Position numbers and translations under genes: made by a program | Shown: positions 1 to 64,000 of the stretch, piece after piece | How the letters are laid out: each line of letters begins with the position of its first letter | How positions within the stretch are numbered: the first letter of the stretch is position 1 | Assembly: GCA_002727315.1 (NCBI GenBank) | Contig: PBWR01000004.1 | Coordinates: 7,160-71,159 of the forward strand | From: Alphaproteobacteria bacterium | GTDB lineage: Bacteria; Pseudomonadota; Alphaproteobacteria; UBA6615 | Length of the DNA: 64,000 nt | Reading direction: 5' to 3' | Notes under the pieces: model-generated | The model's database searches: none | The model's input: the letters and a program-made list of their open reading frames with translations, nothing else | What the model was told of the DNA's origin: nothing

Positions 1-143
1 TCATAGAGCTGCGCCGTATCGATGTGGCGATAACCTGCCTCAAGAGCCCACAGGACCGCATTAACGCAATCCTCACCCCGCATCGGGAAGGTCCCGAGCC
101 CGAGAGCCGGAGCGCGAACACCATCCTTTTCGACAAATTGCAC
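1..143 (-). CDS. Aldo/keto reductase, N-terminal 47 residues (cut by window edge)
   Basis: The reading frame opens at a GTG preceded by GGCGGA and runs off the left edge of the window. The translated piece contains LGLGTFPMRGED followed by AGYRHIDTAQLY. This is the first strand and the active-site Asp and Tyr of the aldo/keto reductase fold (2,5-diketo-D-gluconate reductase type, NADPH-dependent carbonyl reduction). It starts only 13 bases after the stop of the acetamidase gene on the same strand, so the two are probably cotranscribed. The substrate cannot be inferred from this piece. Confidence 0.8.
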   Translation of the reverse strand, partial: MQFVEKDGVRAPALGLGTFPMRGEDCVNAVLWALEAGYRHIDTAQLY

Positions 144-156
144 TGGCGTCCGCCGG

Positions 157-1128
157 CTAGAGCCGCTTCCCCGCCGCGGCCTCGGCGCCATGCAGGTCGG
201 CCTTTGCCAGCATCACGTGACACCCCTTGTTGACGTTGACCAGCTGTGACACGCAGACATCGGCAGCCAGGCTGCACAGGGAGTAGGCGTCTTCGGCCGA
301 AAGGTTCGTGCGCTCCTGGATTAGCACGATCATGTCGCGCAGGGCCTGCTTCGCGGCATCATCCAGGTCCTGGTCGAAGCCGATGGTGATGTAGTGTGTC
401 TCGGTCTCGGCCCGCGGCATCTTGTAGGACAGGTCCTTGCGAACGTGGAATTCGAAGGTCCCGATGAGCGCCGTCTCGGCGGCCGACAGGCAGCTTTCCC
501 CATCACCCTGAAGGGCGTGGCCGTCGCCGGTCTGGAAGTTCGCGCCCGGCACATAGACGGGCAGGTAGAGCGTCGCCCCGGCGCCGAGCTGCTTGATATC
601 CAGGTTCCCGCCATGGGGTTGCGGGACGATCGAGGTGATGGTTCCCCATTCGGCCGGCGGCGCCACGCCCATGACGCCGAAGAAGGGGTTGCACGCCAGC
701 TCGACACCCCAGGGTAGCTCCGCGACCATGGCATCCCGGTCGAGGGGGATGTTGAGCAGACGTTTGTTGGGAAAATCCTCGGGCAGGGAACCCTTGAGCG
801 GCGCGATCATGTTCCAGGCCCAGTCCTGACGCAGCTCGACATCGAGGATCCGGACTTCCAGCACATCGCCCGGCTCGGCACCGCGCACCGCGACCGGTCC
901 AGTCATGATGTGGCCCGGCAGGATCGGCTTGTAGTTGGCGATGAAATTCGCATGGTCGGGAAGGAGGTTGTCTCGCAACTCGGGCGGGATCTGGTCCGGG
1001 CCGCCGGAAATCGTCTCGATGGACACCCGGTCGCCGGGATCGACCTCAAGGACGGCCTCGAATTCCGCCGAAAAGGCACCCCAGCGCAGATTTTCCGGCG
1101 CCGATGTCAGTCGATGTTCCTTGGTCAT
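157..1128 (-). CDS. Acetamidase/formamidase family amidohydrolase
   Basis: A 323-residue protein matching the acetamidase/formamidase (FmdA/AmdA) family in length and pattern, with HIMTGPVAVRGAEPGD, a CNPFFGVMGVAP segment, PHGGNLDIKQLGAG and GDGHALQGDGE. These enzymes hydrolyse short amides to ammonia and the carboxylate. The ATG has a strong G-rich ribosome site (GGGGGGAT). It lies between an SDR gene upstream (68 bases) and an aldo/keto reductase downstream (13 bases), all on the minus strand, which suggests a small catabolic operon releasing ammonia from an amide. The true substrate is unknown; the family also includes uncharacterised amidases. Confidence 0.88.
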   Translation of the reverse strand: MTKEHRLTSAPENLRWGAFSAEFEAVLEVDPGDRVSIETISGGPDQIPPELRDNLLPDHANFIANYKPILPGHIMTGPVAVRGAEPGDVLEVRILDVELRQDWAWNMIAPLKGSLPEDFPNKRLLNIPLDRDAMVAELPWGVELACNPFFGVMGVAPPAEWGTITSIVPQPHGGNLDIKQLGAGATLYLPVYVPGANFQTGDGHALQGDGESCLSAAETALIGTFEFHVRKDLSYKMPRAETETHYITIGFDQDLDDAAKQALRDMIVLIQERTNLSAEDAYSLCSLAADVCVSQLVNVNKGCHVMLAKADLHGAEAAAGKRL

Positions 1129-1196
1129 GTCATCCCCCCGTTTGTTTTCGCATTTGCACCCATTGTGTCGGGCAGCCGGAGCGGGGGCAAGCGCGG

Positions 1197-1955
1197 CTAC
1201 ATGGCCGAGATGCCACCATCCAGGATGAGTTCGGACCCGGTCATGAAGCGGGATTCGTCGGACGCCAGATAGACCACCGCATAGGCCACATCATAGGGTT
1301 CTCCGACGAGGCCCAGGGGTATCTGACGCGCCAGCCGGTCTAGGCCTTCCTCGCGGGTACCACGCTTCAGGATCGTATCCAGGATGGGGGTGTCCACGAA
1401 GGCGGGATGGACCGAGTTGCACCGCACCTGGTTGGCCTCGCGCGCGCAGTGGAGTGCCACCGACTTGGTCAGGTGGCGCACGCCTGCCTTGGCGGAATTG
1501 TAGGCCGCGAGATTGTGGCCGGCGATGATGCCCGAGATCGAGGAGATATTGACGATCGAGCCGCCGCCGGAGCCGGCAATGTGGCGAATGGCGTGCTTGC
1601 AGCCAAGGAAGACGCTGTCGAGATCGAGCGCGTGAAGGGCGCGCCAGTCTTCCAGCGAGGTGTCCTCGACCGTGCCGTTGATCGCGGTGCCGGCGCTGTT
1701 AACGAGAATGTGCAGGCCGCCGAACGCCGCCGTGACCGTGTTCAACGCCATGGTCCAGGCGTCTTCCTTCGTCACATCATGATCGATGGCAACGGCACCG
1801 TCGCCAATGGCGTCGGCCACAGCGCGCGCGCCGTCCAGATCGATATCCGAGACAGCCACCCGCGCGCCTTCACGCGCGAGCATGATGGCCGATGCCCGGC
1901 CGATCCCCGATGCGCCGCCGGTAACCAGCGCGGTTTTTCCTTCGACCCGTCCCAA
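1197..1955 (-). CDS. SDR family NAD(P)-dependent oxidoreductase
   Basis: A 252-residue classical short-chain dehydrogenase/reductase. The cofactor motif TGGASGIG is at residues 12-19, an acidic Asp37 at the end of the second strand favours NAD(H), NSAG is near residue 86, and the catalytic Ser-Tyr-Lys set is visible as NISSISG and Y152-x3-K156. The frame starts at TTG with AGAGGA about nine bases upstream; no better start is seen. It reduces or oxidises an alcohol/ketone of unknown identity. It is upstream of the acetamidase on the same strand and divergent from a decayed GNAT gene. Confidence 0.87.
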   Translation of the reverse strand: MGRVEGKTALVTGGASGIGRASAIMLAREGARVAVSDIDLDGARAVADAIGDGAVAIDHDVTKEDAWTMALNTVTAAFGGLHILVNSAGTAINGTVEDTSLEDWRALHALDLDSVFLGCKHAIRHIAGSGGGSIVNISSISGIIAGHNLAAYNSAKAGVRHLTKSVALHCAREANQVRCNSVHPAFVDTPILDTILKRGTREEGLDRLARQIPLGLVGEPYDVAYAVVYLASDESRFMTGSELILDGGISAM

Positions 1956-2007
1956 ATCACCGATCCTCTCTTACACTTACTGGCATGAAGGCGTATGGGA
2001 ACGGGCA

Positions 2008-2516
2008 ATGCAACCGCTGATCACCGACAGGCTCGCGCTGCGGCCGTTAACAAGGGCCGACATGAAACCCGCCTTCGCCTTCTTCGGCGATCCCGACGTC
2101 ATGCGGTTCAGCCTCAACGGCCCGCACACCTTGCGCAAGACGACGGAAGATTTCATCGTCACCAACAACAACCGCCAGGAACGTCTCGAATAAGCGATCT
2201 GGGCGGTCGTAGAGCGATCGACCGGTGATCTGATCGGCATGTGTGGTCTGGCCCAATTCGGCCACGGCATGCCCGGGATCGATCTCGCCTAACGGCTGCG
2301 CCGAGACCGTTGGGGGCGGGGTTATGCGACCGAGGCGGGACGGGCCTGCGTTGCACGGCCTTCGACGGCATCGGGCTCCACCGGCTAATCGCCGCCGTAG
2401 AGCGGGAAAACACACCGTCCATCCATGTGCTAGAGAAATGCGACTTCAACCCGACCGGCGAACAGGACGTCGCCGGAAAGGACGCGCTCGTCTTTGAGAG
2501 CCGGAAACGGGCCTAA
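2008..2516 (+). pseudogene. GNAT N-acetyltransferase remnant (two in-frame TAA codons and one frameshift)
   Basis: Reading through the damage gives one collinear RimJ/RimL-type acetyltransferase. It has an N-terminus ITDRLALRPLTRADM, then AIWAVVERSTGDLIGMCGL, then the acetyl-CoA loop RLRRDRWGRGYATEAGRA, then GLHRLIAAVERENTPS and HVLEKCDF. The frame is interrupted by TAA at 2191-2193 and TAA at 2290-2292, and a one-base frameshift near 2355 moves the C-terminal third into another frame that ends at 2516. Both TAA codons fall where related proteins have an aromatic residue, usually Tyr, just before WAV and at the Y of the YRLRP-like motif. It is convergent with the rhodanese fusion gene and overlaps its stop by three bases. 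It cannot make an active enzyme as read. Confidence 0.85.
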
Positions 2517-3547
2517 GCCAGGAGCCCGCCGGCTTCCTTCCAGGCATCAATCCCGCCGGCGAGGTGGCACGGATTCTCGATGCCGCCATCGAGCGCCGCC
2601 TCGACCGCCATTGCTGAACGCTCACCATAGGCACAGTAGAACACCACCCGTTTGCCCGAAGACCGCGCCAGCTCGAACAGCATGCCGCCGGGGTGCACAT
2701 TTTCGTCGAGATCGGGGTAGGGGGCGTGGACCGAGCCGGGGATGACTCCGTTCTTCTCGCGCTCCTGTTCGTCGCGCAGATCGACGAGGATGATACTCGG
2801 ATCGTCGACCCGGGCGATCCCGTCTCCGCAGTTGAGCGACATGCCCATCCGTTCCAGATCGTCCTGCTTCAAGCCGATCTTCAGGTTCGCCGGCACGGCC
2901 ACGTCCATCATCTTGGGATTGGCGAGGTTCAGGTTCTCCATGATCCCCACATACTCAGCTTCGGAGGAAACCTGCAGGCGCGGATTGTAGGCGCGCTCTT
3001 CCGCGATGGTGCTCACCATATCGCCCTTATAGTCATGGGCCGGATAGACCAGTGTGTCGTCGGGCATCTTCAGAAGCTTGTTGAAGATCGAATCATATTG
3101 GGCGCGCGCATCGCCGTGCTGGAAATCGGTCCGCCCGGTTCCCCGGATCAGCAGCGTGTCGCCTGTGAAGACCCGGTCATCCATGCGGAAGCTATAGGAA
3201 TCATCCGTGTGGCCCGGCGTATAGACCACATCGAGGCTGAGCCCCTCCACATCGATCGTGTCGCCTTCCGCCACGCGCATGGAGACCACATCAACACCGC
3301 TCGCTTCTCCCATCACCGTGATACAGCGGGTGCGATCGCGCAGCGCCCCCAGCCCGGTGATGTGATCGGCATGCACATGGGTGTCGACGGCTTTGACCAG
3401 CTTCAGGTCGAGCTCATCGAGAAGCTGGAGATAACGATCTACCTTCTCCAGCACCGGGTCGATGATCAGCGCTTCGCCGCCGCGCCGGCTCGCCAGCAAA
3501 TAGGTGTAGGTGCTGGACTCGCTGTCGAAGAGCTGACGAAAGATCAT
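2513..3547 (-). CDS. MBL-fold persulfide dioxygenase-like protein fused to a rhodanese domain
   Basis: About 344 residues from the ATG at 3547, chosen because AGGGAG lies nine bases upstream and MIFRQLFD is the usual start of ETHE1-like proteins; an ATG nine codons earlier lacks a ribosome site. Residues 1-235 are a metallo-beta-lactamase fold with the metal motif H57-x-H59-x-D61-H62, a second His in TPGHTDDS and the glutathione-contact motif GTGRTDFQ. A C-terminal rhodanese domain has the active-site loop CAYGERS (Cys305). Such fusions oxidise glutathione persulfide to sulfite and transfer sulfane sulfur to thiosulfate, detoxifying sulfide. An inverted repeat lies just upstream. Confidence 0.9.
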   Translation of the reverse strand: MIFRQLFDSESSTYTYLLASRRGGEALIIDPVLEKVDRYLQLLDELDLKLVKAVDTHVHADHITGLGALRDRTRCITVMGEASGVDVVSMRVAEGDTIDVEGLSLDVVYTPGHTDDSYSFRMDDRVFTGDTLLIRGTGRTDFQHGDARAQYDSIFNKLLKMPDDTLVYPAHDYKGDMVSTIAEERAYNPRLQVSSEAEYVGIMENLNLANPKMMDVAVPANLKIGLKQDDLERMGMSLNCGDGIARVDDPSIILVDLRDEQEREKNGVIPGSVHAPYPDLDENVHPGGMLFELARSSGKRVVFYCAYGERSAMAVEAALDGGIENPCHLAGGIDAWKEAGGLLA

Positions 3548-3568
3548 GGCCCATGGCTCCCTGGGGTA

Positions 3569-3593
3569 ATTCACACACAGATTACGTGAATTC
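3569..3593. promoter_or_regulatory. Inverted repeat upstream of the persulfide dioxygenase gene, candidate operator
   Basis: AATTCAC and GTGAATT form a perfect 7-base inverted repeat separated by 11 bases, ending about 22 bases before the start codon of the MBL-rhodanese gene. ArsR-family sulfide sensors (BigR/SqrR) bind ATTC/GAAT-type dyads upstream of such genes, but their usual spacing differs, so the link is inference. Confidence 0.4.
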
Positions 3594-3622
3594 GCCCCAC
3601 GCCGGGAGACACTTTCGTGCGA

Positions 3623-4531
3623 TCAGATCCCGTAAAATCCACAGGCCGTGTCGTGAAAGAACTTCTCGTTCTCGGCGTCAGAGCGCGCATCGAGCGCGTT
3701 CTTCTGGGCCGAAATATAGTGGCCGAAATTGGTCCACATGCGTTCCACCGGATAGTTGCTGCCGAAGAAGCAGCGGTCGGTGCCGAACATATCGAGCGCG
3801 GTGTTCGACGCGATGCTCATCATCGTATCGTCCAGCGTGCGCGTGAAGGTGTTGAGGCCGGACACCTTGATGAACACGTTCTCATACGGCAGCAGAACCT
3901 TCAGCGCCTCGCGCCACTCCTCGACGGTGGAATCGTCGGTTCCCGTCAGCATGCCGGCATGGACCAGACAGATTTTCAGGTTCGCGTTCTCCTTCGCAAG
4001 CATCGCCAAATCGCCGAACTGGGACGCGAAGCCCTGGAAGTCGAAGGTCAGCCCCTTGTCTGACAGAACCGCCAGTCCGCGCCGGAAACTCGTCGAGAGA
4101 CAAAAGTCCGCGCGGTCCACATGGCGCCAATATTCATTGCTCGGATGCCAATAGACCTGCTGTCGGATGCCGCGGGTGTTCGCATGGGCGAGGTGCGCGT
4201 CGAGCACGCTTTCCAGGTTGGGGTCCGTTAGATCGGTATAGGCGACGATCCCGTGGGGGTAGTCGTGCTCATCGGCCATCGCCTGTAACCCGGCGGTTTC
4301 ATCGACCGGCCGGGAAATATCGAAATTGGCCTGCACATGCACCGACTTCACGACGTCGTGCGGCGCGAAATCGGTCTTCAGATCGGTGACGAGATACTCC
4401 TGCTTCATGGCCGACCAGTCGTCGCCGAAAATCATCGGTCGCATCGGCCGGTTCATCCAGGGATAGTTGTTCTCAAGATCCCACAGAATGTGGTGGTGGG
4501 AATCGACCACGGGACCATCGTAGCGGGGCAT
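3623..4531 (-). CDS. Amidohydrolase family protein (COG3618-type TIM-barrel lactonase/hydrolase)
   Basis: A 302-residue metal-dependent hydrolase of the amidohydrolase superfamily. The N-terminal metal site appears as DSHHHILWD (residues 10-18), a conserved QVYWHP follows, KICLVHAGM supplies a His, and the C-terminus has the GTDRCFFGSNYPVE motif with the final Asp/Asn region. Related proteins include 2-pyrone-4,6-dicarboxylate and sugar lactone hydrolases. It begins 15 bases after the stop of the LLM oxidoreductase, with AGGAGCG as ribosome site, so the two are cotranscribed. A Baeyer-Villiger-like oxidation followed by ester or lactone hydrolysis is a plausible but unproven pairing. Confidence 0.87.
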   Translation of the reverse strand: MPRYDGPVVDSHHHILWDLENNYPWMNRPMRPMIFGDDWSAMKQEYLVTDLKTDFAPHDVVKSVHVQANFDISRPVDETAGLQAMADEHDYPHGIVAYTDLTDPNLESVLDAHLAHANTRGIRQQVYWHPSNEYWRHVDRADFCLSTSFRRGLAVLSDKGLTFDFQGFASQFGDLAMLAKENANLKICLVHAGMLTGTDDSTVEEWREALKVLLPYENVFIKVSGLNTFTRTLDDTMMSIASNTALDMFGTDRCFFGSNYPVERMWTNFGHYISAQKNALDARSDAENEKFFHDTACGFYGI

Positions 4532-4546
4532 TTCAAACGCTCCTTG

Positions 4547-5653
4547 TTAGTCCGCGCTTTCACCAAGCGCCTTGTTGACCCGCGGCATCACTTCGTGCGC
4601 CATGAGCTCCATCGAACGACGGGAGAGGGGAATGTCCGCCCAGTCGTGGCCTGTATACATCAGTTGGCCGAACGGTCCGATGATTTGACGCAATTCAAGA
4701 ATCTGCTCGACCACGTCTTCGACCCCGCCGGCAATGACCTGTGTTTCGAGCGACTGGTGCACCGAGACGTCTTCGTCCGGCTGATCGGGATATACCTTGA
4801 AAAGCCCGAGCCCCATCGCGCCGCGTCCCTTCAGCAGCTTCTTCTGAATGTTGGTGAAGTAGAAGCCGTAAGGCCCGCTTTCGTCGCGGGCATACTTGAT
4901 CGCCGTATCGGCGTTATCGGCGACGAAGATGCTCTTCGCAATCGACCATTGCGAAGGATCTTCCGGTAGACCGGCATTGCGTTGACCCTCGACGAATTTA
5001 GGCAGATGGGTCGCGACCCAGTGGGCCTGGACATAGTTCGACGAGATGCCGCGCCAACCTCGTTCGGCCGCCGCGGTGATGCCCTTGGAGTAGGGTGCAA
5101 GCGCGGTAAAGACGATCGGGGGATGAGGTTTCTGTAAAGGCTTGGGGACCATGCCTTGGCCGATCTCCGGATAGAATGTTCGCTCCGTCGAGGTCTTGAA
5201 GAACTTGCCCTCGAGATTATAAGGGGCCTCCCCATCCCAGATCGCCAGCACCTGGTCGATCGCCTCGACCATCTTCTCGTTCTTTTCGAGATCGAGATTG
5301 CCGAACACCTCAATGTCCGAGGGAAGCCCGCCGGGGCCGATGCCGAACAGGAAACGTCCGTCGAGCAAGTGGTCCATCATCGCAACCTGGGCGGCCACAT
5401 GAACCGGGTGGTAGCTCGGCATGTTGATGACGCCAGTCCCCAGCTTGATCTGCTTCGTGCGGTCGATCAGCGTCGCCAGGAAGACAAGGCAGCTCGTGAT
5501 CGGCTCCGCGAGGTCGGTCATGTGCTCGCCAACAAAGGCTTCCGAATAGCCCAGCTCGTCGGCCAGGATTATCCCGTCCTGGTCCTCGCGCAGGACCTCG
5601 CGATAGTCGCGCGTAATCGGATGCACCGGTTGCGTGAAAAACCCGAGTTTCAT
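4547..5653 (-). CDS. LLM class flavin-dependent oxidoreductase
   Basis: A 368-residue bacterial luciferase-like monooxygenase starting at an ATG with GGAGGGAG upstream. Family features include MKLGFFTQPVHP at the start, LGTGVINMPSYHPVHVAAQVAMM (as two conserved segments), the LLDGRFLFGIGPGGLPSD loop and EVFGN. These enzymes use reduced FMN and O2 to oxidise alkanes, sulfonates or other small organics. It heads the pair with the amidohydrolase. Its stop is TAA, useful here because TAA also appears inside broken genes elsewhere in the window. The gene diverges from the MltB-type gene across a region with a gapped palindrome. Confidence 0.9.
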   Translation of the reverse strand: MKLGFFTQPVHPITRDYREVLREDQDGIILADELGYSEAFVGEHMTDLAEPITSCLVFLATLIDRTKQIKLGTGVINMPSYHPVHVAAQVAMMDHLLDGRFLFGIGPGGLPSDIEVFGNLDLEKNEKMVEAIDQVLAIWDGEAPYNLEGKFFKTSTERTFYPEIGQGMVPKPLQKPHPPIVFTALAPYSKGITAAAERGWRGISSNYVQAHWVATHLPKFVEGQRNAGLPEDPSQWSIAKSIFVADNADTAIKYARDESGPYGFYFTNIQKKLLKGRGAMGLGLFKVYPDQPDEDVSVHQSLETQVIAGGVEDVVEQILELRQIIGPFGQLMYTGHDWADIPLSRRSMELMAHEVMPRVNKALGESAD

Positions 5654-5734
5654 GACTCCCTCCAGATCGAGAGGCCTTCATAGCGGGACAGCCCGCGCCG
5701 GTCACCCGAAACAACCGCATCTTTGCCGCAATCT

Positions 5735-5758
5735 GTCGCACAATCGTGATTGCACGAC
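5735..5758. promoter_or_regulatory. 24-base gapped palindrome between divergent genes, candidate operator
   Basis: The sequence fits GTCG-N2-CAATC-N2-GATTG-N2-CGAC, in which every specified base matches its partner (18 of 24 positions symmetric). It lies in the 153-base gap between the flavin oxidoreductase (minus) and the lytic transglycosylase (plus). Such a dyad is typical of a dimeric or tetrameric regulator site. No regulator gene is adjacent. Confidence 0.5.
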
Positions 5759-5806
5759 GCGAAGCCAGTGTGGCACGCCTCGTGGACCGTAGAACACTGA
5801 GGCGTC

Positions 5807-6790
5807 ATGGGAATGATTCGAACCGTCTTGCGCTGGATGATCGCGGTTCCGCTGGTCCTGGGCGCCAGCACCGTACAGGCCGAAACCGACGACGCGTTTC
5901 TCAAATGGCTGGACGCATTGCGTGTTGAAGCCCGCACCAAGGGGATCAGCGACACGACCCTCTATCGCAGCCTGGTCGATGTGAAGCCGATCCCGCGCAT
6001 CATCGAGCTGGACCGCAAGCAGCCCGAATCCACCATCACCTTCGCCCAGTACCAGAAGCGTATCGTCAGCCAGACCCGCATCAAGAACGGCCGCGCCCGC
6101 CTGGCGCAGCACCGCGACCTGCTTGAGAAGGTGGGCGCGGAGTTCGGCGTGCAGCCACGCTTCATCGTAGCGCTCTGGGGAATCGAAACCAATTTCGGCC
6201 AGTTCACCGGCGGCTTCCCGGTCATCAATGCCCTGGCGACGCTGGCCTACGACGGCCGGCGCAGCAAGTATTTCCGCGGCGAGCTGTTTAACGCCCTGCG
6301 GATCATCGAACAGGGGCATATCGAACCGTCGGAGATGAAGGGCAGTTGGGCCGGCGCCATGGGCCAGAGCCAGTTCATGCCGTCGAGCTTCTTGAGTTTC
6401 GCCCACGATTATGACGGTGACGGCGCCAAGGATATCTGGAACACCCAGTCGGACGTGTTCGCATCCGCGGCCAACTATCTGAAAGGGGTGGGCTGGCGCG
6501 ACGACATCACCTGGGGCCGCAAGGTCCGTCTGCCCGCCGGGTTCGACGCCGAACAGGCATCGCTCGACATCATCAAGCCGATCAGTGAATGGCAGGCCCT
6601 CGGGATAAGGCGCGACGACGGGTCGGACCTGCCGACCCGCGACATTCGGGCTTCGGTGATTCTGCCAGGCGGCGAGGCAGGGCCCGCCTATATCGTCTAC
6701 GACAATTACCGGGCCATCCTGCGCTGGAACCGGTCCCACTATTTCGCCATGGCCGTGGGACAACTGTCCGACCGAATCGCGGGCCGGTAA
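5807..6790 (+). CDS. MltB-family lytic murein transglycosylase
   Basis: A 327-residue protein with an N-terminal signal peptide (hydrophobic stretch WMIAVPLVLGAS, cleavage near VQA-E) and an SLT_2-type domain over most of its length. The catalytic Glu is E127 in ALWGIETNFGQ, and the conserved GSWAGAMGQSQFMPSSF segment and DYDGDGAKDIW calcium-like loop follow. It cleaves peptidoglycan glycan strands to 1,6-anhydro-MurNAc ends in the periplasm. No lipobox is seen, so it is probably soluble. It is followed 15 bases later by rlpA and then a DD-carboxypeptidase, a cell-wall cluster common in alphaproteobacteria. Confidence 0.92.
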   Translation: MGMIRTVLRWMIAVPLVLGASTVQAETDDAFLKWLDALRVEARTKGISDTTLYRSLVDVKPIPRIIELDRKQPESTITFAQYQKRIVSQTRIKNGRARLAQHRDLLEKVGAEFGVQPRFIVALWGIETNFGQFTGGFPVINALATLAYDGRRSKYFRGELFNALRIIEQGHIEPSEMKGSWAGAMGQSQFMPSSFLSFAHDYDGDGAKDIWNTQSDVFASAANYLKGVGWRDDITWGRKVRLPAGFDAEQASLDIIKPISEWQALGIRRDDGSDLPTRDIRASVILPGGEAGPAYIVYDNYRAILRWNRSHYFAMAVGQLSDRIAGR

Positions 6791-6805
6791 GGTAAAAAAA
6801 GCGTG

Positions 6806-7798
6806 ATGACCGCGATGTCCTTGGATACGCAGGAAAATCGCCCGCTTCGCCGCCGGTTGCGGCCGCTTGTGCTGGTCTTGGTTTGCTGCTTCGGTCTCGC
6901 GGCCTGCGCCGAGACCGAGTTCCTGGTCCACACTGCAAAACAGCTCAAGGATGGCGGCGAGAGCTCCGGCCCGATCGGCCGCTACAAGGTCGGCTCGCCC
7001 TATCAGATCAAGGGCCAGTGGTACTACCCGGCGGAGAATTACGAATACACCGAAACGGGAATCGCCTCCTGGTACGGCCCGAACTTCCACGGGAAGAAAA
7101 CCGCGAACGGCGAGATCTACAACCAGAACGACCTCACGGCCGCACATCGCACCCTGCCGATGCCCAGCGCAGTGCGGGTGACCAACCTGGAGAACGGCCG
7201 TTCGATCGTCCTGCGCATTAACGACCGGGGTCCTTTCGCGCGCGGACGGATCATCGATGTCTCGCGCCGCGGTGCCCAGCTTCTGGGATTCGAACGCAAC
7301 GGCACGGCCAAGGTGCGTGTCAACATCATGGTCGACGAAAGCCGCCAGCTGAAGGTCGCGGCCCTGAACGGTGAGCGCCAGGTCCAGGTCGCCGCATCCC
7401 CGCGTGAGGCCGTCGTGTCCCAACCGTTACCGGCAAGCGGATCGCCGGCCGGAAATCCCCCGGCCCAGACCGAACCGCCGAAACCGTCCCGCGAGGCTCG
7501 CACCGAATCCTTGCCGCCCGCGCGCGCGCCTGTTCTCACGAAAGAGGTGGACGTGCTGCCCGTATCCCCGACCGGGATCTACGTTCAGGCCGGCGCGTTC
7601 TCGAACCTTGAGAACGCACTGCGCATGCGCGACCGACTCTACACCATGGGGCCGACCCAGATCAGTCGGTTCGCCGCGGCCGGAAGCGAAATCTATCGGG
7701 TCCGCATCGGTCCCCTCGACAATGTCAAGATTGCCGACGTAACCCTGAACCAAGTTGTGGACGCGGGGGTTTCGGAAGCCCAGCTCGTGGTCGAATAG
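6806..7798 (+). CDS. rlpA: RlpA septal ring lytic transglycosylase, lipoprotein with SPOR domain
   Basis: About 330 residues. The ATG at 6806 is preferred over a GTG one codon earlier. After a basic stretch (RPLRRRLRP) and hydrophobic segment comes a lipobox L31-A-A-C34. The double-psi beta-barrel RlpA domain starts at GIASWYGPNFHGKKTANGE and contains RINDRGPFARGRIIDVS with the catalytic Asp. A Pro-rich linker leads to a C-terminal SPOR domain (YVQAGAFSNLENALRMRD...), which binds denuded septal glycan. It should act in the outer membrane/periplasm on peptidoglycan at division. Confidence 0.93.
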   Translation: MTAMSLDTQENRPLRRRLRPLVLVLVCCFGLAACAETEFLVHTAKQLKDGGESSGPIGRYKVGSPYQIKGQWYYPAENYEYTETGIASWYGPNFHGKKTANGEIYNQNDLTAAHRTLPMPSAVRVTNLENGRSIVLRINDRGPFARGRIIDVSRRGAQLLGFERNGTAKVRVNIMVDESRQLKVAALNGERQVQVAASPREAVVSQPLPASGSPAGNPPAQTEPPKPSREARTESLPPARAPVLTKEVDVLPVSPTGIYVQAGAFSNLENALRMRDRLYTMGPTQISRFAAAGSEIYRVRIGPLDNVKIADVTLNQVVDAGVSEAQLVVE

Positions 7799-7879
7799 GC
7801 CATGTCCGCAGCGACATCCTTCCGTCCCATTCGTCGCTATAGTGAAACGCTACATTTCCCCAAGACCGGTTCCGCAGCC

Positions 7880-9058
7880 ATGACCCGCATTGCCTACTGG
7901 TTCCGTCTCTTCGCCGTCATCGCGCTTGCCGCCGAGCTCGTCACACCCGCACAGGCCGCACCGCCGACGTTTAAAACGACGGCCAAGCAGGCGATCCTGA
8001 TGGATTTCGAAACGGGTGCGGTCCTGTTCGAAAAGGACTCCGATTCCCCGATGTTCCCGGCGTCCATGAGCAAGATCATGACGTCGATCATGATCTTCGA
8101 AGAACTTCGCGCCGGTCGCCTGCAACTCGACAGCACATTTCGTGTGTCCGAGAAGGCCTGGCGCATGGGCGGATCCAAGATGTTCGTGCACGTCAATGAC
8201 GAGGTCACGATCGAGGATTTGCTGCGCGGCATGATCGTGCAGTCGGGCAACGATGCGTCCATCGTCCTGGCCGAGGGGCTCGCGGGAAGTGAAGAAGCCT
8301 TTGCCGACCTCATGACAGAGCGCGCGCGCGAGATCGGGCTCACGCAGAGCGAATTTCGAAACGCGACGTGCTGGCCCGACCCCGAGCACGTCACATCGGC
8401 GCGCGACTTGGCGCTGCTGGCCATGTTCCTCATCCGTGAATATCCGGAATTCTACGGCTACTACTCTGAACGCGAGTTCACCTACGGCAAGAGCCTGGAG
8501 GGAAAACCGATAACCCAGGGCAACCGCAACCCGCTGCTCTACAAGGCGGTTGGGGCCGATGGTCTGAAGACGGGGCACACCCAGGCATCCGGTTTCGGCC
8601 TGGCGGCGTCGGCTGTACGCGGCGAGCGGCGACTGATCATGGTGATCAACGGCCTGAACAGCGTGCGTGAACGCAGTTCGGAATCCGAACGGCTGATCAA
8701 CTGGGGGTTCCGGACGTTCAACAACTATCCGCTGTTCACCTCCGGCGAGACCGTCGAACAGGCCAAGGTCTGGCTGGGCGATGCCGCGACGGTTCCGCTG
8801 ATGCTTGAGGATGCGCTGACGGTGACCATCCCGAAATCGGGGCGGCGCGGCATGCGGGTCAAGGTGATCTATGACAGTCCGATCCCTGCGCCGATCAGCG
8901 CGGGTGTCGAAGTGGCACGCCTCGAGGTCTCGGCACCGGATATGGACACCATCGTGCGACCGCTGAAAACCGCGCAGAATGTGGGGCAACTCGACTTTTT
9001 CGAACGCATCAAGAGCGCCATCAACTTCATCATCTTCGGCTCCTCCACGGGCAGTTGA
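7880..9058 (+). CDS. D-alanyl-D-alanine carboxypeptidase (PBP5/6, DacC/DacF type)
   Basis: About 392 residues from the ATG at 7880. An in-frame ATG at 7802 would add 26 residues, but the later start puts a clean signal peptide (cleavage after PAQA) at the N-terminus. The peptidase S11 motifs are all present: S62-x-x-K65 in ASMSKIM, SGN in IVQSGNDAS and KTG in LKTGHTQASG. A C-terminal beta-sandwich domain and an amphipathic tail (FERIKSAINFIIFG) follow, the usual membrane anchor of this family. It removes the terminal D-Ala of peptidoglycan pentapeptides in the periplasm. It is 77 bases downstream of rlpA. Confidence 0.92.
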   Translation: MTRIAYWFRLFAVIALAAELVTPAQAAPPTFKTTAKQAILMDFETGAVLFEKDSDSPMFPASMSKIMTSIMIFEELRAGRLQLDSTFRVSEKAWRMGGSKMFVHVNDEVTIEDLLRGMIVQSGNDASIVLAEGLAGSEEAFADLMTERAREIGLTQSEFRNATCWPDPEHVTSARDLALLAMFLIREYPEFYGYYSEREFTYGKSLEGKPITQGNRNPLLYKAVGADGLKTGHTQASGFGLAASAVRGERRLIMVINGLNSVRERSSESERLINWGFRTFNNYPLFTSGETVEQAKVWLGDAATVPLMLEDALTVTIPKSGRRGMRVKVIYDSPIPAPISAGVEVARLEVSAPDMDTIVRPLKTAQNVGQLDFFERIKSAINFIIFGSSTGS

Positions 9059-9090
9059 CGGGACCGGCAGCGCGTGTGACATCTGCCGGT

Positions 9091-9765
9091 ATGAATTCGA
9101 CACAGCCGCACGGCAAATTCATCACGTTCGAAGGTGGGGAAGGGGCTGGCAAGACCACCCAGATCACGCGCCTGACCGAACGGCTGCGGGAACGGGGGCA
9201 CAACGTGGTCACGACGCGTGAACCGGGCGGTGCACCGGGCGCGGATTCCATTCGCGCACTGCTGGTCTCAGGGGCGACCGACAAATGGGACCCGATCAGC
9301 GAAGTCCTGTTGCTCTATGCGGCCCGGCGCGAACACCTCAACCAGACCATACGGCCCGCACTCGATGCGGGGGCCTGGGTCCTGTGTGACCGGTTTGCGG
9401 ACTCCACACTCGCATATCAAGGCTATGGCCACGGTGTGTCGCGCGAATTTATCGCCCAGTTGCACGCCGCGGTGGTTGGCGACGACGATCCGGATCTCAC
9501 CCTGATCCTCGATATGCCCATCTCCGTCGGCCTGGGGCGTGCGCACGCCCGCAACACCAACACGAAAAGCGCCGAGGACCGGTTCGAGCGCATGGGGCAT
9601 GAGTTTCACGACCGGCTGCGTGCGGGGTTCCTCGAAATCGCAGCCGCGGCGCCCGCGCGCTATGCGGTCATCGATGCCGACGACAGCCTAGACGGGGTCG
9701 CGGGCGCGGTCTGGTCGGCCGTCACACGCAAGTTCGCGGACGACATGGCGGACGGCGATGAGTGA
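9091..9765 (+). CDS. tmk: Thymidylate kinase
   Basis: A 224-residue P-loop kinase phosphorylating dTMP to dTDP. The ATG at 9091 places FITFEGGEGAGKTT (Walker A) at residues 10-23. The DRX motif appears as LCDRFADSTLAYQGYG and the lid region as RFERMG. An upstream in-frame ATG overlaps the end of the carboxypeptidase gene and would add 12 atypical residues, so it was rejected. The stop overlaps the start of holB by eight bases, the usual alphaproteobacterial tmk-holB pairing. Confidence 0.94.
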   Translation: MNSTQPHGKFITFEGGEGAGKTTQITRLTERLRERGHNVVTTREPGGAPGADSIRALLVSGATDKWDPISEVLLLYAARREHLNQTIRPALDAGAWVLCDRFADSTLAYQGYGHGVSREFIAQLHAAVVGDDDPDLTLILDMPISVGLGRAHARNTNTKSAEDRFERMGHEFHDRLRAGFLEIAAAAPARYAVIDADDSLDGVAGAVWSAVTRKFADDMADGDE

Positions 9766-10813
9766 CGAGTTGATCGAACGGATTGAGCGGCCGCGCCACG
9801 AGTTGACCCCGCTCGTGGGTCACCCGGAGGCGCGGCAGACCTTTGCGCAAGCCTGGCAGAGCGGTCGCATGCCCCACGCCTGGCTGATTTCCGGCCCAGC
9901 CGGGATCGGCAAGGCGACATTGGCCTGGCGGCTGGCACGGCTGGCGCTGGCAGAATCCGGCGCCCAGACCGGTGCAGACGATATCGAGACCGACCCGGAT
10001 CACCCGGAGGTCCGCCGCGTGATCGCCGGCGGCCACCCCGATTGCCGTTTGATCCGGCGCAGCATGACCAAACGCTCGCCCTACCGGTTCCGGACGGAGA
10101 TTTCGGTCGAGGATATCCGTGACGCGAGCTCGTTTCTCCACCACACCGCGGCCATCAGCGAATGGCGCTGCATGATCGTCGATGCGGCCGACGAGATGAA
10201 CACTAACGCCCAGAATGCCTTGCTCAAGGTCCTGGAAGAGCCGCCGCCGCGCACGCTTATCCTGCTAATGGCCCACGCGCCCTCGCGCCTGTTGCCGACG
10301 ATCCGGTCGCGCTGCCGGGCCATGGCCCTGCAGCCGTTGTCACAGGTCGAAGTCTCGCAGGTGCTGAGCCAGCAGATGGAAAGCGAACTGACGGCAGACG
10401 AAATGGCCATCATCGCCGATATCTCGGGCGGATCGCCTGGCCGGGCGATTGATCTGGCCCAGGCCGGAGGGCTCGAGCTCTATCAGGAGCTGACCCAACT
10501 GGTCGAAACCCTGCCGAATGTCGATACCGAGCGCCTGCACGCTACGTCCGACAAGTTCGCCGGAGCCGCGGGAGAGGCGGGATACCGCACATTCTTCGAG
10601 ATTTTGAATTGGTGCCTGTTGCGCCGCATTCGCAACGATGCCACATCCGGTCAGAACGCAACCGCAGCGGCACGCGGCGGGCTTGAGACCTGGTTGAAAG
10701 CGTGGGAGAACATCAGCGAACTGACCAGCCGCGCCGACAGCGTGAATCTCGACAGGAAACAGGTTGTTTTGAATACGTTTTTCGAACTGTCGACCGCCGC
10801 CCAGAAAACGTGA
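9758..10813 (+). CDS. holB: DNA polymerase III subunit delta'
   Basis: A 351-residue AAA+ clamp-loader subunit. The degenerate P-loop SGPAGIGKATLAWRLAR is near residues 47-63, and the sensor/Walker B region is VDAADEMNTNAQNALLKVLEEPPPRTL. An SRC motif is present (RSRCRAMAL). The C-terminal part is the all-helical collar domain. In the clamp-loader complex it helps load the beta sliding clamp. It overlaps tmk and is followed by a small membrane-protein gene and metG, so it belongs to the same operon. Confidence 0.93.
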   Translation: MSDELIERIERPRHELTPLVGHPEARQTFAQAWQSGRMPHAWLISGPAGIGKATLAWRLARLALAESGAQTGADDIETDPDHPEVRRVIAGGHPDCRLIRRSMTKRSPYRFRTEISVEDIRDASSFLHHTAAISEWRCMIVDAADEMNTNAQNALLKVLEEPPPRTLILLMAHAPSRLLPTIRSRCRAMALQPLSQVEVSQVLSQQMESELTADEMAIIADISGGSPGRAIDLAQAGGLELYQELTQLVETLPNVDTERLHATSDKFAGAAGEAGYRTFFEILNWCLLRRIRNDATSGQNATAAARGGLETWLKAWENISELTSRADSVNLDRKQVVLNTFFELSTAAQKT

Positions 10814-10836
10814 CGCAAGGAACCAGGTGACCCGAA

Positions 10837-11076
10837 ATGAAGGCATTGCTCCTGCGATATCTGACGCCACTCACCTATCTGATGTGGGCAGCTATCATCA
10901 TCGGGATGGTCGACCACTTCTTTCTGGAGCCGCGGGGGCTTGCGGTCCTGCCGCCGGCGGTCTTCGACTGGCTTCTCATCATCATGTGGCCCTTGCTGGC
11001 CGCGGTCTGGTTCGGCTGGAAAGAGGCGGAGAAACGGAAAGCCCAGAGCAGGCTCGATTCGCCCGTAGATGATTGA
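10837..11076 (+). CDS. Small two-helix membrane protein, function unknown
   Basis: A 79-residue protein not recognised as a named family. It has two hydrophobic segments (LTYLMWAAIIIGMVDHFFL and FDWLLIIMWPLLAAVWFGW) joined by a short loop, and a charged Lys/Glu-rich tail. It starts 23 bases after holB and ends 41 bases before metG on the same strand, so it is probably in that operon. Codon usage is like its neighbours. The hydrophobicity pattern argues it is real, but no role can be assigned. Confidence 0.65.
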   Translation: MKALLLRYLTPLTYLMWAAIIIGMVDHFFLEPRGLAVLPPAVFDWLLIIMWPLLAAVWFGWKEAEKRKAQSRLDSPVDD

Positions 11077-11117
11077 TTTTACAAGCTAATTAACCCTGGA
11101 CGCGAAAGAACCACCCA

Positions 11118-12662
11118 GTGGCAGACAGCCCGTACTATCTGACGACGCCGATCTACTATGTGAACGATCGGCCCCATATCGGCCACGCCTACACGACGCT
11201 GGCCTGCGATGTGCTGGCCCGGTTCCAGCGCCTCGACGGGCATGATGTGCATTTTGTGACCGGGACGGACGAACACGGCCAGAAGGTCGAGAAATCCGCG
11301 CAGGCCGCGGGCGTGGACCCGCAGGCGTTTACCGATGAGGTGAGCCAGAACTTCCGCCGTCTGGCGGGCGAGATGAACTATTCGAATGACGACTTCATCC
11401 GGACCACCGAAGACCGGCATATCCGCGCATCTCTGGCCATCTGGAAGGCGATCAAGGACAACGGGCACATCTATCTGGGGTCCTATGCCGGCTGGTATGC
11501 GGTCCGTGACGAAGCGTTCTATGCCGAATCCGAGCTCGAGGAGAACGAGGACGGCCAGAAGGTCGCGCCGACGGGCGCGGAAGTGGAGTGGGTGGAGGAG
11601 CCCAGCTACTTTTTCAATCTGTCGGAATGGCAGCAGCCGCTGCTCGACTTCTACGCTGCGAATCCCGACTTCATCGGCCCGGAAACCCGTCGGAACGAGG
11701 TGGTCAGCTTCGTCGAGGGCGGTCTCAAGGACCTGTCGATCAGCCGCACCAGTTTCAAATGGGGCGTGCCGGTTCCCGACGACCCAGATCACATCATGTA
11801 TGTGTGGCTGGATGCGCTCACCAACTATCTGACGGCCGTGGGCTATCCGGACGAAAAAAATCCCGACTATTCAAAGTACTGGCCGGCCGACCTTCATATG
11901 GTGGGGAAGGATATCGTGCGCTTCCACGCGGTCTACTGGCCGGCCTTCCTGATGGCGGCCGGACTGCCGCTGCCCAAACGGGTCTATGCCCATGGCTGGC
12001 TGCTCAACCGCGGGGAGAAAATGTCCAAATCCCTGGGCAATGTGGTGTTGCCGGAGGATCTGGTATCGCAGTACGGGCTCGATCCGGTGCGTTACTACCT
12101 GCTGCGCGAGGTTCCGTTCGGGAATGACGGTTATATCAGCCACGAAACCATGGTTTCGCGGATCAACGGCGATCTGGCCAACGATCTGGGCAACCTGGCC
12201 CAGCGCTCCCTATCCATGATCGCGAAGAACTGCGATGGCGCGGTGCCGGAGCCCGGCACGCTCGCCGATGACGACGAAAAGCTGCTCGCGGCCGCGCGGG
12301 ACGTGCTGGACCAGGTACGCAGCGAATTCACCCGGCAGGCCTTCCACCGGGGCATGGAGGCCATCTGGCTGGTCGTCGGCGACGCCAACCGGTATGTCGA
12401 CGCCCAGGCCCCGTGGACGCTGCGGAAAACCGACCCGGTGCGCATGGAGACCGTGCTGTACACCCTGGCCGAGACCATCCGGCATCTGGCCATCCTCGTA
12501 CAGCCCCTGATGCCCCAGTCGGCGGGAGCGATGCTCGATCAGCTCGCCGTGCCGGGGGACGCCCGCAGTTTTGCCCATCTGGGTTCCGGTCACGCGCTCA
12601 CTGCGGGACAGACGCTGCCCAAGCCCAGCCCCGTGTTTCCGCGCTACGTGGATGAAGGCTAA
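11118..12662 (+). CDS. metG: Methionyl-tRNA synthetase
   Basis: A 514-residue class I aminoacyl-tRNA synthetase charging tRNA-Met. The GTG start puts [19 protein letters not shown] at the N-terminus, with the HIGH signature at residues 21-24 and the KMSKS loop at 301-305 ([10 protein letters not shown]). The anticodon-binding helical bundle follows ([20 protein letters not shown], then QAPWTL). It is the short alphaproteobacterial form without a C-terminal EMAP/Arc1p-like domain. It ends with TAA, four bases before the tatD start. Confidence 0.95.
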
Positions 12663-12666
12663 CCCG

Positions 12667-13455
12667 ATGCTGGTCGACAGCCACTGCCATCTGGATTTCC
12701 CGGATTTCGCTGACGAGGTCGACGATATCGTCGCGCGCGCCGGAGAGGCCCGGGTCGGCACGATGGTGTCGATCTCCACCCATTTGAGCCGTTTCGACGG
12801 TGTCCGGGCCATGGCCGAGCGGTTCGACAATGTCTGGTGTAGTGTTGGCGTGCATCCCCATCATGCGAGCGAGGAGGGCCAGGACAGCCCCGACCGCCTG
12901 ATCGAGATGGCCGCACACCCCCGTGTCGTGGGGATCGGCGAGTCCGGTCTCGACTATTACTACGATCGCAGCCCCCGCGACCGCCAGCAGGCAAGCTTCC
13001 GGGCCCATATCGCCGCTGCGCGGGAGACCGGGCTGCCCTTGATCGTGCATGCGCGCGAAGCGGACGAGGACACGGCCGACATTCTGCGAGACGAAATGGG
13101 CAAGGGCGCCTATACCGGGGTCATGCACTGCTTTTCCAGCGGCCGCGGCCTGGCCGAGGCGGCGCTGGAACTGGGCCTGTAAATCAGCTTTTCCGGCATT
13201 CTGACCTTCAAGAACGCGGAAGAGTTGCGCGATATCGCCCGCGACGTGCCCGCCGACCGGCTGCTCGTCGAGTCCGACGCGCCGTTCCTTGCCCCGATCC
13301 CCAATCGCGGCAAGCGCAACGAGCCCGCCTACTTAGCCCACACGGCCGAGGTGCTGGCCGATGTAAGGGGCATGAAATTCAAGGCGTTGGCGGAACATAC
13401 ATGCGACAATTTCTTTCGCGTGTTTTCCCGCGCCGAAAGGCCCGCCGGGTCGTGA
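12667..13455 (+). pseudogene. tatD: tatD family deoxyribonuclease split by one in-frame TAA
   Basis: The frame is full length for TatD (262 codons before the final stop) and collinear with the family. It shows MLVDSHCHLDFPDF (HxH metal site), GIGESGLDYYYD, LPLIVHAREAD, GVMHCFSSG, then TAA at 13180-13182, then ISFSGILTFKNAEELRDIA and the catalytic-Asp motif RLLVESDAPFLAPIPNRGKRNEPAY. TatD homologues read GFYISFSG at the break, so the TAA replaces a Tyr. Without readthrough the product stops at 171 residues and lacks the last metal ligand. Its final TGA overlaps the GTG start of the next gene, so spacing is still that of an intact operon. The break could be a sequencing error. Confidence 0.88.
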
Positions 13456-14228
13456 AAATCACCGTTCTGGGATGCGGCAGCTCCGGCGGAACCCCGCTCG
13501 TGGGCCCGGACGGGTGGGCCGATATCGACCGCGACGACCCGCGCAACCGCCGGCGGCGGCCGTCGATCCTGGTCGAGACCGACACGACCCGTATCCTGGT
13601 CGACACCTCGCCTGATCTGCGCAATCAGCTTCTCGATGCAAACATCTGGAATATCGACGCAATTCTGTTTACTCATGCCCACGCAGACCATGTCAACGGG
13701 ATCGACGACATCCGCTCGCTGAACTACCAGAAAGGCGAGCCGATCGACGCCTATTCGAACGCGTTCACGCTCGACATCCTGAAAGAGCGGTTTGCCTATG
13801 TTTTCGAGCCGTATCGCACCCGGAATCCGCAGTTCTGGCGGCCCTGCCTGACACCGCACGTCATCGACGGGCCGTTTTCCATCGGCGACATCGAAATCCA
13901 GCCCTTCGACCAGGAACACGGGCGCATGCCGTCACTCGGCTTCCGTTTCGGGCGGTTTGCGTACTCGACCGACGTCAAAACCCTGCCGGAGACGGCATTC
14001 GAGCTGCTCGACGGCATCGCGGTGTGGATCGTCGATGCCCTGGGCGAAAAGCCGCATCCGACCCACAGCCATGTGGATCAGACCCTGGACTGGATCGCGC
14101 GGATCGGCCCGAAACGGGCGATTTTGACCCATCTGGGCCACCGGACGGATTATGCCAGGTTGGCGGACCGGCTGCCGGCGGGCGTCGAGCCAGGCTACGA
14201 CGGAATGGTGATCCGGATTACCGAGTGA
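13452..14228 (+). CDS. MBL fold metallo-hydrolase (PhnP/RNase Z-like)
   Basis: About 258 residues from a GTG that overlaps the tatD stop (GTGA). This start gives VKITVLGCGSSGGTP, the usual beginning of the family; an earlier ATG inside tatD would add 17 unrelated residues. Metal motif H75-A-H77-A-D79-H80 is clear, with further ligands in QEHGRMPSLGFRFG, AYSTDVKTLPE and ILTHLGHRTDY. It is related to phosphoribosyl cyclic-phosphate phosphodiesterase and RNase Z but lacks the RNase Z exosite arm. It normally follows tatD in alphaproteobacteria; the substrate is not known. Confidence 0.9.
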   Translation: MKITVLGCGSSGGTPLVGPDGWADIDRDDPRNRRRRPSILVETDTTRILVDTSPDLRNQLLDANIWNIDAILFTHAHADHVNGIDDIRSLNYQKGEPIDAYSNAFTLDILKERFAYVFEPYRTRNPQFWRPCLTPHVIDGPFSIGDIEIQPFDQEHGRMPSLGFRFGRFAYSTDVKTLPETAFELLDGIAVWIVDALGEKPHPTHSHVDQTLDWIARIGPKRAILTHLGHRTDYARLADRLPAGVEPGYDGMVIRITE

Positions 14229-14239
14229 TGTGACGGGAT

Positions 14240-14258
14240 TGGGTTCGCCTTGAACCCA
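14240..14258 (+). terminator. Short hairpin after the metG-tatD-MBL operon, weak terminator candidate
   Basis: TGGGTTC and GAACCCA form a perfect 7-base stem with a 5-base loop, 12 bases after the stop of the MBL gene. There is no T-run after it, so termination would be weak or Rho-assisted. Confidence 0.35.
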
Positions 14259-14324
14259 GGCGCGGACTAGGTTGGTGACGAGCTTTCGAGATCACCGGGC
14301 CGCACGGGCTGAAAGGCGCAAGAC

Positions 14325-15014
14325 ATGGAACAGGCATTGGACAAGGAAATCATCTACGTCGGCGACCCGATGTGTTCCTGGTGCTGGGGGTTTTCGCCGG
14401 TTCTGCAGCATATCGAGGCCGATTATCGCGACCAAGCGCCGCTGCGCTTGATTGTCGGCGGCCTGCATGCCTTCGATACCGATCCGATGACCGATGAATA
14501 CAAGGCGCGGATCAAGCACCATTGGGAACAGGTCGCGGAAGCGACCGGACAGCCCTTCAATTATGCGTTTTTCGACCGCGAAGGCTTTGTCCTCGATACC
14601 GAACCGGCCTGCCGCGCGACCGTGGTCGTCAGGCGCATGAAACCCGAGGCGCTGCTGTCGTTCTACGAGCGGATCCACAAGGGCTATTACCTGGAAGATA
14701 CAGACACAACGAAGGTCGAAACCTTCGTCGACTACGCGATGAAGGAGGGGATCGACGCCAACCAGTTCGCCGAGGCCTTCGAATCCGACGAAGCGCGCCA
14801 GGAAACCATCTCTGACTTCACCTGGTGTCAGCAGTCAGGTGTGACCGGGTTCCCGACGATGGTTTTGCGCGAAGACGACACCATGGCGGCGCTTGCCGTC
14901 GGGTATCAGCCGTTGGAGGCATTGCAGCCGATCCTAGATTCCTGGGTGACGGGGGAGTTGAGCGTCAAAGCTCAGGTCGCCGCGGCCCAGGCGAACGACG
15001 AAACCGCGCATTAA
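14325..15014 (+). CDS. DsbA family protein (thioredoxin-fold oxidoreductase)
   Basis: A 229-residue protein with an N-terminal thioredoxin strand followed by C17-S-W-C20 in GDPMCSWCWGF and the cis-Pro loop GVTGFPTMVL. A helical insertion lies between, as in the FrnE/2-hydroxychromene isomerase-like branch of the DsbA family. No signal peptide is seen, so it is probably cytoplasmic. The CxxC suggests thiol-disulfide exchange, but partners are unknown. It stands alone after the metG operon and is followed by an AT-rich, gene-poor stretch. Confidence 0.85.
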   Translation: MEQALDKEIIYVGDPMCSWCWGFSPVLQHIEADYRDQAPLRLIVGGLHAFDTDPMTDEYKARIKHHWEQVAEATGQPFNYAFFDREGFVLDTEPACRATVVVRRMKPEALLSFYERIHKGYYLEDTDTTKVETFVDYAMKEGIDANQFAEAFESDEARQETISDFTWCQQSGVTGFPTMVLREDDTMAALAVGYQPLEALQPILDSWVTGELSVKAQVAAAQANDETAH

Positions 15015-15067
15015 GGCGGGAGATAAGAGAATTAAGTTCTTGGTTTAACTGCAGATATCGGATTTTA

Positions 15068-15083
15068 CATAATATTTATTATG
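15068..15083. other. AT-rich palindrome in a gene-free spacer
   Basis: CATAATA-TT-TATTATG is a perfect inverted repeat within the strikingly AT-rich stretch at about 15030-15110. It lies downstream of the DsbA-family gene and next to the fragmentary genes. It could be an operator, a hairpin or leftover foreign sequence. Nothing else is seen between 15015 and 15180. Confidence 0.4.
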
Positions 15084-15180
15084 CGCCTTATTACTTGTTG
15101 CCGTTTAGGCTCCTTTCTTCGCAGGTACGTCCCGATACAGCTTGAACCGAGGCAGCGGCCAATTGATCAGATACAGGTAC

Positions 15181-15487
15181 TCACCCATGCAGGACGACGG
15201 CCCAAATCACGATCTCCGAGACACCCTCGTGGATATCCTCATAGGCCTCTCCACCATCCATCAAGGTCAGCAGACCGGTCAGCGTCGCGAGGATCACCGA
15301 CACGGCGATCGTCAGGACCAGCAATTTGCTGATAGCCGGATGCGTCAGTCCTTTTAACCAGCTGATGCCATCGAACACGGGATAAAACTTATTGAGGCCG
15401 AGTTGGCGCGGATTGAACACCGCCCAACCCAGGCGGAGTACTACAATCACCCCGACGGCATAACCCAGCCAGTCGTGAACGCCGCCG
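15181..15487 (-). pseudogene. Cytochrome b561-like (di-haem cytochrome b) fragment
   Basis: The minus frame reads VHDWLGYAVGVIVVLRLGWAVFNPRQ (haem His and first helix, split here for length), then LKGLTHPAISKLL, a second hydrophobic helix, then EDIHEGVSEIVIWAVVLH and a stop. This is the middle of a B/b6-type membrane cytochrome domain, with the His of HEG and of LH normally coordinating haem. Both ends are missing: a stop lies just upstream of VHDW in frame, and translation ends right at the C-terminal His where the last helix should continue. It abuts a TadG-like fragment on the other strand. Confidence 0.72.
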
Positions 15488-15896
15488 AACGAGCTGCCGG
15501 TCGACTATGACACCCCGCTGATGGACAAGGTGGCGATCATGCTCACCGACGGCGTCAATCAGTGTTACGACTGGCCGACCGGCCTGCCCAACAACCCCGA
15601 TGCCGATTACACGCGGCCTATGGTCGGGTCAGCGAGGGACGCCTGGGCACCACCAGCGTCGGCGCGGCAACGACTGAAATCAACAACTGGATGATGACCG
15701 TCTGCAATGCGATGAAAGCCCAGGGAGTTATCATTTTCGGGATCACCTTCAGACTCAACAACCAGACGACGCAGAATCTCTACCGGGATTGCGCCACCTC
15801 GCCGGCGCACTATTTCAACTCGCCGTCGAACAGGAACTGCGGGACGTCTTCCACGAAATCGGCAACGAACTGACCAACCTGCGCCTGGCGCAATAA
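15488..15896 (+). pseudogene. TadG-like pilus assembly protein, C-terminal VWA-domain remnant with two frameshifts
   Basis: Three successive frames join into one TadG C-terminus. The first has DKVAIMLTDGVNQCYDW (metal-site strand). After a shift near 15612 it reads YGRVSEGRLGTTSVGAAT, MTVCNAMKAQGVIIFGITF and CATSPAHYFNSPS. After a second shift near 15826 it reads ELRDVFHEIGNELTNLRLAQ and a TAA. TadE/TadG-like proteins with a VWA domain use exactly this order (TDG, C-x2-MK, ITF, CA-x-P-x-HYF, ELxxxF, LRL). The N-terminal transmembrane part is absent, cut off at the junction near 15480-15490 with the cytochrome fragment. Confidence 0.75.
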
Positions 15897-15960
15897 CCGG
15901 TCATTCCCTCGACTCTCCAAGCGGTCTAGGTTCCGCTTCCCGGATCGGCTGGAGGCGGAC

Positions 15961-16764
15961 ATGAAGGCACGGAACATCGATCGGCTTATCGACATCATGG
16001 CGCAACTGCGCCACCCGACGGATGGCTGTCCCTGGGACGTCGAACAGGATTTCAAATCGATCGCGCCCTACACGATCGAGGAGGCGTACGAGGTCGCTGA
16101 CGCAATCGAGCGCGACGACCGAGACGGCCTACGCGAGGAGTTGGGTGATCTGCTGCTACAGGTCGTGTTCCACGCCCGCATGGCCGAAGAGGAGAAATCC
16201 TTCGATTTCGAAGATGTCGCGGGGGCCATCGCCGACAAGCTCGTCCGCCGCCACCCGCATGTCTTCGATGTCGAGAATCACGACCCCGATGCCACCTTGC
16301 GCGATGCTTGGGAATCCCAGAAGGCCGAGGAACGTGCCCGCAAATCCGAGACCCGCGGCGAGGAACCGAGCCTGCTCGACGATGTCCCGATTGCCCTGCC
16401 CTCCCTCACCCGTGCGGAGAAGCTCCAGAAACGCGCCGCACGCGGTGGCTTCGACTGGGCCTCGATCGGGCCCGTTCTGGAAAAAATCGAGGAGGAGTTG
16501 GGCGAGCTGCGGGCGGAAATCGACGGCCGCGGGAGTGCCGACCAACTGGCCGACGAAATGGGCGATCTCCTGTTCTCCTGCGTCAACCTCGCCCGGCACC
16601 TGAAGATCGATCCGGAATTCGCCCTGCGCGGCACCAACGCCAAGTTCGAGAACCGCTTTCGACACGTGGAGGGTTCGTTGCGCACCGACGGCCGGCAGAT
16701 GGACAAGGTCAGCCTCGACGATCTGGAAGCGCTCTGGCAGCAGGCGAAAACGACCGCACCCTAA
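15961..16764 (+). CDS. mazG: Nucleoside triphosphate pyrophosphohydrolase MazG
   Basis: A 267-residue all-alpha NTP pyrophosphohydrolase with two MazG repeats. The first has LRHPTDGCPWDVEQDFKSI, then EEAYEVADAIE and LREELGDLLLQVVFHA (E-x-x-E and E-x-x-D metal sites). The second has FDWASIGPVLEKIEEELGEL and DEMGDLLFSCVNLARHL. It hydrolyses NTPs to NMP plus pyrophosphate, housecleaning non-canonical or stress-related nucleotides. It is convergent with the IMPase-hflX-hfq group, its usual alphaproteobacterial neighbourhood. Confidence 0.93.
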   Translation: MKARNIDRLIDIMAQLRHPTDGCPWDVEQDFKSIAPYTIEEAYEVADAIERDDRDGLREELGDLLLQVVFHARMAEEEKSFDFEDVAGAIADKLVRRHPHVFDVENHDPDATLRDAWESQKAEERARKSETRGEEPSLLDDVPIALPSLTRAEKLQKRAARGGFDWASIGPVLEKIEEELGELRAEIDGRGSADQLADEMGDLLFSCVNLARHLKIDPEFALRGTNAKFENRFRHVEGSLRTDGRQMDKVSLDDLEALWQQAKTTAP

Positions 16765-16829
16765 CGGTGGATCGTCGGTAATCCCTTAAACTCCAAACCG
16801 ATAAACGCCACCTTCACACTGTCGGACAT
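16761..16829 (-). pseudogene. 22-codon ORF, possible 5' remnant of a beta-hydroxyacid dehydrogenase gene
   Basis: An ATG with AGGGAGG seven bases upstream opens a frame reading MSDSVKVAFIGL and then losing similarity before a TAG ten codons later. VKVAFIGLGxMG is the standard start of 3-hydroxyisobutyrate/6-phosphogluconate-type dehydrogenases, so this may be the 5' end of a deleted gene that kept its ribosome site. Its stop overlaps the mazG stop. The similarity is short and could be chance. Confidence 0.35.
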
Positions 16830-16849
16830 TTTGCCTCCCTGTCTTTGTT

Positions 16850-17653
16850 CTAGGCGGGGTCGCCTTTCGCAATCACCGCATGTACCTCTTGCCAGACTTC
16901 CCGGCTGCGTGCCGTCAGCAATTCACCCGACGGGCGCGCCAGATCATAGTGTCCGCGATCTAGCAACGCGCTGTACCCGCCTGCCTCGCGCACCAGGAAA
17001 CTACCGGCAGCATGATCCCAGGGCATCAGCTTAGTGTAGGCTGAGAAGGCGCGCTCACCCGACAGGATCTGCACATACTCATGGCCGGCACAATTGGGAC
17101 GGAAGACCTCGCGGATCGTCGTTGAATCCTGTTCGGCGCGCACGAACAAATGTCGCGCCGCCGTCCCGACATAGCCGTCGTCACGCCCTTTGCCGCCGAG
17201 TTCGACGTTCTCGCCATTGATTTGCACGCCGTCACCGCGCACGCCGACAACGACGTTCCGCAAGACCGGTTCGTAGATCCATCCGGCCGCAACCTGCCCG
17301 TTGACCACGTAACCGATAATGACGGCAAAGATCTCCCGGCCATGCGCGAAATTCCAGGTTCCGTCAATCGGGTCGATGACCCAGACCGGCGCGTCGCCGT
17401 TAAACCGCTCGAACACCGACCGGTCCGCAAACACAGCCTCCTCACCGACGACCGTGCTGCCGGGTTGCAGTTTCGTGAGCTCTCGGGTCAGCCAGGTTTC
17501 GGTCTCGAGGTCGGCCACGGTAACCAGCTCGCCGCCATCCTTCTCGTCGATTTCTCCATCCCCAAGCGCGCGAAAGCGGGGAAGAATGATCTCGGCCGCC
17601 GCCGCCGCGATCAGTTCGACCACCCGGTTCGGATCGGGGCTCTGGACACTCAT
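16850..17653 (-). CDS. Inositol monophosphatase family protein
   Basis: A 267-residue Mg-dependent, Li-sensitive phosphatase fold. Metal ligands are visible as VTVADLETE, G70-E-E72, DPIDGTWNF (D94, D97) and W212-D213-HAAG. Family members dephosphorylate inositol phosphates, fructose-1,6-bisphosphate, PAP or histidinol phosphate; in alphaproteobacteria this branch often includes histidinol-phosphatase HisN, but sequence alone does not settle the substrate. The ATG overlaps the hflX stop by four bases, so translation is coupled. Confidence 0.9.
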   Translation of the reverse strand: MSVQSPDPNRVVELIAAAAAEIILPRFRALGDGEIDEKDGGELVTVADLETETWLTRELTKLQPGSTVVGEEAVFADRSVFERFNGDAPVWVIDPIDGTWNFAHGREIFAVIIGYVVNGQVAAGWIYEPVLRNVVVGVRGDGVQINGENVELGGKGRDDGYVGTAARHLFVRAEQDSTTIREVFRPNCAGHEYVQILSGERAFSAYTKLMPWDHAAGSFLVREAGGYSALLDRGHYDLARPSGELLTARSREVWQEVHAVIAKGDPA

Positions 17654-19011
17654 TCGGACGTCGGCCTTTCGTCAGAACCCAGCCGCTTGCGGAACCGCGC
17701 CAGATCGCGCGGCGCCATGCGGACAGTCACCCGGCAACGCATGCCGTCGTCGCTGCGCTCAAGGACCTCACCCCGGTCATAGAGCCACGCCATCGCAGCG
17801 CCATCGTGGAGCGGGACGTCAAACGTCTCGACGGATTCGTTCGATGCCAGAATCCCATCGAAACGGTCCAGCAAGTGGTCGCAACACTCTCCGGTCTGTG
17901 CCGATACGGCCACGACATCACGGTTGCGACGCGTCTGTTCGAAGACGAATGCGCGTTCGTCATCGTCAAGCAGGTCGATCTTGTTGAGAACATCAACAAG
18001 CGTCGTCCCCTCGCCGTCCGTATCGGCATCGGGTTCGGCGTCTTCCAGCAGGCCCGACAGAATGGCCTCGACATCCCGGCGCTGGGCTTCGCTATCCGGG
18101 TCGGCACAGTCGCGCACGTGAACGATGATGTTCGCAGCAATGACCTCTTCTAGGGTGGCGCGAAACGCCGCCACCAGGTCAGTCGGCAAGTCCGAGATGA
18201 ACCCGACCGTGTCGGAAATGATCGCCGCGCGGCCCGATGGAAGCTTGAGGCTGCGCATGGTCGGATCCAGGGTCGCAAACAGCATGTCTTCGGCGAAGAC
18301 ATCGGCTTTTGTGACCCGGTTGAACAGGGTCGACTTGCCCGCATTCGTGTACCCGACCAGTGCGATCAGCGGATAGGGCACCCGCTCGCGCGCGCGCCGG
18401 TGCAGGCCACGTGTCCGCCGGACCTGGTCGAGTTCGCGCTTCAGCCGCGCAATCCGGTCGTCGATCAGGCGACGGTCGAGCTCGATCTGGCTTTCACCGG
18501 GGCCGCCGACAAACCCGAACCCGCCGCGTTGACGCTCAAGATGGGTCCATGAGCGGACCAGCCGGCTTCTCTGATAGCTGAGTGCGGCGAGCTCGACCTG
18601 CAATTGGCCTTCCCGGGTGCGTGCACGCGCGCCGAATATCTCGAGGATCAATCCGGTCCGGTCGATGACCTTGCACTTCCAGGCCCGCTCCAGGTTCCTT
18701 TGCTGTACCGGGGTCAGCGGACCGCCGACGATCACCAGGTCCGCCTCCTCGGCAGAAATGCGGTCGCGAACCTCCTCCACGACACCCTCGCCGAACAAGG
18801 TTGCCGGCCGTGGCCGGTTGAGGGCCACGGCACGGCGGCTGACCACGTCGAGGGCGATCGCGCCGGCCAGCCCGGCGGTTTCATCGAGCTGTGTGTCGGG
18901 GCTCCTCTGGGGCTGGGAATCGGCGCGGGTTCGCAGAACGGGCTGTAGTACGACCGTTCGCGTCGGCGCCGCGCTGGTATCGCCGGCCGAGTGGGACCCG
19001 TTGCTACCCAA
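17650..19011 (-). CDS. hflX: GTPase HflX
   Basis: A 453-residue HflX. The N-terminal nucleotide-binding subdomain includes AEEADLVIVGGPLTPVQQRNLE, then a coiled-coil helix with GGFGFVGGPGESQIELDRR. The G domain follows with G1 GYTNAGKS, G3 DTVGFISDLP, G4 NKID and G5-like VSAQTG. HflX binds the 50S subunit and rescues or splits stalled ribosomes, notably under heat stress. It lies 9 bases after hfq, the ancestral hfq-hflX pair. Confidence 0.94.
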   Translation of the reverse strand: MGSNGSHSAGDTSAAPTRTVVLQPVLRTRADSQPQRSPDTQLDETAGLAGAIALDVVSRRAVALNRPRPATLFGEGVVEEVRDRISAEEADLVIVGGPLTPVQQRNLERAWKCKVIDRTGLILEIFGARARTREGQLQVELAALSYQRSRLVRSWTHLERQRGGFGFVGGPGESQIELDRRLIDDRIARLKRELDQVRRTRGLHRRARERVPYPLIALVGYTNAGKSTLFNRVTKADVFAEDMLFATLDPTMRSLKLPSGRAAIISDTVGFISDLPTDLVAAFRATLEEVIAANIIVHVRDCADPDSEAQRRDVEAILSGLLEDAEPDADTDGEGTTLVDVLNKIDLLDDDERAFVFEQTRRNRDVVAVSAQTGECCDHLLDRFDGILASNESVETFDVPLHDGAAMAWLYDRGEVLERSDDGMRCRVTVRMAPRDLARFRKRLGSDERPTSE

Positions 19012-19020
19012 AACCTGCAG

Positions 19021-19290
19021 TTACTCTGCCGCTTCGGCCTCTGAATCGGCGTCGTCGGTTTCCGGCTCGAAAAGCTGAACCGGCATCGACGGCATCACCG
19101 TGGAGATCGCGTGTTTGTACACGAGCTGCGAATGAGCATCACGACGCAGCAGGACACAAAAATTGTCGAACCAGGTCACGACACCCTGCAGTTTCACGCC
19201 ATTGACGAGAAAAATTGTGACCGGAGTTTTGTTTTTGCGAATGTTGTTCAGGAATACGTCCTGAACATTCTGTGACCGTTCTGCAGTCAT
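19021..19290 (-). CDS. hfq: RNA chaperone Hfq
   Basis: An 89-residue Hfq. The Sm1 motif is [21 protein letters not shown] with [16 protein letters not shown] (split here), and Sm2 is the diagnostic YKHAIST. The tail is short and acidic ([15 protein letters not shown]), typical of alphaproteobacteria and unlike the long E. coli tail. The hexamer pairs small RNAs with mRNAs. The 155-base upstream gap to the transaminase gene carries a stable hairpin and is probably the hfq leader. Confidence 0.97.
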
Positions 19291-19359
19291 CTTATTACCT
19301 CAGCTCTTGTTTTTGTGTTGGTTGTGTTAGCGCTGTAAAGGTTGTGGAACACGGTTACA

Positions 19360-19379
19360 CGCTGGCCCGACAGCCAGCG
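19360..19379 (-). other. Hairpin in the hfq leader region
   Basis: CGCTGGC and GCCAGCG form a perfect 7-base GC-rich stem around a 6-base loop, roughly 70 bases upstream of the hfq start codon on the minus strand. No T-run follows in either direction. It may be a 5' UTR structure of hfq or a weak terminator of the upstream transaminase gene. Hfq mRNA is often autoregulated, but that role is inference. Confidence 0.4.
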
Positions 19380-19445
19380 GTATATACGTTAGGCTTCCGC
19401 CGACGTAATTCCAGTCAAACTTGAGTTTATTTCGCCCGATGCACG

Positions 19446-20312
19446 CTATGGCACGGCAAACGGCTCGGATTCCATGAATTGCAGGTAGCGTTCATGCAAC
19501 GCGAGGCTCAGGGAACCCGGTTTTCCGTTCGCAATCGTGACATCTCCGATCCGGGTCACCGGTGTCACAAAATGCGATGAATTGCTCATGAATACCTCGC
19601 GCGCTGCGGAGGCCTCGTCGGCCGTGAATTTTCGTTCCTCGAACGGGATGCCCAGTTCGTCTGCCAGCGCGATAATTTCCTGCCGCGTGATGCCGCGCAG
19701 GATATCTTGGCCTTCGGGATGCGTGATCAGCGTGCCAGCGGCGGTGACGATCCAGGCGTTCGACGAGGTTCCCTCGGTGATGAACCCGTCGGCATCGCGC
19801 ATCCATGCCTCGAATGCCCCCTCCTCGGCCGCCATCTGCTTGCCCATCACATTGGGCAGCAAAGCGATGGCCTTGATGTCGGGCCGTTTCCAGCGCATAT
19901 CGTCGATCACGATGATCTTGACGCCGTCCTCGATCATCTCGGCGGGAAATTCCAGCATGGGGCGAACGGTCATCACGAGGGCCGATCGCACATCCTCTGG
20001 GAACTTGTGATCGCGTGGCGCCACCCCGCGGGTCACCTGGATATAGACAAGCCCTGTCGCATACCTGTTTTGGCGAACAAGTTCGCGCATGATGACCTTC
20101 ATCGCCTGCCGCGACATCGGCCAATCCATCTGCAATTCCCGCAACGACCTGTCCAACCGGTCGAGATGTGCATCCTCGTCGATCAGTCGATTGCGATACA
20201 GATTGATGACTTCATACACCCCGTCGGCGAACTGATAACCGCGATCTTCGACATGAACGGCGGCATGCCGGTGATCCAGATAACGGCCGTTCACATAAGC
20301 TATGCGCGGCAT
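19446..20312 (-). CDS. D-amino-acid transaminase (class IV PLP aminotransferase)
   Basis: A 288-residue fold-type IV aminotransferase. The ATG at 20312 has AGGAGAG upstream. Family marks are YVNGRYLDHRHAAVHVEDRG, FADGVYEVI, the arginine-rich RGVAPRDHKFP, the Schiff-base Lys K147 in RWKRPDIKAIALLPNV and the cofactor-phosphate loop FITEGTSSNAWIV. This combination fits D-alanine transaminase (D-Ala plus 2-oxoglutarate to pyruvate plus D-Glu) better than branched-chain aminotransferase. It sits between trkA and hfq on the same strand, a usual alphaproteobacterial position. Confidence 0.87.
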   Translation of the reverse strand: MPRIAYVNGRYLDHRHAAVHVEDRGYQFADGVYEVINLYRNRLIDEDAHLDRLDRSLRELQMDWPMSRQAMKVIMRELVRQNRYATGLVYIQVTRGVAPRDHKFPEDVRSALVMTVRPMLEFPAEMIEDGVKIIVIDDMRWKRPDIKAIALLPNVMGKQMAAEEGAFEAWMRDADGFITEGTSSNAWIVTAAGTLITHPEGQDILRGITRQEIIALADELGIPFEERKFTADEASAAREVFMSNSSHFVTPVTRIGDVTIANGKPGSLSLALHERYLQFMESEPFAVP

Positions 20313-20373
20313 CCACCACTCTCCTGTCGCACCACCGGACCGGCGGCCAATCCTCTCGGACGGAACCTGCGGT

Positions 20374-21750
20374 CTAGAAAAATTCCAGGCGCACCGCAAA
20401 CATCCGCTCGATCTTGCGGACCACATCCTTGGTGGCAAACAGGATCACCCGGTCGCCAACATTGATGACGGTGTCCTTGTCCGCCATCAAGACCTGATCA
20501 TCGCGCAGCAACGCCGCCACGATCACACCTGGCGGCAGCTTGGCTTCCTTGATCGTTTTGCCGACCAAGCTGGATGTCTCCAGCGCATCGGCCTCGATCA
20601 CCTCGCCGAAATTCTCGCCGATCGAGTGCACTGACCGAATGCGGCCCCGGCGAATGATCTGCAGGATCGTGGACACGGTGATAACCCGGGGATTGACCAC
20701 CACATCGATGCCCAGCGGCGCCAGCAGCGGGTTGTAGGTGTTGCTGTTGACCAGGGTCACCGCGCGCTCCGCGCCGTATCGCTTGGCCAGCAAAGAGGCT
20801 AGAATGTTGACCTCGTCATCATTCGTCACGGCCACGACCGTGCTTGCACGGCTGAGATTGGCCTCTCCGAGGATTTCCGGATCCAGGGCGTCACCATGGA
20901 TGACGGTGGTCTTTGGCAATGCCTGGGCTGCCTGCTGGGCGTGTTCCTTGTCGATCTCGATGATCCGGGCCGACAGGCCGGGGAAACGTTCCTCGATATC
21001 GGCCGCCAGGTTCTGGCCGATATTGCCGCCGCCGATAATGATAGCCCGGCGCGCTTCCGGCTCGTTATGACCGAATACCGCCATGGCCCGCTCGACATGT
21101 TCTGCATCGCTGACGATGTAGACCTCATCACCGATTTCCAGATGATCATCGCCCGTCGGGACGATCGACTTGCCCTCCCGGATGATTCCGATGATCGAGA
21201 TGCGCATGTCCGGGAACAGTGTTGTCAACTGGCGCAGCGGGGTGTTCAGGATCGGGCAGTCATCCTCGCAACGTACGCCGATCAGGCGCAGACGATTGTT
21301 GGCCAGCGGGATCATCTCGAATGCACCCGGCACCGTGAACCGGCGGCCAATCGCGCGCGCCACTTCTATTTCCGGCGAGATGATGACATCGATCGGCATG
21401 TGGTCGCGCGAAAACAGATCGGACCAGATCGGATTGCGGTAACTCTGCGCGCGCACCCGCGCGATCTTCATCGGGACCTCGAACAGTGAATGCGCCACCT
21501 GGCACGCAATCATGTTCACCTCGTCGGCGAATGTGACCGCGACGATCATGTCCGCGTCACGCGCTCCGGCGGCCTCCAGGACATCCGGATGGGACGCGAA
21601 GCCGACCATTGTCGTGACATCGAGCGTATCCCGAATACGCCGAATCAATTCCGTGCTTTGGTCGATCACGGTCACGTCGACGCGCTCGGAGGCGAGTTCG
21701 CCTGCGATGCTCGATCCAACCTGACCACCTCCGCAAATAATCGCTTTCAT
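20374..21750 (-). CDS. trkA: Trk system potassium transporter peripheral subunit TrkA
   Basis: A 458-residue cytoplasmic protein of two tandem RCK modules. The first begins MKAIICGGGQVGSSIAGELA (Rossmann NAD site) and the second has AIIIGGGNIGQNLAADIEE. Each is followed by a TrkA-C domain, the second ending near the C-terminus (IKEAKLPPGVIVAALLRDDQV). It gates the K+ channel subunits TrkH/TrkG in response to nucleotide. trkA follows ntrX on the same strand in many alphaproteobacteria, as here with a 54-base gap. No trkH gene lies in the window. Confidence 0.94.
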   Translation of the reverse strand: MKAIICGGGQVGSSIAGELASERVDVTVIDQSTELIRRIRDTLDVTTMVGFASHPDVLEAAGARDADMIVAVTFADEVNMIACQVAHSLFEVPMKIARVRAQSYRNPIWSDLFSRDHMPIDVIISPEIEVARAIGRRFTVPGAFEMIPLANNRLRLIGVRCEDDCPILNTPLRQLTTLFPDMRISIIGIIREGKSIVPTGDDHLEIGDEVYIVSDAEHVERAMAVFGHNEPEARRAIIIGGGNIGQNLAADIEERFPGLSARIIEIDKEHAQQAAQALPKTTVIHGDALDPEILGEANLSRASTVVAVTNDDEVNILASLLAKRYGAERAVTLVNSNTYNPLLAPLGIDVVVNPRVITVSTILQIIRRGRIRSVHSIGENFGEVIEADALETSSLVGKTIKEAKLPPGVIVAALLRDDQVLMADKDTVINVGDRVILFATKDVVRKIERMFAVRLEFF

Positions 21751-21804
21751 TGGGATTCCCCGGATTCAGATCTGCGACGTCGAAGCCGTCCGACAGACCA
21801 GGAC

Positions 21805-23205
21805 CTACTCCGCGCTACGAACGGCCGGTCCTTTTACTCCAAGAGATTTCAGTTTGCGATGCAAAGCCGAACGCTCCATCCCTACAAAGGTCGCCGTTTT
21901 CGAAATATTGCCAGCGAACCGGGTGACCTGTGCATCGAGATACTGGCGCTCGAACTCCTCGCGCGCATCGCGCAAGGTCAGCGTCAAAAACTCGATGTTC
22001 GACGCGCTTTGCAGGACGCGGGGCGACTTTTCGACGATTTCCGGCGGCAACATGTCCGCACGAATGGGCTCGTTCGGATCGTTCGATGCCATGATCATCA
22101 GCCATTCGATAACATTGCGAAGTTGCCGCACATTGCCGGGCCAGTCGTGGGTCTGCAACGCCGTCATGGCATCCGGACCGATACGCCGGGGCTGCATCCC
22201 GCCGAGATCGGAGGCCCGGCGCATGAAATGTTCGGCCAGTTTGGGAATGTCCTCGCGCCGCTCGGTCAGATTGGGCACTTCGATGGGCACCACGTTCAGG
22301 CGATAGAACAGATCCTCACGGAACTTGCCGACCTCGATTTCTTCCTGCAGGTCACGGCTCGTCGTCGCCATAACGCGAACGTCCACCTTGATCCGCTGGC
22401 TGCCGCCCACCCGTTCGAATGTCTGGTCCTGGAGCACACGCACGATCTTGCTCTGGGTCTCGACAGGCATATCGCCCACCTCGTCGAGCAACAGCGTTCC
22501 GGTATGGGCCTGCTCGAACAAGCCGATCTTCCGGCCCTCTTCATTGTCTTCACGGCCGGCCTCGACACCGAACAGCTCGATCTCCATGCGTTCCGGTGCC
22601 ATGGATGCGCAGTTCACCACCACGAAGGGTTGCTCGGCGCGCCGTGACAGGGCGTGCAGCTTGCGCGCCACCACTTCCTTGCCGGCCCCGGCCGGCCCCG
22701 AGATCAAAATCCGACTCCCCGTGGGCGCCACCTTCTCGATGCCACCGCGCAGTTGCACAATGGGCGCCGCGTCGCCGACCAGCTCTGTCTAGGCACCGGC
22801 GCGCAGACGCAGTTCCCGGTTTTCCCGGCGCAGCCGCGCCGCCTCGATCGCGCGGGCAACGATGGTGATCAACCGGTCTGTTTTGAAGGGCTTCTCGATA
22901 TAGTCATATGCGCCGACCTTGATCGCCTGGACCGCCGTTTCGACCGATCCGTGACCACTGATCATCACGACCGGCACGCTGGGATGTTCCCGGCGGATCT
23001 GATGCAACAATTCCATCCCATCGAAACGACTGTCCTCGAGCCAAATATCCAGGATCACCAGACCGGGACGACGCAGGGCGATCTCATCGATCGCCTGCTC
23101 GGCATTCGCCGCCTCGCGAGTCTCGTAGCCCTCATCCTGAAGGACCCCGGCGATCAAAAGACGGATATCGTCTTCATCATCGACTATGAGAATGTCTTCG
23201 GCCAT
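21805..23205 (-). pseudogene. ntrX: Nitrogen-regulation response regulator NtrX, split by one in-frame TAG
   Basis: The frame is full length for NtrX (about 466 codons). Residues 1-120 are a receiver with phospho-acceptor Asp in LVILDIWL and the KPF motif. At codon 139 (22789-22791) there is a TAG, and the same frame continues TELVGDAAPIVQLRGGIEKV into an AAA+ domain. That domain has GPAGAGKE Walker A, LLLDEVGDMP Walker B, no GAFTGA loop as usual for NtrX, and a C-terminal Fis-type helix-turn-helix (NISKTATFVGMERSALHRKL). A GTG at 22756-22758 is a possible restart but has no ribosome site. Either the gene is freshly broken, the base is an error, or the regulator is made as two pieces. Confidence 0.85.
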
Positions 23206-23220
23206 TTGCGAACTTCTGCC

Positions 23221-25548
23221 TTACGCCCCTGCCGACCGTTCTTCGGTTTCTATATCCGCGGATTGCGGGAGATTCGTCGGCACCGTCAACACAACCCGCG
23301 CACCCGGAACATCCGGACCGCGGTCTTCGAGCGTCAGCGTGCCATTATGTTGTTCGACCACACGTGAAACGATTGCCAGACCTAGCCCCGTGCCCTTTGT
23401 GCGGGTCGTGACATAGGGTTCCGTCAGACGGTCTCGTTCTTCCTTGGGTAAACCCCGACCATTGTCCTCGACGACTATCGACGCGGTGTCCCCCGATTCG
23501 ATCAATTCCATTCGCACCCAACCCGGCGCCGCACCGGCATCCTCGCGAACAACGATCGCATCGACCGCGTTCTGCAGCAGGTTGGTGAAGGCTTGGCTCA
23601 ACAATCCGGAATCACCATTCATTTGCACCGGCTGCTCCGGCAGATCGGTCTCGAACTTGATCTCCGCATGCGCCTGGTCCTGCAGGAATATGGCTTCCCG
23701 GCAGATCGACGACAGATTGACCGGGTTCATCACCGGGTTCGGCATACGCGCGAACGCCGAGAACTCATCAACCATGCGTCCGATATCACCCACCTGACGC
23801 ACAATGGTGTCGGTGCATCGAGCAAACGTGTCGGGGTCGCTCGTGACCTCGTCCAGATATTTACGTTTCAATCGTTCCGCCGACAGCTGGATGGGCGTCA
23901 GCGGATTCTTGATCTCATGTGCGATCCGTCTCGCGACATCAGCCCACGCCGCCTTGCGCTGCGCGGACAGAAGCTCCGTCACATCGTCGAACGTGACCAC
24001 AAACCCGATCACGTCCTGCTGGGCATCGTGTTCCGCGGCGATCCTGATATGCAGTGTCTTGCTGCCTTGGCCCGTGGCCACAACCACTTCATCCTCGACC
24101 AACCGTTCGGGATCCCGGATGGCGCGCTCGATCAACGCCGCCAGTTCCGGCACGGTTTCGCCGAGTTGCCGCCCCATGAAATTCTCAAGACTGACGCCCA
24201 GGAGCGCGGTGGCAGAGCGGTTCGGCAGGCTGACTCGCCCGGCCCGGTCAAGCCCGATTACACCCGCCGATACGCCGCCGAGAACCGCTTCGGTGAAGCG
24301 GCGCCGATCCTCGAGTTGGCGGTTGGCTTCCGTCAGTTCCCGCCGCCCCTCGTCGAGTTGGCGCGTCATGCGATTGAACGAGCGCGTCAGCATGCCCAGC
24401 TCATCGTCCGAACGCGCAGCCTCCGACAGGCGGACACCCAAATTGCCGGATCGCACCATTTCGGCCGCATGCACAAGGCTTGCAATCGGTCGGGTGAGAC
24501 GGTTCGCGAACGCAAATGCCACCGCGACCGCCATCATGAGCAACAACAAGGTGACGATGGCAAAGATCGCCGCCAGCTCGAGCTGCAGGTCGGTCAACTC
24601 CGATTCCACCAGCGCATAATCGCTTGCGGCACGCTGGGTCACTTCGCGCAACTCAAGCACATTGGGGTCAATGAAACGACCAACATAGAGGAAGGATTTC
24701 GGCCGGATATCGAGACCGACCAGCGCGCGAACCCGATCCCGCGTCTCGGTGATAAGGACAACCGGATTGCCGTTGGCGGAATCCGAATAGGCCCAGACCG
24801 GCGGAAGATCGAATGTCAGCGAGGATGTGAAACCCGCCTGCCCCAGGGTACGCCCGAACGGGTCCAGCAGCAGCGCACCATGCACGCCGTGGCGCTCGGC
24901 CAGGTCCTCGAGACTGCCGCGGGTGCGTTGCCGGTCGGTCGCAACCTCGGACCAGACCCGATTGAGTTCCTGAGCCATGGCAAACGCATCGGAACGGAAT
25001 ATCTCCTGATGTTCCTTGAGATACGCCTCGGAAACGCGAACCGAACTTTCGACGGCCTGTCGGACGCGGTCGCTGAACCAGTTCTGGATCGTGACATTGA
25101 AGAACAAGGCCGCGAGGACCACGGCCAGGATCGCGGGCACGATGGCGACCACGGAGAACAAGCCGACGAGGCGCACATGCAGCCGCGCCGCGGCAAGGCC
25201 CGACCGGCGTTGTCCCCACATGCGCACGAGGCCCTGGACCACCAGCGCGCCAAGCGCGAGCACCAGGACGAGATCGACCGCGACGAGCACATCGAGCGCG
25301 GAATCGCCCATGCCGAAATTTGTGTTCCCCGTCAGTGTCAGCAGTGTGGCGACACCGGCGCACGCGCCAATGATCATGAGCACGAAAGCAAGCCGGCGGC
25401 CGATATTGGCGCGACCTGCCCACATCGCCGCCCGGCGCAGCGCAGCGGCTTGCCGCCGGCTTGCGCTGCCGGGGTATTCCGAAGGTGCGTCGGACGTCAC
25501 CTGCATTGTGCGTCCCTGCGCCTTCACAGGAGTTACCTCATCGGTCAT
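23221..25548 (-). CDS. ntrY: Nitrogen-regulation sensor histidine kinase NtrY
   Basis: A 775-residue membrane histidine kinase. Two hydrophobic segments near the N-terminus, another at residues 105-165 and one before the HAMP domain bracket a periplasmic sensor region. HAMP (FANRLTRPIASLVHAAEMVRSGN, split) is followed by PAS (VLGGVSAGVIGLDRAGRV), the phospho-acceptor box ARRIAHEIKNPLTPIQLSAERL and ATPase boxes NLLQNAVDAI, VEDNGRGLP and GTGLGLAIV. It pairs with NtrX, whose gene follows 15 bases later and is interrupted. The NtrYX pair senses redox or envelope cues and affects nitrogen and respiratory genes. Confidence 0.93.
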   Translation of the reverse strand: MTDEVTPVKAQGRTMQVTSDAPSEYPGSASRRQAAALRRAAMWAGRANIGRRLAFVLMIIGACAGVATLLTLTGNTNFGMGDSALDVLVAVDLVLVLALGALVVQGLVRMWGQRRSGLAAARLHVRLVGLFSVVAIVPAILAVVLAALFFNVTIQNWFSDRVRQAVESSVRVSEAYLKEHQEIFRSDAFAMAQELNRVWSEVATDRQRTRGSLEDLAERHGVHGALLLDPFGRTLGQAGFTSSLTFDLPPVWAYSDSANGNPVVLITETRDRVRALVGLDIRPKSFLYVGRFIDPNVLELREVTQRAASDYALVESELTDLQLELAAIFAIVTLLLLMMAVAVAFAFANRLTRPIASLVHAAEMVRSGNLGVRLSEAARSDDELGMLTRSFNRMTRQLDEGRRELTEANRQLEDRRRFTEAVLGGVSAGVIGLDRAGRVSLPNRSATALLGVSLENFMGRQLGETVPELAALIERAIRDPERLVEDEVVVATGQGSKTLHIRIAAEHDAQQDVIGFVVTFDDVTELLSAQRKAAWADVARRIAHEIKNPLTPIQLSAERLKRKYLDEVTSDPDTFARCTDTIVRQVGDIGRMVDEFSAFARMPNPVMNPVNLSSICREAIFLQDQAHAEIKFETDLPEQPVQMNGDSGLLSQAFTNLLQNAVDAIVVREDAGAAPGWVRMELIESGDTASIVVEDNGRGLPKEERDRLTEPYVTTRTKGTGLGLAIVSRVVEQHNGTLTLEDRGPDVPGARVVLTVPTNLPQSADIETEERSAGA

Positions 25549-25616
25549 TCAATGCTCGATAATGCACGCGCATCCGTCAGGGCCAACCGGGCCACGCAAG
25601 GAAACAGCACGACGGC

Positions 25617-27059
25617 CTATTTTACGCCCCGCACAACATCAATGTCTAACTCACGGATTTTTTTACGTAATGTGTTCCTGTTGAGTCCCAGCAATTCGGC
25701 CGCGCGAACCTGGTTGCCGCGCGTGGCTTCCAGCGCCAGGGACAGCAGTGGCCGCTCGAGTTCGTGCAGCACCCGACCGTAAAGACCCGGTGCCGGCAAT
25801 CCGTCGCGATGCGCCGAGAAATAGTTGCGCAGATGCCGTTCCACCGCGCCGGACAGGGATTCGTCTTCCCCGGCACCGTTCGCGCTGCCGGGCGCGGAAG
25901 GGGCCAACTCCGCCTCGACGGTCTCCACCGTGATGACATCCTGGCTGTAAAGCGCCGTCAGGCGTTGGACCAGGTTTTCCAGCTCGCGCACATTGCCGGG
26001 CCAGCGATAGCCCTGGAGCCGCTGCATGGCTTCCGGTTCGAAACTCTTGGCGGGCAGATTCTCTGCTTCGGCCCGGGCCAGAAAATGACTTACCAGTTCA
26101 GGTATATCCTCGCTGCGCTCGCGCAGCGGCGGGATGCGCAACGGCACGACGTTCAAGCGATAGTAGAGATCCTCACGGAACAGTCCCTGGCGGACGGCGG
26201 CGCGTAAGTCACGATGGGTGGCCGCGATAATCCGGACGTTCGTCGAGATCGGCGTCCGCCCGCCGACCGTGGTGTATTCGCCTTCCTGCAGCACGCGTAA
26301 CAGGCGCGTCTGGGCTTCCGTCGGCATGTCGCCGATCTCGTCCAAGAACAAGGTGCCGCCTTCGGCCTGCTCGAAGCGGCCGGAATACCGGCTCGTCGCC
26401 CCGGTGAAGGCCCCCTTCTCGTGTCCGAACAGCTCGCTCTCGATGAGTTCGCGCGGAATGGCGGCCATGTTCACTGCCACGAACGGACCGTACCGGCGCT
26501 TTCCGTAATCGTGAAGCGCTCGTGCGACCAGCTCCTTTCCGGTTCCGGACTCGCCGGTCACCATCACGGTCAGGTCGGTGTTCATGAGCCGGGCCAGCAC
26601 CCGGTAGATATCCTGCATCGCCGGCGATCGACCGATCAGGGGGAGCTCTTCCTCCTCGCTGCCCTCTAGCGGCACGCCGGGCGCCGGCGCGGGACTTTCC
26701 GAGAGTGCCCGCTGGACGACTTCGACGACCTCTTTCAGGTCGAACGGCTTGGGCAGATACTCGAACGCGCCGCGTTCGGTCGCGCGCACTGCGGTCAGTA
26801 AGGTGTTCTGCGCACTCATCACGATGATGCGCAGATCGGGGCGAATCTTGCGAATGCGCGGGATCAGGTCGAGACCGTTCTCGTCGGGCATCACCACGTC
26901 GGTGATCACCAGCTCCCCCTCGCCATCGGAGACCCAGCGCCAGAGATTGGCCGCCGTCCCCGTCGCGCGAACCTCATGCCCTAGGCGGCCGAGCGCCTGC
27001 GTCAGCACTGTCCGGATGCTGCGATCGTCATCGGCAATGAGAATGGTCGCGGTGCTCAT
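25617..27059 (-). CDS. ntrC: Nitrogen regulation response regulator NtrC (NR(I))
   Basis: A 480-residue sigma-54 activator. The receiver (1-120) carries the phospho-acceptor Asp in [13 protein letters not shown]. The central AAA+ domain has TGESGTGKE (Walker A), the sigma-54-contacting loop [23 protein letters not shown] (Walker B) and [12 protein letters not shown]. The C-terminal Fis-type helix-turn-helix reads [20 protein letters not shown]. It activates nitrogen-scavenging genes when phosphorylated by NtrB. Its start overlaps the ntrB stop by four bases (ATGA). Confidence 0.96.
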
Positions 27060-28186
27060 CGGCTGTCCTCCAGGGGGCTCGCATCGACCGGCAGCATCAC
27101 CCGGAATTCCGTGCCTGTGCCGTCGCTGTCGAGATCGACCACTCCGCCATGATCGCCCACCAGCTTGGCAACCAGGGCCAGGCCCAGACCGGTGCCGTTC
27201 TTCTTCGTCGTCACGAACGGATCGAACAGGAACGGCCGCAGATCTGCCGGCACACCGCTTCCATTGTCGCGGATGGTGATTTCGATCGGCAGGTCGACCC
27301 GCTCGCCCGTGCCGGGTAGCGCCAGGCGCAGGCCATGGCGGTACCGAGTCTCAAGGCGAATTTCGCCGCCCTGCTCCTCGACCGCTTCGGCCGCATTCTT
27401 GACCAGGTTGAGAACCACCTGGATCAGCTGATCGCGATTGCCGAACACTAGCGGCAGGGAGGGATCGTACAGGGCCAGAAAGCGGACATGCCGGGCAAAC
27501 CCACTCTCGGCCAGCCGCTGCACCCGATCGAGCACTTCGTGGATATTCAGGGCCGAACGTTCGGGCAGACGCTCGTCGGAGAACGCCTCCATCCGGTTCA
27601 CCAGCGAGACGATCCGGTCGGCCTCGTCGCAGATCAGCTGGGTCAGCTGGGTGGCGTCCTCGTCGGCGCCGTCTTCCAGCAACTGTGCGGCCCCGCGGAT
27701 CCCCGAAAGCGGGTTCTTCACTTCGTGTGCCAGCATGGACGCCATGGCCGTGACCGAACGCGCCGCACCGCGATGTTCGAGCTGGCGGTCGATCTGGCGG
27801 GCAAGGGTTTGCTCGTGCAGGCTGACCACCACAACGCCCGACCCCTCCGAGACCGGTTCCGCGCGAACCGACATCACCCGTTCATCCAGCCGGGGCCCGT
27901 CGATCCGAACGTCCCGCTCCGCATAGCTCGCACCGAATTTCTTGGATTGTTTTATTATGAAAAACAGTGGGTTATCGTCGGTTATGAATCCTTCAAGAGA
28001 GGCCCCAACTAGGCTGGGCGCTCCCATGCCGAACAGCTGCTCGGCAGCCGTGTTGGCATAGCGGATGACATTGTCGTTCCCGATCGCAAACACCGCGTCG
28101 CCAAGGGAGTTCAGGACCGCCAGCGGGTCGATGCCCGAAAACAGGCCTTCCGCTCCGTCGAATGCATAATCATCAGCCACGGACAT
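27056..28186 (-). CDS. ntrB: Nitrogen regulation sensor histidine kinase NtrB (NR(II))
   Basis: A 376-residue soluble kinase. The ATG at 28186 overlaps the dusB stop (TGATG) and gives the usual N-terminus; the longer open frame upstream only shadows dusB. A PAS domain ([20 protein letters not shown]) is followed by the H box [20 protein letters not shown] and ATPase boxes [19 protein letters not shown] and [12 protein letters not shown]. With PII it controls phosphorylation and dephosphorylation of NtrC. It is in the classic dusB-ntrB-ntrC operon. Confidence 0.95.
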
Positions 28187-29193
28187 CACGCCGTCTCCAG
28201 CGAAAGGTCCCGGAACCGGCTGATTTCCGCTGTGACGACGGCCGGATCGAGGGTGTTGTTGATGACGTTGCGGAACTCCGCCGCCCCGGGCAGTCCGGTC
28301 AGATACCAGCCGACATGCTTGCGCGCGTTCCGGATCCCCGTGCTGACCCCGTAAAGGGAAAACATTTCGTCGAGATGCTCGCGCAAAATCGCCCAACGTT
28401 GGGCCACATCGGGCTCGGGGCGCTGCTGCCCGGTCTGGAAATGATGGGCCACATCCCCTGGAAACCAGGGCTTTCCCTGGGCAGCGCGGCCAATCATCAC
28501 CGCATCCGCTCCGGAGCTGCGCAGACACCCATAGGCGTCGTCGATCGAGCGGATATCACCGTTTGCAACCAGCCGCACCGAGACCGCATCTTTAACGGCA
28601 GCAATAAATTCCCAGTCGGCCACACCGGTATAGAACTGGCAGCGGGTGCGTCCGTGCACCGTGATCATTTGAGCACCCAGAGATTCCGCGATTTTCGCAA
28701 GTTCCGGCGCGTTCCGGCTGGCAGCGTCCCAGCCGGTGCGCATTTTCACGGTCACCGGCACATCGACGGCGCCGATCACGGCCTTCATGATCTCGGTCGC
28801 CAGGGGCACATCGCGCATCAGCGCCGATCCGCTGGCCTTTCGCACGATCTTCTTGGCCGGGCACCCGAAATTGATGTCGATAATGTCGGCGCCGCGATCC
28901 GCCGACAGGCGGGCCGCATCCGCCATGATATCCGGCTCCGTGCCGGCAAGCTGGATACAGACCGGCCCCGCGTCGCGATCAAACCGCATGCGCTGCTTGG
29001 ACTGTTTTGTGTCCAGCAGCATCTGGCGGCTCGCGACCATCTCGGACACGACCAGCCCCGCGCCAAAGCGTTGCGCCAGGCGGCGAAACGGCAAATCGCT
29101 GACACCGGACATCGGTGCCAGGATGACCCGGTTCGGAATCCGGATCGGCCCGATATGCAGGGATTCGTGGACCGGCAGGTCGATACTGCTCAT
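28186..29193 (-). CDS. dusB: tRNA-dihydrouridine synthase DusB (NifR3-like)
   Basis: A 335-residue FMN TIM-barrel enzyme reducing specific uridines in tRNA D-loops. FMN-binding and catalytic motifs are VILAPMSGVSDLPFRRL, DIIDINFGCPAKKIVRKASGSALM (catalytic Cys in GCP, split here), TVHGRTRCQFYTG and VANGDIRSIDDA. In alphaproteobacteria the gene was named nifR3 because it lies before ntrBC. It is first in that operon and its own promoter region holds a palindrome. Confidence 0.95.
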   Translation of the reverse strand: MSSIDLPVHESLHIGPIRIPNRVILAPMSGVSDLPFRRLAQRFGAGLVVSEMVASRQMLLDTKQSKQRMRFDRDAGPVCIQLAGTEPDIMADAARLSADRGADIIDINFGCPAKKIVRKASGSALMRDVPLATEIMKAVIGAVDVPVTVKMRTGWDAASRNAPELAKIAESLGAQMITVHGRTRCQFYTGVADWEFIAAVKDAVSVRLVANGDIRSIDDAYGCLRSSGADAVMIGRAAQGKPWFPGDVAHHFQTGQQRPEPDVAQRWAILREHLDEMFSLYGVSTGIRNARKHVGWYLTGLPGAAEFRNVINNTLDPAVVTAEISRFRDLSLETA

Positions 29194-29230
29194 TTTATGT
29201 GCAAACCATTGAAGTGATTATTGAATGTGC

Positions 29231-29258
29231 ATCATAACCTAAATTGTGCGCTGCACAA
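29231..29258 (-). promoter_or_regulatory. Predicted dusB-ntrBC promoter with overlapping palindrome
   Basis: On the minus strand a -35-like TTGTGC and a -10-like TATGAT are separated by 16 bases, 38 bases or more before the dusB start. The -35 overlaps a perfect inverted repeat TTGTGC-GCT-GCACAA (29244-29258). The dusB-ntrBC operon is negatively autoregulated by NtrC in several alphaproteobacteria, so this dyad is a reasonable NtrC or other operator candidate. It does not match the NtrC consensus exactly. Confidence 0.5.
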
Positions 29259-29274
29259 GAGGTTACTGACCCGC

Positions 29275-30087
29275 CTAGGCGATGATGACGTCCGTCACGA
29301 ACTTCACGCCGGGAAATGCCAGGGTGATCAGCAGATAGGCGAAGAGCACGACCCGCGCGGCGCGGCGCCCGCGCAACCCGCTGCCCCAGATCAGCAGCAG
29401 CAACATGGCGATAATCACGAACGTCGCGACCGAAAGGACGGTCTTGTGGTCGAGCACGACCACAGCCCCGGTCGTGTAGAACTGGGTCGCCATGCCGCTG
29501 AGCAGACCGAGCCCGAGGACGATCTCGGCGCCGATGAGCAGGCGCAGCTGCAGTTTTTCCGCATCGGTGACGGCCGGCAGGATATCGGTCCAGCCCGAAC
29601 CGCTGCGTGCCCGCAGGGCCCGCTCCTTCAGCCACACCGACAATGCCGCGACGGCGGCAATGCTGATCAGGCCGTAGGTCGCCAGCGAGACCCCGATATG
29701 CACCTGCAGCCACGCCGTCAGGCCGGTCGCCGTCAGTGGCCGGTCGGGCACCGACGACCAGGCCAGGGCGATCAATCCAAGCAAGACCACATAGGGCAGC
29801 AGGAGACCGCTGAGCTGACGCGACGAACGCGACATCAGGCACACCAGCAGGAATATCACCATGGTGGCAGCCACAATGGTCCAGAGCGTGGCGCTGAATC
29901 CGGTCCGCCAGATTCCACCTGTCACCGAGCCGTCCAGTACCAGTGGCCCGAGCGTGGCGGCCGCCAACAGGACCCAGAACAGGAAGCCGCCGTCGGTATC
30001 GTCCCGGGACCCGCGCATGAACGGGAACAGCGCCGCCGGGACCAGTGTCAGCAACGCGGCAATTCCCAATGTGATCGAACCGTTCAT
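29275..30087 (-). CDS. CcsA/HemX-like cytochrome c assembly membrane protein
   Basis: About 270 residues from the ATG at 30087 with eight hydrophobic segments. The pattern is that of the cytochrome C assembly (YpjD/HemX/CcsA-like) family: a Trp- and His-containing loop LQVHIGVSLATYGLISIAAVAALSVWL (two conserved halves) and a final LDHKTVLSV with a conserved His before the last helices. Related proteins handle haem for cytochrome c maturation, but short YpjD-like members are poorly characterised. It lies upstream of dusB and diverges from ispDF. Confidence 0.8.
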   Translation of the reverse strand: MNGSITLGIAALLTLVPAALFPFMRGSRDDTDGGFLFWVLLAAATLGPLVLDGSVTGGIWRTGFSATLWTIVAATMVIFLLVCLMSRSSRQLSGLLLPYVVLLGLIALAWSSVPDRPLTATGLTAWLQVHIGVSLATYGLISIAAVAALSVWLKERALRARSGSGWTDILPAVTDAEKLQLRLLIGAEIVLGLGLLSGMATQFYTTGAVVVLDHKTVLSVATFVIIAMLLLLIWGSGLRGRRAARVVLFAYLLITLAFPGVKFVTDVIIA

Positions 30088-30205
30088 GGCGCCATCATAC
30101 GTGTGTGCGGCGAACCGGTCACTCGTACACGGGTGCACCCGGCACCTTGGCAACGTGCGGGCGGGCGACTAACGTGCCGAAACCTTCGAAAGACGAGGTC
30201 CCGCG

Positions 30206-31366
30206 TTGCCCGAAACCGTTGCACTTGTCGTCGCCGCCGGCCGCGGATCCCGCATGTCGGGCGACACTCCCAAACAGTATCGCAACCTGCGCGGGCGCGC
30301 CGTGCTGCGCCATGCGCTGGAGGCATTTGCGGCCCACCGGTCGATCGATCGCATCTTCCCGGTCATCCACGGTGACGACGAAGCCGCGTTCGCACAGGCC
30401 AGTCAGGGCTTGGCACTGGAGGGCCATGTGATCGGCGGCACCACGCGTCAGGAATCGGTCCTGCGGGGGCTTGAGGTACTGGCCGCGGGCCGCGCACCCG
30501 AGCGGGTGCTGATCCACGATGGCGCGCGTCCATTCGTTTCCGCCGGCCTGATCGACCGGGTACTGGGAGCGCTCGATGGTTTTCCGGGTGCGGTCCCGGC
30601 CCTCGACGTGACCGACACGGTCAAGCGGGTCGACCGGAACCGGGTCTCCGAAACCGTGGATCGCTGTTCACTGGTCCGCGTGCAGACGCCTCAGGGATTT
30701 CGTTTTGACGATCTGTTGTCGGCCCATCGCGCAGCGGCCGGACAGGCATTGACCGACGATGCCGCCATCTCCGAGGCGGCCGGCCTGGCGGTGGTCACCG
30801 TGCCGGGCGAGGAGAGCAACATCAAGGTCACCCATGACGACGACCTGGCGCGCGCGGCGGCCTGGCTCGACGCCCGGTGCGAGACCCGCGTCGGCAGCGG
30901 CTTCGACGTTCATGCCTTCGGCCCGGGGGACCATGTCCGGCTTTGCGGCATCGATATTCCGCACGACCAGTCGCTGGCCGGACTCTCGGACGCGGATGTG
31001 GGCCTGCACGCGATCACTGATGCCATCCTGGGCGGACTCGGCGACGGGGATATCGGGTCCCATTTCCCGCCATCCGAGGAACGCTGGCGCGGCGCCGATT
31101 CTGCGCAATTCCTTCAGCATGCAATGTCCCGCCTCGCGGCACGGCGGGGATATCTGGTGCACACCGATGTGACCATCATTTGCCAGGCACCGCGGGTCGG
31201 CCCGCATCGCGATGCCATGCGGGCAAGGGTGGCTGAGATTCTCGCCGTCGATGTCTCGCGGGTTTCGGTCAAGGCGACCACCACCGAACAACTCGGTTTT
31301 ACGGGCCGCGGCGAGGGCATCGCGGCACAGGCCACGGCAACCATTGCGCTGGACATCGGCGAATGA
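30206..31366 (+). CDS. ispDF: Bifunctional IspDF (MEP pathway)
   Basis: A 386-residue fusion. The N-terminal half is IspD (MEP cytidylyltransferase) with [31 protein letters not shown] and the [18 protein letters not shown] end. The C-terminal half from about residue 230 is IspF (MECDP synthase) with [15 protein letters not shown] (metal Asp/His), [24 protein letters not shown] and [21 protein letters not shown]. The fusion of steps 3 and 5 of isoprenoid precursor synthesis is common in alphaproteobacteria. The stop overlaps the pgpA start by four bases. Confidence 0.96.
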
Positions 31367-31881
31367 GCGAAGCACCCGACAATCGAAATCAAGCACCGCC
31401 ACCCCGCCTGGCGCAGGCCCTTTCGACCTCGTTCGGTGCCGGCGACCTGCCGGGCGCGCCGGGCACCTGGGGGTCGCTGGCCGCCCTGCCCTTCGCGGTG
31501 ATCGCCGTACTGCTTGGCGGACAGATACTCCTGATGGCACTAATCCTGGTCGGCTTCGTGGTCGGCGTGTGGGCCAGTGGCCGACTCGCGGCCCATCACA
31601 GACTCGAGGACCCGCAGCGTGTCGTGATCGACGAGGTGATCGGCCAATGGCTCGCGATCCTGCCGGTGGCGCTCGACTGGCGTTACTACATCGTCGCCTT
31701 CGTCCTGTTCCGCTTCGCCGATATCACCAAGCCCTGGCCACTGAAAAATCTTGAACGCCTGCCCGGCGGCGTCGGCATCATGGCCGACGATATCGGCGCC
31801 GGCGTCTATGCCGGCATTCTAACCTGGCTGATCGCGGTCTGGCTCGGCTCGACCGGAACCCTTCCCACCCTGTTCGGATAG
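31363..31881 (+). CDS. pgpA: Phosphatidylglycerophosphatase A
   Basis: A 172-residue membrane phosphatase with the PgpA motifs [34 protein letters not shown] (catalytic acidic residues) and [32 protein letters not shown] (three conserved blocks, shown joined only in part). Four hydrophobic helices are visible. It dephosphorylates phosphatidylglycerophosphate to phosphatidylglycerol. It overlaps ispDF by four bases and is followed nine bases later by the CinA-type gene. Confidence 0.92.
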
Positions 31882-31889
31882 ACTGCAAG

Positions 31890-32387
31890 ATGTTCGATGC
31901 CCAACTGCTCCACGATGCAGCAGAACTCCTGAAACTTTGCCGCCGCGCCAGACTGAAGGTGGCGACGGCGGAATCGTGCACCGGCGGATTGATCGCCGGC
32001 TGCATGACCGAGATCGGCGGCTCGTCCGATGTGATCGAGCGCGGCTTCGTGACCTACTCCAACGAGGCCAAGATCGAGATGCTCGGCGTGCCGAAGATGC
32101 TGATCACCCTGCACGGCGCGGTCAGCGAACAGGTCGCGCGTGCGATGGCTGAAGGCGCCCTGTCGCGTTCCCTTGCGGACCTGACCATTGCGGTGACGGG
32201 TGTTGCGGGACCCGGCGGCGGGACAAAGGAAAAGCCGGTGGGGCTCGTACACTTTGCCTGTGCCGGTCGGGGGCGCCCGACGATCGCGCACCACGAGGCC
32301 TTCCCCGGTGACCGCGCGGCCGTGCGCGACGCGACCGTCCAGACCGCGTTCTCGATCATACGCCACACGGTCCAGGGCAACGCCTGA
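31890..32387 (+). CDS. pncC: CinA C-terminal family nicotinamide-nucleotide amidohydrolase
   Basis: A 165-residue stand-alone CinA C-terminal domain. Signature segments are VATAESCTGGLIAGCMTEIGG (catalytic Ser/Lys region), GFVTYSNEAKIEMLGV and AVTGVAGPGGGTKEKPVGLVH. PncC converts NMN to NaMN and ammonia in pyridine nucleotide recycling. The N-terminal MoaB-like domain of long CinA proteins is absent. It is probably cotranscribed with ispDF and pgpA. Confidence 0.9.
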   Translation: MFDAQLLHDAAELLKLCRRARLKVATAESCTGGLIAGCMTEIGGSSDVIERGFVTYSNEAKIEMLGVPKMLITLHGAVSEQVARAMAEGALSRSLADLTIAVTGVAGPGGGTKEKPVGLVHFACAGRGRPTIAHHEAFPGDRAAVRDATVQTAFSIIRHTVQGNA

Positions 32388-32401
32388 GCGAGGGAGCAAT
32401 C

Positions 32402-32848
32402 ATGGCTGACAATGAGATCAACAAGGCGGCCTTCGACAGCCGCGACTTCTCCGCGATCTTCGATCATGTCTCGATCGGCGTGAGCGACATCAAACGCGCC
32501 ATGACCTTCTACAGGCCCGCGCTGGAAACCCTGGGCCTGGAACTGGTGATGGACAAGGGCTTCGCCGTCGCGTTCGGCAACGGCAGCGGTCGGCAATGGC
32601 TGTGGGTCAGCGAACCCATCGACAAAGATGCCGAGGTGGCGCCCAACAACGGGGCTCACTTCGCCCTGATCGCGGATTCCCGAGCCACTGTGCGCGCCTT
32701 CTACGATGCGGCGATGGCGAATGGTGGCCGCGAGGACGGCGGCCCCGGGCTGCGCCCGGAATATATCCCGACCTATTACGGGGCGTTTGTCCTGGACCCG
32801 GACGGCAATAAGATCGAGGCCGTCTGTCGCAAGGACGAGGATGCCTAG
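32402..32848 (+). CDS. VOC family (glyoxalase/bleomycin-resistance fold) protein
   Basis: A 148-residue protein with one vicinal-oxygen-chelate domain pair: DHVSIGVSDIKRAMTFYRPAL at the start, HFALIADSRATVRAFYDAAM in the middle and YYGAFVLDPDGNKIEAVC at the end. The His, His and Glu ligand positions are present. Function in this family ranges from glyoxalases to dioxygenases and binding proteins, and cannot be settled. It has a G-rich ribosome site (GAGGGAG) and follows the cinA-type gene by 14 bases. Confidence 0.85.
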   Translation: MADNEINKAAFDSRDFSAIFDHVSIGVSDIKRAMTFYRPALETLGLELVMDKGFAVAFGNGSGRQWLWVSEPIDKDAEVAPNNGAHFALIADSRATVRAFYDAAMANGGREDGGPGLRPEYIPTYYGAFVLDPDGNKIEAVCRKDEDA

Positions 32849-32974
32849 TCCGGTATCGGCGCCGATGCGCTTTCCTGTCCACGGGAACGCCGTTACCGGA
32901 AAGCATGTCAGGCTGGAATATGGGCGTCTTGGAAAACACGATACTCTCCGAGGCGAAACCAGCAGGCCAAGAAC

Positions 32975-33817
32975 GTGCCTTATGTAAACCAGTCTCCCTT
33001 ATTCCTGGGCCTCGTTATCCTCGTTGCCCTGGCCGAGTACATCTGGCGCCGGCGGCGCAAGCAGACTTACGACGTCAATGCCGTCCTCGCGACGATTGGC
33101 GTTGCCGCAGGCCAGATCGCATCGCGATTGGCATTTGCATCGGTCATTGCTTACGCCCTGCTCATTGCGTACGGCCTGTCACCGCTGCAATTGGCGCTCG
33201 ACGATTGGCGAACATGGGCATTCGGGTTTTTCGCCGTCGAGTTTGCCTATTACTGGCAACATCGGTGCAACCACACGGTTCGTTGGTTTTGGGCTTCCCA
33301 TGCCGTTCATCATTCGCCGAACCAAATGGTCCTTCCCGTCGCCCTCAGGCTGAGCTGGACCGCCGGCGTTTCAGGCGCCTGGGTGTTTTTCCTGCCGTTG
33401 GCGCTGATCGGCTTTCACCCGTTGGTGATCGGAACCCTGCTGATCATCAATCTGCGTTACCAGTTCTTTCTTCACACGGAACTCGTCGGTCGGTTGGGGC
33501 CGCTCGAATGGATTTTGAACACGCCTTCCCATCACCGTGTTCACCATGGGGCCAATCCCTGTTATCTCGACAAGAATTACGGCGGTGTACTGATCATCTT
33601 TGATCGAATGTTCGGGACGTTCGCGGCCGAACGCCGGGACATCGAGATTGTGTATGGACTGACCAGTCCGTTGCGATCGCACAATCCGTTTGTGATCGCG
33701 TTTCACGAATGGATCAATCTCGTTTGCGACCTCAGGGCGTCGTCAAACCTGCCCGACATTTTCGGAGCGCTCTTCGGGAGGCCAAGACGGTCGGTATTTG
33801 AGAAAACAGAGCCTTAG
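32975..33817 (+). CDS. Sterol desaturase/fatty acid hydroxylase family membrane protein
   Basis: A 280-residue integral membrane di-iron enzyme. The eight-histidine pattern is visible as HRCNH, HAVHHSPN, a later His in NTPSHHRVHHG and a final pair near HNPF/FHEW. Four to five hydrophobic segments flank it. Start is a GTG with a weak ribosome site. Members hydroxylate or desaturate lipids such as sterols, hopanoids, carotenoids or sphingolipids; the substrate here is unknown. The 126-base gap upstream shows no clear promoter. It is convergent with the START-domain gene. Confidence 0.87.
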   Translation: MPYVNQSPLFLGLVILVALAEYIWRRRRKQTYDVNAVLATIGVAAGQIASRLAFASVIAYALLIAYGLSPLQLALDDWRTWAFGFFAVEFAYYWQHRCNHTVRWFWASHAVHHSPNQMVLPVALRLSWTAGVSGAWVFFLPLALIGFHPLVIGTLLIINLRYQFFLHTELVGRLGPLEWILNTPSHHRVHHGANPCYLDKNYGGVLIIFDRMFGTFAAERRDIEIVYGLTSPLRSHNPFVIAFHEWINLVCDLRASSNLPDIFGALFGRPRRSVFEKTEP

Positions 33818-33842
33818 AATTCCGCGCGGAAACGCTTCATCT

Positions 33843-34331
33843 CTAGTCCACCCCGGCCGATGAGGCTTCCCCCGGACCGTACAATTCCGCCGCCCGCTTC
33901 TCGAAAGCGCCGACCATGCGCGTCACTGCTTCATGGAACAGCGCCCCGATCATCTTTTCGAGAATCTTGCTGTGGAACTCGAACTCCACATAGAAGTCGA
34001 GCTCGCACGCGCCATCCTCGCGCGGCACGAACACCCAGTGGTTGCGCAAGAATTTCAGGGGGCCGTCGACATATTCGACATCGATCCGCGCCTCGGCCTC
34101 GTCCGAGTCCGGTGTCAATGTTACCTTCGAGGTGAACCGCTCGCGTATGAGTTTGAAGCCGACGATCAAGTCCGACCATAGAAGCTCCGACTCCCCGTCT
34201 CTTTCGCGCTTGCGGTTTCGCGCCGCAATGCACCAGGGCAGAAACTCGGGGTAGCTCTCCACATCTCCCACCAGCGCGAAGAGCTGGTCGGGACTGTACG
34301 GCAGAACTCGATTTTCCTTGTGAGCGGGCAC
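33843..34331 (-). CDS. RatA/COQ10-type START-domain protein
   Basis: A 162-residue SRPBCC-fold protein with YSPDQLFALVGDVESYPEFLPWC at the N-terminus (two conserved halves) and YVDGPLKFLRNHWVF with ALFHEAVTRMVGAFEKRA at the C-terminus. Homologues are mitochondrial COQ10, a ubiquinone-binding chaperone, and RatA, proposed as a 50S-binding toxin in E. coli. The position after lipA in alphaproteobacteria and the link to respiration favour a ubiquinone role. The neighbour gene for RatB (antitoxin-like) is not present. Confidence 0.9.
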   Translation of the reverse strand: MPAHKENRVLPYSPDQLFALVGDVESYPEFLPWCIAARNRKRERDGESELLWSDLIVGFKLIRERFTSKVTLTPDSDEAEARIDVEYVDGPLKFLRNHWVFVPREDGACELDFYVEFEFHSKILEKMIGALFHEAVTRMVGAFEKRAAELYGPGEASSAGVD

Positions 34332-34351
34332 GCTGATCGACGGTCTGCGAG

Positions 34352-35317
34352 CTAACCCGCGGCAAGCTTGCCTTCGCGTGCCTTGCGCAGCTTCGCGAAA
34401 TCGTCGCCCGCGTGATAGCTCGAGCGGGTGAGCGGAGCCGCGGAGACCAGCAGGAAACCCTTGCCGCGGGCCATCTTCGCATAGCCCTCGAATTCGTCGG
34501 GTGTGACGAAATTCTCGATACGCGCGTGCTTGGGGGTCGGCTGCAGGTACTGGCCAATGGTCAGGAAGTCGACATTCGCGGCGCGCAGGTCGTCCATCAC
34601 CTGGCCCACCTCCTCTCGTGTCTCGCCCAGTCCGACCATCAGGCCCGACTTGGTGAACACCTTTGGCACCCGTTCCTTGATCCGTCGCAACAAATCCAGG
34701 CTGACGAAGTAGCGTGATCCCGGGCGGATCGTCGGATACAACCGCGGCACCGTTTCCAGGTTGTGGTTGAACACATCCGGCGGGTCCTGGGCCAGCAGAT
34801 CTAGCGCGCCCGGCTTGTCCTTGAAGTCCGGGGTCAGGATTTCGATCGTTGTACCTGGTGCAGAACTGCGAAGCGCGCGGACCACCCCACCGAAATGGGC
34901 CGCGCCGCCATCGGCCAGATCGTCGCGGTCGACCGAGGTCAGCACGACATGCTCAAGGCCCATGCCGCCGACCGCCACGGCAACGTTCGCTGGCTCCATC
35001 GGATCGAGCGGTTTTGGGATGCCGGTCGCGACATTGCAAAACGCACAGGCGCGCGTGCAGGTGTCGCCCATGATCATGATCGTTGCGTGCTTCTTGGCCC
35101 AGCACTCGCCGATATTCGGACAGGCGGCTTCCTCGCAGACGGTCGCAAGGTTAAGATCGCGCATCATCTTGCGGGTCTCGTGATAGGCCTTGCTGGTAGG
35201 CGCCTTCACCCGGATCCATTCCGGCTTGCGCTGGATCGGGTTGTCGGGCCGCTTCTGCTTCTCCGGGTGGCGGAGTGCAGGGTCGGTGCGCTTGTCGCGG
35301 ACGGGTATAGAGGTCAT
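34352..35317 (-). CDS. lipA: Lipoyl synthase
   Basis: A 321-residue radical SAM enzyme. The auxiliary cluster Cys are in [16 protein letters not shown] and the radical SAM CxxxCxxC is CTRACAFC in [16 protein letters not shown]. The conserved C-terminal serine ligand is in [11 protein letters not shown]. It inserts two sulfurs into octanoyl chains on lipoyl domains. Clustering next to lpd and pdhC, whose E2 (and E1-beta) need lipoate, fits. It starts three bases after the lpdA stop. Confidence 0.96.
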
Positions 35318-35320
35318 AAG

Positions 35321-36736
35321 CTAAAAGTGGATAGTGCGCCCATAGGCGTCAAGCACGGACTCATGCATCATTTCACTCAGCGTGGGATGCGGGAAGACCA
35401 TGTGCATCAGTTCCTGCTCGGTGGTCTCCAGCGTCTTGGCGATCCCATAGCCCTGAATCAGCTCCGTTACCTCGGCGCCGATCATGTGGGCGCCGAGCAG
35501 CTCCCCGGTGTCAGCATCGAAGATCGTCTTGACCAGCCCTTCGGGCTCGCCGAGCGCGATCGCCTTGCCATTGCCCTGGAACGGAAATCGGCCGACCTTG
35601 ATCTTGCGCCCTGCCTCCTTGGCCGCGGCCTCGGTCATGCCGACGGACGCCACCTGCGGGCTGCAATAGGTGCAGCCCGGGATGCGGCTCTTGTCCATCG
35701 GGTGAATACCTTCGAGCCCGGCGATCTTTTCAACGGTGATGATGCCCTCGTGGGAGGCCTTGTGGGCCAACCAGGGCGGGCCCGCCACATCGCCGATGGC
35801 CCAGATTCCATCCTCGCCGGTCGCACCCCATTCGTCGGTAACGATATGGGCGCGGTCCACCTTCACCTTGGTGTCCTCCAGCCCGATATTCTCGACATTG
35901 CCGACAATGCCCACCGCCATGATCACGCGGTCGGCGTCGAGGTTCTGGAACTTGCCCTTGCCGGTCTCGACGGTCGCCGTGACCTGGTCGGCCTGCTTGT
36001 AGAGCGATTTCACCGTCGCGCCGGTGATCAGGTTCATGCCCTGGGCCTCGAAGGCCTTGGCCGCCAGCCCGGAAATCTCCTCGTCCTCGACGGGCAGGAT
36101 CCGGTCGAGCACCTCGACGACGGTCACCTCGGCCCCCAGCGTGCGATAGAAAGACGCAAACTCGATCCCGATCGCGCCCGAACCGACGACCAGTAGGGAT
36201 TTCGGGAACGTATCAGGGACCATGGCGTCCTTGTACGACCAGATCTGTTCGCCGTCCGCCTCCATGCCGGGAATGTCACGCGCCCGCGCACCCGTGGCCA
36301 GGATCACATTCTTGGCCGTGACGTCGGCTATCTTATTGCCGTCCTTCTCGACGACCAGCTTGCGGGCACCAGCCTTGCCACCGGCCAGCTTGGCCCAGCC
36401 GTCGATGACCTCGACCTTGTTCTTCTTCAGCAGGAAGCCGATACCCTGGTTCAACTGATTGGCCACGCCGCGCGAGCGCTCGACGACCTTCTTCAGGTCG
36501 AACGAGACCTTACCCACCTTCAGGCCGTAATCCCCGGCATTCTGCATGTAGTGGTAGATCTCGGAGGTGCGCAGCAACGCCTTGGTCGGGATGCAGCCCC
36601 AGTTGAGGCAGATCCCACCCAGATGGTTGGCCTCGATGACAGCGGTCTTCATCCCGAGCTGGGAGGCCCGGATTGCCGCGACATAACCGCCAGGGCCGCC
36701 GCCAACGACAACCAGATCAAATTGCTTTTCAGCCAT
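35321..36736 (-). CDS. lpdA: Dihydrolipoyl dehydrogenase (E3)
   Basis: A 471-residue FAD disulfide oxidoreductase. The FAD motif GGGPGGYVAAIRASQLG is at the N-terminus, the redox-active disulfide is in GGICLNWGCIPTKALL, the NAD-binding motif is VVGSGAIGIEFASFYRTLGA, and the His-Glu dyad is HPTLSE in the C-terminal dimer domain. It reoxidises lipoyl groups of the pyruvate dehydrogenase complex encoded upstream. It follows the small cupin gene by three bases in the pdh operon. Confidence 0.96.
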   Translation of the reverse strand: MAEKQFDLVVVGGGPGGYVAAIRASQLGMKTAVIEANHLGGICLNWGCIPTKALLRTSEIYHYMQNAGDYGLKVGKVSFDLKKVVERSRGVANQLNQGIGFLLKKNKVEVIDGWAKLAGGKAGARKLVVEKDGNKIADVTAKNVILATGARARDIPGMEADGEQIWSYKDAMVPDTFPKSLLVVGSGAIGIEFASFYRTLGAEVTVVEVLDRILPVEDEEISGLAAKAFEAQGMNLITGATVKSLYKQADQVTATVETGKGKFQNLDADRVIMAVGIVGNVENIGLEDTKVKVDRAHIVTDEWGATGEDGIWAIGDVAGPPWLAHKASHEGIITVEKIAGLEGIHPMDKSRIPGCTYCSPQVASVGMTEAAAKEAGRKIKVGRFPFQGNGKAIALGEPEGLVKTIFDADTGELLGAHMIGAEVTELIQGYGIAKTLETTEQELMHMVFPHPTLSEMMHESVLDAYGRTIHF

Positions 36737-36739
36737 TCT

Positions 36740-37105
36740 CTAAATCCTTTCCGGCGCGTCCACGGTCAGTTCACCACCCGCGTCACCCGTGTTCGTCACC
36801 CCGCGCTGTTCGAAGAGCCGCACTGCACACTCTTCCTCCGCGAAGGGTATATGCTCGACACCGCGCGGAACGATGATCATCTCGCCCGTACCGACGTCCA
36901 CTTGTCGGTCTCGAAAGTCCATCCGGAACGCACCATTCAGCACGAAGAAGAGCCCATCCTCGTTTTGGTGGGCATGCCAGACGAAATCTCCTGCCAACTT
37001 TGCGATCTTGCTTGCGTAGTCATCGACGTCGCCGACGATGCGCGGCGTCCAATGCACCGAGAAGGCGGAGAGCTTCTCCGCCAGGTTTATCTTCTCGACC
37101 GACAT
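36740..37105 (-). CDS. Small cupin protein inside the pdh operon
   Basis: A 121-residue single-domain cupin. Motif 1 reads DFVWHAHQNEDGLFFVLNG with two His and a Glu, and motif 2 reads MIIVPRGVEHIPFAEEE with a His; these are the metal ligands of RmlC-type cupins. It lies 15 bases after pdhC and three bases before lpdA. Cupins are not standard components of pyruvate dehydrogenase operons, so its role (small-molecule sensor, isomerase or dioxygenase) is unknown. Codon use matches the neighbours. Confidence 0.85.
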   Translation of the reverse strand: MSVEKINLAEKLSAFSVHWTPRIVGDVDDYASKIAKLAGDFVWHAHQNEDGLFFVLNGAFRMDFRDRQVDVGTGEMIIVPRGVEHIPFAEEECAVRLFEQRGVTNTGDAGGELTVDAPERI

Positions 37106-37121
37106 TCGGTGTCCCCGCTGC

Positions 37122-38357
37122 CTAGAGCAGCATTCCGACCGGTTGTTCGATGAGACTCTTGAGCGCGGCCAGGAACTCCGCGCCGATCGCGCCGTCGAGC
37201 GCCCGGTGATCGACCGACAGGGTCAGGCTCATCACCGTCGCCACCGCCAGTTCGCCATCGTGCACGACCGGGCGCTGTTCGCCCGCGCCCACCGCGAGAA
37301 TCGCTCCCTGGGGCTCGTTGATCACGGCGTCGAAATTCTTCACGCCATACATGCCCAGGTTTGAGATGGTGAAGGTGCCACCCTGGTAGTCTTCGGGCAT
37401 GAGCGAGCCGTCGCGTGCGCGCACGGCCAGGTCGCCCATCTCGGCCGAAATCTGGCGCAGGCCCTTGCCTTCCGCTCCGCGGACGATCGGCGTGACCAGG
37501 CCTTCGTCGATTGCGACCGCCACCGAGATGTCCGCCCGCTGGTAGAGGCGGATGCCCTCCTCCGACCAGCCCGCATTCGCGCGCGGCACCTGGGTCAGCG
37601 CGGCCGCGCAGGCCTTGATGATCATGTCGTTGACCGAGATCTTGAACTCGCCGTCCTTCGCGCGTGCATTGATAGCTGCGCGTGCCTCGAGCAGCCGGTC
37701 GATTTCGCAATCCATGGTCAGATAGAAATGCGGAACGTTCTGCTTCGACGCGGTCATGCGCTGGGCGATGACCTTGCGCATGTTCGACGGCTTGGCTAGT
37801 TCGAACGGTGCATCGCCCGCCGTGGCCTGGGCAACCGCCGCCGGTGCGGACGCCACGGCCGGTGCGCCGGTGAAGGATTCGATGTCGGCTTTGACGATAC
37901 GTCCGTTCGGCCCGGTGCCGGTGACCTGGCTGAGTTCGATCCCCTGCTGTTGCGCCAGGCGGCGCGCCAGCGGACTGGCAAACACCCGTCCGCCGGAAGG
38001 CGCCGCGGGGGCCGGAGCCGCCGGGACCTCCGGTTCGGCAGCGGCCGGTGCGGCGTCTTCAGCCGGTGCCGGCGCGCCACCGGTGTCGAAAACATCCAGG
38101 GCGCTGTCATCCTCGCCATCTTCCAGCAGAACGGCGATCGGGGTGTTGACCGCAACATCCTCGGCGCCTTCCGGCACCAGAATCTTGCCGAGGGTCCCCT
38201 CATCGACCGCTTCGACTTCCATCGTCGCCTTGTCGGTTTCGATTTCCGCAATCACATCGCCGGACGCGACGGTGTCGCCCTCGGCCTTGAGCCATCGCGC
38301 GAGGTTGCCTTCGGTCATCGTCGGTGACAGGGCCGGCATAAGAATGGAAATAGGCAT
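37122..38357 (-). CDS. pdhC: Pyruvate dehydrogenase E2, dihydrolipoyl acetyltransferase
   Basis: A 411-residue E2. An N-terminal lipoyl domain has the modified Lys in [16 protein letters not shown] Pro/Ala-rich linker leads to the peripheral-subunit-binding domain ([20 protein letters not shown]...GRIVKADIE). The catalytic core ends in [22 protein letters not shown] with the HxxxD active site. It transfers acetyl groups to CoA. The lipoyl region is nearly the same as in pdhB. The ATG overlaps by one base the stop (TGATG) of a small ORF that lies between it and pdhB. Confidence 0.96.
38112..38357 (-). repeat. Lipoyl-domain coding repeat, copy in pdhC
   Basis: The first 82 codons of pdhC and of pdhB (39594-39839) encode lipoyl domains that agree at about 71 of 82 residues, with long stretches of near-identical DNA. 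The copies are direct repeats about 1.5 kb apart. Confidence 0.8.
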
Positions 38358-38518
38358 CAGATTGTCCCTTGAGATGTACGCGCCGCGATCATATCGCCGG
38401 CGGCATTCATCGGTGTTGCGAACATTGTCGCGGATTCACAGATTTGCGCAATTTTCAACCAATAAAACTGACTAGATTGACTGATCGTGCCAATTAATTC
38501 GGTAACGGCGCCCTGCAT
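38357..38518 (-). CDS. 53-codon ORF coupled between pdhB and pdhC, function unknown
   Basis: An ATG four bases after the pdhB stop, with GGAG about nine bases upstream, opens a 53-codon frame (start [14 protein letters not shown], end [11 protein letters not shown]). It closes with TGA overlapping the pdhC ATG (TGATG). The junctions on both sides are the kind seen in translationally coupled operons. The peptide is mostly helical with an aromatic YWLK segment and an amphipathic Met/Ala-rich part. The DNA is more AT-rich than the flanks, and I recognise no family. It could instead be an incidental frame in an intergenic spacer. Confidence 0.45.
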
Positions 38519-38522
38519 GGCG

Positions 38523-39839
38523 TCAGCTCCGGTAAAGGGTCCGTTTCGCCGCTTCGGCGATACGGTCGGCCTGCGGCACGGCAAGCTTTTCGAGATTGGC
38601 GGCGTAGGGCATCGGCACATCCTCGCCGGTGACGCGAACCACCGGAGCATCGAGATGGTCGAAAGCCTCTTCCATGATCCGCATGCCGATCTCCGAGCCA
38701 ATGCCGGCGAAGGGCCAGCCCTCCTCGACCGAGACGATGCGGTTGGTGTGTTTGACCGATTCCACGATGGTGTAGATGTCGAGCGGCCGGATGGTCCGAA
38801 GATCGATGACTTCGGCCTCGATCCCCTCCGCCGACAGCATCTCGGCCGCCTCGAGCGCCCGCCCGACCATCAGTGAAAATGCGGTGATGGTCACATCACC
38901 GCCTTCGCGCACCACCTTTGCGCGGCCGATCGGAACCGTGACGTCGTCATCGTCGGGCACCGCAAAAGTGCTGCCGTACAGCATCTCGTTTTCCAGAACG
39001 ATAACCGGGTTCGGGTCGCGGACGGCGGATTTCAGCAATCCCTTGGCGTCGGCCGCCGTGTAGGGCGCGACCACCTTCAGCCCCGGACAATGGCCGTACC
39101 AGCTGGCGTAGCACTGGGAATGCTGGGCCGCCACCCGTGACGCCGCGCCGTTGGGGCCGCGGAACACGATCGGCACGTCCATCTGACCGCCCGACATGTA
39201 AAGGGTCTTGGCGGCCGAGTTGATGATCTGGTCGATCGCCTGCATGGCAAAGTTGAAGGTCATGAACTCCACGATGGGCCGCAGGCCATGATAGGCCGCG
39301 CCCACGCCCAGGCCGGCGAATCCCTGCTCTGTGATCGGCGTGTCGATCACGCGCCGGTCGCCGAATTCTTCCAGCAGACCCTGGCTGACCTTGTAGGCGC
39401 CCTGATATTGGGCGACCTCCTCGCCCATCAGGAAGACCGTCTCGTCCCGGCGCATTTCCTCGGCCATGGCATCGCGCAAGGCTTCGCGCACGGTCAGTTC
39501 GACCGTGGCGGCGGCCAGTTCGGCAGCCGCTGATGCGGGCGCGTCTTCGACTGCGGGTGCGGCGGGCGCGGCATCGTCGAGATCTCCGGCGCTTTCGCCG
39601 TCGCCGAGTATGAGCGCGATCGGCGTGTTGACGGCAACATCTTCACTGCCCTCGGCGACCAGGATCTTGCCCAGCGTGCCCTCATCGACAGCTTCGACTT
39701 CCATGGTCGCCTTGTCGGTTTCGATTTCGGCGATCACATCGCCCGACGAGACACTATCACCTTCGGATTTGAGCCATTTGGCGAGGTTGCCCTCGGTCAT
39801 GGTCGGCGACAGCGCCGGCATAAGAACCTGGATTGGCAT
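38523..39839 (-). CDS. pdhB: Pyruvate dehydrogenase E1 beta subunit with N-terminal lipoyl domain
   Basis: A 438-residue protein. Residues 1-80 are a lipoyl domain with Lys in [11 protein letters not shown], followed by an Ala/Asp-rich linker. The E1-beta part runs from [22 protein letters not shown] and includes [37 protein letters not shown], the [24 protein letters not shown] region and [17 protein letters not shown] lipoyl-bearing E1-beta is characteristic of alphaproteobacteria. With PdhA it decarboxylates pyruvate and reductively acetylates the lipoyl group. Confidence 0.96.
39594..39839 (-). repeat. Lipoyl-domain coding repeat, copy in pdhB
   Basis: Partner of the repeat at the start of pdhC (38112-38357). 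The two copies share the [11 protein letters not shown] core and most codons, suggesting descent from a duplication or recent gene conversion. Confidence 0.8.
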
Positions 39840-39869
39840 GTTTGTGTTTCCTCCCTGTCCCGGCGCGAG

Positions 39870-40943
39870 TCAGGCTTCGATCAGAACGTCGGTGTAAAGC
39901 TCGGACGGATCGGGTTCCGGGCTATCCTGGGCGAAATCCGCGGCCATGTTGATTTGCTCGCGAATATTGCGGTCCATCGCCTTGAGGGCGTCTTCGTCGG
40001 CCGCGCTCTGCTCGAGAAGAACATCCTTCAACGTCTCGATCGGGTCTTTCTCGGTCCGCATCTTTCGGACCTCTTCCTTGGTCCGGTACTTCGCCGGATC
40101 GGACATGGAATGTCCGCGGTAGCGATAGGTCTGCATCTCGAGAATGAAGGGACCCTTGCCCGCACGGACATGGGCGATTGCGTCCTGCCCCGCCTCGAAG
40201 ACCTGGACCACGTCCATGCCGTCGACCTGGCGGCCGGGAATTCCGTGGGCCTGGCCGCGGTTCATGAGGTCGGGCTCGGCCGAGGCGCGCTCGACGGAGG
40301 TGCCCATACCATAGCGGTTGTTCTCGATGATGTAGACGACCGGCAGGTCCCACAAGGCCGCCATGTTGAAGGATTCGTAGACTTGCCCCTGGTTGACCGC
40401 GCCGTCGCCCAGATAGGTCAGGCACAAGCCGCCGTCACCCTTGTACTTCTGGGAAAATGCGATCCCCGTGCCCAGCGGCACATGGGCACCGACGATGCCG
40501 TGGCCGCCGTAGAAATTCTTCTCTTTCGAGAACATGTGCATCGAGCCGCCCTTGCCGCGCGAATATCCGCCTTCGCGCCCGGTCAGCTCGGCCATAACTC
40601 CCTTGGGGTCCATGCCACATGCCAGCATATGGCCATGATCGCGATAGGTCGTGATCACGGCATCCTGTTCGTTAAGACTGGCCTGCATGCCGACAACCAC
40701 GGCCTCCTGGCCGATATAGAGATGGCAGAACCCGCCGATTAGCCCCATGCCGTACATCTGGCCCGCCTTTTCCTCGAACCGGCGGATCAGGAGCATTTCG
40801 TGATAGAAGTCGAGAAGCCTGTTGTTGCCGAGCGCCGCCTTGGCCGGCTTTTTCGCCGCCGTGGACTTCTTGCGCGGGGCTCTGCCCTTCGCGGCCGACC
40901 GACTGCTTGTTCGAGACGATTTCGTGGCTGGCTTTCGCGCCAT
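39870..40943 (-). CDS. pdhA: Pyruvate dehydrogenase E1 alpha subunit
   Basis: About 357 residues. The ATG at 40943, with AAGGGGAA upstream, is preferred over the adjoining GTG. A basic Lys/Arg/Ala-rich N-terminal tail (about 35 residues) precedes the E1 domain, which has LLIRRFEEKAGQMYGMGLIGGFCHL (two conserved pieces), the ThDP motif GDGAVNQGQVYESFN...IENN and the phosphorylation-loop region YRYRGHSMSDPAKYR. It forms the alpha2beta2 E1 with PdhB. The 185-base gap upstream to ftsB is AT-rich and likely holds the operon promoter, though I see no strong consensus. Confidence 0.96.
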   Translation of the reverse strand: MARKPATKSSRTSSRSAAKGRAPRKKSTAAKKPAKAALGNNRLLDFYHEMLLIRRFEEKAGQMYGMGLIGGFCHLYIGQEAVVVGMQASLNEQDAVITTYRDHGHMLACGMDPKGVMAELTGREGGYSRGKGGSMHMFSKEKNFYGGHGIVGAHVPLGTGIAFSQKYKGDGGLCLTYLGDGAVNQGQVYESFNMAALWDLPVVYIIENNRYGMGTSVERASAEPDLMNRGQAHGIPGRQVDGMDVVQVFEAGQDAIAHVRAGKGPFILEMQTYRYRGHSMSDPAKYRTKEEVRKMRTEKDPIETLKDVLLEQSAADEDALKAMDRNIREQINMAADFAQDSPEPDPSELYTDVLIEA

Positions 40944-41128
40944 CACACTTCCCCTTCAACGTTGATCGGCGAACGCCGCCCGTCCGACAAGTAGTTGAAA
41001 AGTCACAACACGACAAGTGCGGAGGGGGAAAAAGACGAGTAATTTCAGGGAAAAAGCAGTTATTTACCGATATTCAGTTAATAGTCCGGAATCCGATTGA
41101 AATAATCGTTCCGGCGAGTGGAATGAAG

Positions 41129-41464
41129 TTATCGGTTGTTGCGTGTTGTCCCGTCCAGGATCACCAACTCATTGGGATGGGCAAAATTGAGCATGACCCG
41201 CGCCCGCTCCTCGAGCATGTCGGGATCCAGATTGTCCGGCCGCAGCAGCGCCACCCGGGCTTCGAGCTGTTCGCGTTCTGTCTGCAGAGATGCGTGCAGG
41301 GCGTTCGCCTGCTCGACCTTGGTGCGAAGCTGCAACAATGACAGCAGACCGTGGTCGCCCTGGACCATATGGTAGGAGAAATAGGCCAGCAGCAGCGCTC
41401 CGATCACCGGCCAGAGGGCGCTGCGGGCGCATTTGCGTATCTCGTCAAGAACTGCCATGGACAC
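41129..41464 (-). CDS. ftsB: Septum formation initiator FtsB/DivIC family protein
   Basis: A 111-residue bitopic membrane protein with one N-terminal helix (LWPVIGALLLAYFSYHMV) followed by a leucine-zipper coiled coil (LLQLRTKVEQANALHASLQTEREQLEARVALL) and the NLDPDMLEERARVMLNFAHPNELVIL segment typical of FtsB/DivIC. It bridges FtsL and FtsQ in the divisome. The eno-ftsB-pdhA order is usual in alphaproteobacteria. The 125 bases before it (41465-41589) show nothing clear. Confidence 0.9.
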   Translation of the reverse strand: MSMAVLDEIRKCARSALWPVIGALLLAYFSYHMVQGDHGLLSLLQLRTKVEQANALHASLQTEREQLEARVALLRPDNLDPDMLEERARVMLNFAHPNELVILDGTTRNNR

Positions 41465-41589
41465 AGCGGATCACAGGCCAAGTCGAACCGTCAAGGTCGA
41501 TTATCCCTTTGATTCTAGTTCCTTGGGCTGGACCGGAAAAGTGTTGCAAAAGTGACTCAGAGTTCTCGTTTTGGACTCATCGTCACACG

Positions 41590-43748
<2,159 letters not shown>

Positions 43749-43751
43749 CGC

Positions 43752-45392
<1,641 letters not shown>

Positions 45393-45470
45393 TTACTCAA
45401 TTGCGGGGGCCGCGCCAAAGCGGATTCATCCACACCCGGAAAGCTGTGGAGATACCGGCATTTGGCAGAG

Positions 45471-45496
45471 AAAAAGGCGGCCCGAAAGCCGCCTTT
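45471..45496 (-). terminator. Rho-independent terminator after secG
   Basis: AAAGGCGGC and GCCGCCTTT form a perfect 9-base stem around a 6-base loop, and on the minus strand the stem is followed by T residues (CCTTTTTC). It lies 28 bases after the secG stop and about 90 bases before the pyrG start. Confidence 0.85.
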
Positions 45497-45523
45497 GGTG
45501 TTCGACTCGGACCGCGCCGCCAT

Positions 45524-45892
<369 letters not shown>

Positions 45893-46009
45893 GGTTTTTG
45901 CCGGTTCCGGTGGTTGTGCCCGCCCGTTTAAACGGCCGGTGCGTTTGTCTGGGCGGGTATTTAGTCGGTTGTGCGCTGCAATTCCAGTCCCAATACCGTC
46001 AACCGGCGC

Positions 46010-46768
46010 CTAGGCGGCCGATGCGGCGGCGATCGCAAGGAAGCTGTCGGCCGCCAGGCTGGCGCCACCGATCAGTCCGCCATCCACATCCGCGACCGAG
46101 AGCAGGTCGGCGGCATTGTCCGGTTTCATTGAGCCGCCATACAGCAATCGAATGTCCAAAGCCGCCGCGCCGAGCGCTCCGGCACCCAGATGACTGCGCA
46201 TATGGGCGTGGGCGGCCGCAACTTCGTCGAGGGTCGGCGTCCGGCCCGTGCCGATCGCCCAGACCGGCTCGTAGGCGATGACGGTCGTCGACCCGTCGAC
46301 ACCGACATCCGGAAGCGATCCGTCCAGCTGCCGTGACAGCACATCCAGGGTCTGACCCGCATCGCGCTCCGCTTCGGTCTCGCCAATACATACGATCGCC
46401 ACCAGCCCCGCGGCCAGCGCCGCCTCGGTCTTCGCGCGCACCCGCGCATCGCTCTCGCCAAGCCCGTGACGCCGTTCGGAATGGCCCAGAATGACATGGC
46501 TCGCACCCGCATCGCGCACCATCACCGCCGACAGATCGCCCGTGTAGGCTCCGTTTTCGGCCTCGTGACAATCCTGACCGCCAACCGCCACCGACGAGCC
46601 CGACAGGGCTTCGGTCACCGGACGCAGGATCGTCGAGGGCGGACACACCAGCAGGTCGCACGCGCTGTTGCCGCCGCCCTCCGCGATCGCCGCCGCCAAG
46701 GCCAACCCGTCGGCGGCCAGCATGTTCATTTTCCAATTTCCGGCGATCAGTTTATTCGACACGGCCAT
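46010..46768 (-). CDS. tpiA: Triose-phosphate isomerase
   Basis: A 252-residue TIM barrel. The catalytic Lys is in IAGNWKMN, the His in VILGHSERRHGLGE, the Glu in IAYEPVWAIGTG, and the phosphate loop is LLYGGSMKPDNAADLL. It interconverts DHAP and glyceraldehyde-3-phosphate. It diverges from ppiD across a 236-base gap and is followed by secG 117 bases later; that spacer contains the 12-base palindrome CCGTTTAAACGG but no clear promoter. Confidence 0.97.
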   Translation of the reverse strand: MAVSNKLIAGNWKMNMLAADGLALAAAIAEGGGNSACDLLVCPPSTILRPVTEALSGSSVAVGGQDCHEAENGAYTGDLSAVMVRDAGASHVILGHSERRHGLGESDARVRAKTEAALAAGLVAIVCIGETEAERDAGQTLDVLSRQLDGSLPDVGVDGSTTVIAYEPVWAIGTGRTPTLDEVAAAHAHMRSHLGAGALGAAALDIRLLYGGSMKPDNAADLLSVADVDGGLIGGASLAADSFLAIAAASAA

Positions 46769-46900
46769 ATCTTCACCAAATTGTTGCTTTTCATTGCGTT
46801 AGCGGGCCAATACATCGGCCCAGTTGTTCATTCGCCCGTGCTCTAGCATACGCCCTCACCGTCGGCCAACCGGAGCGGCCTGGAAACGTCTCCGCGGCGC

Positions 46901-46929
46901 TTGAGGGGCCGGAACACGATCACTATCAT
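46901..46929 (+). promoter_or_regulatory. Predicted sigma-70-type promoter of ppiD-trpE
   Basis: TTGAGG and TATCAT are separated by exactly 17 bases, ending about 76 bases before the ppiD start in the 236-base divergent gap with tpiA. Rest of the gap shows only a GGGCC-N8-GGCCC dyad near 46803-46820. Confidence 0.5.
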
Positions 46930-47004
46930 GCGCCGCCCCGGCGACGGGACGACGCACGGAACCGGCACCACCCGGCAAACCAGAACCACGACAGGTCACG
47001 AAGC

Positions 47005-48903
47005 ATGCTTGAAGCCCTGAGACGAAGCTCAAAAAGCTGGGTGATGAAGGTCATTCTCGGCGCCCTCGCGCTGACCTTCGTTTTGTTCTTTGGCACCGAC
47101 TTCGGCGGCGGTGGCGGACAAGGCGGCGGTTCGCACTCCGGCTCGGCCTCTGTGGTCGAGGTCGGCGACACGAATTTCACGGCTCACCAGGTCGGTCGGG
47201 CATTCAACGACCAGATCCAGCGCGCGAGCAATCTCACCGGCCGGCAATACGATACCCAGACCGCCATCCAGGCCGGCCTTCTCGATCAGGCCATCGCCGA
47301 GCTGGTGACCCGCACCCTGTTCGATCAGGCGGCCCAGGATTTCGGCATCACCACATCGCTGGATGCCGCCTCGACCGCGATCCGCAGCCTGCCGCAGTTC
47401 CAGGGCCCGAGCGGCCGCTTCGAACGCGCCCAGTTCGAACAGTTCCTGTCGCACAGCGGACAGTCGGAGGCCGAATTCGTCAACGAGGTGCGCCTCGATC
47501 TGCTTCGCACCCAGTACATCGACACCATCCGCAACGCGGTGACGGCGCCGTCGCCACTCACCGACACCGTCTTCAAACGCCGCGGCGAGCGCCGCGTGGT
47601 CGATCTGGTGGTGGTCCCCCGGCAGCCTGGCGCCCAGGTTGGCAATCCCGACGAGACGCAGCTACTGGGCTTCTATGACGAAAACCGCGAGGCCTTCGAG
47701 ACGCCGGAGTTCCGCGTCGCGACGCTCGCCTCAATGGATGTCGAGACCCTGGCCCGGGACGTTGTCATTCCCGAAGAAGAACTTCGCGAGGAATACGAAC
47801 TGCGCGGCGACGAATTCTTCGTGTCCGAACAACGCGGCGTCTCGCAGGCCACCTTCCTGTCGCGCGACGATGCCGCACGGGCCGCTGCCCTGATCCAGGG
47901 TGGGAAGTCCTTCGACGAGGCTGCCGAGGAGGTCTCGGGCCTGCCCCCGATCGATCTCGGGTCGGTCACCCGGTCCGACATTCCGGTCGCCGAGCTGGCC
48001 GATGCCGCATTCGGATTTTCCAGCGGTGCGATCAGCGACCCCGTCGAAAGCGATCTGGGGTGGCACCTGATCCGCATCGGCGACATCACGCCCGGCCGCA
48101 CGGTGCCTTTTTCGGAAGTGCGCGAAAGCCTGCGCAGCGAGCTGGCGCTGGATGAGGCGCGCGATCTAATTTTTGACGTCCTGAACGATGTGGAAGACGG
48201 CCTCGCCGGCGGTGCCTCCATCGAAGAGGTTGCCCGCGATAGCAATCTCACGGTGACCCGCATCGACGGCGTGTCGCGGCACGGCGCGTTGCGTCTGGGC
48301 CAAACCGAGGCACCGGCGGCCTTGACCCCGGACGTCGTGCAAAGCCTGTTCGAGATCGAGGACAAGGCCTTCACGGAAACCGTCGAGAGCAGCCGGGGCG
48401 GTTTCACCGTGGTTCAGCTTGACGACACCATCGCGCCCCGCATTCCCACGCTGGATGAGGTCCGCGAACAGGCGATCGCGGCCTGGCAGGCCCAGAGTAT
48501 CAGCGAGATCGCCGAGGAAACGGCTGCGAAGATCGCCGACCGCGTGCGCGGCGGGGCGGACATTCAGAGCCTGGCGAGCGAGTTCGGTGCCCGATACGAA
48601 CGTACGCCGGCCTTCGACCGGATGGGCGATGCCTCGACCATACCCGGTGAGTTGATTGCACCCATCTTCGAGGCGGGGCGCGGCGATGTCGTCGACCAGC
48701 TCGTCTCCGCCGGGGCGGCCGTGGCCAAGGTTGTCGACATCGAGGCCGCCGACCTGACCGACCCCGCACGAGACGAATTGGCGGCCGCACTGACCGGGCA
48801 GATCGCCAACGATCTCGTGACCCAGTTCTCCGCGGCCCTGCAGGACCAGGTCGGTGTCGACGTAGACCGGGAAGCGCTCGAAGAAGCGTTCGCCCCCCGG
48901 TAA
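47005..48903 (+). CDS. ppiD: PpiD-like periplasmic peptidyl-prolyl isomerase/chaperone
   Basis: A 632-residue SurA/PpiD-family protein. It has one N-terminal membrane anchor (VMKVILGALALTFVLFFGTDF, shown in part), a Gly/Ser-rich linker, a SurA N-like chaperone region (residues about 45-190) and a central parvulin domain (residues about 255-360, with VSQATFLSRDDAARAAAL, DLGSVTRSDIPVAELADAAF and SDLGWHLIRIGDI). A second helical region follows. It helps fold exported proteins near SecYEG. It precedes trpE by six bases, the common alphaproteobacterial pair. Confidence 0.92.
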   Translation: MLEALRRSSKSWVMKVILGALALTFVLFFGTDFGGGGGQGGGSHSGSASVVEVGDTNFTAHQVGRAFNDQIQRASNLTGRQYDTQTAIQAGLLDQAIAELVTRTLFDQAAQDFGITTSLDAASTAIRSLPQFQGPSGRFERAQFEQFLSHSGQSEAEFVNEVRLDLLRTQYIDTIRNAVTAPSPLTDTVFKRRGERRVVDLVVVPRQPGAQVGNPDETQLLGFYDENREAFETPEFRVATLASMDVETLARDVVIPEEELREEYELRGDEFFVSEQRGVSQATFLSRDDAARAAALIQGGKSFDEAAEEVSGLPPIDLGSVTRSDIPVAELADAAFGFSSGAISDPVESDLGWHLIRIGDITPGRTVPFSEVRESLRSELALDEARDLIFDVLNDVEDGLAGGASIEEVARDSNLTVTRIDGVSRHGALRLGQTEAPAALTPDVVQSLFEIEDKAFTETVESSRGGFTVVQLDDTIAPRIPTLDEVREQAIAAWQAQSISEIAEETAAKIADRVRGGADIQSLASEFGARYERTPAFDRMGDASTIPGELIAPIFEAGRGDVVDQLVSAGAAVAKVVDIEAADLTDPARDELAAALTGQIANDLVTQFSAALQDQVGVDVDREALEEAFAPR

Positions 48904-48909
48904 CCGCCC

Positions 48910-50415
48910 GTGTCCGTCCAGCCAGTCATCGACACGGAATCATTCGCCGCCCGGTACGCGAACGGCGAACCCCAACTCGTGTGGACTGAACTGGTCGCCG
49001 ATCTCGAAACACCGGTCTCTGCCCTGCTCAAGCTGGCCGATGATGAAAAGCACTCGATCCTGCTGGAATCCGTCGAGGGCGGCGCTGTTCGGGGCCGCTA
49101 CTCCATCCTCGCCTTCGGTCCCGACCTGATCTGTCGCTGCCGCGGCGAGGACGCCGAGATCAATCGCAACGCCCGGCACGATCCCGAGGCTTTCGAACCC
49201 ATGGACGGCAAGAGCCTGGACGTCCTGTCGGACCTGGTCGACGAATGCCGGATCGAAATCCCCGCCGAGTTGCCGCCCATGGCGGCCGGCCTGTTCGGCT
49301 ATTTCGCCTACGACGCGGTGCGCCTGATGGAACGTCTGCCGGACGACAATCCCGATGCGATCGGCATCCCCGATTCCGTGTTCATTCGCCCGACCATTAT
49401 CGCCGTGTTCGACAATGTCGCCGACAAGGTCACGCTCGTGACCCCGGTCTGGCCCGACGCGGGACAGGATGCGGATACGGCCTACGCCGCGGCCTGCGGG
49501 CGCCTCGACGACGCTGTCGAGAAGTTCGATCGCGGGGTCCCGCGGATCGCCAGCGTGCCCGCGGGTTCGGAGGTCGAACTGTCGATCTCCTCGAACCGCA
49601 CCCAGGCCGAGTATCACGCCATGGTCGAGGCCGCGAAGGAATACATCCGCGCCGGCGACATCTTCCAGGTGGTCCCATCCCAGCGCTTCAGCTTCCCCTT
49701 CGATTTGCCGCCGACCGCGCTCTATCGTTCGCTGCGCCGGCTCAACCCCTCGCCGTTCCTGTTCGTGCTTCGGGTCGGGGAATTCTCACTCGTCGGCTCA
49801 AGCCCCGAAATTCTTGTCCGCCTGCGCGATGACACGGTGACGGTGCGGCCCATCGCGGGCACCCGGCCACGCGGCAAGACGCCCGACGAAGACAGCGCAC
49901 TGGCCGAGGAATTGCTGGCCGACCCCAAGGAGCAGGCCGAGCATCTCATGTTGCTGGACCTGGGCCGCAACGATGTGGGCCGTGTGGCCGATATCGGGAC
50001 CGTCGAGGTGACCGAGGAATTCACCATCGAGCGCTACAGCCACGTGATGCACATCGTCTCGAATGTGCAGGGCAAGGTCCGTAAGGGCATCAGCGCGGTG
50101 CAGGCGCTGGCCGCGGGCTTCCCGGCCGGCACCGTGTCCGGCGCACCGAAGATCCGCGCCATGGAGATCATCGACGAGTTGGAATCCGAACGCCGGAGCT
50201 TCTATGCTGGTGCAGTCGGCTATTTCGCTGCTGACGGCAGCATGGACACCTGCATCACCCTGCGCACCGCCCTGATTAAGGACAGGAAGATGTACGTCCA
50301 GGCCGGTGGCGGCGTAGTCGCGGATTCCGACCCCGAGGCCGAGTATCAGGAAAGCAACAACAAGGCCCGCGCCCTGATCCGGGCGGCCGAACAGGCCCAC
50401 CGCTTCATGAATTAG
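48910..50415 (+). CDS. trpE: Anthranilate synthase component I
   Basis: A 501-residue chorismate-utilising enzyme starting at GTG. It has the N-terminal Trp-binding region LLESVEGGAVRGRYSILAF and the catalytic domain with GDIFQVVPSQRFSFPF, PSPFLFVLRVGEFSLVGSSPEILVRL, RPIAGTRPRGKTPDED, LDLGRNDVGRV and TVSGAPKIRAMEIIDELE. With TrpG it makes anthranilate from chorismate and glutamine. The trpG gene is about 2 kb downstream, separated by two unrelated genes. No Trp-rich leader peptide is seen. Confidence 0.95.
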   Translation: MSVQPVIDTESFAARYANGEPQLVWTELVADLETPVSALLKLADDEKHSILLESVEGGAVRGRYSILAFGPDLICRCRGEDAEINRNARHDPEAFEPMDGKSLDVLSDLVDECRIEIPAELPPMAAGLFGYFAYDAVRLMERLPDDNPDAIGIPDSVFIRPTIIAVFDNVADKVTLVTPVWPDAGQDADTAYAAACGRLDDAVEKFDRGVPRIASVPAGSEVELSISSNRTQAEYHAMVEAAKEYIRAGDIFQVVPSQRFSFPFDLPPTALYRSLRRLNPSPFLFVLRVGEFSLVGSSPEILVRLRDDTVTVRPIAGTRPRGKTPDEDSALAEELLADPKEQAEHLMLLDLGRNDVGRVADIGTVEVTEEFTIERYSHVMHIVSNVQGKVRKGISAVQALAAGFPAGTVSGAPKIRAMEIIDELESERRSFYAGAVGYFAADGSMDTCITLRTALIKDRKMYVQAGGGVVADSDPEAEYQESNNKARALIRAAEQAHRFMN

Positions 50416-50605
50416 CCGGACAATTGTACCGGAAAGCCCCGAAATTCCGGGCCTGCGGTTGAACCTTCCGCATCTGCCATGTTAGCGAGGAGGCATTCCG
50501 TTGGGGAGATGGAACGATCTGCGCCGCGCACAATACTGAGATGGGTCCGCCGAAGAACGAACCGTGGCGTACTTACCGGGCCCGCAGCAGAACCTAGGTT
50601 TCCCC

Positions 50606-51088
50606 ATGAAATTGACGGCAGACCTGCTCGTGTCCGCGCAGGCGGTACTCGGGGTGGATCTGATTCCTGACGACAGTGCCGCGATGGCAGAACTGCGGGG
50701 CGCCTTCGGCGACCGCACATTCCAGCTGTTCGAGCATGGTCTCCTTGTCTTTGAACCCGACGCAGACCCGGAGACGAGCGGCAACTTCGCCCGGCTGATG
50801 ATCACGGCCCAATGGGCTGACGAGGCGAAGACAAGTTTGGCGGCAGACGAGATCGTGGCCCTCGACCCGTCTTCGGACATGATCGCCCGCCTGGATGCAC
50901 AGGCCCTGGCGAATGTGCGAACCGTCAATCACGCCCTGACGCGGGACCTTGTTGTCAACGATCCAGTGTTCGCCACGCGATTCCACCTCGTCACGGCGTC
51001 GTCGGTCAGCGCGTTCGTACCCGACCTCGCTGACACCCTGTCGGTGATCCGAGGCCTGCCTGAGACGGGTGGCCGGTTCGAGCAGTAG
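50606..51088 (+). CDS. Unrecognised protein; frame continues past an in-frame TAG to 51256
   Basis: The frame from ATG 50606 (a GTG at 50564 is an alternative) gives 160 residues with no family I recognise. It is acidic, without membrane segments, and has features such as LGVDLIPDDSAAMAELRGAF and FQLFEHGLLVFEPDAD. After TAG at 51086-51088 the same frame runs another 55 codons with protein-like composition ([40 protein letters not shown]). Its final TAG at 51254-51256 overlaps the stop of the convergent deacetylase gene by three bases. That close packing suggests the longer frame is the ancestral gene. It is 190 bases after trpE. Function unknown. Confidence 0.55.
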   Translation: MKLTADLLVSAQAVLGVDLIPDDSAAMAELRGAFGDRTFQLFEHGLLVFEPDADPETSGNFARLMITAQWADEAKTSLAADEIVALDPSSDMIARLDAQALANVRTVNHALTRDLVVNDPVFATRFHLVTASSVSAFVPDLADTLSVIRGLPETGGRFEQ

Positions 51089-51252
51089 GACTGGAAATCG
51101 ACATCCGACAATCCGGACTTCGGGTTTACAAGCGCCAGAATGAATAAGGCACTGGAACAGGCGGAATTCACGAATATCGCCATGACCGACGCCTTTTCGA
51201 CTGCCGGGCTCGAAGCAGTTCAACCGGTGCTCAGGGCAATCGCCGAAAGCCG

Positions 51253-52227
51253 CTAGCGCTCGCCAGCACCCAGACGCAGCGCCACGGCACTCACCGGCAC
51301 CAGAGCGAAGCCCCGGGCGCGCACATCGGGCAGCCATTCGGCCAGGGCCGCAATCGTCGTGTCCTTGGGGTGTCCGATCGCGATGGCATGCCCCTTCGAT
51401 CGGGCAACATCCTCGATCTCCAGAAGTGCGGCACGGACTGCTATCTCCGAGGGGTCGTGATCGATAAACACGTCGCGGCGAAGCGCCGGGATCCCCAGGC
51501 GTTCGGCTTCGGCCTGAGCCACGGTCGCGCCCGAGGTGCGGCTGTCGAGAAACAACAGGCCGCGATCCTTGAGTTTCGCCATCACCGCGGCCATCGCCGC
51601 GCGGTCGGACGTCGCCTTGCTGCCCATATGGTTGTTCATGCCGACGAACTTGTCGAACTGGGACAGGTTCCAGTCGACCCGGCGGCCGATCTCCGCCGCC
51701 GTCAGCTTGGTCAAAAGCGCGTTGGGGCCCGGATCCAGATTGTTACCGGGCTCCATGGGCACATGCACCATCAGCTCGTGGCCTGCCTCCCGCGCGGCAC
51801 TTGTCTGTTCGTCCAGGTCGCTCGCGTAGGCCAGATAGGCCAGGGTGAGCGGCGCCGGCAGGTCCGCGGTGCGCTGCGATCGGGCCCGGTCGAGCCCCAT
51901 ATCGTCGATCACGATCGCGATCATCGGCTGTCCGGGCGCCACATCCGACGGCATGGCGTGGCGTTGCCATGTGGGTTTCGGGGCCAGCGGCACGGCCGCG
52001 ACCTGCGGTTCGGCCGGCGCGGCCGGGATCGGCCGTTCGGTGCCTGCGGTGATGGATGCTGTTGGGTCTTTGGCGTCGTTCGAGGCCAGCACAAACACCG
52101 CAGCGGCAGCGACCCCGGCCACCAGGACGACAACAGCGGAAAACCGGCTTACGCGCGAAGTGCTTTTTCGCGCGGACCGTTTCTTCGTTCCCGATTTTCG
52201 AGACTTCTTTGCCGAACGTCGTGCCAT
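51253..52227 (-). CDS. Divergent polysaccharide deacetylase family protein (YibQ-like)
   Basis: A 324-residue protein with a strongly basic N-terminus ([20 protein letters not shown]), one membrane anchor ([17 protein letters not shown]), an Ala/Pro-rich linker, and a C-terminal NodB-like fold: [51 protein letters not shown] and [13 protein letters not shown]. In many alphaproteobacteria such a gene follows a carboxy-terminal processing protease and EnvC-like gene, but here it stands alone between trpE and trpG. Likely periplasmic; substrate unknown. Confidence 0.87.
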
Positions 52228-52334
52228 GGCGTGGCGACTCGCCTCCTCTCACCCGATCAGATCGTCAGGCAAATGCGGCACGCTTATGACACAGGCGCGC
52301 GGAAACCGGTCAATCGCAAACATGCCAGCCTGCT

Positions 52335-52362
52335 TTGCCGCCCCAGACAACGCTGTTATAAG
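52335..52362 (+). promoter_or_regulatory. Predicted promoter of the trpGDC-moaC-X-moeA operon
   Basis: TTGCCG and TATAAG are separated by 16 bases, ending about 70 bases before the trpG start in the divergent gap with the deacetylase gene. The short leader contains no run of Trp codons, so I see no attenuator. Confidence 0.5.
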
Positions 52363-52432
52363 TCTCCGCCGTTGCACGGGCGGACCCGACAACGCGTGCG
52401 CAGACTTGAAGAACACCGAACAAGCCTTTGAG

Positions 52433-53062
52433 ATGTTTCTGTTAATCGACAACTACGATAGCTTTACATACAACCTCGTCCACTTCCTGGGCGAGTTGGG
52501 GGTGACGTGTGACGTGCGGCGCAACGATACTCTGTCGGTCGACGAGGCGATGGACCTCAAACCGGAGGCGATCGTGATCTCACCGGGCCCGTCCGATCCC
52601 GATCATGCCGGCATCTGTCTGGACCTCGTCTCCAGGGCCGCCGAGGCGAGGATGCCGCTCCTGGGCGTGTGCCTGGGGCACCAGACCATCGGCCAGGCCT
52701 TCGGTGGCACCATCGTGCGCGCGCCCGAACCCATGCATGGCAAGGTTGACCGTGTTCGGCACACGGGAGCCGGCGTGTTCCGCGGCCTGCCCAACCCCGT
52801 CGAGGCCACCCGTTATCATTCATTGGCGGTCGAGGCAGAAACCCTGCCCAATTGCTTTGAGGTCACGGCCACCACGTCCGACGAGGTGATCATGGGCCTC
52901 GCCCACACCGAGTTGCCTGTCCACGGCGTGCAGTTTCACCCCGAAAGCATCGCGACGGAGAACGGACACGACCTGCTGGCCAACTTCGTGGAACTGGCAA
53001 CCGGCCGGGCCGCAGAGACCTACGGCGAAGAGACCCCCGCCGGAGAGATGATGGCGCTATGA
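52433..53062 (+). CDS. trpG: Anthranilate synthase component II (glutamine amidotransferase)
   Basis: A 209-residue class I amidotransferase. The ATG at 52433 gives [21 protein letters not shown], the standard start. The oxyanion loop [10 protein letters not shown], the catalytic Cys in [17 protein letters not shown] and the His-Glu in [14 protein letters not shown] are present. It supplies ammonia to TrpE. It overlaps trpD by four bases. Confidence 0.96.
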
Positions 53063-54090
53063 CCTCGGATATGGACGATCTGAAACCGCTGCTGGCCCGC
53101 GTGGCCGATGGCGAAATGCTGGGCGAGGACGAGGCCGAGACCGCGTTCGACATCATCATGTCCGGGAACGCGACCCCGGCCCAGATCGGTGCGTTCCTGA
53201 TGGCCCTGCGCGTGCGCGGCGAGACCATCAGCGAGATCACCGGCGCCGCCCGCGCCATGCGCGCCAAGGCAACCATCATCGATGCCCCCGACGGCGCGAT
53301 GGACATCGTCGGCACCGGCGGCGACGGCACCGGCACCCTGAACATCTCTACCGCTTCCGCAATTGTCGTCGCGGGTTGCGGCGTGCCAATCGCCAAGCAC
53401 GGAAATCGCGCACTGAGTTCCAAGACAGGCGCCGCCGACGTCCTGACAGAGCTGGGCATCAACATCGATGCCCAGTTCGAACTGATCCGGGAATCCCTAT
53501 GGGAGAACAATATCGGCTTCCTGATGGCGCCACGCCATCACAGCGCCATGCGCAACGTCGCCGGGCCGCGCGTCGAGCTTGCCACCCGCACGATTTTCAA
53601 CATCCTCGGCCCCCTGTCGAACCCGGCCCTGGTGAAGCGCCAGATGACCGGCGTCTTCGCGCCGCAATGGACCGAGCCGATGGCCGAGGTGCTGGGCAAT
53701 CTCGGCCTCGATCGCGCCTGGGTCGTGCACGGCTCCGACGGCACCGACGAGCTGACGGCCACCGGCCCGTCGCGGGTCTCGGAGCTCAGGGACGGGAAGG
53801 TGACGACCTTCGAGGTCACGCCCGACGACGCAGACCTGCCGCGAGGCACGCTGGAGGACATCAAGGGCGGTGATGCCGTCTACAACGCCAACGCAGTTCG
53901 CGAATTGCTCGACGGCACGCCGAGCGCCTATCGCGACGCCGTGGTGCTGACCGCGGCCGGTTCGCTGATGATCGCCGGGCGGGCCGACGATCTGAAGGCC
54001 GGCGCGAAGATCGCCCAGGAGGCGATCGATTCCGGCGCCGCCCGCGATTGCCTTGCCCGCCTTGTCAAGATCACAAACCGGGGCGCATGA
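53059..54090 (+). CDS. trpD: Anthranilate phosphoribosyltransferase
   Basis: A 343-residue class III phosphoribosyltransferase-like enzyme. The PRPP site is [20 protein letters not shown], followed by [21 protein letters not shown], the anthranilate-channel ARG in [34 protein letters not shown] (parts) and the [14 protein letters not shown] loop. It makes phosphoribosyl-anthranilate. The start and stop overlap trpG and trpC by four bases each. Confidence 0.96.
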
Positions 54091-54908
54091 ACATGAGCGA
54101 TGTCCTGACAAAAATCTGCGACGATAAGCGCGAACACATCGCGGCCTGCAAGGCCGCAACCTCCCTGGCCGACCTCGAGGCGAGGGCGGGCAGCGCCGGC
54201 GAGACCCGCGGCTTCGCACGCCGGCTTGCCGAGCGGGCCGCGGCGGGCCGGTTCGGGCTGATCGCCGAAATTAAGAAGGCGAGCCCGTCCAAGGGCCTGA
54301 TCCGCGAGCATTTCGATCCACCGACGATCGCCACGGCCTACGAGGCCGGCGGCGCCACCTGCATGTCGGTCCTGACTGACACGCCTTATTTTCAGGGCAG
54401 GGATGACGATCTGGTCACGGCACGCGGAGCCGTGTCTCTGCCCGTCATTCGCAAGGACTTCGTACTCGAACCCTATCAGGTGGTCGAGGCGCGCGCGCTG
54501 GGCGCGGACTGCATCCTGCTGATCATGGCGGCGCTGGAAGATGGTCAGGCGGCCGAACTGGCCGCGGCGGCCCACGACTGGGGCATGGACGTGCTAGTCG
54601 AGGTGCACGATGCCAACGAGCTCGATCGCGCACTCGCTGTCGATTCCGACCTGGTCGGCATCAACAACCGCAACCTTAAGACCCTGACGGTCGATCTCGC
54701 CACCACCGAGGAGCTCGCGCCGCGGGTGCCGTCCGACCGAGTCCTGATCTGCGAGAGCGGCTTGTTCACGCCGGACGATTTGATCCGCATGTCGGGCGTC
54801 GGCGCGCGCTGCTTCCTGATCGGCGAATCCCTGATGCGCCAGGACGATATCGCCGGCGCCGTCCGCGACCTGCTGGCGCCGGGCGACGCGCTGGCGAAGA
54901 GCGCCTGA
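54087..54908 (+). CDS. trpC: Indole-3-glycerol phosphate synthase
   Basis: A 273-residue TIM barrel. ATG 54087 overlaps the trpD stop (ATGA); a second ATG lies two codons later. Motifs are [16 protein letters not shown] (catalytic Lys), [32 protein letters not shown] (parts), [28 protein letters not shown] and [11 protein letters not shown]. It closes the indole ring. It is monofunctional, not fused to TrpF. moaC starts one base after its stop. Confidence 0.96.
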
Positions 54909-54909
54909 C

Positions 54910-55389
54910 ATGAGCGACAAACTCACCCACATCGACGCCGACGGGAATGCCCGCATGGTCGATGTCTCCGACAAGAACGTAACCCGGCGCACCGCGACGG
55001 CGGGATGTTCGGTGATCATGCAGGCCGAAACCATCGCCCTCATCCGCGACGGCGCGTTGAAGAAGGGCGATGTCCTGTCCATTGCGAGGCTCGCCGGCAT
55101 CCTGGGCGCGAAGAAAACCTCCGAGTTGATCCCGCTCTGCCACCCTCTGCTGATCAACAAGGTGGACGTAGAATTGACTGTGGATGAATCCCGCAACGCC
55201 GTCGGTATCGCCGCGACGGTGCGTGTCGACGGCAAGACCGGGGTCGAGATGGAAGCGCTGACGGCGGCCACCGTCGCGGCGCTGACCGTCTACGACATGG
55301 TCAAGGCGGTGGACCGGGGCACGACGATCACCGACGTGCGTCTGCTACACAAGGCGGGCGGCAAGTCGGGAACCTACGAGGCCGAGTGA
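54910..55389 (+). CDS. moaC: Cyclic pyranopterin monophosphate synthase
   Basis: A 159-residue MoaC: LTHIDADGNARMVDVSDKNVTRR at the start, AGILGAKKTSELIPLCHPL, VEMEALTAATVAALTVYDMVKAVDRG (parts) and LLHKAGGKSG at the end. It converts the MoaA product to cPMP in molybdenum cofactor synthesis. Its position after trpC is a usual alphaproteobacterial link. Its stop overlaps the GTG start of the next gene (GTGA). Confidence 0.96.
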   Translation: MSDKLTHIDADGNARMVDVSDKNVTRRTATAGCSVIMQAETIALIRDGALKKGDVLSIARLAGILGAKKTSELIPLCHPLLINKVDVELTVDESRNAVGIAATVRVDGKTGVEMEALTAATVAALTVYDMVKAVDRGTTITDVRLLHKAGGKSGTYEAE

Positions 55390-55844
55390 GCAAGACCCTG
55401 ACCATGATCCTGCTGCTCGTCGCCGCCGTCGTGGGGCCCGCCACCGTTGTGGCAGCAGAGTGGCTGCGCACCGTGCCGGGCTACCTGAACCTCAGCCCCG
55501 GTATCCTCTACATGCCCAATGGGTTCCTGCAGTTCTACCTGATCGTCACCGCTGCAATGATTCTCGTCGCGGTCCCGATGTCGCTCGGCCTCCTGCGGCT
55601 CGGTGAGCTGCGGGTCACGCGCTATATCCGCAACGCCCTGATGGTCGTGATCTTCTGGAAGATCATCGACGTTACGATGCTGTCGGGCGGCACGCACGGG
55701 TTCGAGGATATGGCCTCCACCCTGGTCTTGTCCCTGGGGACCTTCGGCTATGGCCTGCTCATCGGCCTGGTGTTCTGGCGCATCGCTATCCGGCCCCATC
55801 GCCTTGTCGCACAGTCCGAACCGGTCGAGGCGGAAAGCAAATGA
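55386..55844 (+). CDS. Four-helix membrane protein coupled between moaC and moeA, function unknown
   Basis: A 152-residue protein with four hydrophobic segments: TMILLLVAAVVGPATVVAA, FLQFYLIVTAAMILVAVPM, a weaker one in IRNALMVVIFWKIIDVTML, and FGYGLLIGLVFWRIAI. Its GTG start overlaps the moaC stop and its TGA overlaps the moeA ATG, so all three should be translated together. I recognise no family. The first segment could also be a signal peptide. The tight coupling suggests a link to the molybdenum cofactor pathway or simply operon membership. Confidence 0.75.
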   Translation: MSKTLTMILLLVAAVVGPATVVAAEWLRTVPGYLNLSPGILYMPNGFLQFYLIVTAAMILVAVPMSLGLLRLGELRVTRYIRNALMVVIFWKIIDVTMLSGGTHGFEDMASTLVLSLGTFGYGLLIGLVFWRIAIRPHRLVAQSEPVEAESK

Positions 55845-57064
55845 CCTGCGAACTCATGCCCGTCGCCGACGCCCGCGCGCGGATCCTGGCCGATCTACAG
55901 GCGATGCCGGCCGAACCGGCGGTGCTGACCGAGGCGCATGGTCGTGTCCTGGCAGAGGATGTCGCGGCGCGGACGACCCAGCCGCCGCTCGCCGTCTCGG
56001 CCATGGACGGCTACGCGGTGCGCGCGGCCGACGTGGCGAGCGTGCCGGTCGCCCTGAACGTGGTGGGCGCGGTGCCGGCTGGCGGACAGCACGAGGGCAC
56101 GATCGGACCGGGCGAGGCCGTGCGTATCTTCACCGGCGCGCCCCTGCCCGACGGCGCCGACACCATCGTCATCCAGGAAGATACCGAGCGTGACGGCGAT
56201 ACGGTCACGGTCAACGAAGGCGCCGCGGAAGGCCGCTATGTGCGCAAGGCCGGCCTAGACTTCGCCGAGGGCGACGTGCTGCTGCGCGCCGGGACGACCC
56301 TGTCCGCCCGCGATATCGGGCTGGCCGCCGCCATGGATCATCCCTGGCTCAAGGTCAGCCGTCGTCCGCGCGTGGCGCTTCTGGCGACCGGCGACGAGAT
56401 CTTCCTGCCCGGCGAGCGGCGCGGTCCGACGGGTATCGTCAGTTCCAACACCTTCGCGCTCGAGGGCCTGGTCCGGGCCGCCGGCGGCGAGCCCGTCACC
56501 CTCGGCATCGCGCCCGACGACCGGGCCGCGATCTCGGCCATGGCCGAGGGCGCCCGCGACATGGACATGCTGGTAACGACCGGCGGCGCGTCGGTGGGCG
56601 AGCACGATCTGGTGCGGGATGCGCTCGGCGATATCGGCCTGGAGCTTGATTTCTGGCAGATCGCCATGCGGCCGGGCAAACCGCTGATGTTCGGCCGGCT
56701 CGGCGACGTGCCCATGCTCGGGTTTCCCGGCAATCCGGTCTCCTCGACCGTCTGCGGGGTGCTGTTCCTCGCCCCGGCGCTGGCACAGATGCTCGGCACC
56801 GGTCAGACCGAACCCGTCCGCGAAACCGCGGTGCTCGGTGTTGACCTCAAGGAAAACGACCGGCGCGAGGATTATCTGCGCTCGGAACTGGCACGCGAGG
56901 GCGACCGGCTGGTCGCCACGCCCTTCTCGTTGCAGGACAGTTCCAACTTCGCGCGGCTGACCCGCGCCGACTGCCTGGTCATCCGTCCGCCCCAAGCCCC
57001 GGCCGCGAAATCGGGCGACCCGGTCGAGTTCATCCGCCTGGGTGACGGGAGCATCCGAATCTGA
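55841..57064 (+). CDS. moeA: Molybdopterin molybdotransferase MoeA (gephyrin-like)
   Basis: A 407-residue MoeA. Domain order is LPVADAR-like N-terminus, the AVSAMDGYAVRAADVA motif, the IFTGAPLPDGADTIVIQEDT block, ALLATGDEIFLPG, the MoCF-type VTTGGASVGEHDLVRDAL and MRPGKPLMFGRLG with GFPGNPVSSTVC, and a C-terminal beta domain. It inserts molybdate into adenylylated molybdopterin. It ends the trpGDC-moaC-X-moeA operon; lexA follows with its own SOS-controlled promoter. Confidence 0.95.
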   Translation: MTCELMPVADARARILADLQAMPAEPAVLTEAHGRVLAEDVAARTTQPPLAVSAMDGYAVRAADVASVPVALNVVGAVPAGGQHEGTIGPGEAVRIFTGAPLPDGADTIVIQEDTERDGDTVTVNEGAAEGRYVRKAGLDFAEGDVLLRAGTTLSARDIGLAAAMDHPWLKVSRRPRVALLATGDEIFLPGERRGPTGIVSSNTFALEGLVRAAGGEPVTLGIAPDDRAAISAMAEGARDMDMLVTTGGASVGEHDLVRDALGDIGLELDFWQIAMRPGKPLMFGRLGDVPMLGFPGNPVSSTVCGVLFLAPALAQMLGTGQTEPVRETAVLGVDLKENDRREDYLRSELAREGDRLVATPFSLQDSSNFARLTRADCLVIRPPQAPAAKSGDPVEFIRLGDGSIRI

Positions 57065-57093
57065 CCCTCGCACGTGGTTCTCGTTCCGGTTGC

Positions 57094-57122
57094 TTGACGA
57101 GTCAAAAGAACATCACTAGAAC
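57094..57122 (+). promoter_or_regulatory. lexA promoter with alphaproteobacterial SOS box
   Basis: GAAC-N7-GAAC at 57108-57122 is the exact alphaproteobacterial LexA operator (GTTC-N7-GTTC on the other strand). It overlaps a -35-like TTGACG at 57094-57099 and the 17-base-spaced -10-like TAGAAC at 57117-57122, about 95 bases before the lexA start. LexA should repress itself here. Confidence 0.85.
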
Positions 57123-57217
57123 ACCCACAAATGTTTGCGGTTTGTTCCACGCGGCGTGGTACCGCCGTACGCAGCGGGATCAGTGAAAGCGGACCGGGTT
57201 ATGGGGGCCCACGCCAT

Positions 57218-57952
57218 ATGTTGACGCGAAAACAGCACCAGCTTCTGACCTTCATCAACGAACGGCTCAACGCGACCGGTGTCGCGCCGTCCTTCGACGA
57301 GATGAAGGACGCATTGGGCCTGAAATCCAAGTCTGGCATCCACCGCCTGATCACTGGGCTGGAGGAACGCGGTTTCATCCGCCGCCTCGCCCATCGGGCC
57401 CGCGCGCTCGAGGTGCTTCGCCTGCCCGACGAGACGGGCGTCGGCAACCAGCAGTCCGGCTCCGAACCCTTCGCACCGCAGGTCATCGAGGGCGGCCGCA
57501 ACCCGGACGCCTCACCGATCATCGCACCGTCGGAAATGCCCGGTCCCGACAGCGGGTCGTCCGGCGGCAGCGAAATCGATGTGCCCCTGCTCGGCAAGAT
57601 CGCGGCCGGCACGCCCATCGAGGCGCTGCGCGACACGACCCAGCACATCGGCGTGCCGCCATCCATGCTCGGCCGGGGCAATCATTATTGCCTTGAGGTC
57701 GCGGGTGATTCGATGGTCGATGCCGGCATCCTGGACGGCGATACGGTCGTCATCCGGCGCACCAACACCGCCGATAACGGCTCGATTGTCGTGGCCCTGG
57801 TCGAAGGCGAGGAAGTGACACTCAAGCGACTACGCCGGCGGAACAATTCCGTCGCGCTGGAAGCCGCCAATCCGGCCTATGAAACCCGCATCTTCGGCCC
57901 CGACCAGGTGGCCGTACAGGGCGAGCTCGTCGGGCTGATCCGGCAGTACTAA
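57218..57952 (+). CDS. lexA: SOS repressor LexA
   Basis: A 244-residue LexA. The ATG at 57218 gives [29 protein letters not shown], the winged helix-turn-helix N-terminus with [19 protein letters not shown]. The self-cleavage Ala-Gly bond is in [10 protein letters not shown], the catalytic Ser in [13 protein letters not shown], and the Lys in [11 protein letters not shown]. An acidic/Ser-rich linker about 40 residues longer than in E. coli LexA is usual in alphaproteobacteria. It ends with TAA. Confidence 0.96.
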
Positions 57953-57976
57953 TCTCGACCTCTAGCACCCTGGGCG

Positions 57977-58648
57977 CTAGACCGGCCGCATCCACGGCCG
58001 CAGCGGATGCGGTATGCGTGCCTGCCAGACCCGCGGTTCCCCGCCGGCTAGCCAAACCGCGTGGGCACCGTCGCACCAGAGATCGAACCGTCCGATCCGG
58101 ATTTCCTGTTGCCCGCAACTTGGCGGGATCGGCACCTGCGCGATCATAATCTGGGCCACGCGGCAATCCTCCTCGAAGGCGCGCGCATCGGAGACTACGG
58201 CCACCACCCGCCCGCCGGCAAGCCCCAGACATCCTAGCGGATCGCACAGCATCGTGTCGGCGCCACCCGTCGCCGCGAAAAAGGCGACAAACCCGTCCAC
58301 CCCCATCCGCCGTTGCCACAGATCGCGGACGAAGGGTGCGGCGCGCGGTTCGGATATATGGACCGCGCCGCCGCCGGTGCGCACGGCGACGAAGCCAAGC
58401 ACGACCATGATGGCAAGGACCGAGAGCAGAAATGGCAACGGAAGGCCCCGTACGACCAGGAATATGGCAAGGAGCCCGGTCAGCAACGCAGGTCCGGCCA
58501 GATGCGGCGGCTCCTGAGGCAATGAAAAGTAGATTCTGATACCGAGACCGAAGGCCACGGGCAGCCACAGCGGCCCACGCGCACGCTCTGCATCGAAGCG
58601 CCCGCAAAGAGGCCTGAACAGGCCAATATCGGTGATTGAAGGGTCCAT
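57977..58648 (-). pseudogene. comEC: ComEC/Rec2 remnant: N- and C-termini joined in frame, central domains missing
   Basis: A 223-residue open frame from ATG 58648. The first 85 residues (AERARGPLWLPVAFGLGIRIYFSLP, then two hydrophobic helices) match the start of alphaproteobacterial ComEC. The rest (FVRDLWQRRMGVDGF, CDPLGCLGLAGGRVVAVVSD, FEEDCRVAQIMIAQVPIP, RIGRFDLWCDGAHAVWL) matches its extreme C-terminus. The competence helices and MBL domain, some 450 residues, are absent, joined near residue 85. The slot between lexA and gltX is where comEC normally lies. It cannot form a DNA channel. A small unrelated protein with such ends is the less likely alternative. Confidence 0.75.
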
Positions 58649-58838
58649 GGTCTCCCTGCGAAAGCGTCCATCGGCCGGGTTCAGCCCGTCAACAGCCGGA
58701 ATCCCGCTATACGGGGAAAACTCATCACTTTTCTCGTGTGTCGATAGAACCGCCCGACCGTTTGCCCATTGACGCATGCCGCGCGCACGGCCATACGGAC
58801 GTTCCAACCCGCCACCGACAGCCGCATCGAACCCGCCC

Positions 58839-60245
58839 ATGTCCGTCGTCACCCGTTTTGCCCCCTCTCCCACCGGCTTCCTACATATCGGCGGCGCCCG
58901 GACCGCGCTGTTCAATTGGCTGTTCGCCCGCCACCACGAGGGTTCCTTCACGCTGCGGATCGAGGACACGGACCGGAAACGCTCGACCGACGAGGCGATC
59001 GCAGCGATTTTCCACGGGCTTTCCTGGCTCGGGCTGGACCATGACGGCAATGCGGTGTTCCAGTCGAACAACGCCGCACGCCATGCAGAAGTCGCCGAAC
59101 AGCTGATTGTCGAGGGCAAGGCCTATCGGTGCTACTGCACGCCCGAAGAACTGACGGAAATGCGGGAAAACGCCAGAAATTCGGGCGGCTCAACGCGAAT
59201 CTACGACGGCCGTTGGCGCGATCGGGACCCGGCCGAGGCGCCGGACGGCATCGCGCCCGTGGTGCGCATCAAGATGCCGCTGGACGGTGAGACGACGATC
59301 TCAGACCTGGTCCAGGGCGATGTCACCCGCGCCAACGACACCCTGGATGATTTCATTATCCTGCGGTCCGACGGCACCCCCACCTACATGTTGGCCGTCG
59401 TCATCGACGATCACGATATGGGCGTCACCCACGCGATCCGCGGCGACGACCACCTGAACAACGCGTTCCGCCAGTACCACCTGTTCGAGGCGTGCGGCTG
59501 GGATGTCCCGCATTTCGCCCATATCCCGCTGATCCACGGCGCCGACGGCGCCAAACTCTCGAAACGCCACGGTGCACTGGGGGTGGAGCACTATGAAGAG
59601 CTCGGAATCTTGCCCGAAGCCATGCGCAACTACCTGCTGCGCCTTGGCTGGTCCCATGGAGACGACGAAATCATCCCAACAGAGCAGGCGATTGCCTGGT
59701 TCGAGCTGGATTCCGTCGGGCGCTCCCCGGCCCGATTCGATATGGACAAGCTGCTGAACCTGAACGCCCACTACCTCAAGGAAACCGATCCGGAGGAACT
59801 GGCTGCGCAGATCGTGGCAATCGCCGCCGACACGCCCGGCACAACAGTTTCGCCGGCCGCGAAAGCGCGCCTTTCGGCCGGATTGGGCGGGCTGACGAAA
59901 CGTGCAAAGACGATCAACGAACTCATTGATTCTTCGGAATTATATCTCCGAGATGCCCCGTTGGCCGTAAACGACAAGGCCGCAGCGATTCTGGGCGATC
60001 CGGAGGCCCGTCAGACCTTGGGTGCGCTTGCCGAAGAGCTTGGTAAGATTACATCCTGGACCGAGGCGGAACTCGACCAGATTGCGCGAAACTTCGCGGA
60101 ATCCAAGGGTTTGAAGCTGGGGCAAGTGGCGCAACCGTTGCGCGCCGCCCTGACCGGCAGCAACGTTTCGCCGGGCATTTTCGAGGTAATGGCCGTGCTC
60201 GGCCGGGATGAAACCCTCACCCGCCTCGAAATTGCTGTGAATTGA
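58839..60245 (+). CDS. gltX: Glutamyl-tRNA synthetase
   Basis: A 468-residue class I synthetase. ATG 58839 yields SVVTRFAPSPTGFLHIGGART with the HIGH-type motif; the 21 codons upstream in frame do not resemble the family. The KMSKS-type loop is KLSKRHGALG, and RGDDHLNNAFRQ and VVIDDHDMGVTHAIRG are conserved. It charges tRNA-Glu (and, if discriminating poorly, tRNA-Gln). It is followed after 137 bases by gltA. Confidence 0.95.
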   Translation: MSVVTRFAPSPTGFLHIGGARTALFNWLFARHHEGSFTLRIEDTDRKRSTDEAIAAIFHGLSWLGLDHDGNAVFQSNNAARHAEVAEQLIVEGKAYRCYCTPEELTEMRENARNSGGSTRIYDGRWRDRDPAEAPDGIAPVVRIKMPLDGETTISDLVQGDVTRANDTLDDFIILRSDGTPTYMLAVVIDDHDMGVTHAIRGDDHLNNAFRQYHLFEACGWDVPHFAHIPLIHGADGAKLSKRHGALGVEHYEELGILPEAMRNYLLRLGWSHGDDEIIPTEQAIAWFELDSVGRSPARFDMDKLLNLNAHYLKETDPEELAAQIVAIAADTPGTTVSPAAKARLSAGLGGLTKRAKTINELIDSSELYLRDAPLAVNDKAAAILGDPEARQTLGALAEELGKITSWTEAELDQIARNFAESKGLKLGQVAQPLRAALTGSNVSPGIFEVMAVLGRDETLTRLEIAVN

Positions 60246-60278
60246 CGTTCACACTCTGAAACAAGCGGCCTTGCAACG

Positions 60279-60307
60279 TTGCTCAAAGGCCCGCCGCCGA
60301 CTAGAGT
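60279..60307 (+). promoter_or_regulatory. Predicted gltA promoter
   Basis: TTGCTC and TAGAGT are separated by 17 bases in the gltX-gltA gap, about 75 bases before the gltA start. Confidence 0.35.
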
Positions 60308-60338
60308 GCGGCGCAACATAAGCACTGGCTCGCCGGAT

Positions 60339-60352
60339 ATGCAGACCTGCAT
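60339..60352. promoter_or_regulatory. Palindrome in the gltA leader
   Basis: ATGCAG-AC-CTGCAT is a perfect inverted repeat about 30 bases upstream of the gltA start and downstream of the predicted promoter. It could be an operator or an mRNA hairpin; no regulator is implied. Confidence 0.4.
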
Positions 60353-60382
60353 GTCACGCGCGAAATCTCGGGGGAGATATCT

Positions 60383-61684
<1,302 letters not shown>

Positions 61685-61690
61685 ACACGG

Positions 61691-61915
61691 TTGGCGGACG
61701 ACAGGCACAGTCCGTCTACGCCGGAGACCGACGACGCGCACGATACCGAGCCGGCGGGGATGATAGACCCCGGCCGGATTCCCCTTGAGGAACGTTGGGC
61801 CCCGATCAGCGGGCATCGCCCGGCGCCCGAATTGCCGGCAGCTTTTCGGACCCGCTGGCTTGCCGCGGTCGTTGGTCTGGCCGTGATTATCGGGGTTCTG
61901 GCCCTGCTCGGCTGA
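61691..61915 (+). CDS. Small tail-anchored membrane protein, function unknown
   Basis: A 74-codon frame starting at TTG six bases after gltA (an ATG 23 codons later is an alternative). It has a hydrophilic acidic N-terminus and one C-terminal helix RWLAAVVGLAVIIGVLALLG, which would anchor it in a membrane. It ends seven bases before the convergent cupin gene. I recognise no family and coding status is moderate. Confidence 0.5.
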   Translation: MADDRHSPSTPETDDAHDTEPAGMIDPGRIPLEERWAPISGHRPAPELPAAFRTRWLAAVVGLAVIIGVLALLG

Positions 61916-61921
61916 AAAGTC

Positions 61922-62425
61922 TTAGTCCGCCTCGAAAGCCGAGCCGTCCTTTTTCAGAAAATGGGGTTTGCCCTCGCGCACATCATTGCGCATGTCGATG
62001 TCGGGATACGTGACATCCTCCTCACGCGGCCGGTTTCCGACCTCGAGCACCAGAACATCGGCATCGGACCTGTTCGCCAGCGTGTGACCATTGGGATTGC
62101 CGGCGGGAAACCCCGCCGCCATGCCCGCCGACAAGGTCGTCTCTCCCTCATCGGTCACAAGCGTGGCCTCGCCCTCCAGGACATAGACAAATTCATCCTG
62201 CTCCGAGTGCCAGTGCCGGGCCGAGGATTGCGCGCCCGGCTCGATCCGCAGGAGGTTGACCCCGAATGCGGACAAGCCGAGCGCCGGTGAAAGGCGCGAA
62301 CGGGTGCGGCCGACAACAAACTGGTCGTGCGGAGACGGATAGGGCGAACCGGATTCCGCCGGAAGATCTGCCGGGTCGACGATCATGTCGTTGGCTGAAC
62401 GTTTGGTCTCGACCATGTCAGGCAC
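61922..62425 (-). CDS. Cupin domain-containing protein
   Basis: A 167-residue protein with one cupin. Motif 1 is RHWHSEQDEFVYVLEGE with two His and a Glu, and motif 2 is GFPAGNPNGHTLAN with the His; these bind a metal. Members of this group (often with a preceding LSPALGLSAFGVNLLRIEPG) are widespread but mostly uncharacterised, and some are annotated transcriptional-regulator-like or dioxygenase-like. It overlaps the gloA stop by eight bases, so the two genes are coupled. Confidence 0.85.
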   Translation of the reverse strand: MPDMVETKRSANDMIVDPADLPAESGSPYPSPHDQFVVGRTRSRLSPALGLSAFGVNLLRIEPGAQSSARHWHSEQDEFVYVLEGEATLVTDEGETTLSAGMAAGFPAGNPNGHTLANRSDADVLVLEVGNRPREEDVTYPDIDMRNDVREGKPHFLKKDGSAFEAD

Positions 62426-62825
62426 CCGTCTCGATCAGCTCGATCTTGTAGCCATCGGGATCTTCTATAAACGCGATCACCGTGGTGCCGTGCTTCATGG
62501 GCCCCGGCGGCCGGGGAATGCTGACCCCTTCCTGCGCCAGGGCATCGCAGGTGGCATAGATATCCGGCACGCCGATGGCGAGGTGCCCGAACCCCGATCC
62601 GTGAGAATAGGGTTCGTCCTGGTCCCAGTTGTAGGTGAGTTCGACCACCGTCTCGCTAGACTCGTCTCCGTAGCCGATGAAGGTGTTGGTGAACCGGCCG
62701 CCTTCGAAATCCTTCTGCCGAAGCACCTTCATCCCAAGATGCCGCGTGTAGAAATCGATCGATCTGTCCTGGTCCTCCACCCGGATCATCGTGTGAAGAA
62801 GCCGGTATGCGCCTGTGTCAGACAT
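62418..62825 (-). CDS. gloA: Lactoylglutathione lyase (glyoxalase I)
   Basis: A 135-residue VOC-fold enzyme: LLHTMIRVEDQDRSIDFYTRHLGM at the start (metal His), VVELTYNWDQDEPYSHGSGFGHLAIGV in the middle (Glu and His) and IAFIEDPDGYKIELIE at the end (final Glu). It isomerises the methylglyoxal-glutathione adduct to S-lactoylglutathione. The cupin that follows overlaps it. The pairing with the MBL-type sulfur gene elsewhere is coincidental. Confidence 0.92.
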   Translation of the reverse strand: MSDTGAYRLLHTMIRVEDQDRSIDFYTRHLGMKVLRQKDFEGGRFTNTFIGYGDESSETVVELTYNWDQDEPYSHGSGFGHLAIGVPDIYATCDALAQEGVSIPRPPGPMKHGTTVIAFIEDPDGYKIELIETGA

Positions 62826-62864
62826 CGTCTGCCCCCGGTCCCTGGTTTAACTGTCCAACCGGTT

Positions 62865-64000
62865 TTACCGGCTCTGCGCAGCCTCGACAATCTCCAGCAC
62901 TGCGCGTGCGGCGCGCGCACCCGGGCGTTCGTCCCCGCCTCCTATATCCAGCGCGATGCGCTGTGCATGCGCACCCACGGCCTCCCGACGGGCCGAATCC
63001 GCGAGCATGGCATTTAATTCGGCTGCAATCAGTTCCGGCCGGCAGCGCGGCTGCAGGAACTCCGGCAGCACCTCTCGGTTCGCGACGATGTTCACGATCG
63101 AGGCATGGTCGATCCGGATCATGCGCCGTGCGATATGCCCCGTCAGCCACCCGACCCGATACATCACGACAGTCGGCACCCCGGCCTGCGAAAGTTCGAG
63201 CGTGACGGTGCCCGACGTGGCCAACGCCAGATCCCCCGCCGCGAATGCGTCGTAGCGTTCACTGGCGCCGTCCACCACCTTGACCGTCCAGGGCCAACCT
63301 TCGACGGCCTCCTCCACGTCACGGCGGACATTTGCGGCGGCGGGCAACACCAAGACCAGATCGAGATTGTCGGGCATGACCCGTGCAAGGGCGTCATGGG
63401 CAACCGGTAACAGCCTCGACACCTCGCCGCGACGGCTTCCCGGCAGCAGACACATCAATGTTGCGTCTGCCGCAATTCCATGGCGGGCACGGAACGCCGC
63501 TCCGTCACCGTCGTCGACATCGCCCTCGGCCACCGGATGACCGACAAACGTGCATGCAAGCCCGGCTGCCTCGAACAACGCCGGCTCAAACGGAAACAGG
63601 GCGAGCAGATGGTCGAAATGCCTGCGGAACTTGCGCACACGCCCGGCGCGCCACGCCCAGATTGTCGGCGCCACATAATGGACACGCGGACAAGATCTGT
63701 CGCGCAACCGTCGTATGACCCCGAACACGAAGCCGGGAGAATCGATCGTGACGATGACATCGGGCTCGCGTTGCTCGATATCCCGTGCCGTTTGCCGCAT
63801 CCGGCGAAGCAAACTGGGAACGCTCGACAGCACCTCGAACAGGCCCATAATCGCCAGCTCGCCATAGGGAAAAAGGCTTGAGAGCCCGGCTGCCTCCATC
63901 TCCGGACCGCCCACGCCGGTCACCTGCAGTTGCTCACCGTACGCTGCCTTCAATGCCCGGATCAGGTGTGCACCGATCACATCGCCCGAGGGTTCACCGG
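62865..64000 (-). CDS. lpxB: Lipid-A-disaccharide synthase, 5' end beyond the window edge
   Basis: About 378 residues are in the window; the frame continues upstream of the right edge as GEPSGDVIGAHLIRAL, the conserved N-terminal sugar-nucleotide motif. Further LpxB motifs are GVGGPEMEAAGL, MGLFEVLSSVPSLLRRM, YYAPTIWAW-like VHYVAPTIWAWRAGR, LLPGSRRGEVSRLLP and ATSGTVTLELSQAGVPTVVMYR. It joins UDP-2,3-diacylglucosamine and lipid X in lipid A synthesis. Only about the first ten residues are missing. It lies 39 bases after gloA start, convergent with nothing. Confidence 0.95.
   Translation of the reverse strand, partial: GEPSGDVIGAHLIRALKAAYGEQLQVTGVGGPEMEAAGLSSLFPYGELAIMGLFEVLSSVPSLLRRMRQTARDIEQREPDVIVTIDSPGFVFGVIRRLRDRSCPRVHYVAPTIWAWRAGRVRKFRRHFDHLLALFPFEPALFEAAGLACTFVGHPVAEGDVDDGDGAAFRARHGIAADATLMCLLPGSRRGEVSRLLPVAHDALARVMPDNLDLVLVLPAAANVRRDVEEAVEGWPWTVKVVDGASERYDAFAAGDLALATSGTVTLELSQAGVPTVVMYRVGWLTGHIARRMIRIDHASIVNIVANREVLPEFLQPRCRPELIAAELNAMLADSARREAVGAHAQRIALDIGGGDERPGARAARAVLEIVEAAQSR

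Follow-up and report, generated by a model that had tools for sequence, protein, structure and literature searches.

The window analysed here, a stretch of 64,000 nucleotides, contains on its minus strand an open reading frame of 223 codons (57977..58648), which starts with an ATG at 58648, ends with a TAG at 57979-57977 and carries AGGGAG, a plausible ribosome-binding site, 5' of the start codon. The coordinates and the length of 223 residues given in an earlier note on this DNA proved exact. The frame lies between two intact genes on the plus strand, lexA (57218..57952) and gltX (58839..60245), which were identified with Pfam and are kept in relatives. The slot between these two genes is conserved and is occupied in relatives by a minus-strand comEC, so that the 223-residue frame sits in the native comEC locus. 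A Pfam search with the fragment gave no match, including to PF03772 (Competence) and PF13567 (DUF4131).

Alignment of both ends of the fragment to the ComEC of relatives identifies it as a comEC remnant with an in-frame internal deletion. The family to which the window's genome (G000) belongs was represented by 24 genomes, and an order-wide search added none beyond it. In 12 of the relatives, the two parts of the fragment match both ends of one ComEC frame of 708-782 residues, with residues ~9-91 aligning to the N-terminal end and residues ~83-222 to the C-terminal end. This two-ended match to one long ComEC, at the native locus, bears out the in-frame central deletion that had been proposed, and the alignment puts the joint between residues 84 and 85 (window positions 58397/58396), close to the suggested residue 85. 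A central stretch estimated at about 450 residues is indeed gone, the count being 474-478 codons, absent in frame, when compared with the six closest intact relatives. For a deletion, such an in-frame outcome has a one-in-three chance.

The kept N-terminal part (residues 1-84; 58397..58648, minus strand), which aligns to the ComEC N-terminus, comprises membrane helices predicted from a model, plus a few residues from the start of the DUF4131 region. In the intact ComEC of a relative from the same genus (G006), Pfam places DUF4131, the OB domain, at residues 66-218 and Competence at residues 264-546. The deletion spans residues ~104 to ~578 in this numbering, so that the OB domain is mostly lost and the Competence channel entirely. 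At the joint (58379..58396, minus strand), where the six relatives were compared at both ends, the sequence GGCTTCGTCGCCGTGCGC is over a few bases like both borders of the missing stretch, which in the relatives read G-F-x-A-A-Q on the left and G/N-L-I-A-V-R on the right. As judged from the relatives' sequences, a deletion between such short matching stretches is plausible.

The fragment could instead come from a distinct family of short membrane proteins with a mere resemblance to the two ends of ComEC, in which case homologues with a full length of about 220 residues should be found in other genomes. However, no fusion of this size between the N- and C-terminal ends of ComEC was found in any of 80 alphaproteobacterial gltX neighbourhoods, of which 61 have a ComEC frame of at least 600 residues; in the remaining neighbourhoods the contig ends, the frame as scanned is interrupted or falls short of this length, or ComEC is absent from the vicinity. 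The matches in other genomes belong to long or visibly broken ComECs or run off a contig end, and the fragment itself sits in the comEC slot. No support was found for a separate family, which we regard as highly improbable.

With regard to the kept C-terminal part (residues 85-223; 57980..58396, minus strand), alignment, modelling and structure matches point to a degenerate cap resembling a metallo-beta-lactamase (MBL) with four conserved cysteines. These cysteines (C135, C140, C162 and C178) are among the positions that are near-invariant over 28 ComECs and are kept in the fragment. The AlphaFold2 model of the fragment has a mean pLDDT of 77.2, higher in the cap, and that of the C-terminal domain of an intact relative a mean pLDDT of 90.5. 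In VIA-align 2, both models match metallo-beta-lactamase folds, with nearly all of the top rows being MBL. The beta-lactamase-like domain of the Moorella ComEC, 9ic4, ranks first for the fragment (Z 7.7, 126 aligned, rmsd 3.3) and second, after PNGM-1 (Z 9.1), for the domain of the intact relative (Z 8.6, 132 aligned, rmsd 3.4). Foldseek alone gave no significant structure match for either model. Since a Z near 8 is middling and the Foldseek result was not significant, an MBL fold of the cap is considered probable rather than proven. The Pfam Lactamase_B family was not detected in the ComEC of the intact relatives, and the HxHxD metal-binding motif is absent from the C-terminal parts of the intact homologues (0/28) and from the fragment.

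As the kept part is probably a degenerate MBL-like cap, the MBL part would not be what the deletion removed. The loss of the channel and the MBL domain described in the earlier note therefore holds for the channel, together with most of the OB domain, and has to be revised for the MBL-like cap, which is the part that is kept. More generally, intact alphaproteobacterial ComECs without Pfam Lactamase_B seem to bear a degenerate MBL-like cap that has four conserved cysteines and no metal site. If this reading holds, fewer ComECs lack an MBL domain than has been stated, and the cap must serve a role other than that of a nuclease.

The soluble domains of ComEC are both extracellular (PMC8579336). 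By linking the helices that precede the OB domain to the cap, the joint would therefore preserve the membrane topology. This opens the way to a functional mini-protein, in which the membrane helices would tether the MBL-like cap in the periplasm for a new role such as DNA or partner binding. The preserved topology, the confidently modelled cap, the open frame with its start site and the near-invariant residues kept, including the four cysteines, would all fit such a protein. Conversely, the cap is left without the OB and channel domains alongside which it works, the partner genes are damaged, as described below, and no similar fusion was found in the family or in the 80 gltX neighbourhoods. 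Openness of the frame and retention of residues are, moreover, expected of a young deletion. We consider a functional fusion very unlikely.

The evolutionary rates give a mixed picture. Giving G000 its own omega in a codon model made no difference compared with one omega throughout (LRT 2.8). An omega of 1 was rejected for the G000 branch as a whole (LRT 25.7) under a saturated dS, a result that counts against decay, as do the open frame, the ATG with its plausible ribosome-binding site and the near-invariant positions kept. However, because dS is saturated and most of the G000 branch predates the deletion, the codon model says little on the time after the deletion. The protein rates tell more. 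For the fragment, the branch leading to G000 is 7.1 times as long as the gltX branch of this genome, in comparison to ~3.3 for all other branches together; relative to gltX, the values are 4.1 versus 2.3 for the C-terminal part of the fragment and 2.86 versus 1.52 for dprA, which is frameshifted in this genome. The fragment and the frameshifted dprA are thus both accelerated about twofold against gltX, and raised rates shared with a broken gene argue against a functional fusion. Similar rate ratios are found for some intact genes in the relatives G014 and G012, so the acceleration is not specific.

Among the sites that are invariant in the six relatives, G000 has kept 20/23 and 41/46 in the fragment and 202/222 in dprA, a retention of ~87-91% for both, versus 267/274 (97%) in gltX and 96/101 (95%) in lexA. 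In a simulation without selection, which counts stops only, the probability that the frame stayed stop-free was 0.42, 0.15 and 0.05 for a residue change of 10%, 20% and 30%, respectively. Since a neutral frame remains open in about 40% of cases at 10% change, the open frame is no evidence of function. Of the two explanations offered earlier for the open frame, a recent deletion fits this evidence, and a protein that is still useful has no positive support.

The rest of the transformation pathway is also damaged in the window's genome, a draft of 27 contigs that is 87% complete. A second comEC was searched for with PF03772 and was not found in this 87%-complete assembly. PF03772 occurs once in each of 14 relatives and the same-genus relatives that have it carry exactly one, which makes a second copy in the missing 13% of the genome unlikely. 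In Rhodobacter, ComEC, ComF and ComM import the DNA and DprA integrates it with RecA (PMC10883770). In G000, the loss of one base near residue 100 splits dprA, and conserved sites of this gene are altered, such as G to D in GLARGID. The comF frame is interrupted by an in-frame TAG, and its 3' part, which would encode the PRPP-binding motif, is missing. For comM (TIGR00368) the genome gave background hits only. As these genes have failed besides comEC, natural transformation and any ComEC-dependent uptake have very likely been lost. The earlier note had drawn the same consequence for the case that no other comEC copy exists, and had named a second comEC, comF and comM as the genes to look for.

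A draft metagenome could also mislead, had its assembly joined or collapsed comEC and had sequence errors produced the damage in comF and dprA. The genome is indeed incomplete, in 27 contigs, and the fault in dprA is a single base. Yet three genes are damaged in three different ways, whole segments are missing from comEC and comF, the flanking lexA and gltX are intact, and the same pathway has been lost in relatives that were assembled separately. An assembly artefact thus appears to be slightly less likely still than a functional fusion.

Comparison of the lexA-gltX slot across the family reveals several stages of decay. comEC is intact at this slot in 12 genomes. In G018 it is frameshifted, with the matches switching frame between ComEC residues 222 and 235, and dprA and comF are still open. 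In G002 it is riddled with stops, with pieces such as LIERERWVLWLPV and SAAQWRTAQVVAAVLVD readable in different frames. Only traces are left in G011, and nothing recognisable of comEC remains in G001 and G021-G023, in which lexA and gltX are spaced by ~170-355 bases. dprA was not found in G001, G002, G011 and G021-G023. In a gltX tree, the losses fall in separate places, namely G000, G001 with G002 (a grouping with 39% support), G011, which stands beside the intact G010, the clade of G021-G023, and G018. This distribution suggests five separate losses of comEC, or four if the frameshift in G018 is a sequence error.

The estimated genome size, calculated as bases divided by completeness, is 2.96-4.62 Mb with an intact comEC (n=12) and 2.03-2.90 Mb where a locus that can be seen has comEC broken or absent (n=8), a difference with a Mann-Whitney p of 0.0002 that is not corrected for kinship. 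Four genomes (G009, G012, G013 and G019) stand outside these counts on account of contig ends or a missing locus. Two of them, G013 and G019, have small genomes with a comEC locus out of view, and carry a dprA with an in-frame TAG and a damaged comF.

Reception of gene transfer agents (GTAs) likewise depends on comEC, comF and dprA, and these genes co-evolve with GTA genes (PMC10883770), so loss of a GTA was considered as the cause of the loss of comEC. The GTA TIM-barrel family PF13547 is found in none of the 24 genomes, with or without comEC, so GTA loss does not explain the pattern.

Other genes in the window are broken as well. A gene for a TatD-type DNase (12646-13446, plus strand) has an in-frame TAA at 13180-13182, with both halves matching PF01026, and a gene for an NtrX-like response regulator (21808-23151, minus strand) has an in-frame TAG at 22791-22789, between the receiver and sigma-54 domains. 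Remnants of a TadE/G-like pilus protein with a VWA domain lie in three frames at 15380-15893 (plus strand), and a remnant of cytochrome b561 at 15184-15480 (minus strand); these remnants adjoin stretches that are present in relatives and missing here, a further sign of erosion. Several apparent stops in window genes turned out to precede the start codon or to belong to shadow frames. Reassignment of a stop codon was rejected for the in-frame stops, given that neither the stop codon nor the residue it replaces is constant and that most genes are free of such stops. The other broken genes in the window were counted in favour of decay.

Taken together, the frame is very probably a comEC remnant in a lineage whose natural transformation was lost recently, in the course of genome reduction, and what is left of the gene is most likely ordinary decay, not a new protein. 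One deletion of ~1.42 kb, which may have arisen through recombination or slippage at short stretches that match between its two ends, took the larger part of the OB domain together with the entire Competence channel and kept the frame by chance. The remnant cannot yield a protein that conducts DNA. With comF and dprA broken and comM not found, selection on the comEC locus would be gone, and the frame would still be open because the deletion is young.

As a single gene, the remnant is a case of ordinary decay; with its relatives, it provides a clear snapshot of natural transformation being dismantled. What is new, modestly, is a deletion scar caught in frame along with a family-wide series of joint failures of the pathway. 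Within the 24 genomes of this small alphaproteobacterial family, failure tends to strike comEC, dprA, comF and comM jointly, in some four or five separate lineages and always in smaller genomes, which makes the family a natural series in which the order of decay of the machinery could be studied.

In comparison to ComEC itself, the DNA-uptake channel of natural transformation with its DUF4131 (PF13567) and Competence (PF03772) domains, the remnant shares the locus, both ends and the near-invariant residues of these ends, whereas it lacks the Competence domain and most of the OB domain and cannot form a channel. Its cap resembles the beta-lactamase-like domain of ComEC in 9ic4 (PMC12455585) in its probable fold, as does the domain of the intact relative; unlike the 9ic4 domain, the cap is about half the size, lacks HxHxD and has four conserved cysteines. 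Loss of ComEC has been reported in genome-reduced endosymbionts and intracellular bacteria (PMC6299819), and here too the loss accompanies small genomes, with the difference that several stages are seen in one family and the copy in the window is an in-frame scar. In Piscirickettsia salmonis, comEC has been truncated by transposons and the other transformation genes are intact (PMC12955456). The present case is similar in that comEC is broken in a lineage that once had it, but here the cause is a deletion instead of transposons, and the partner genes fail too.
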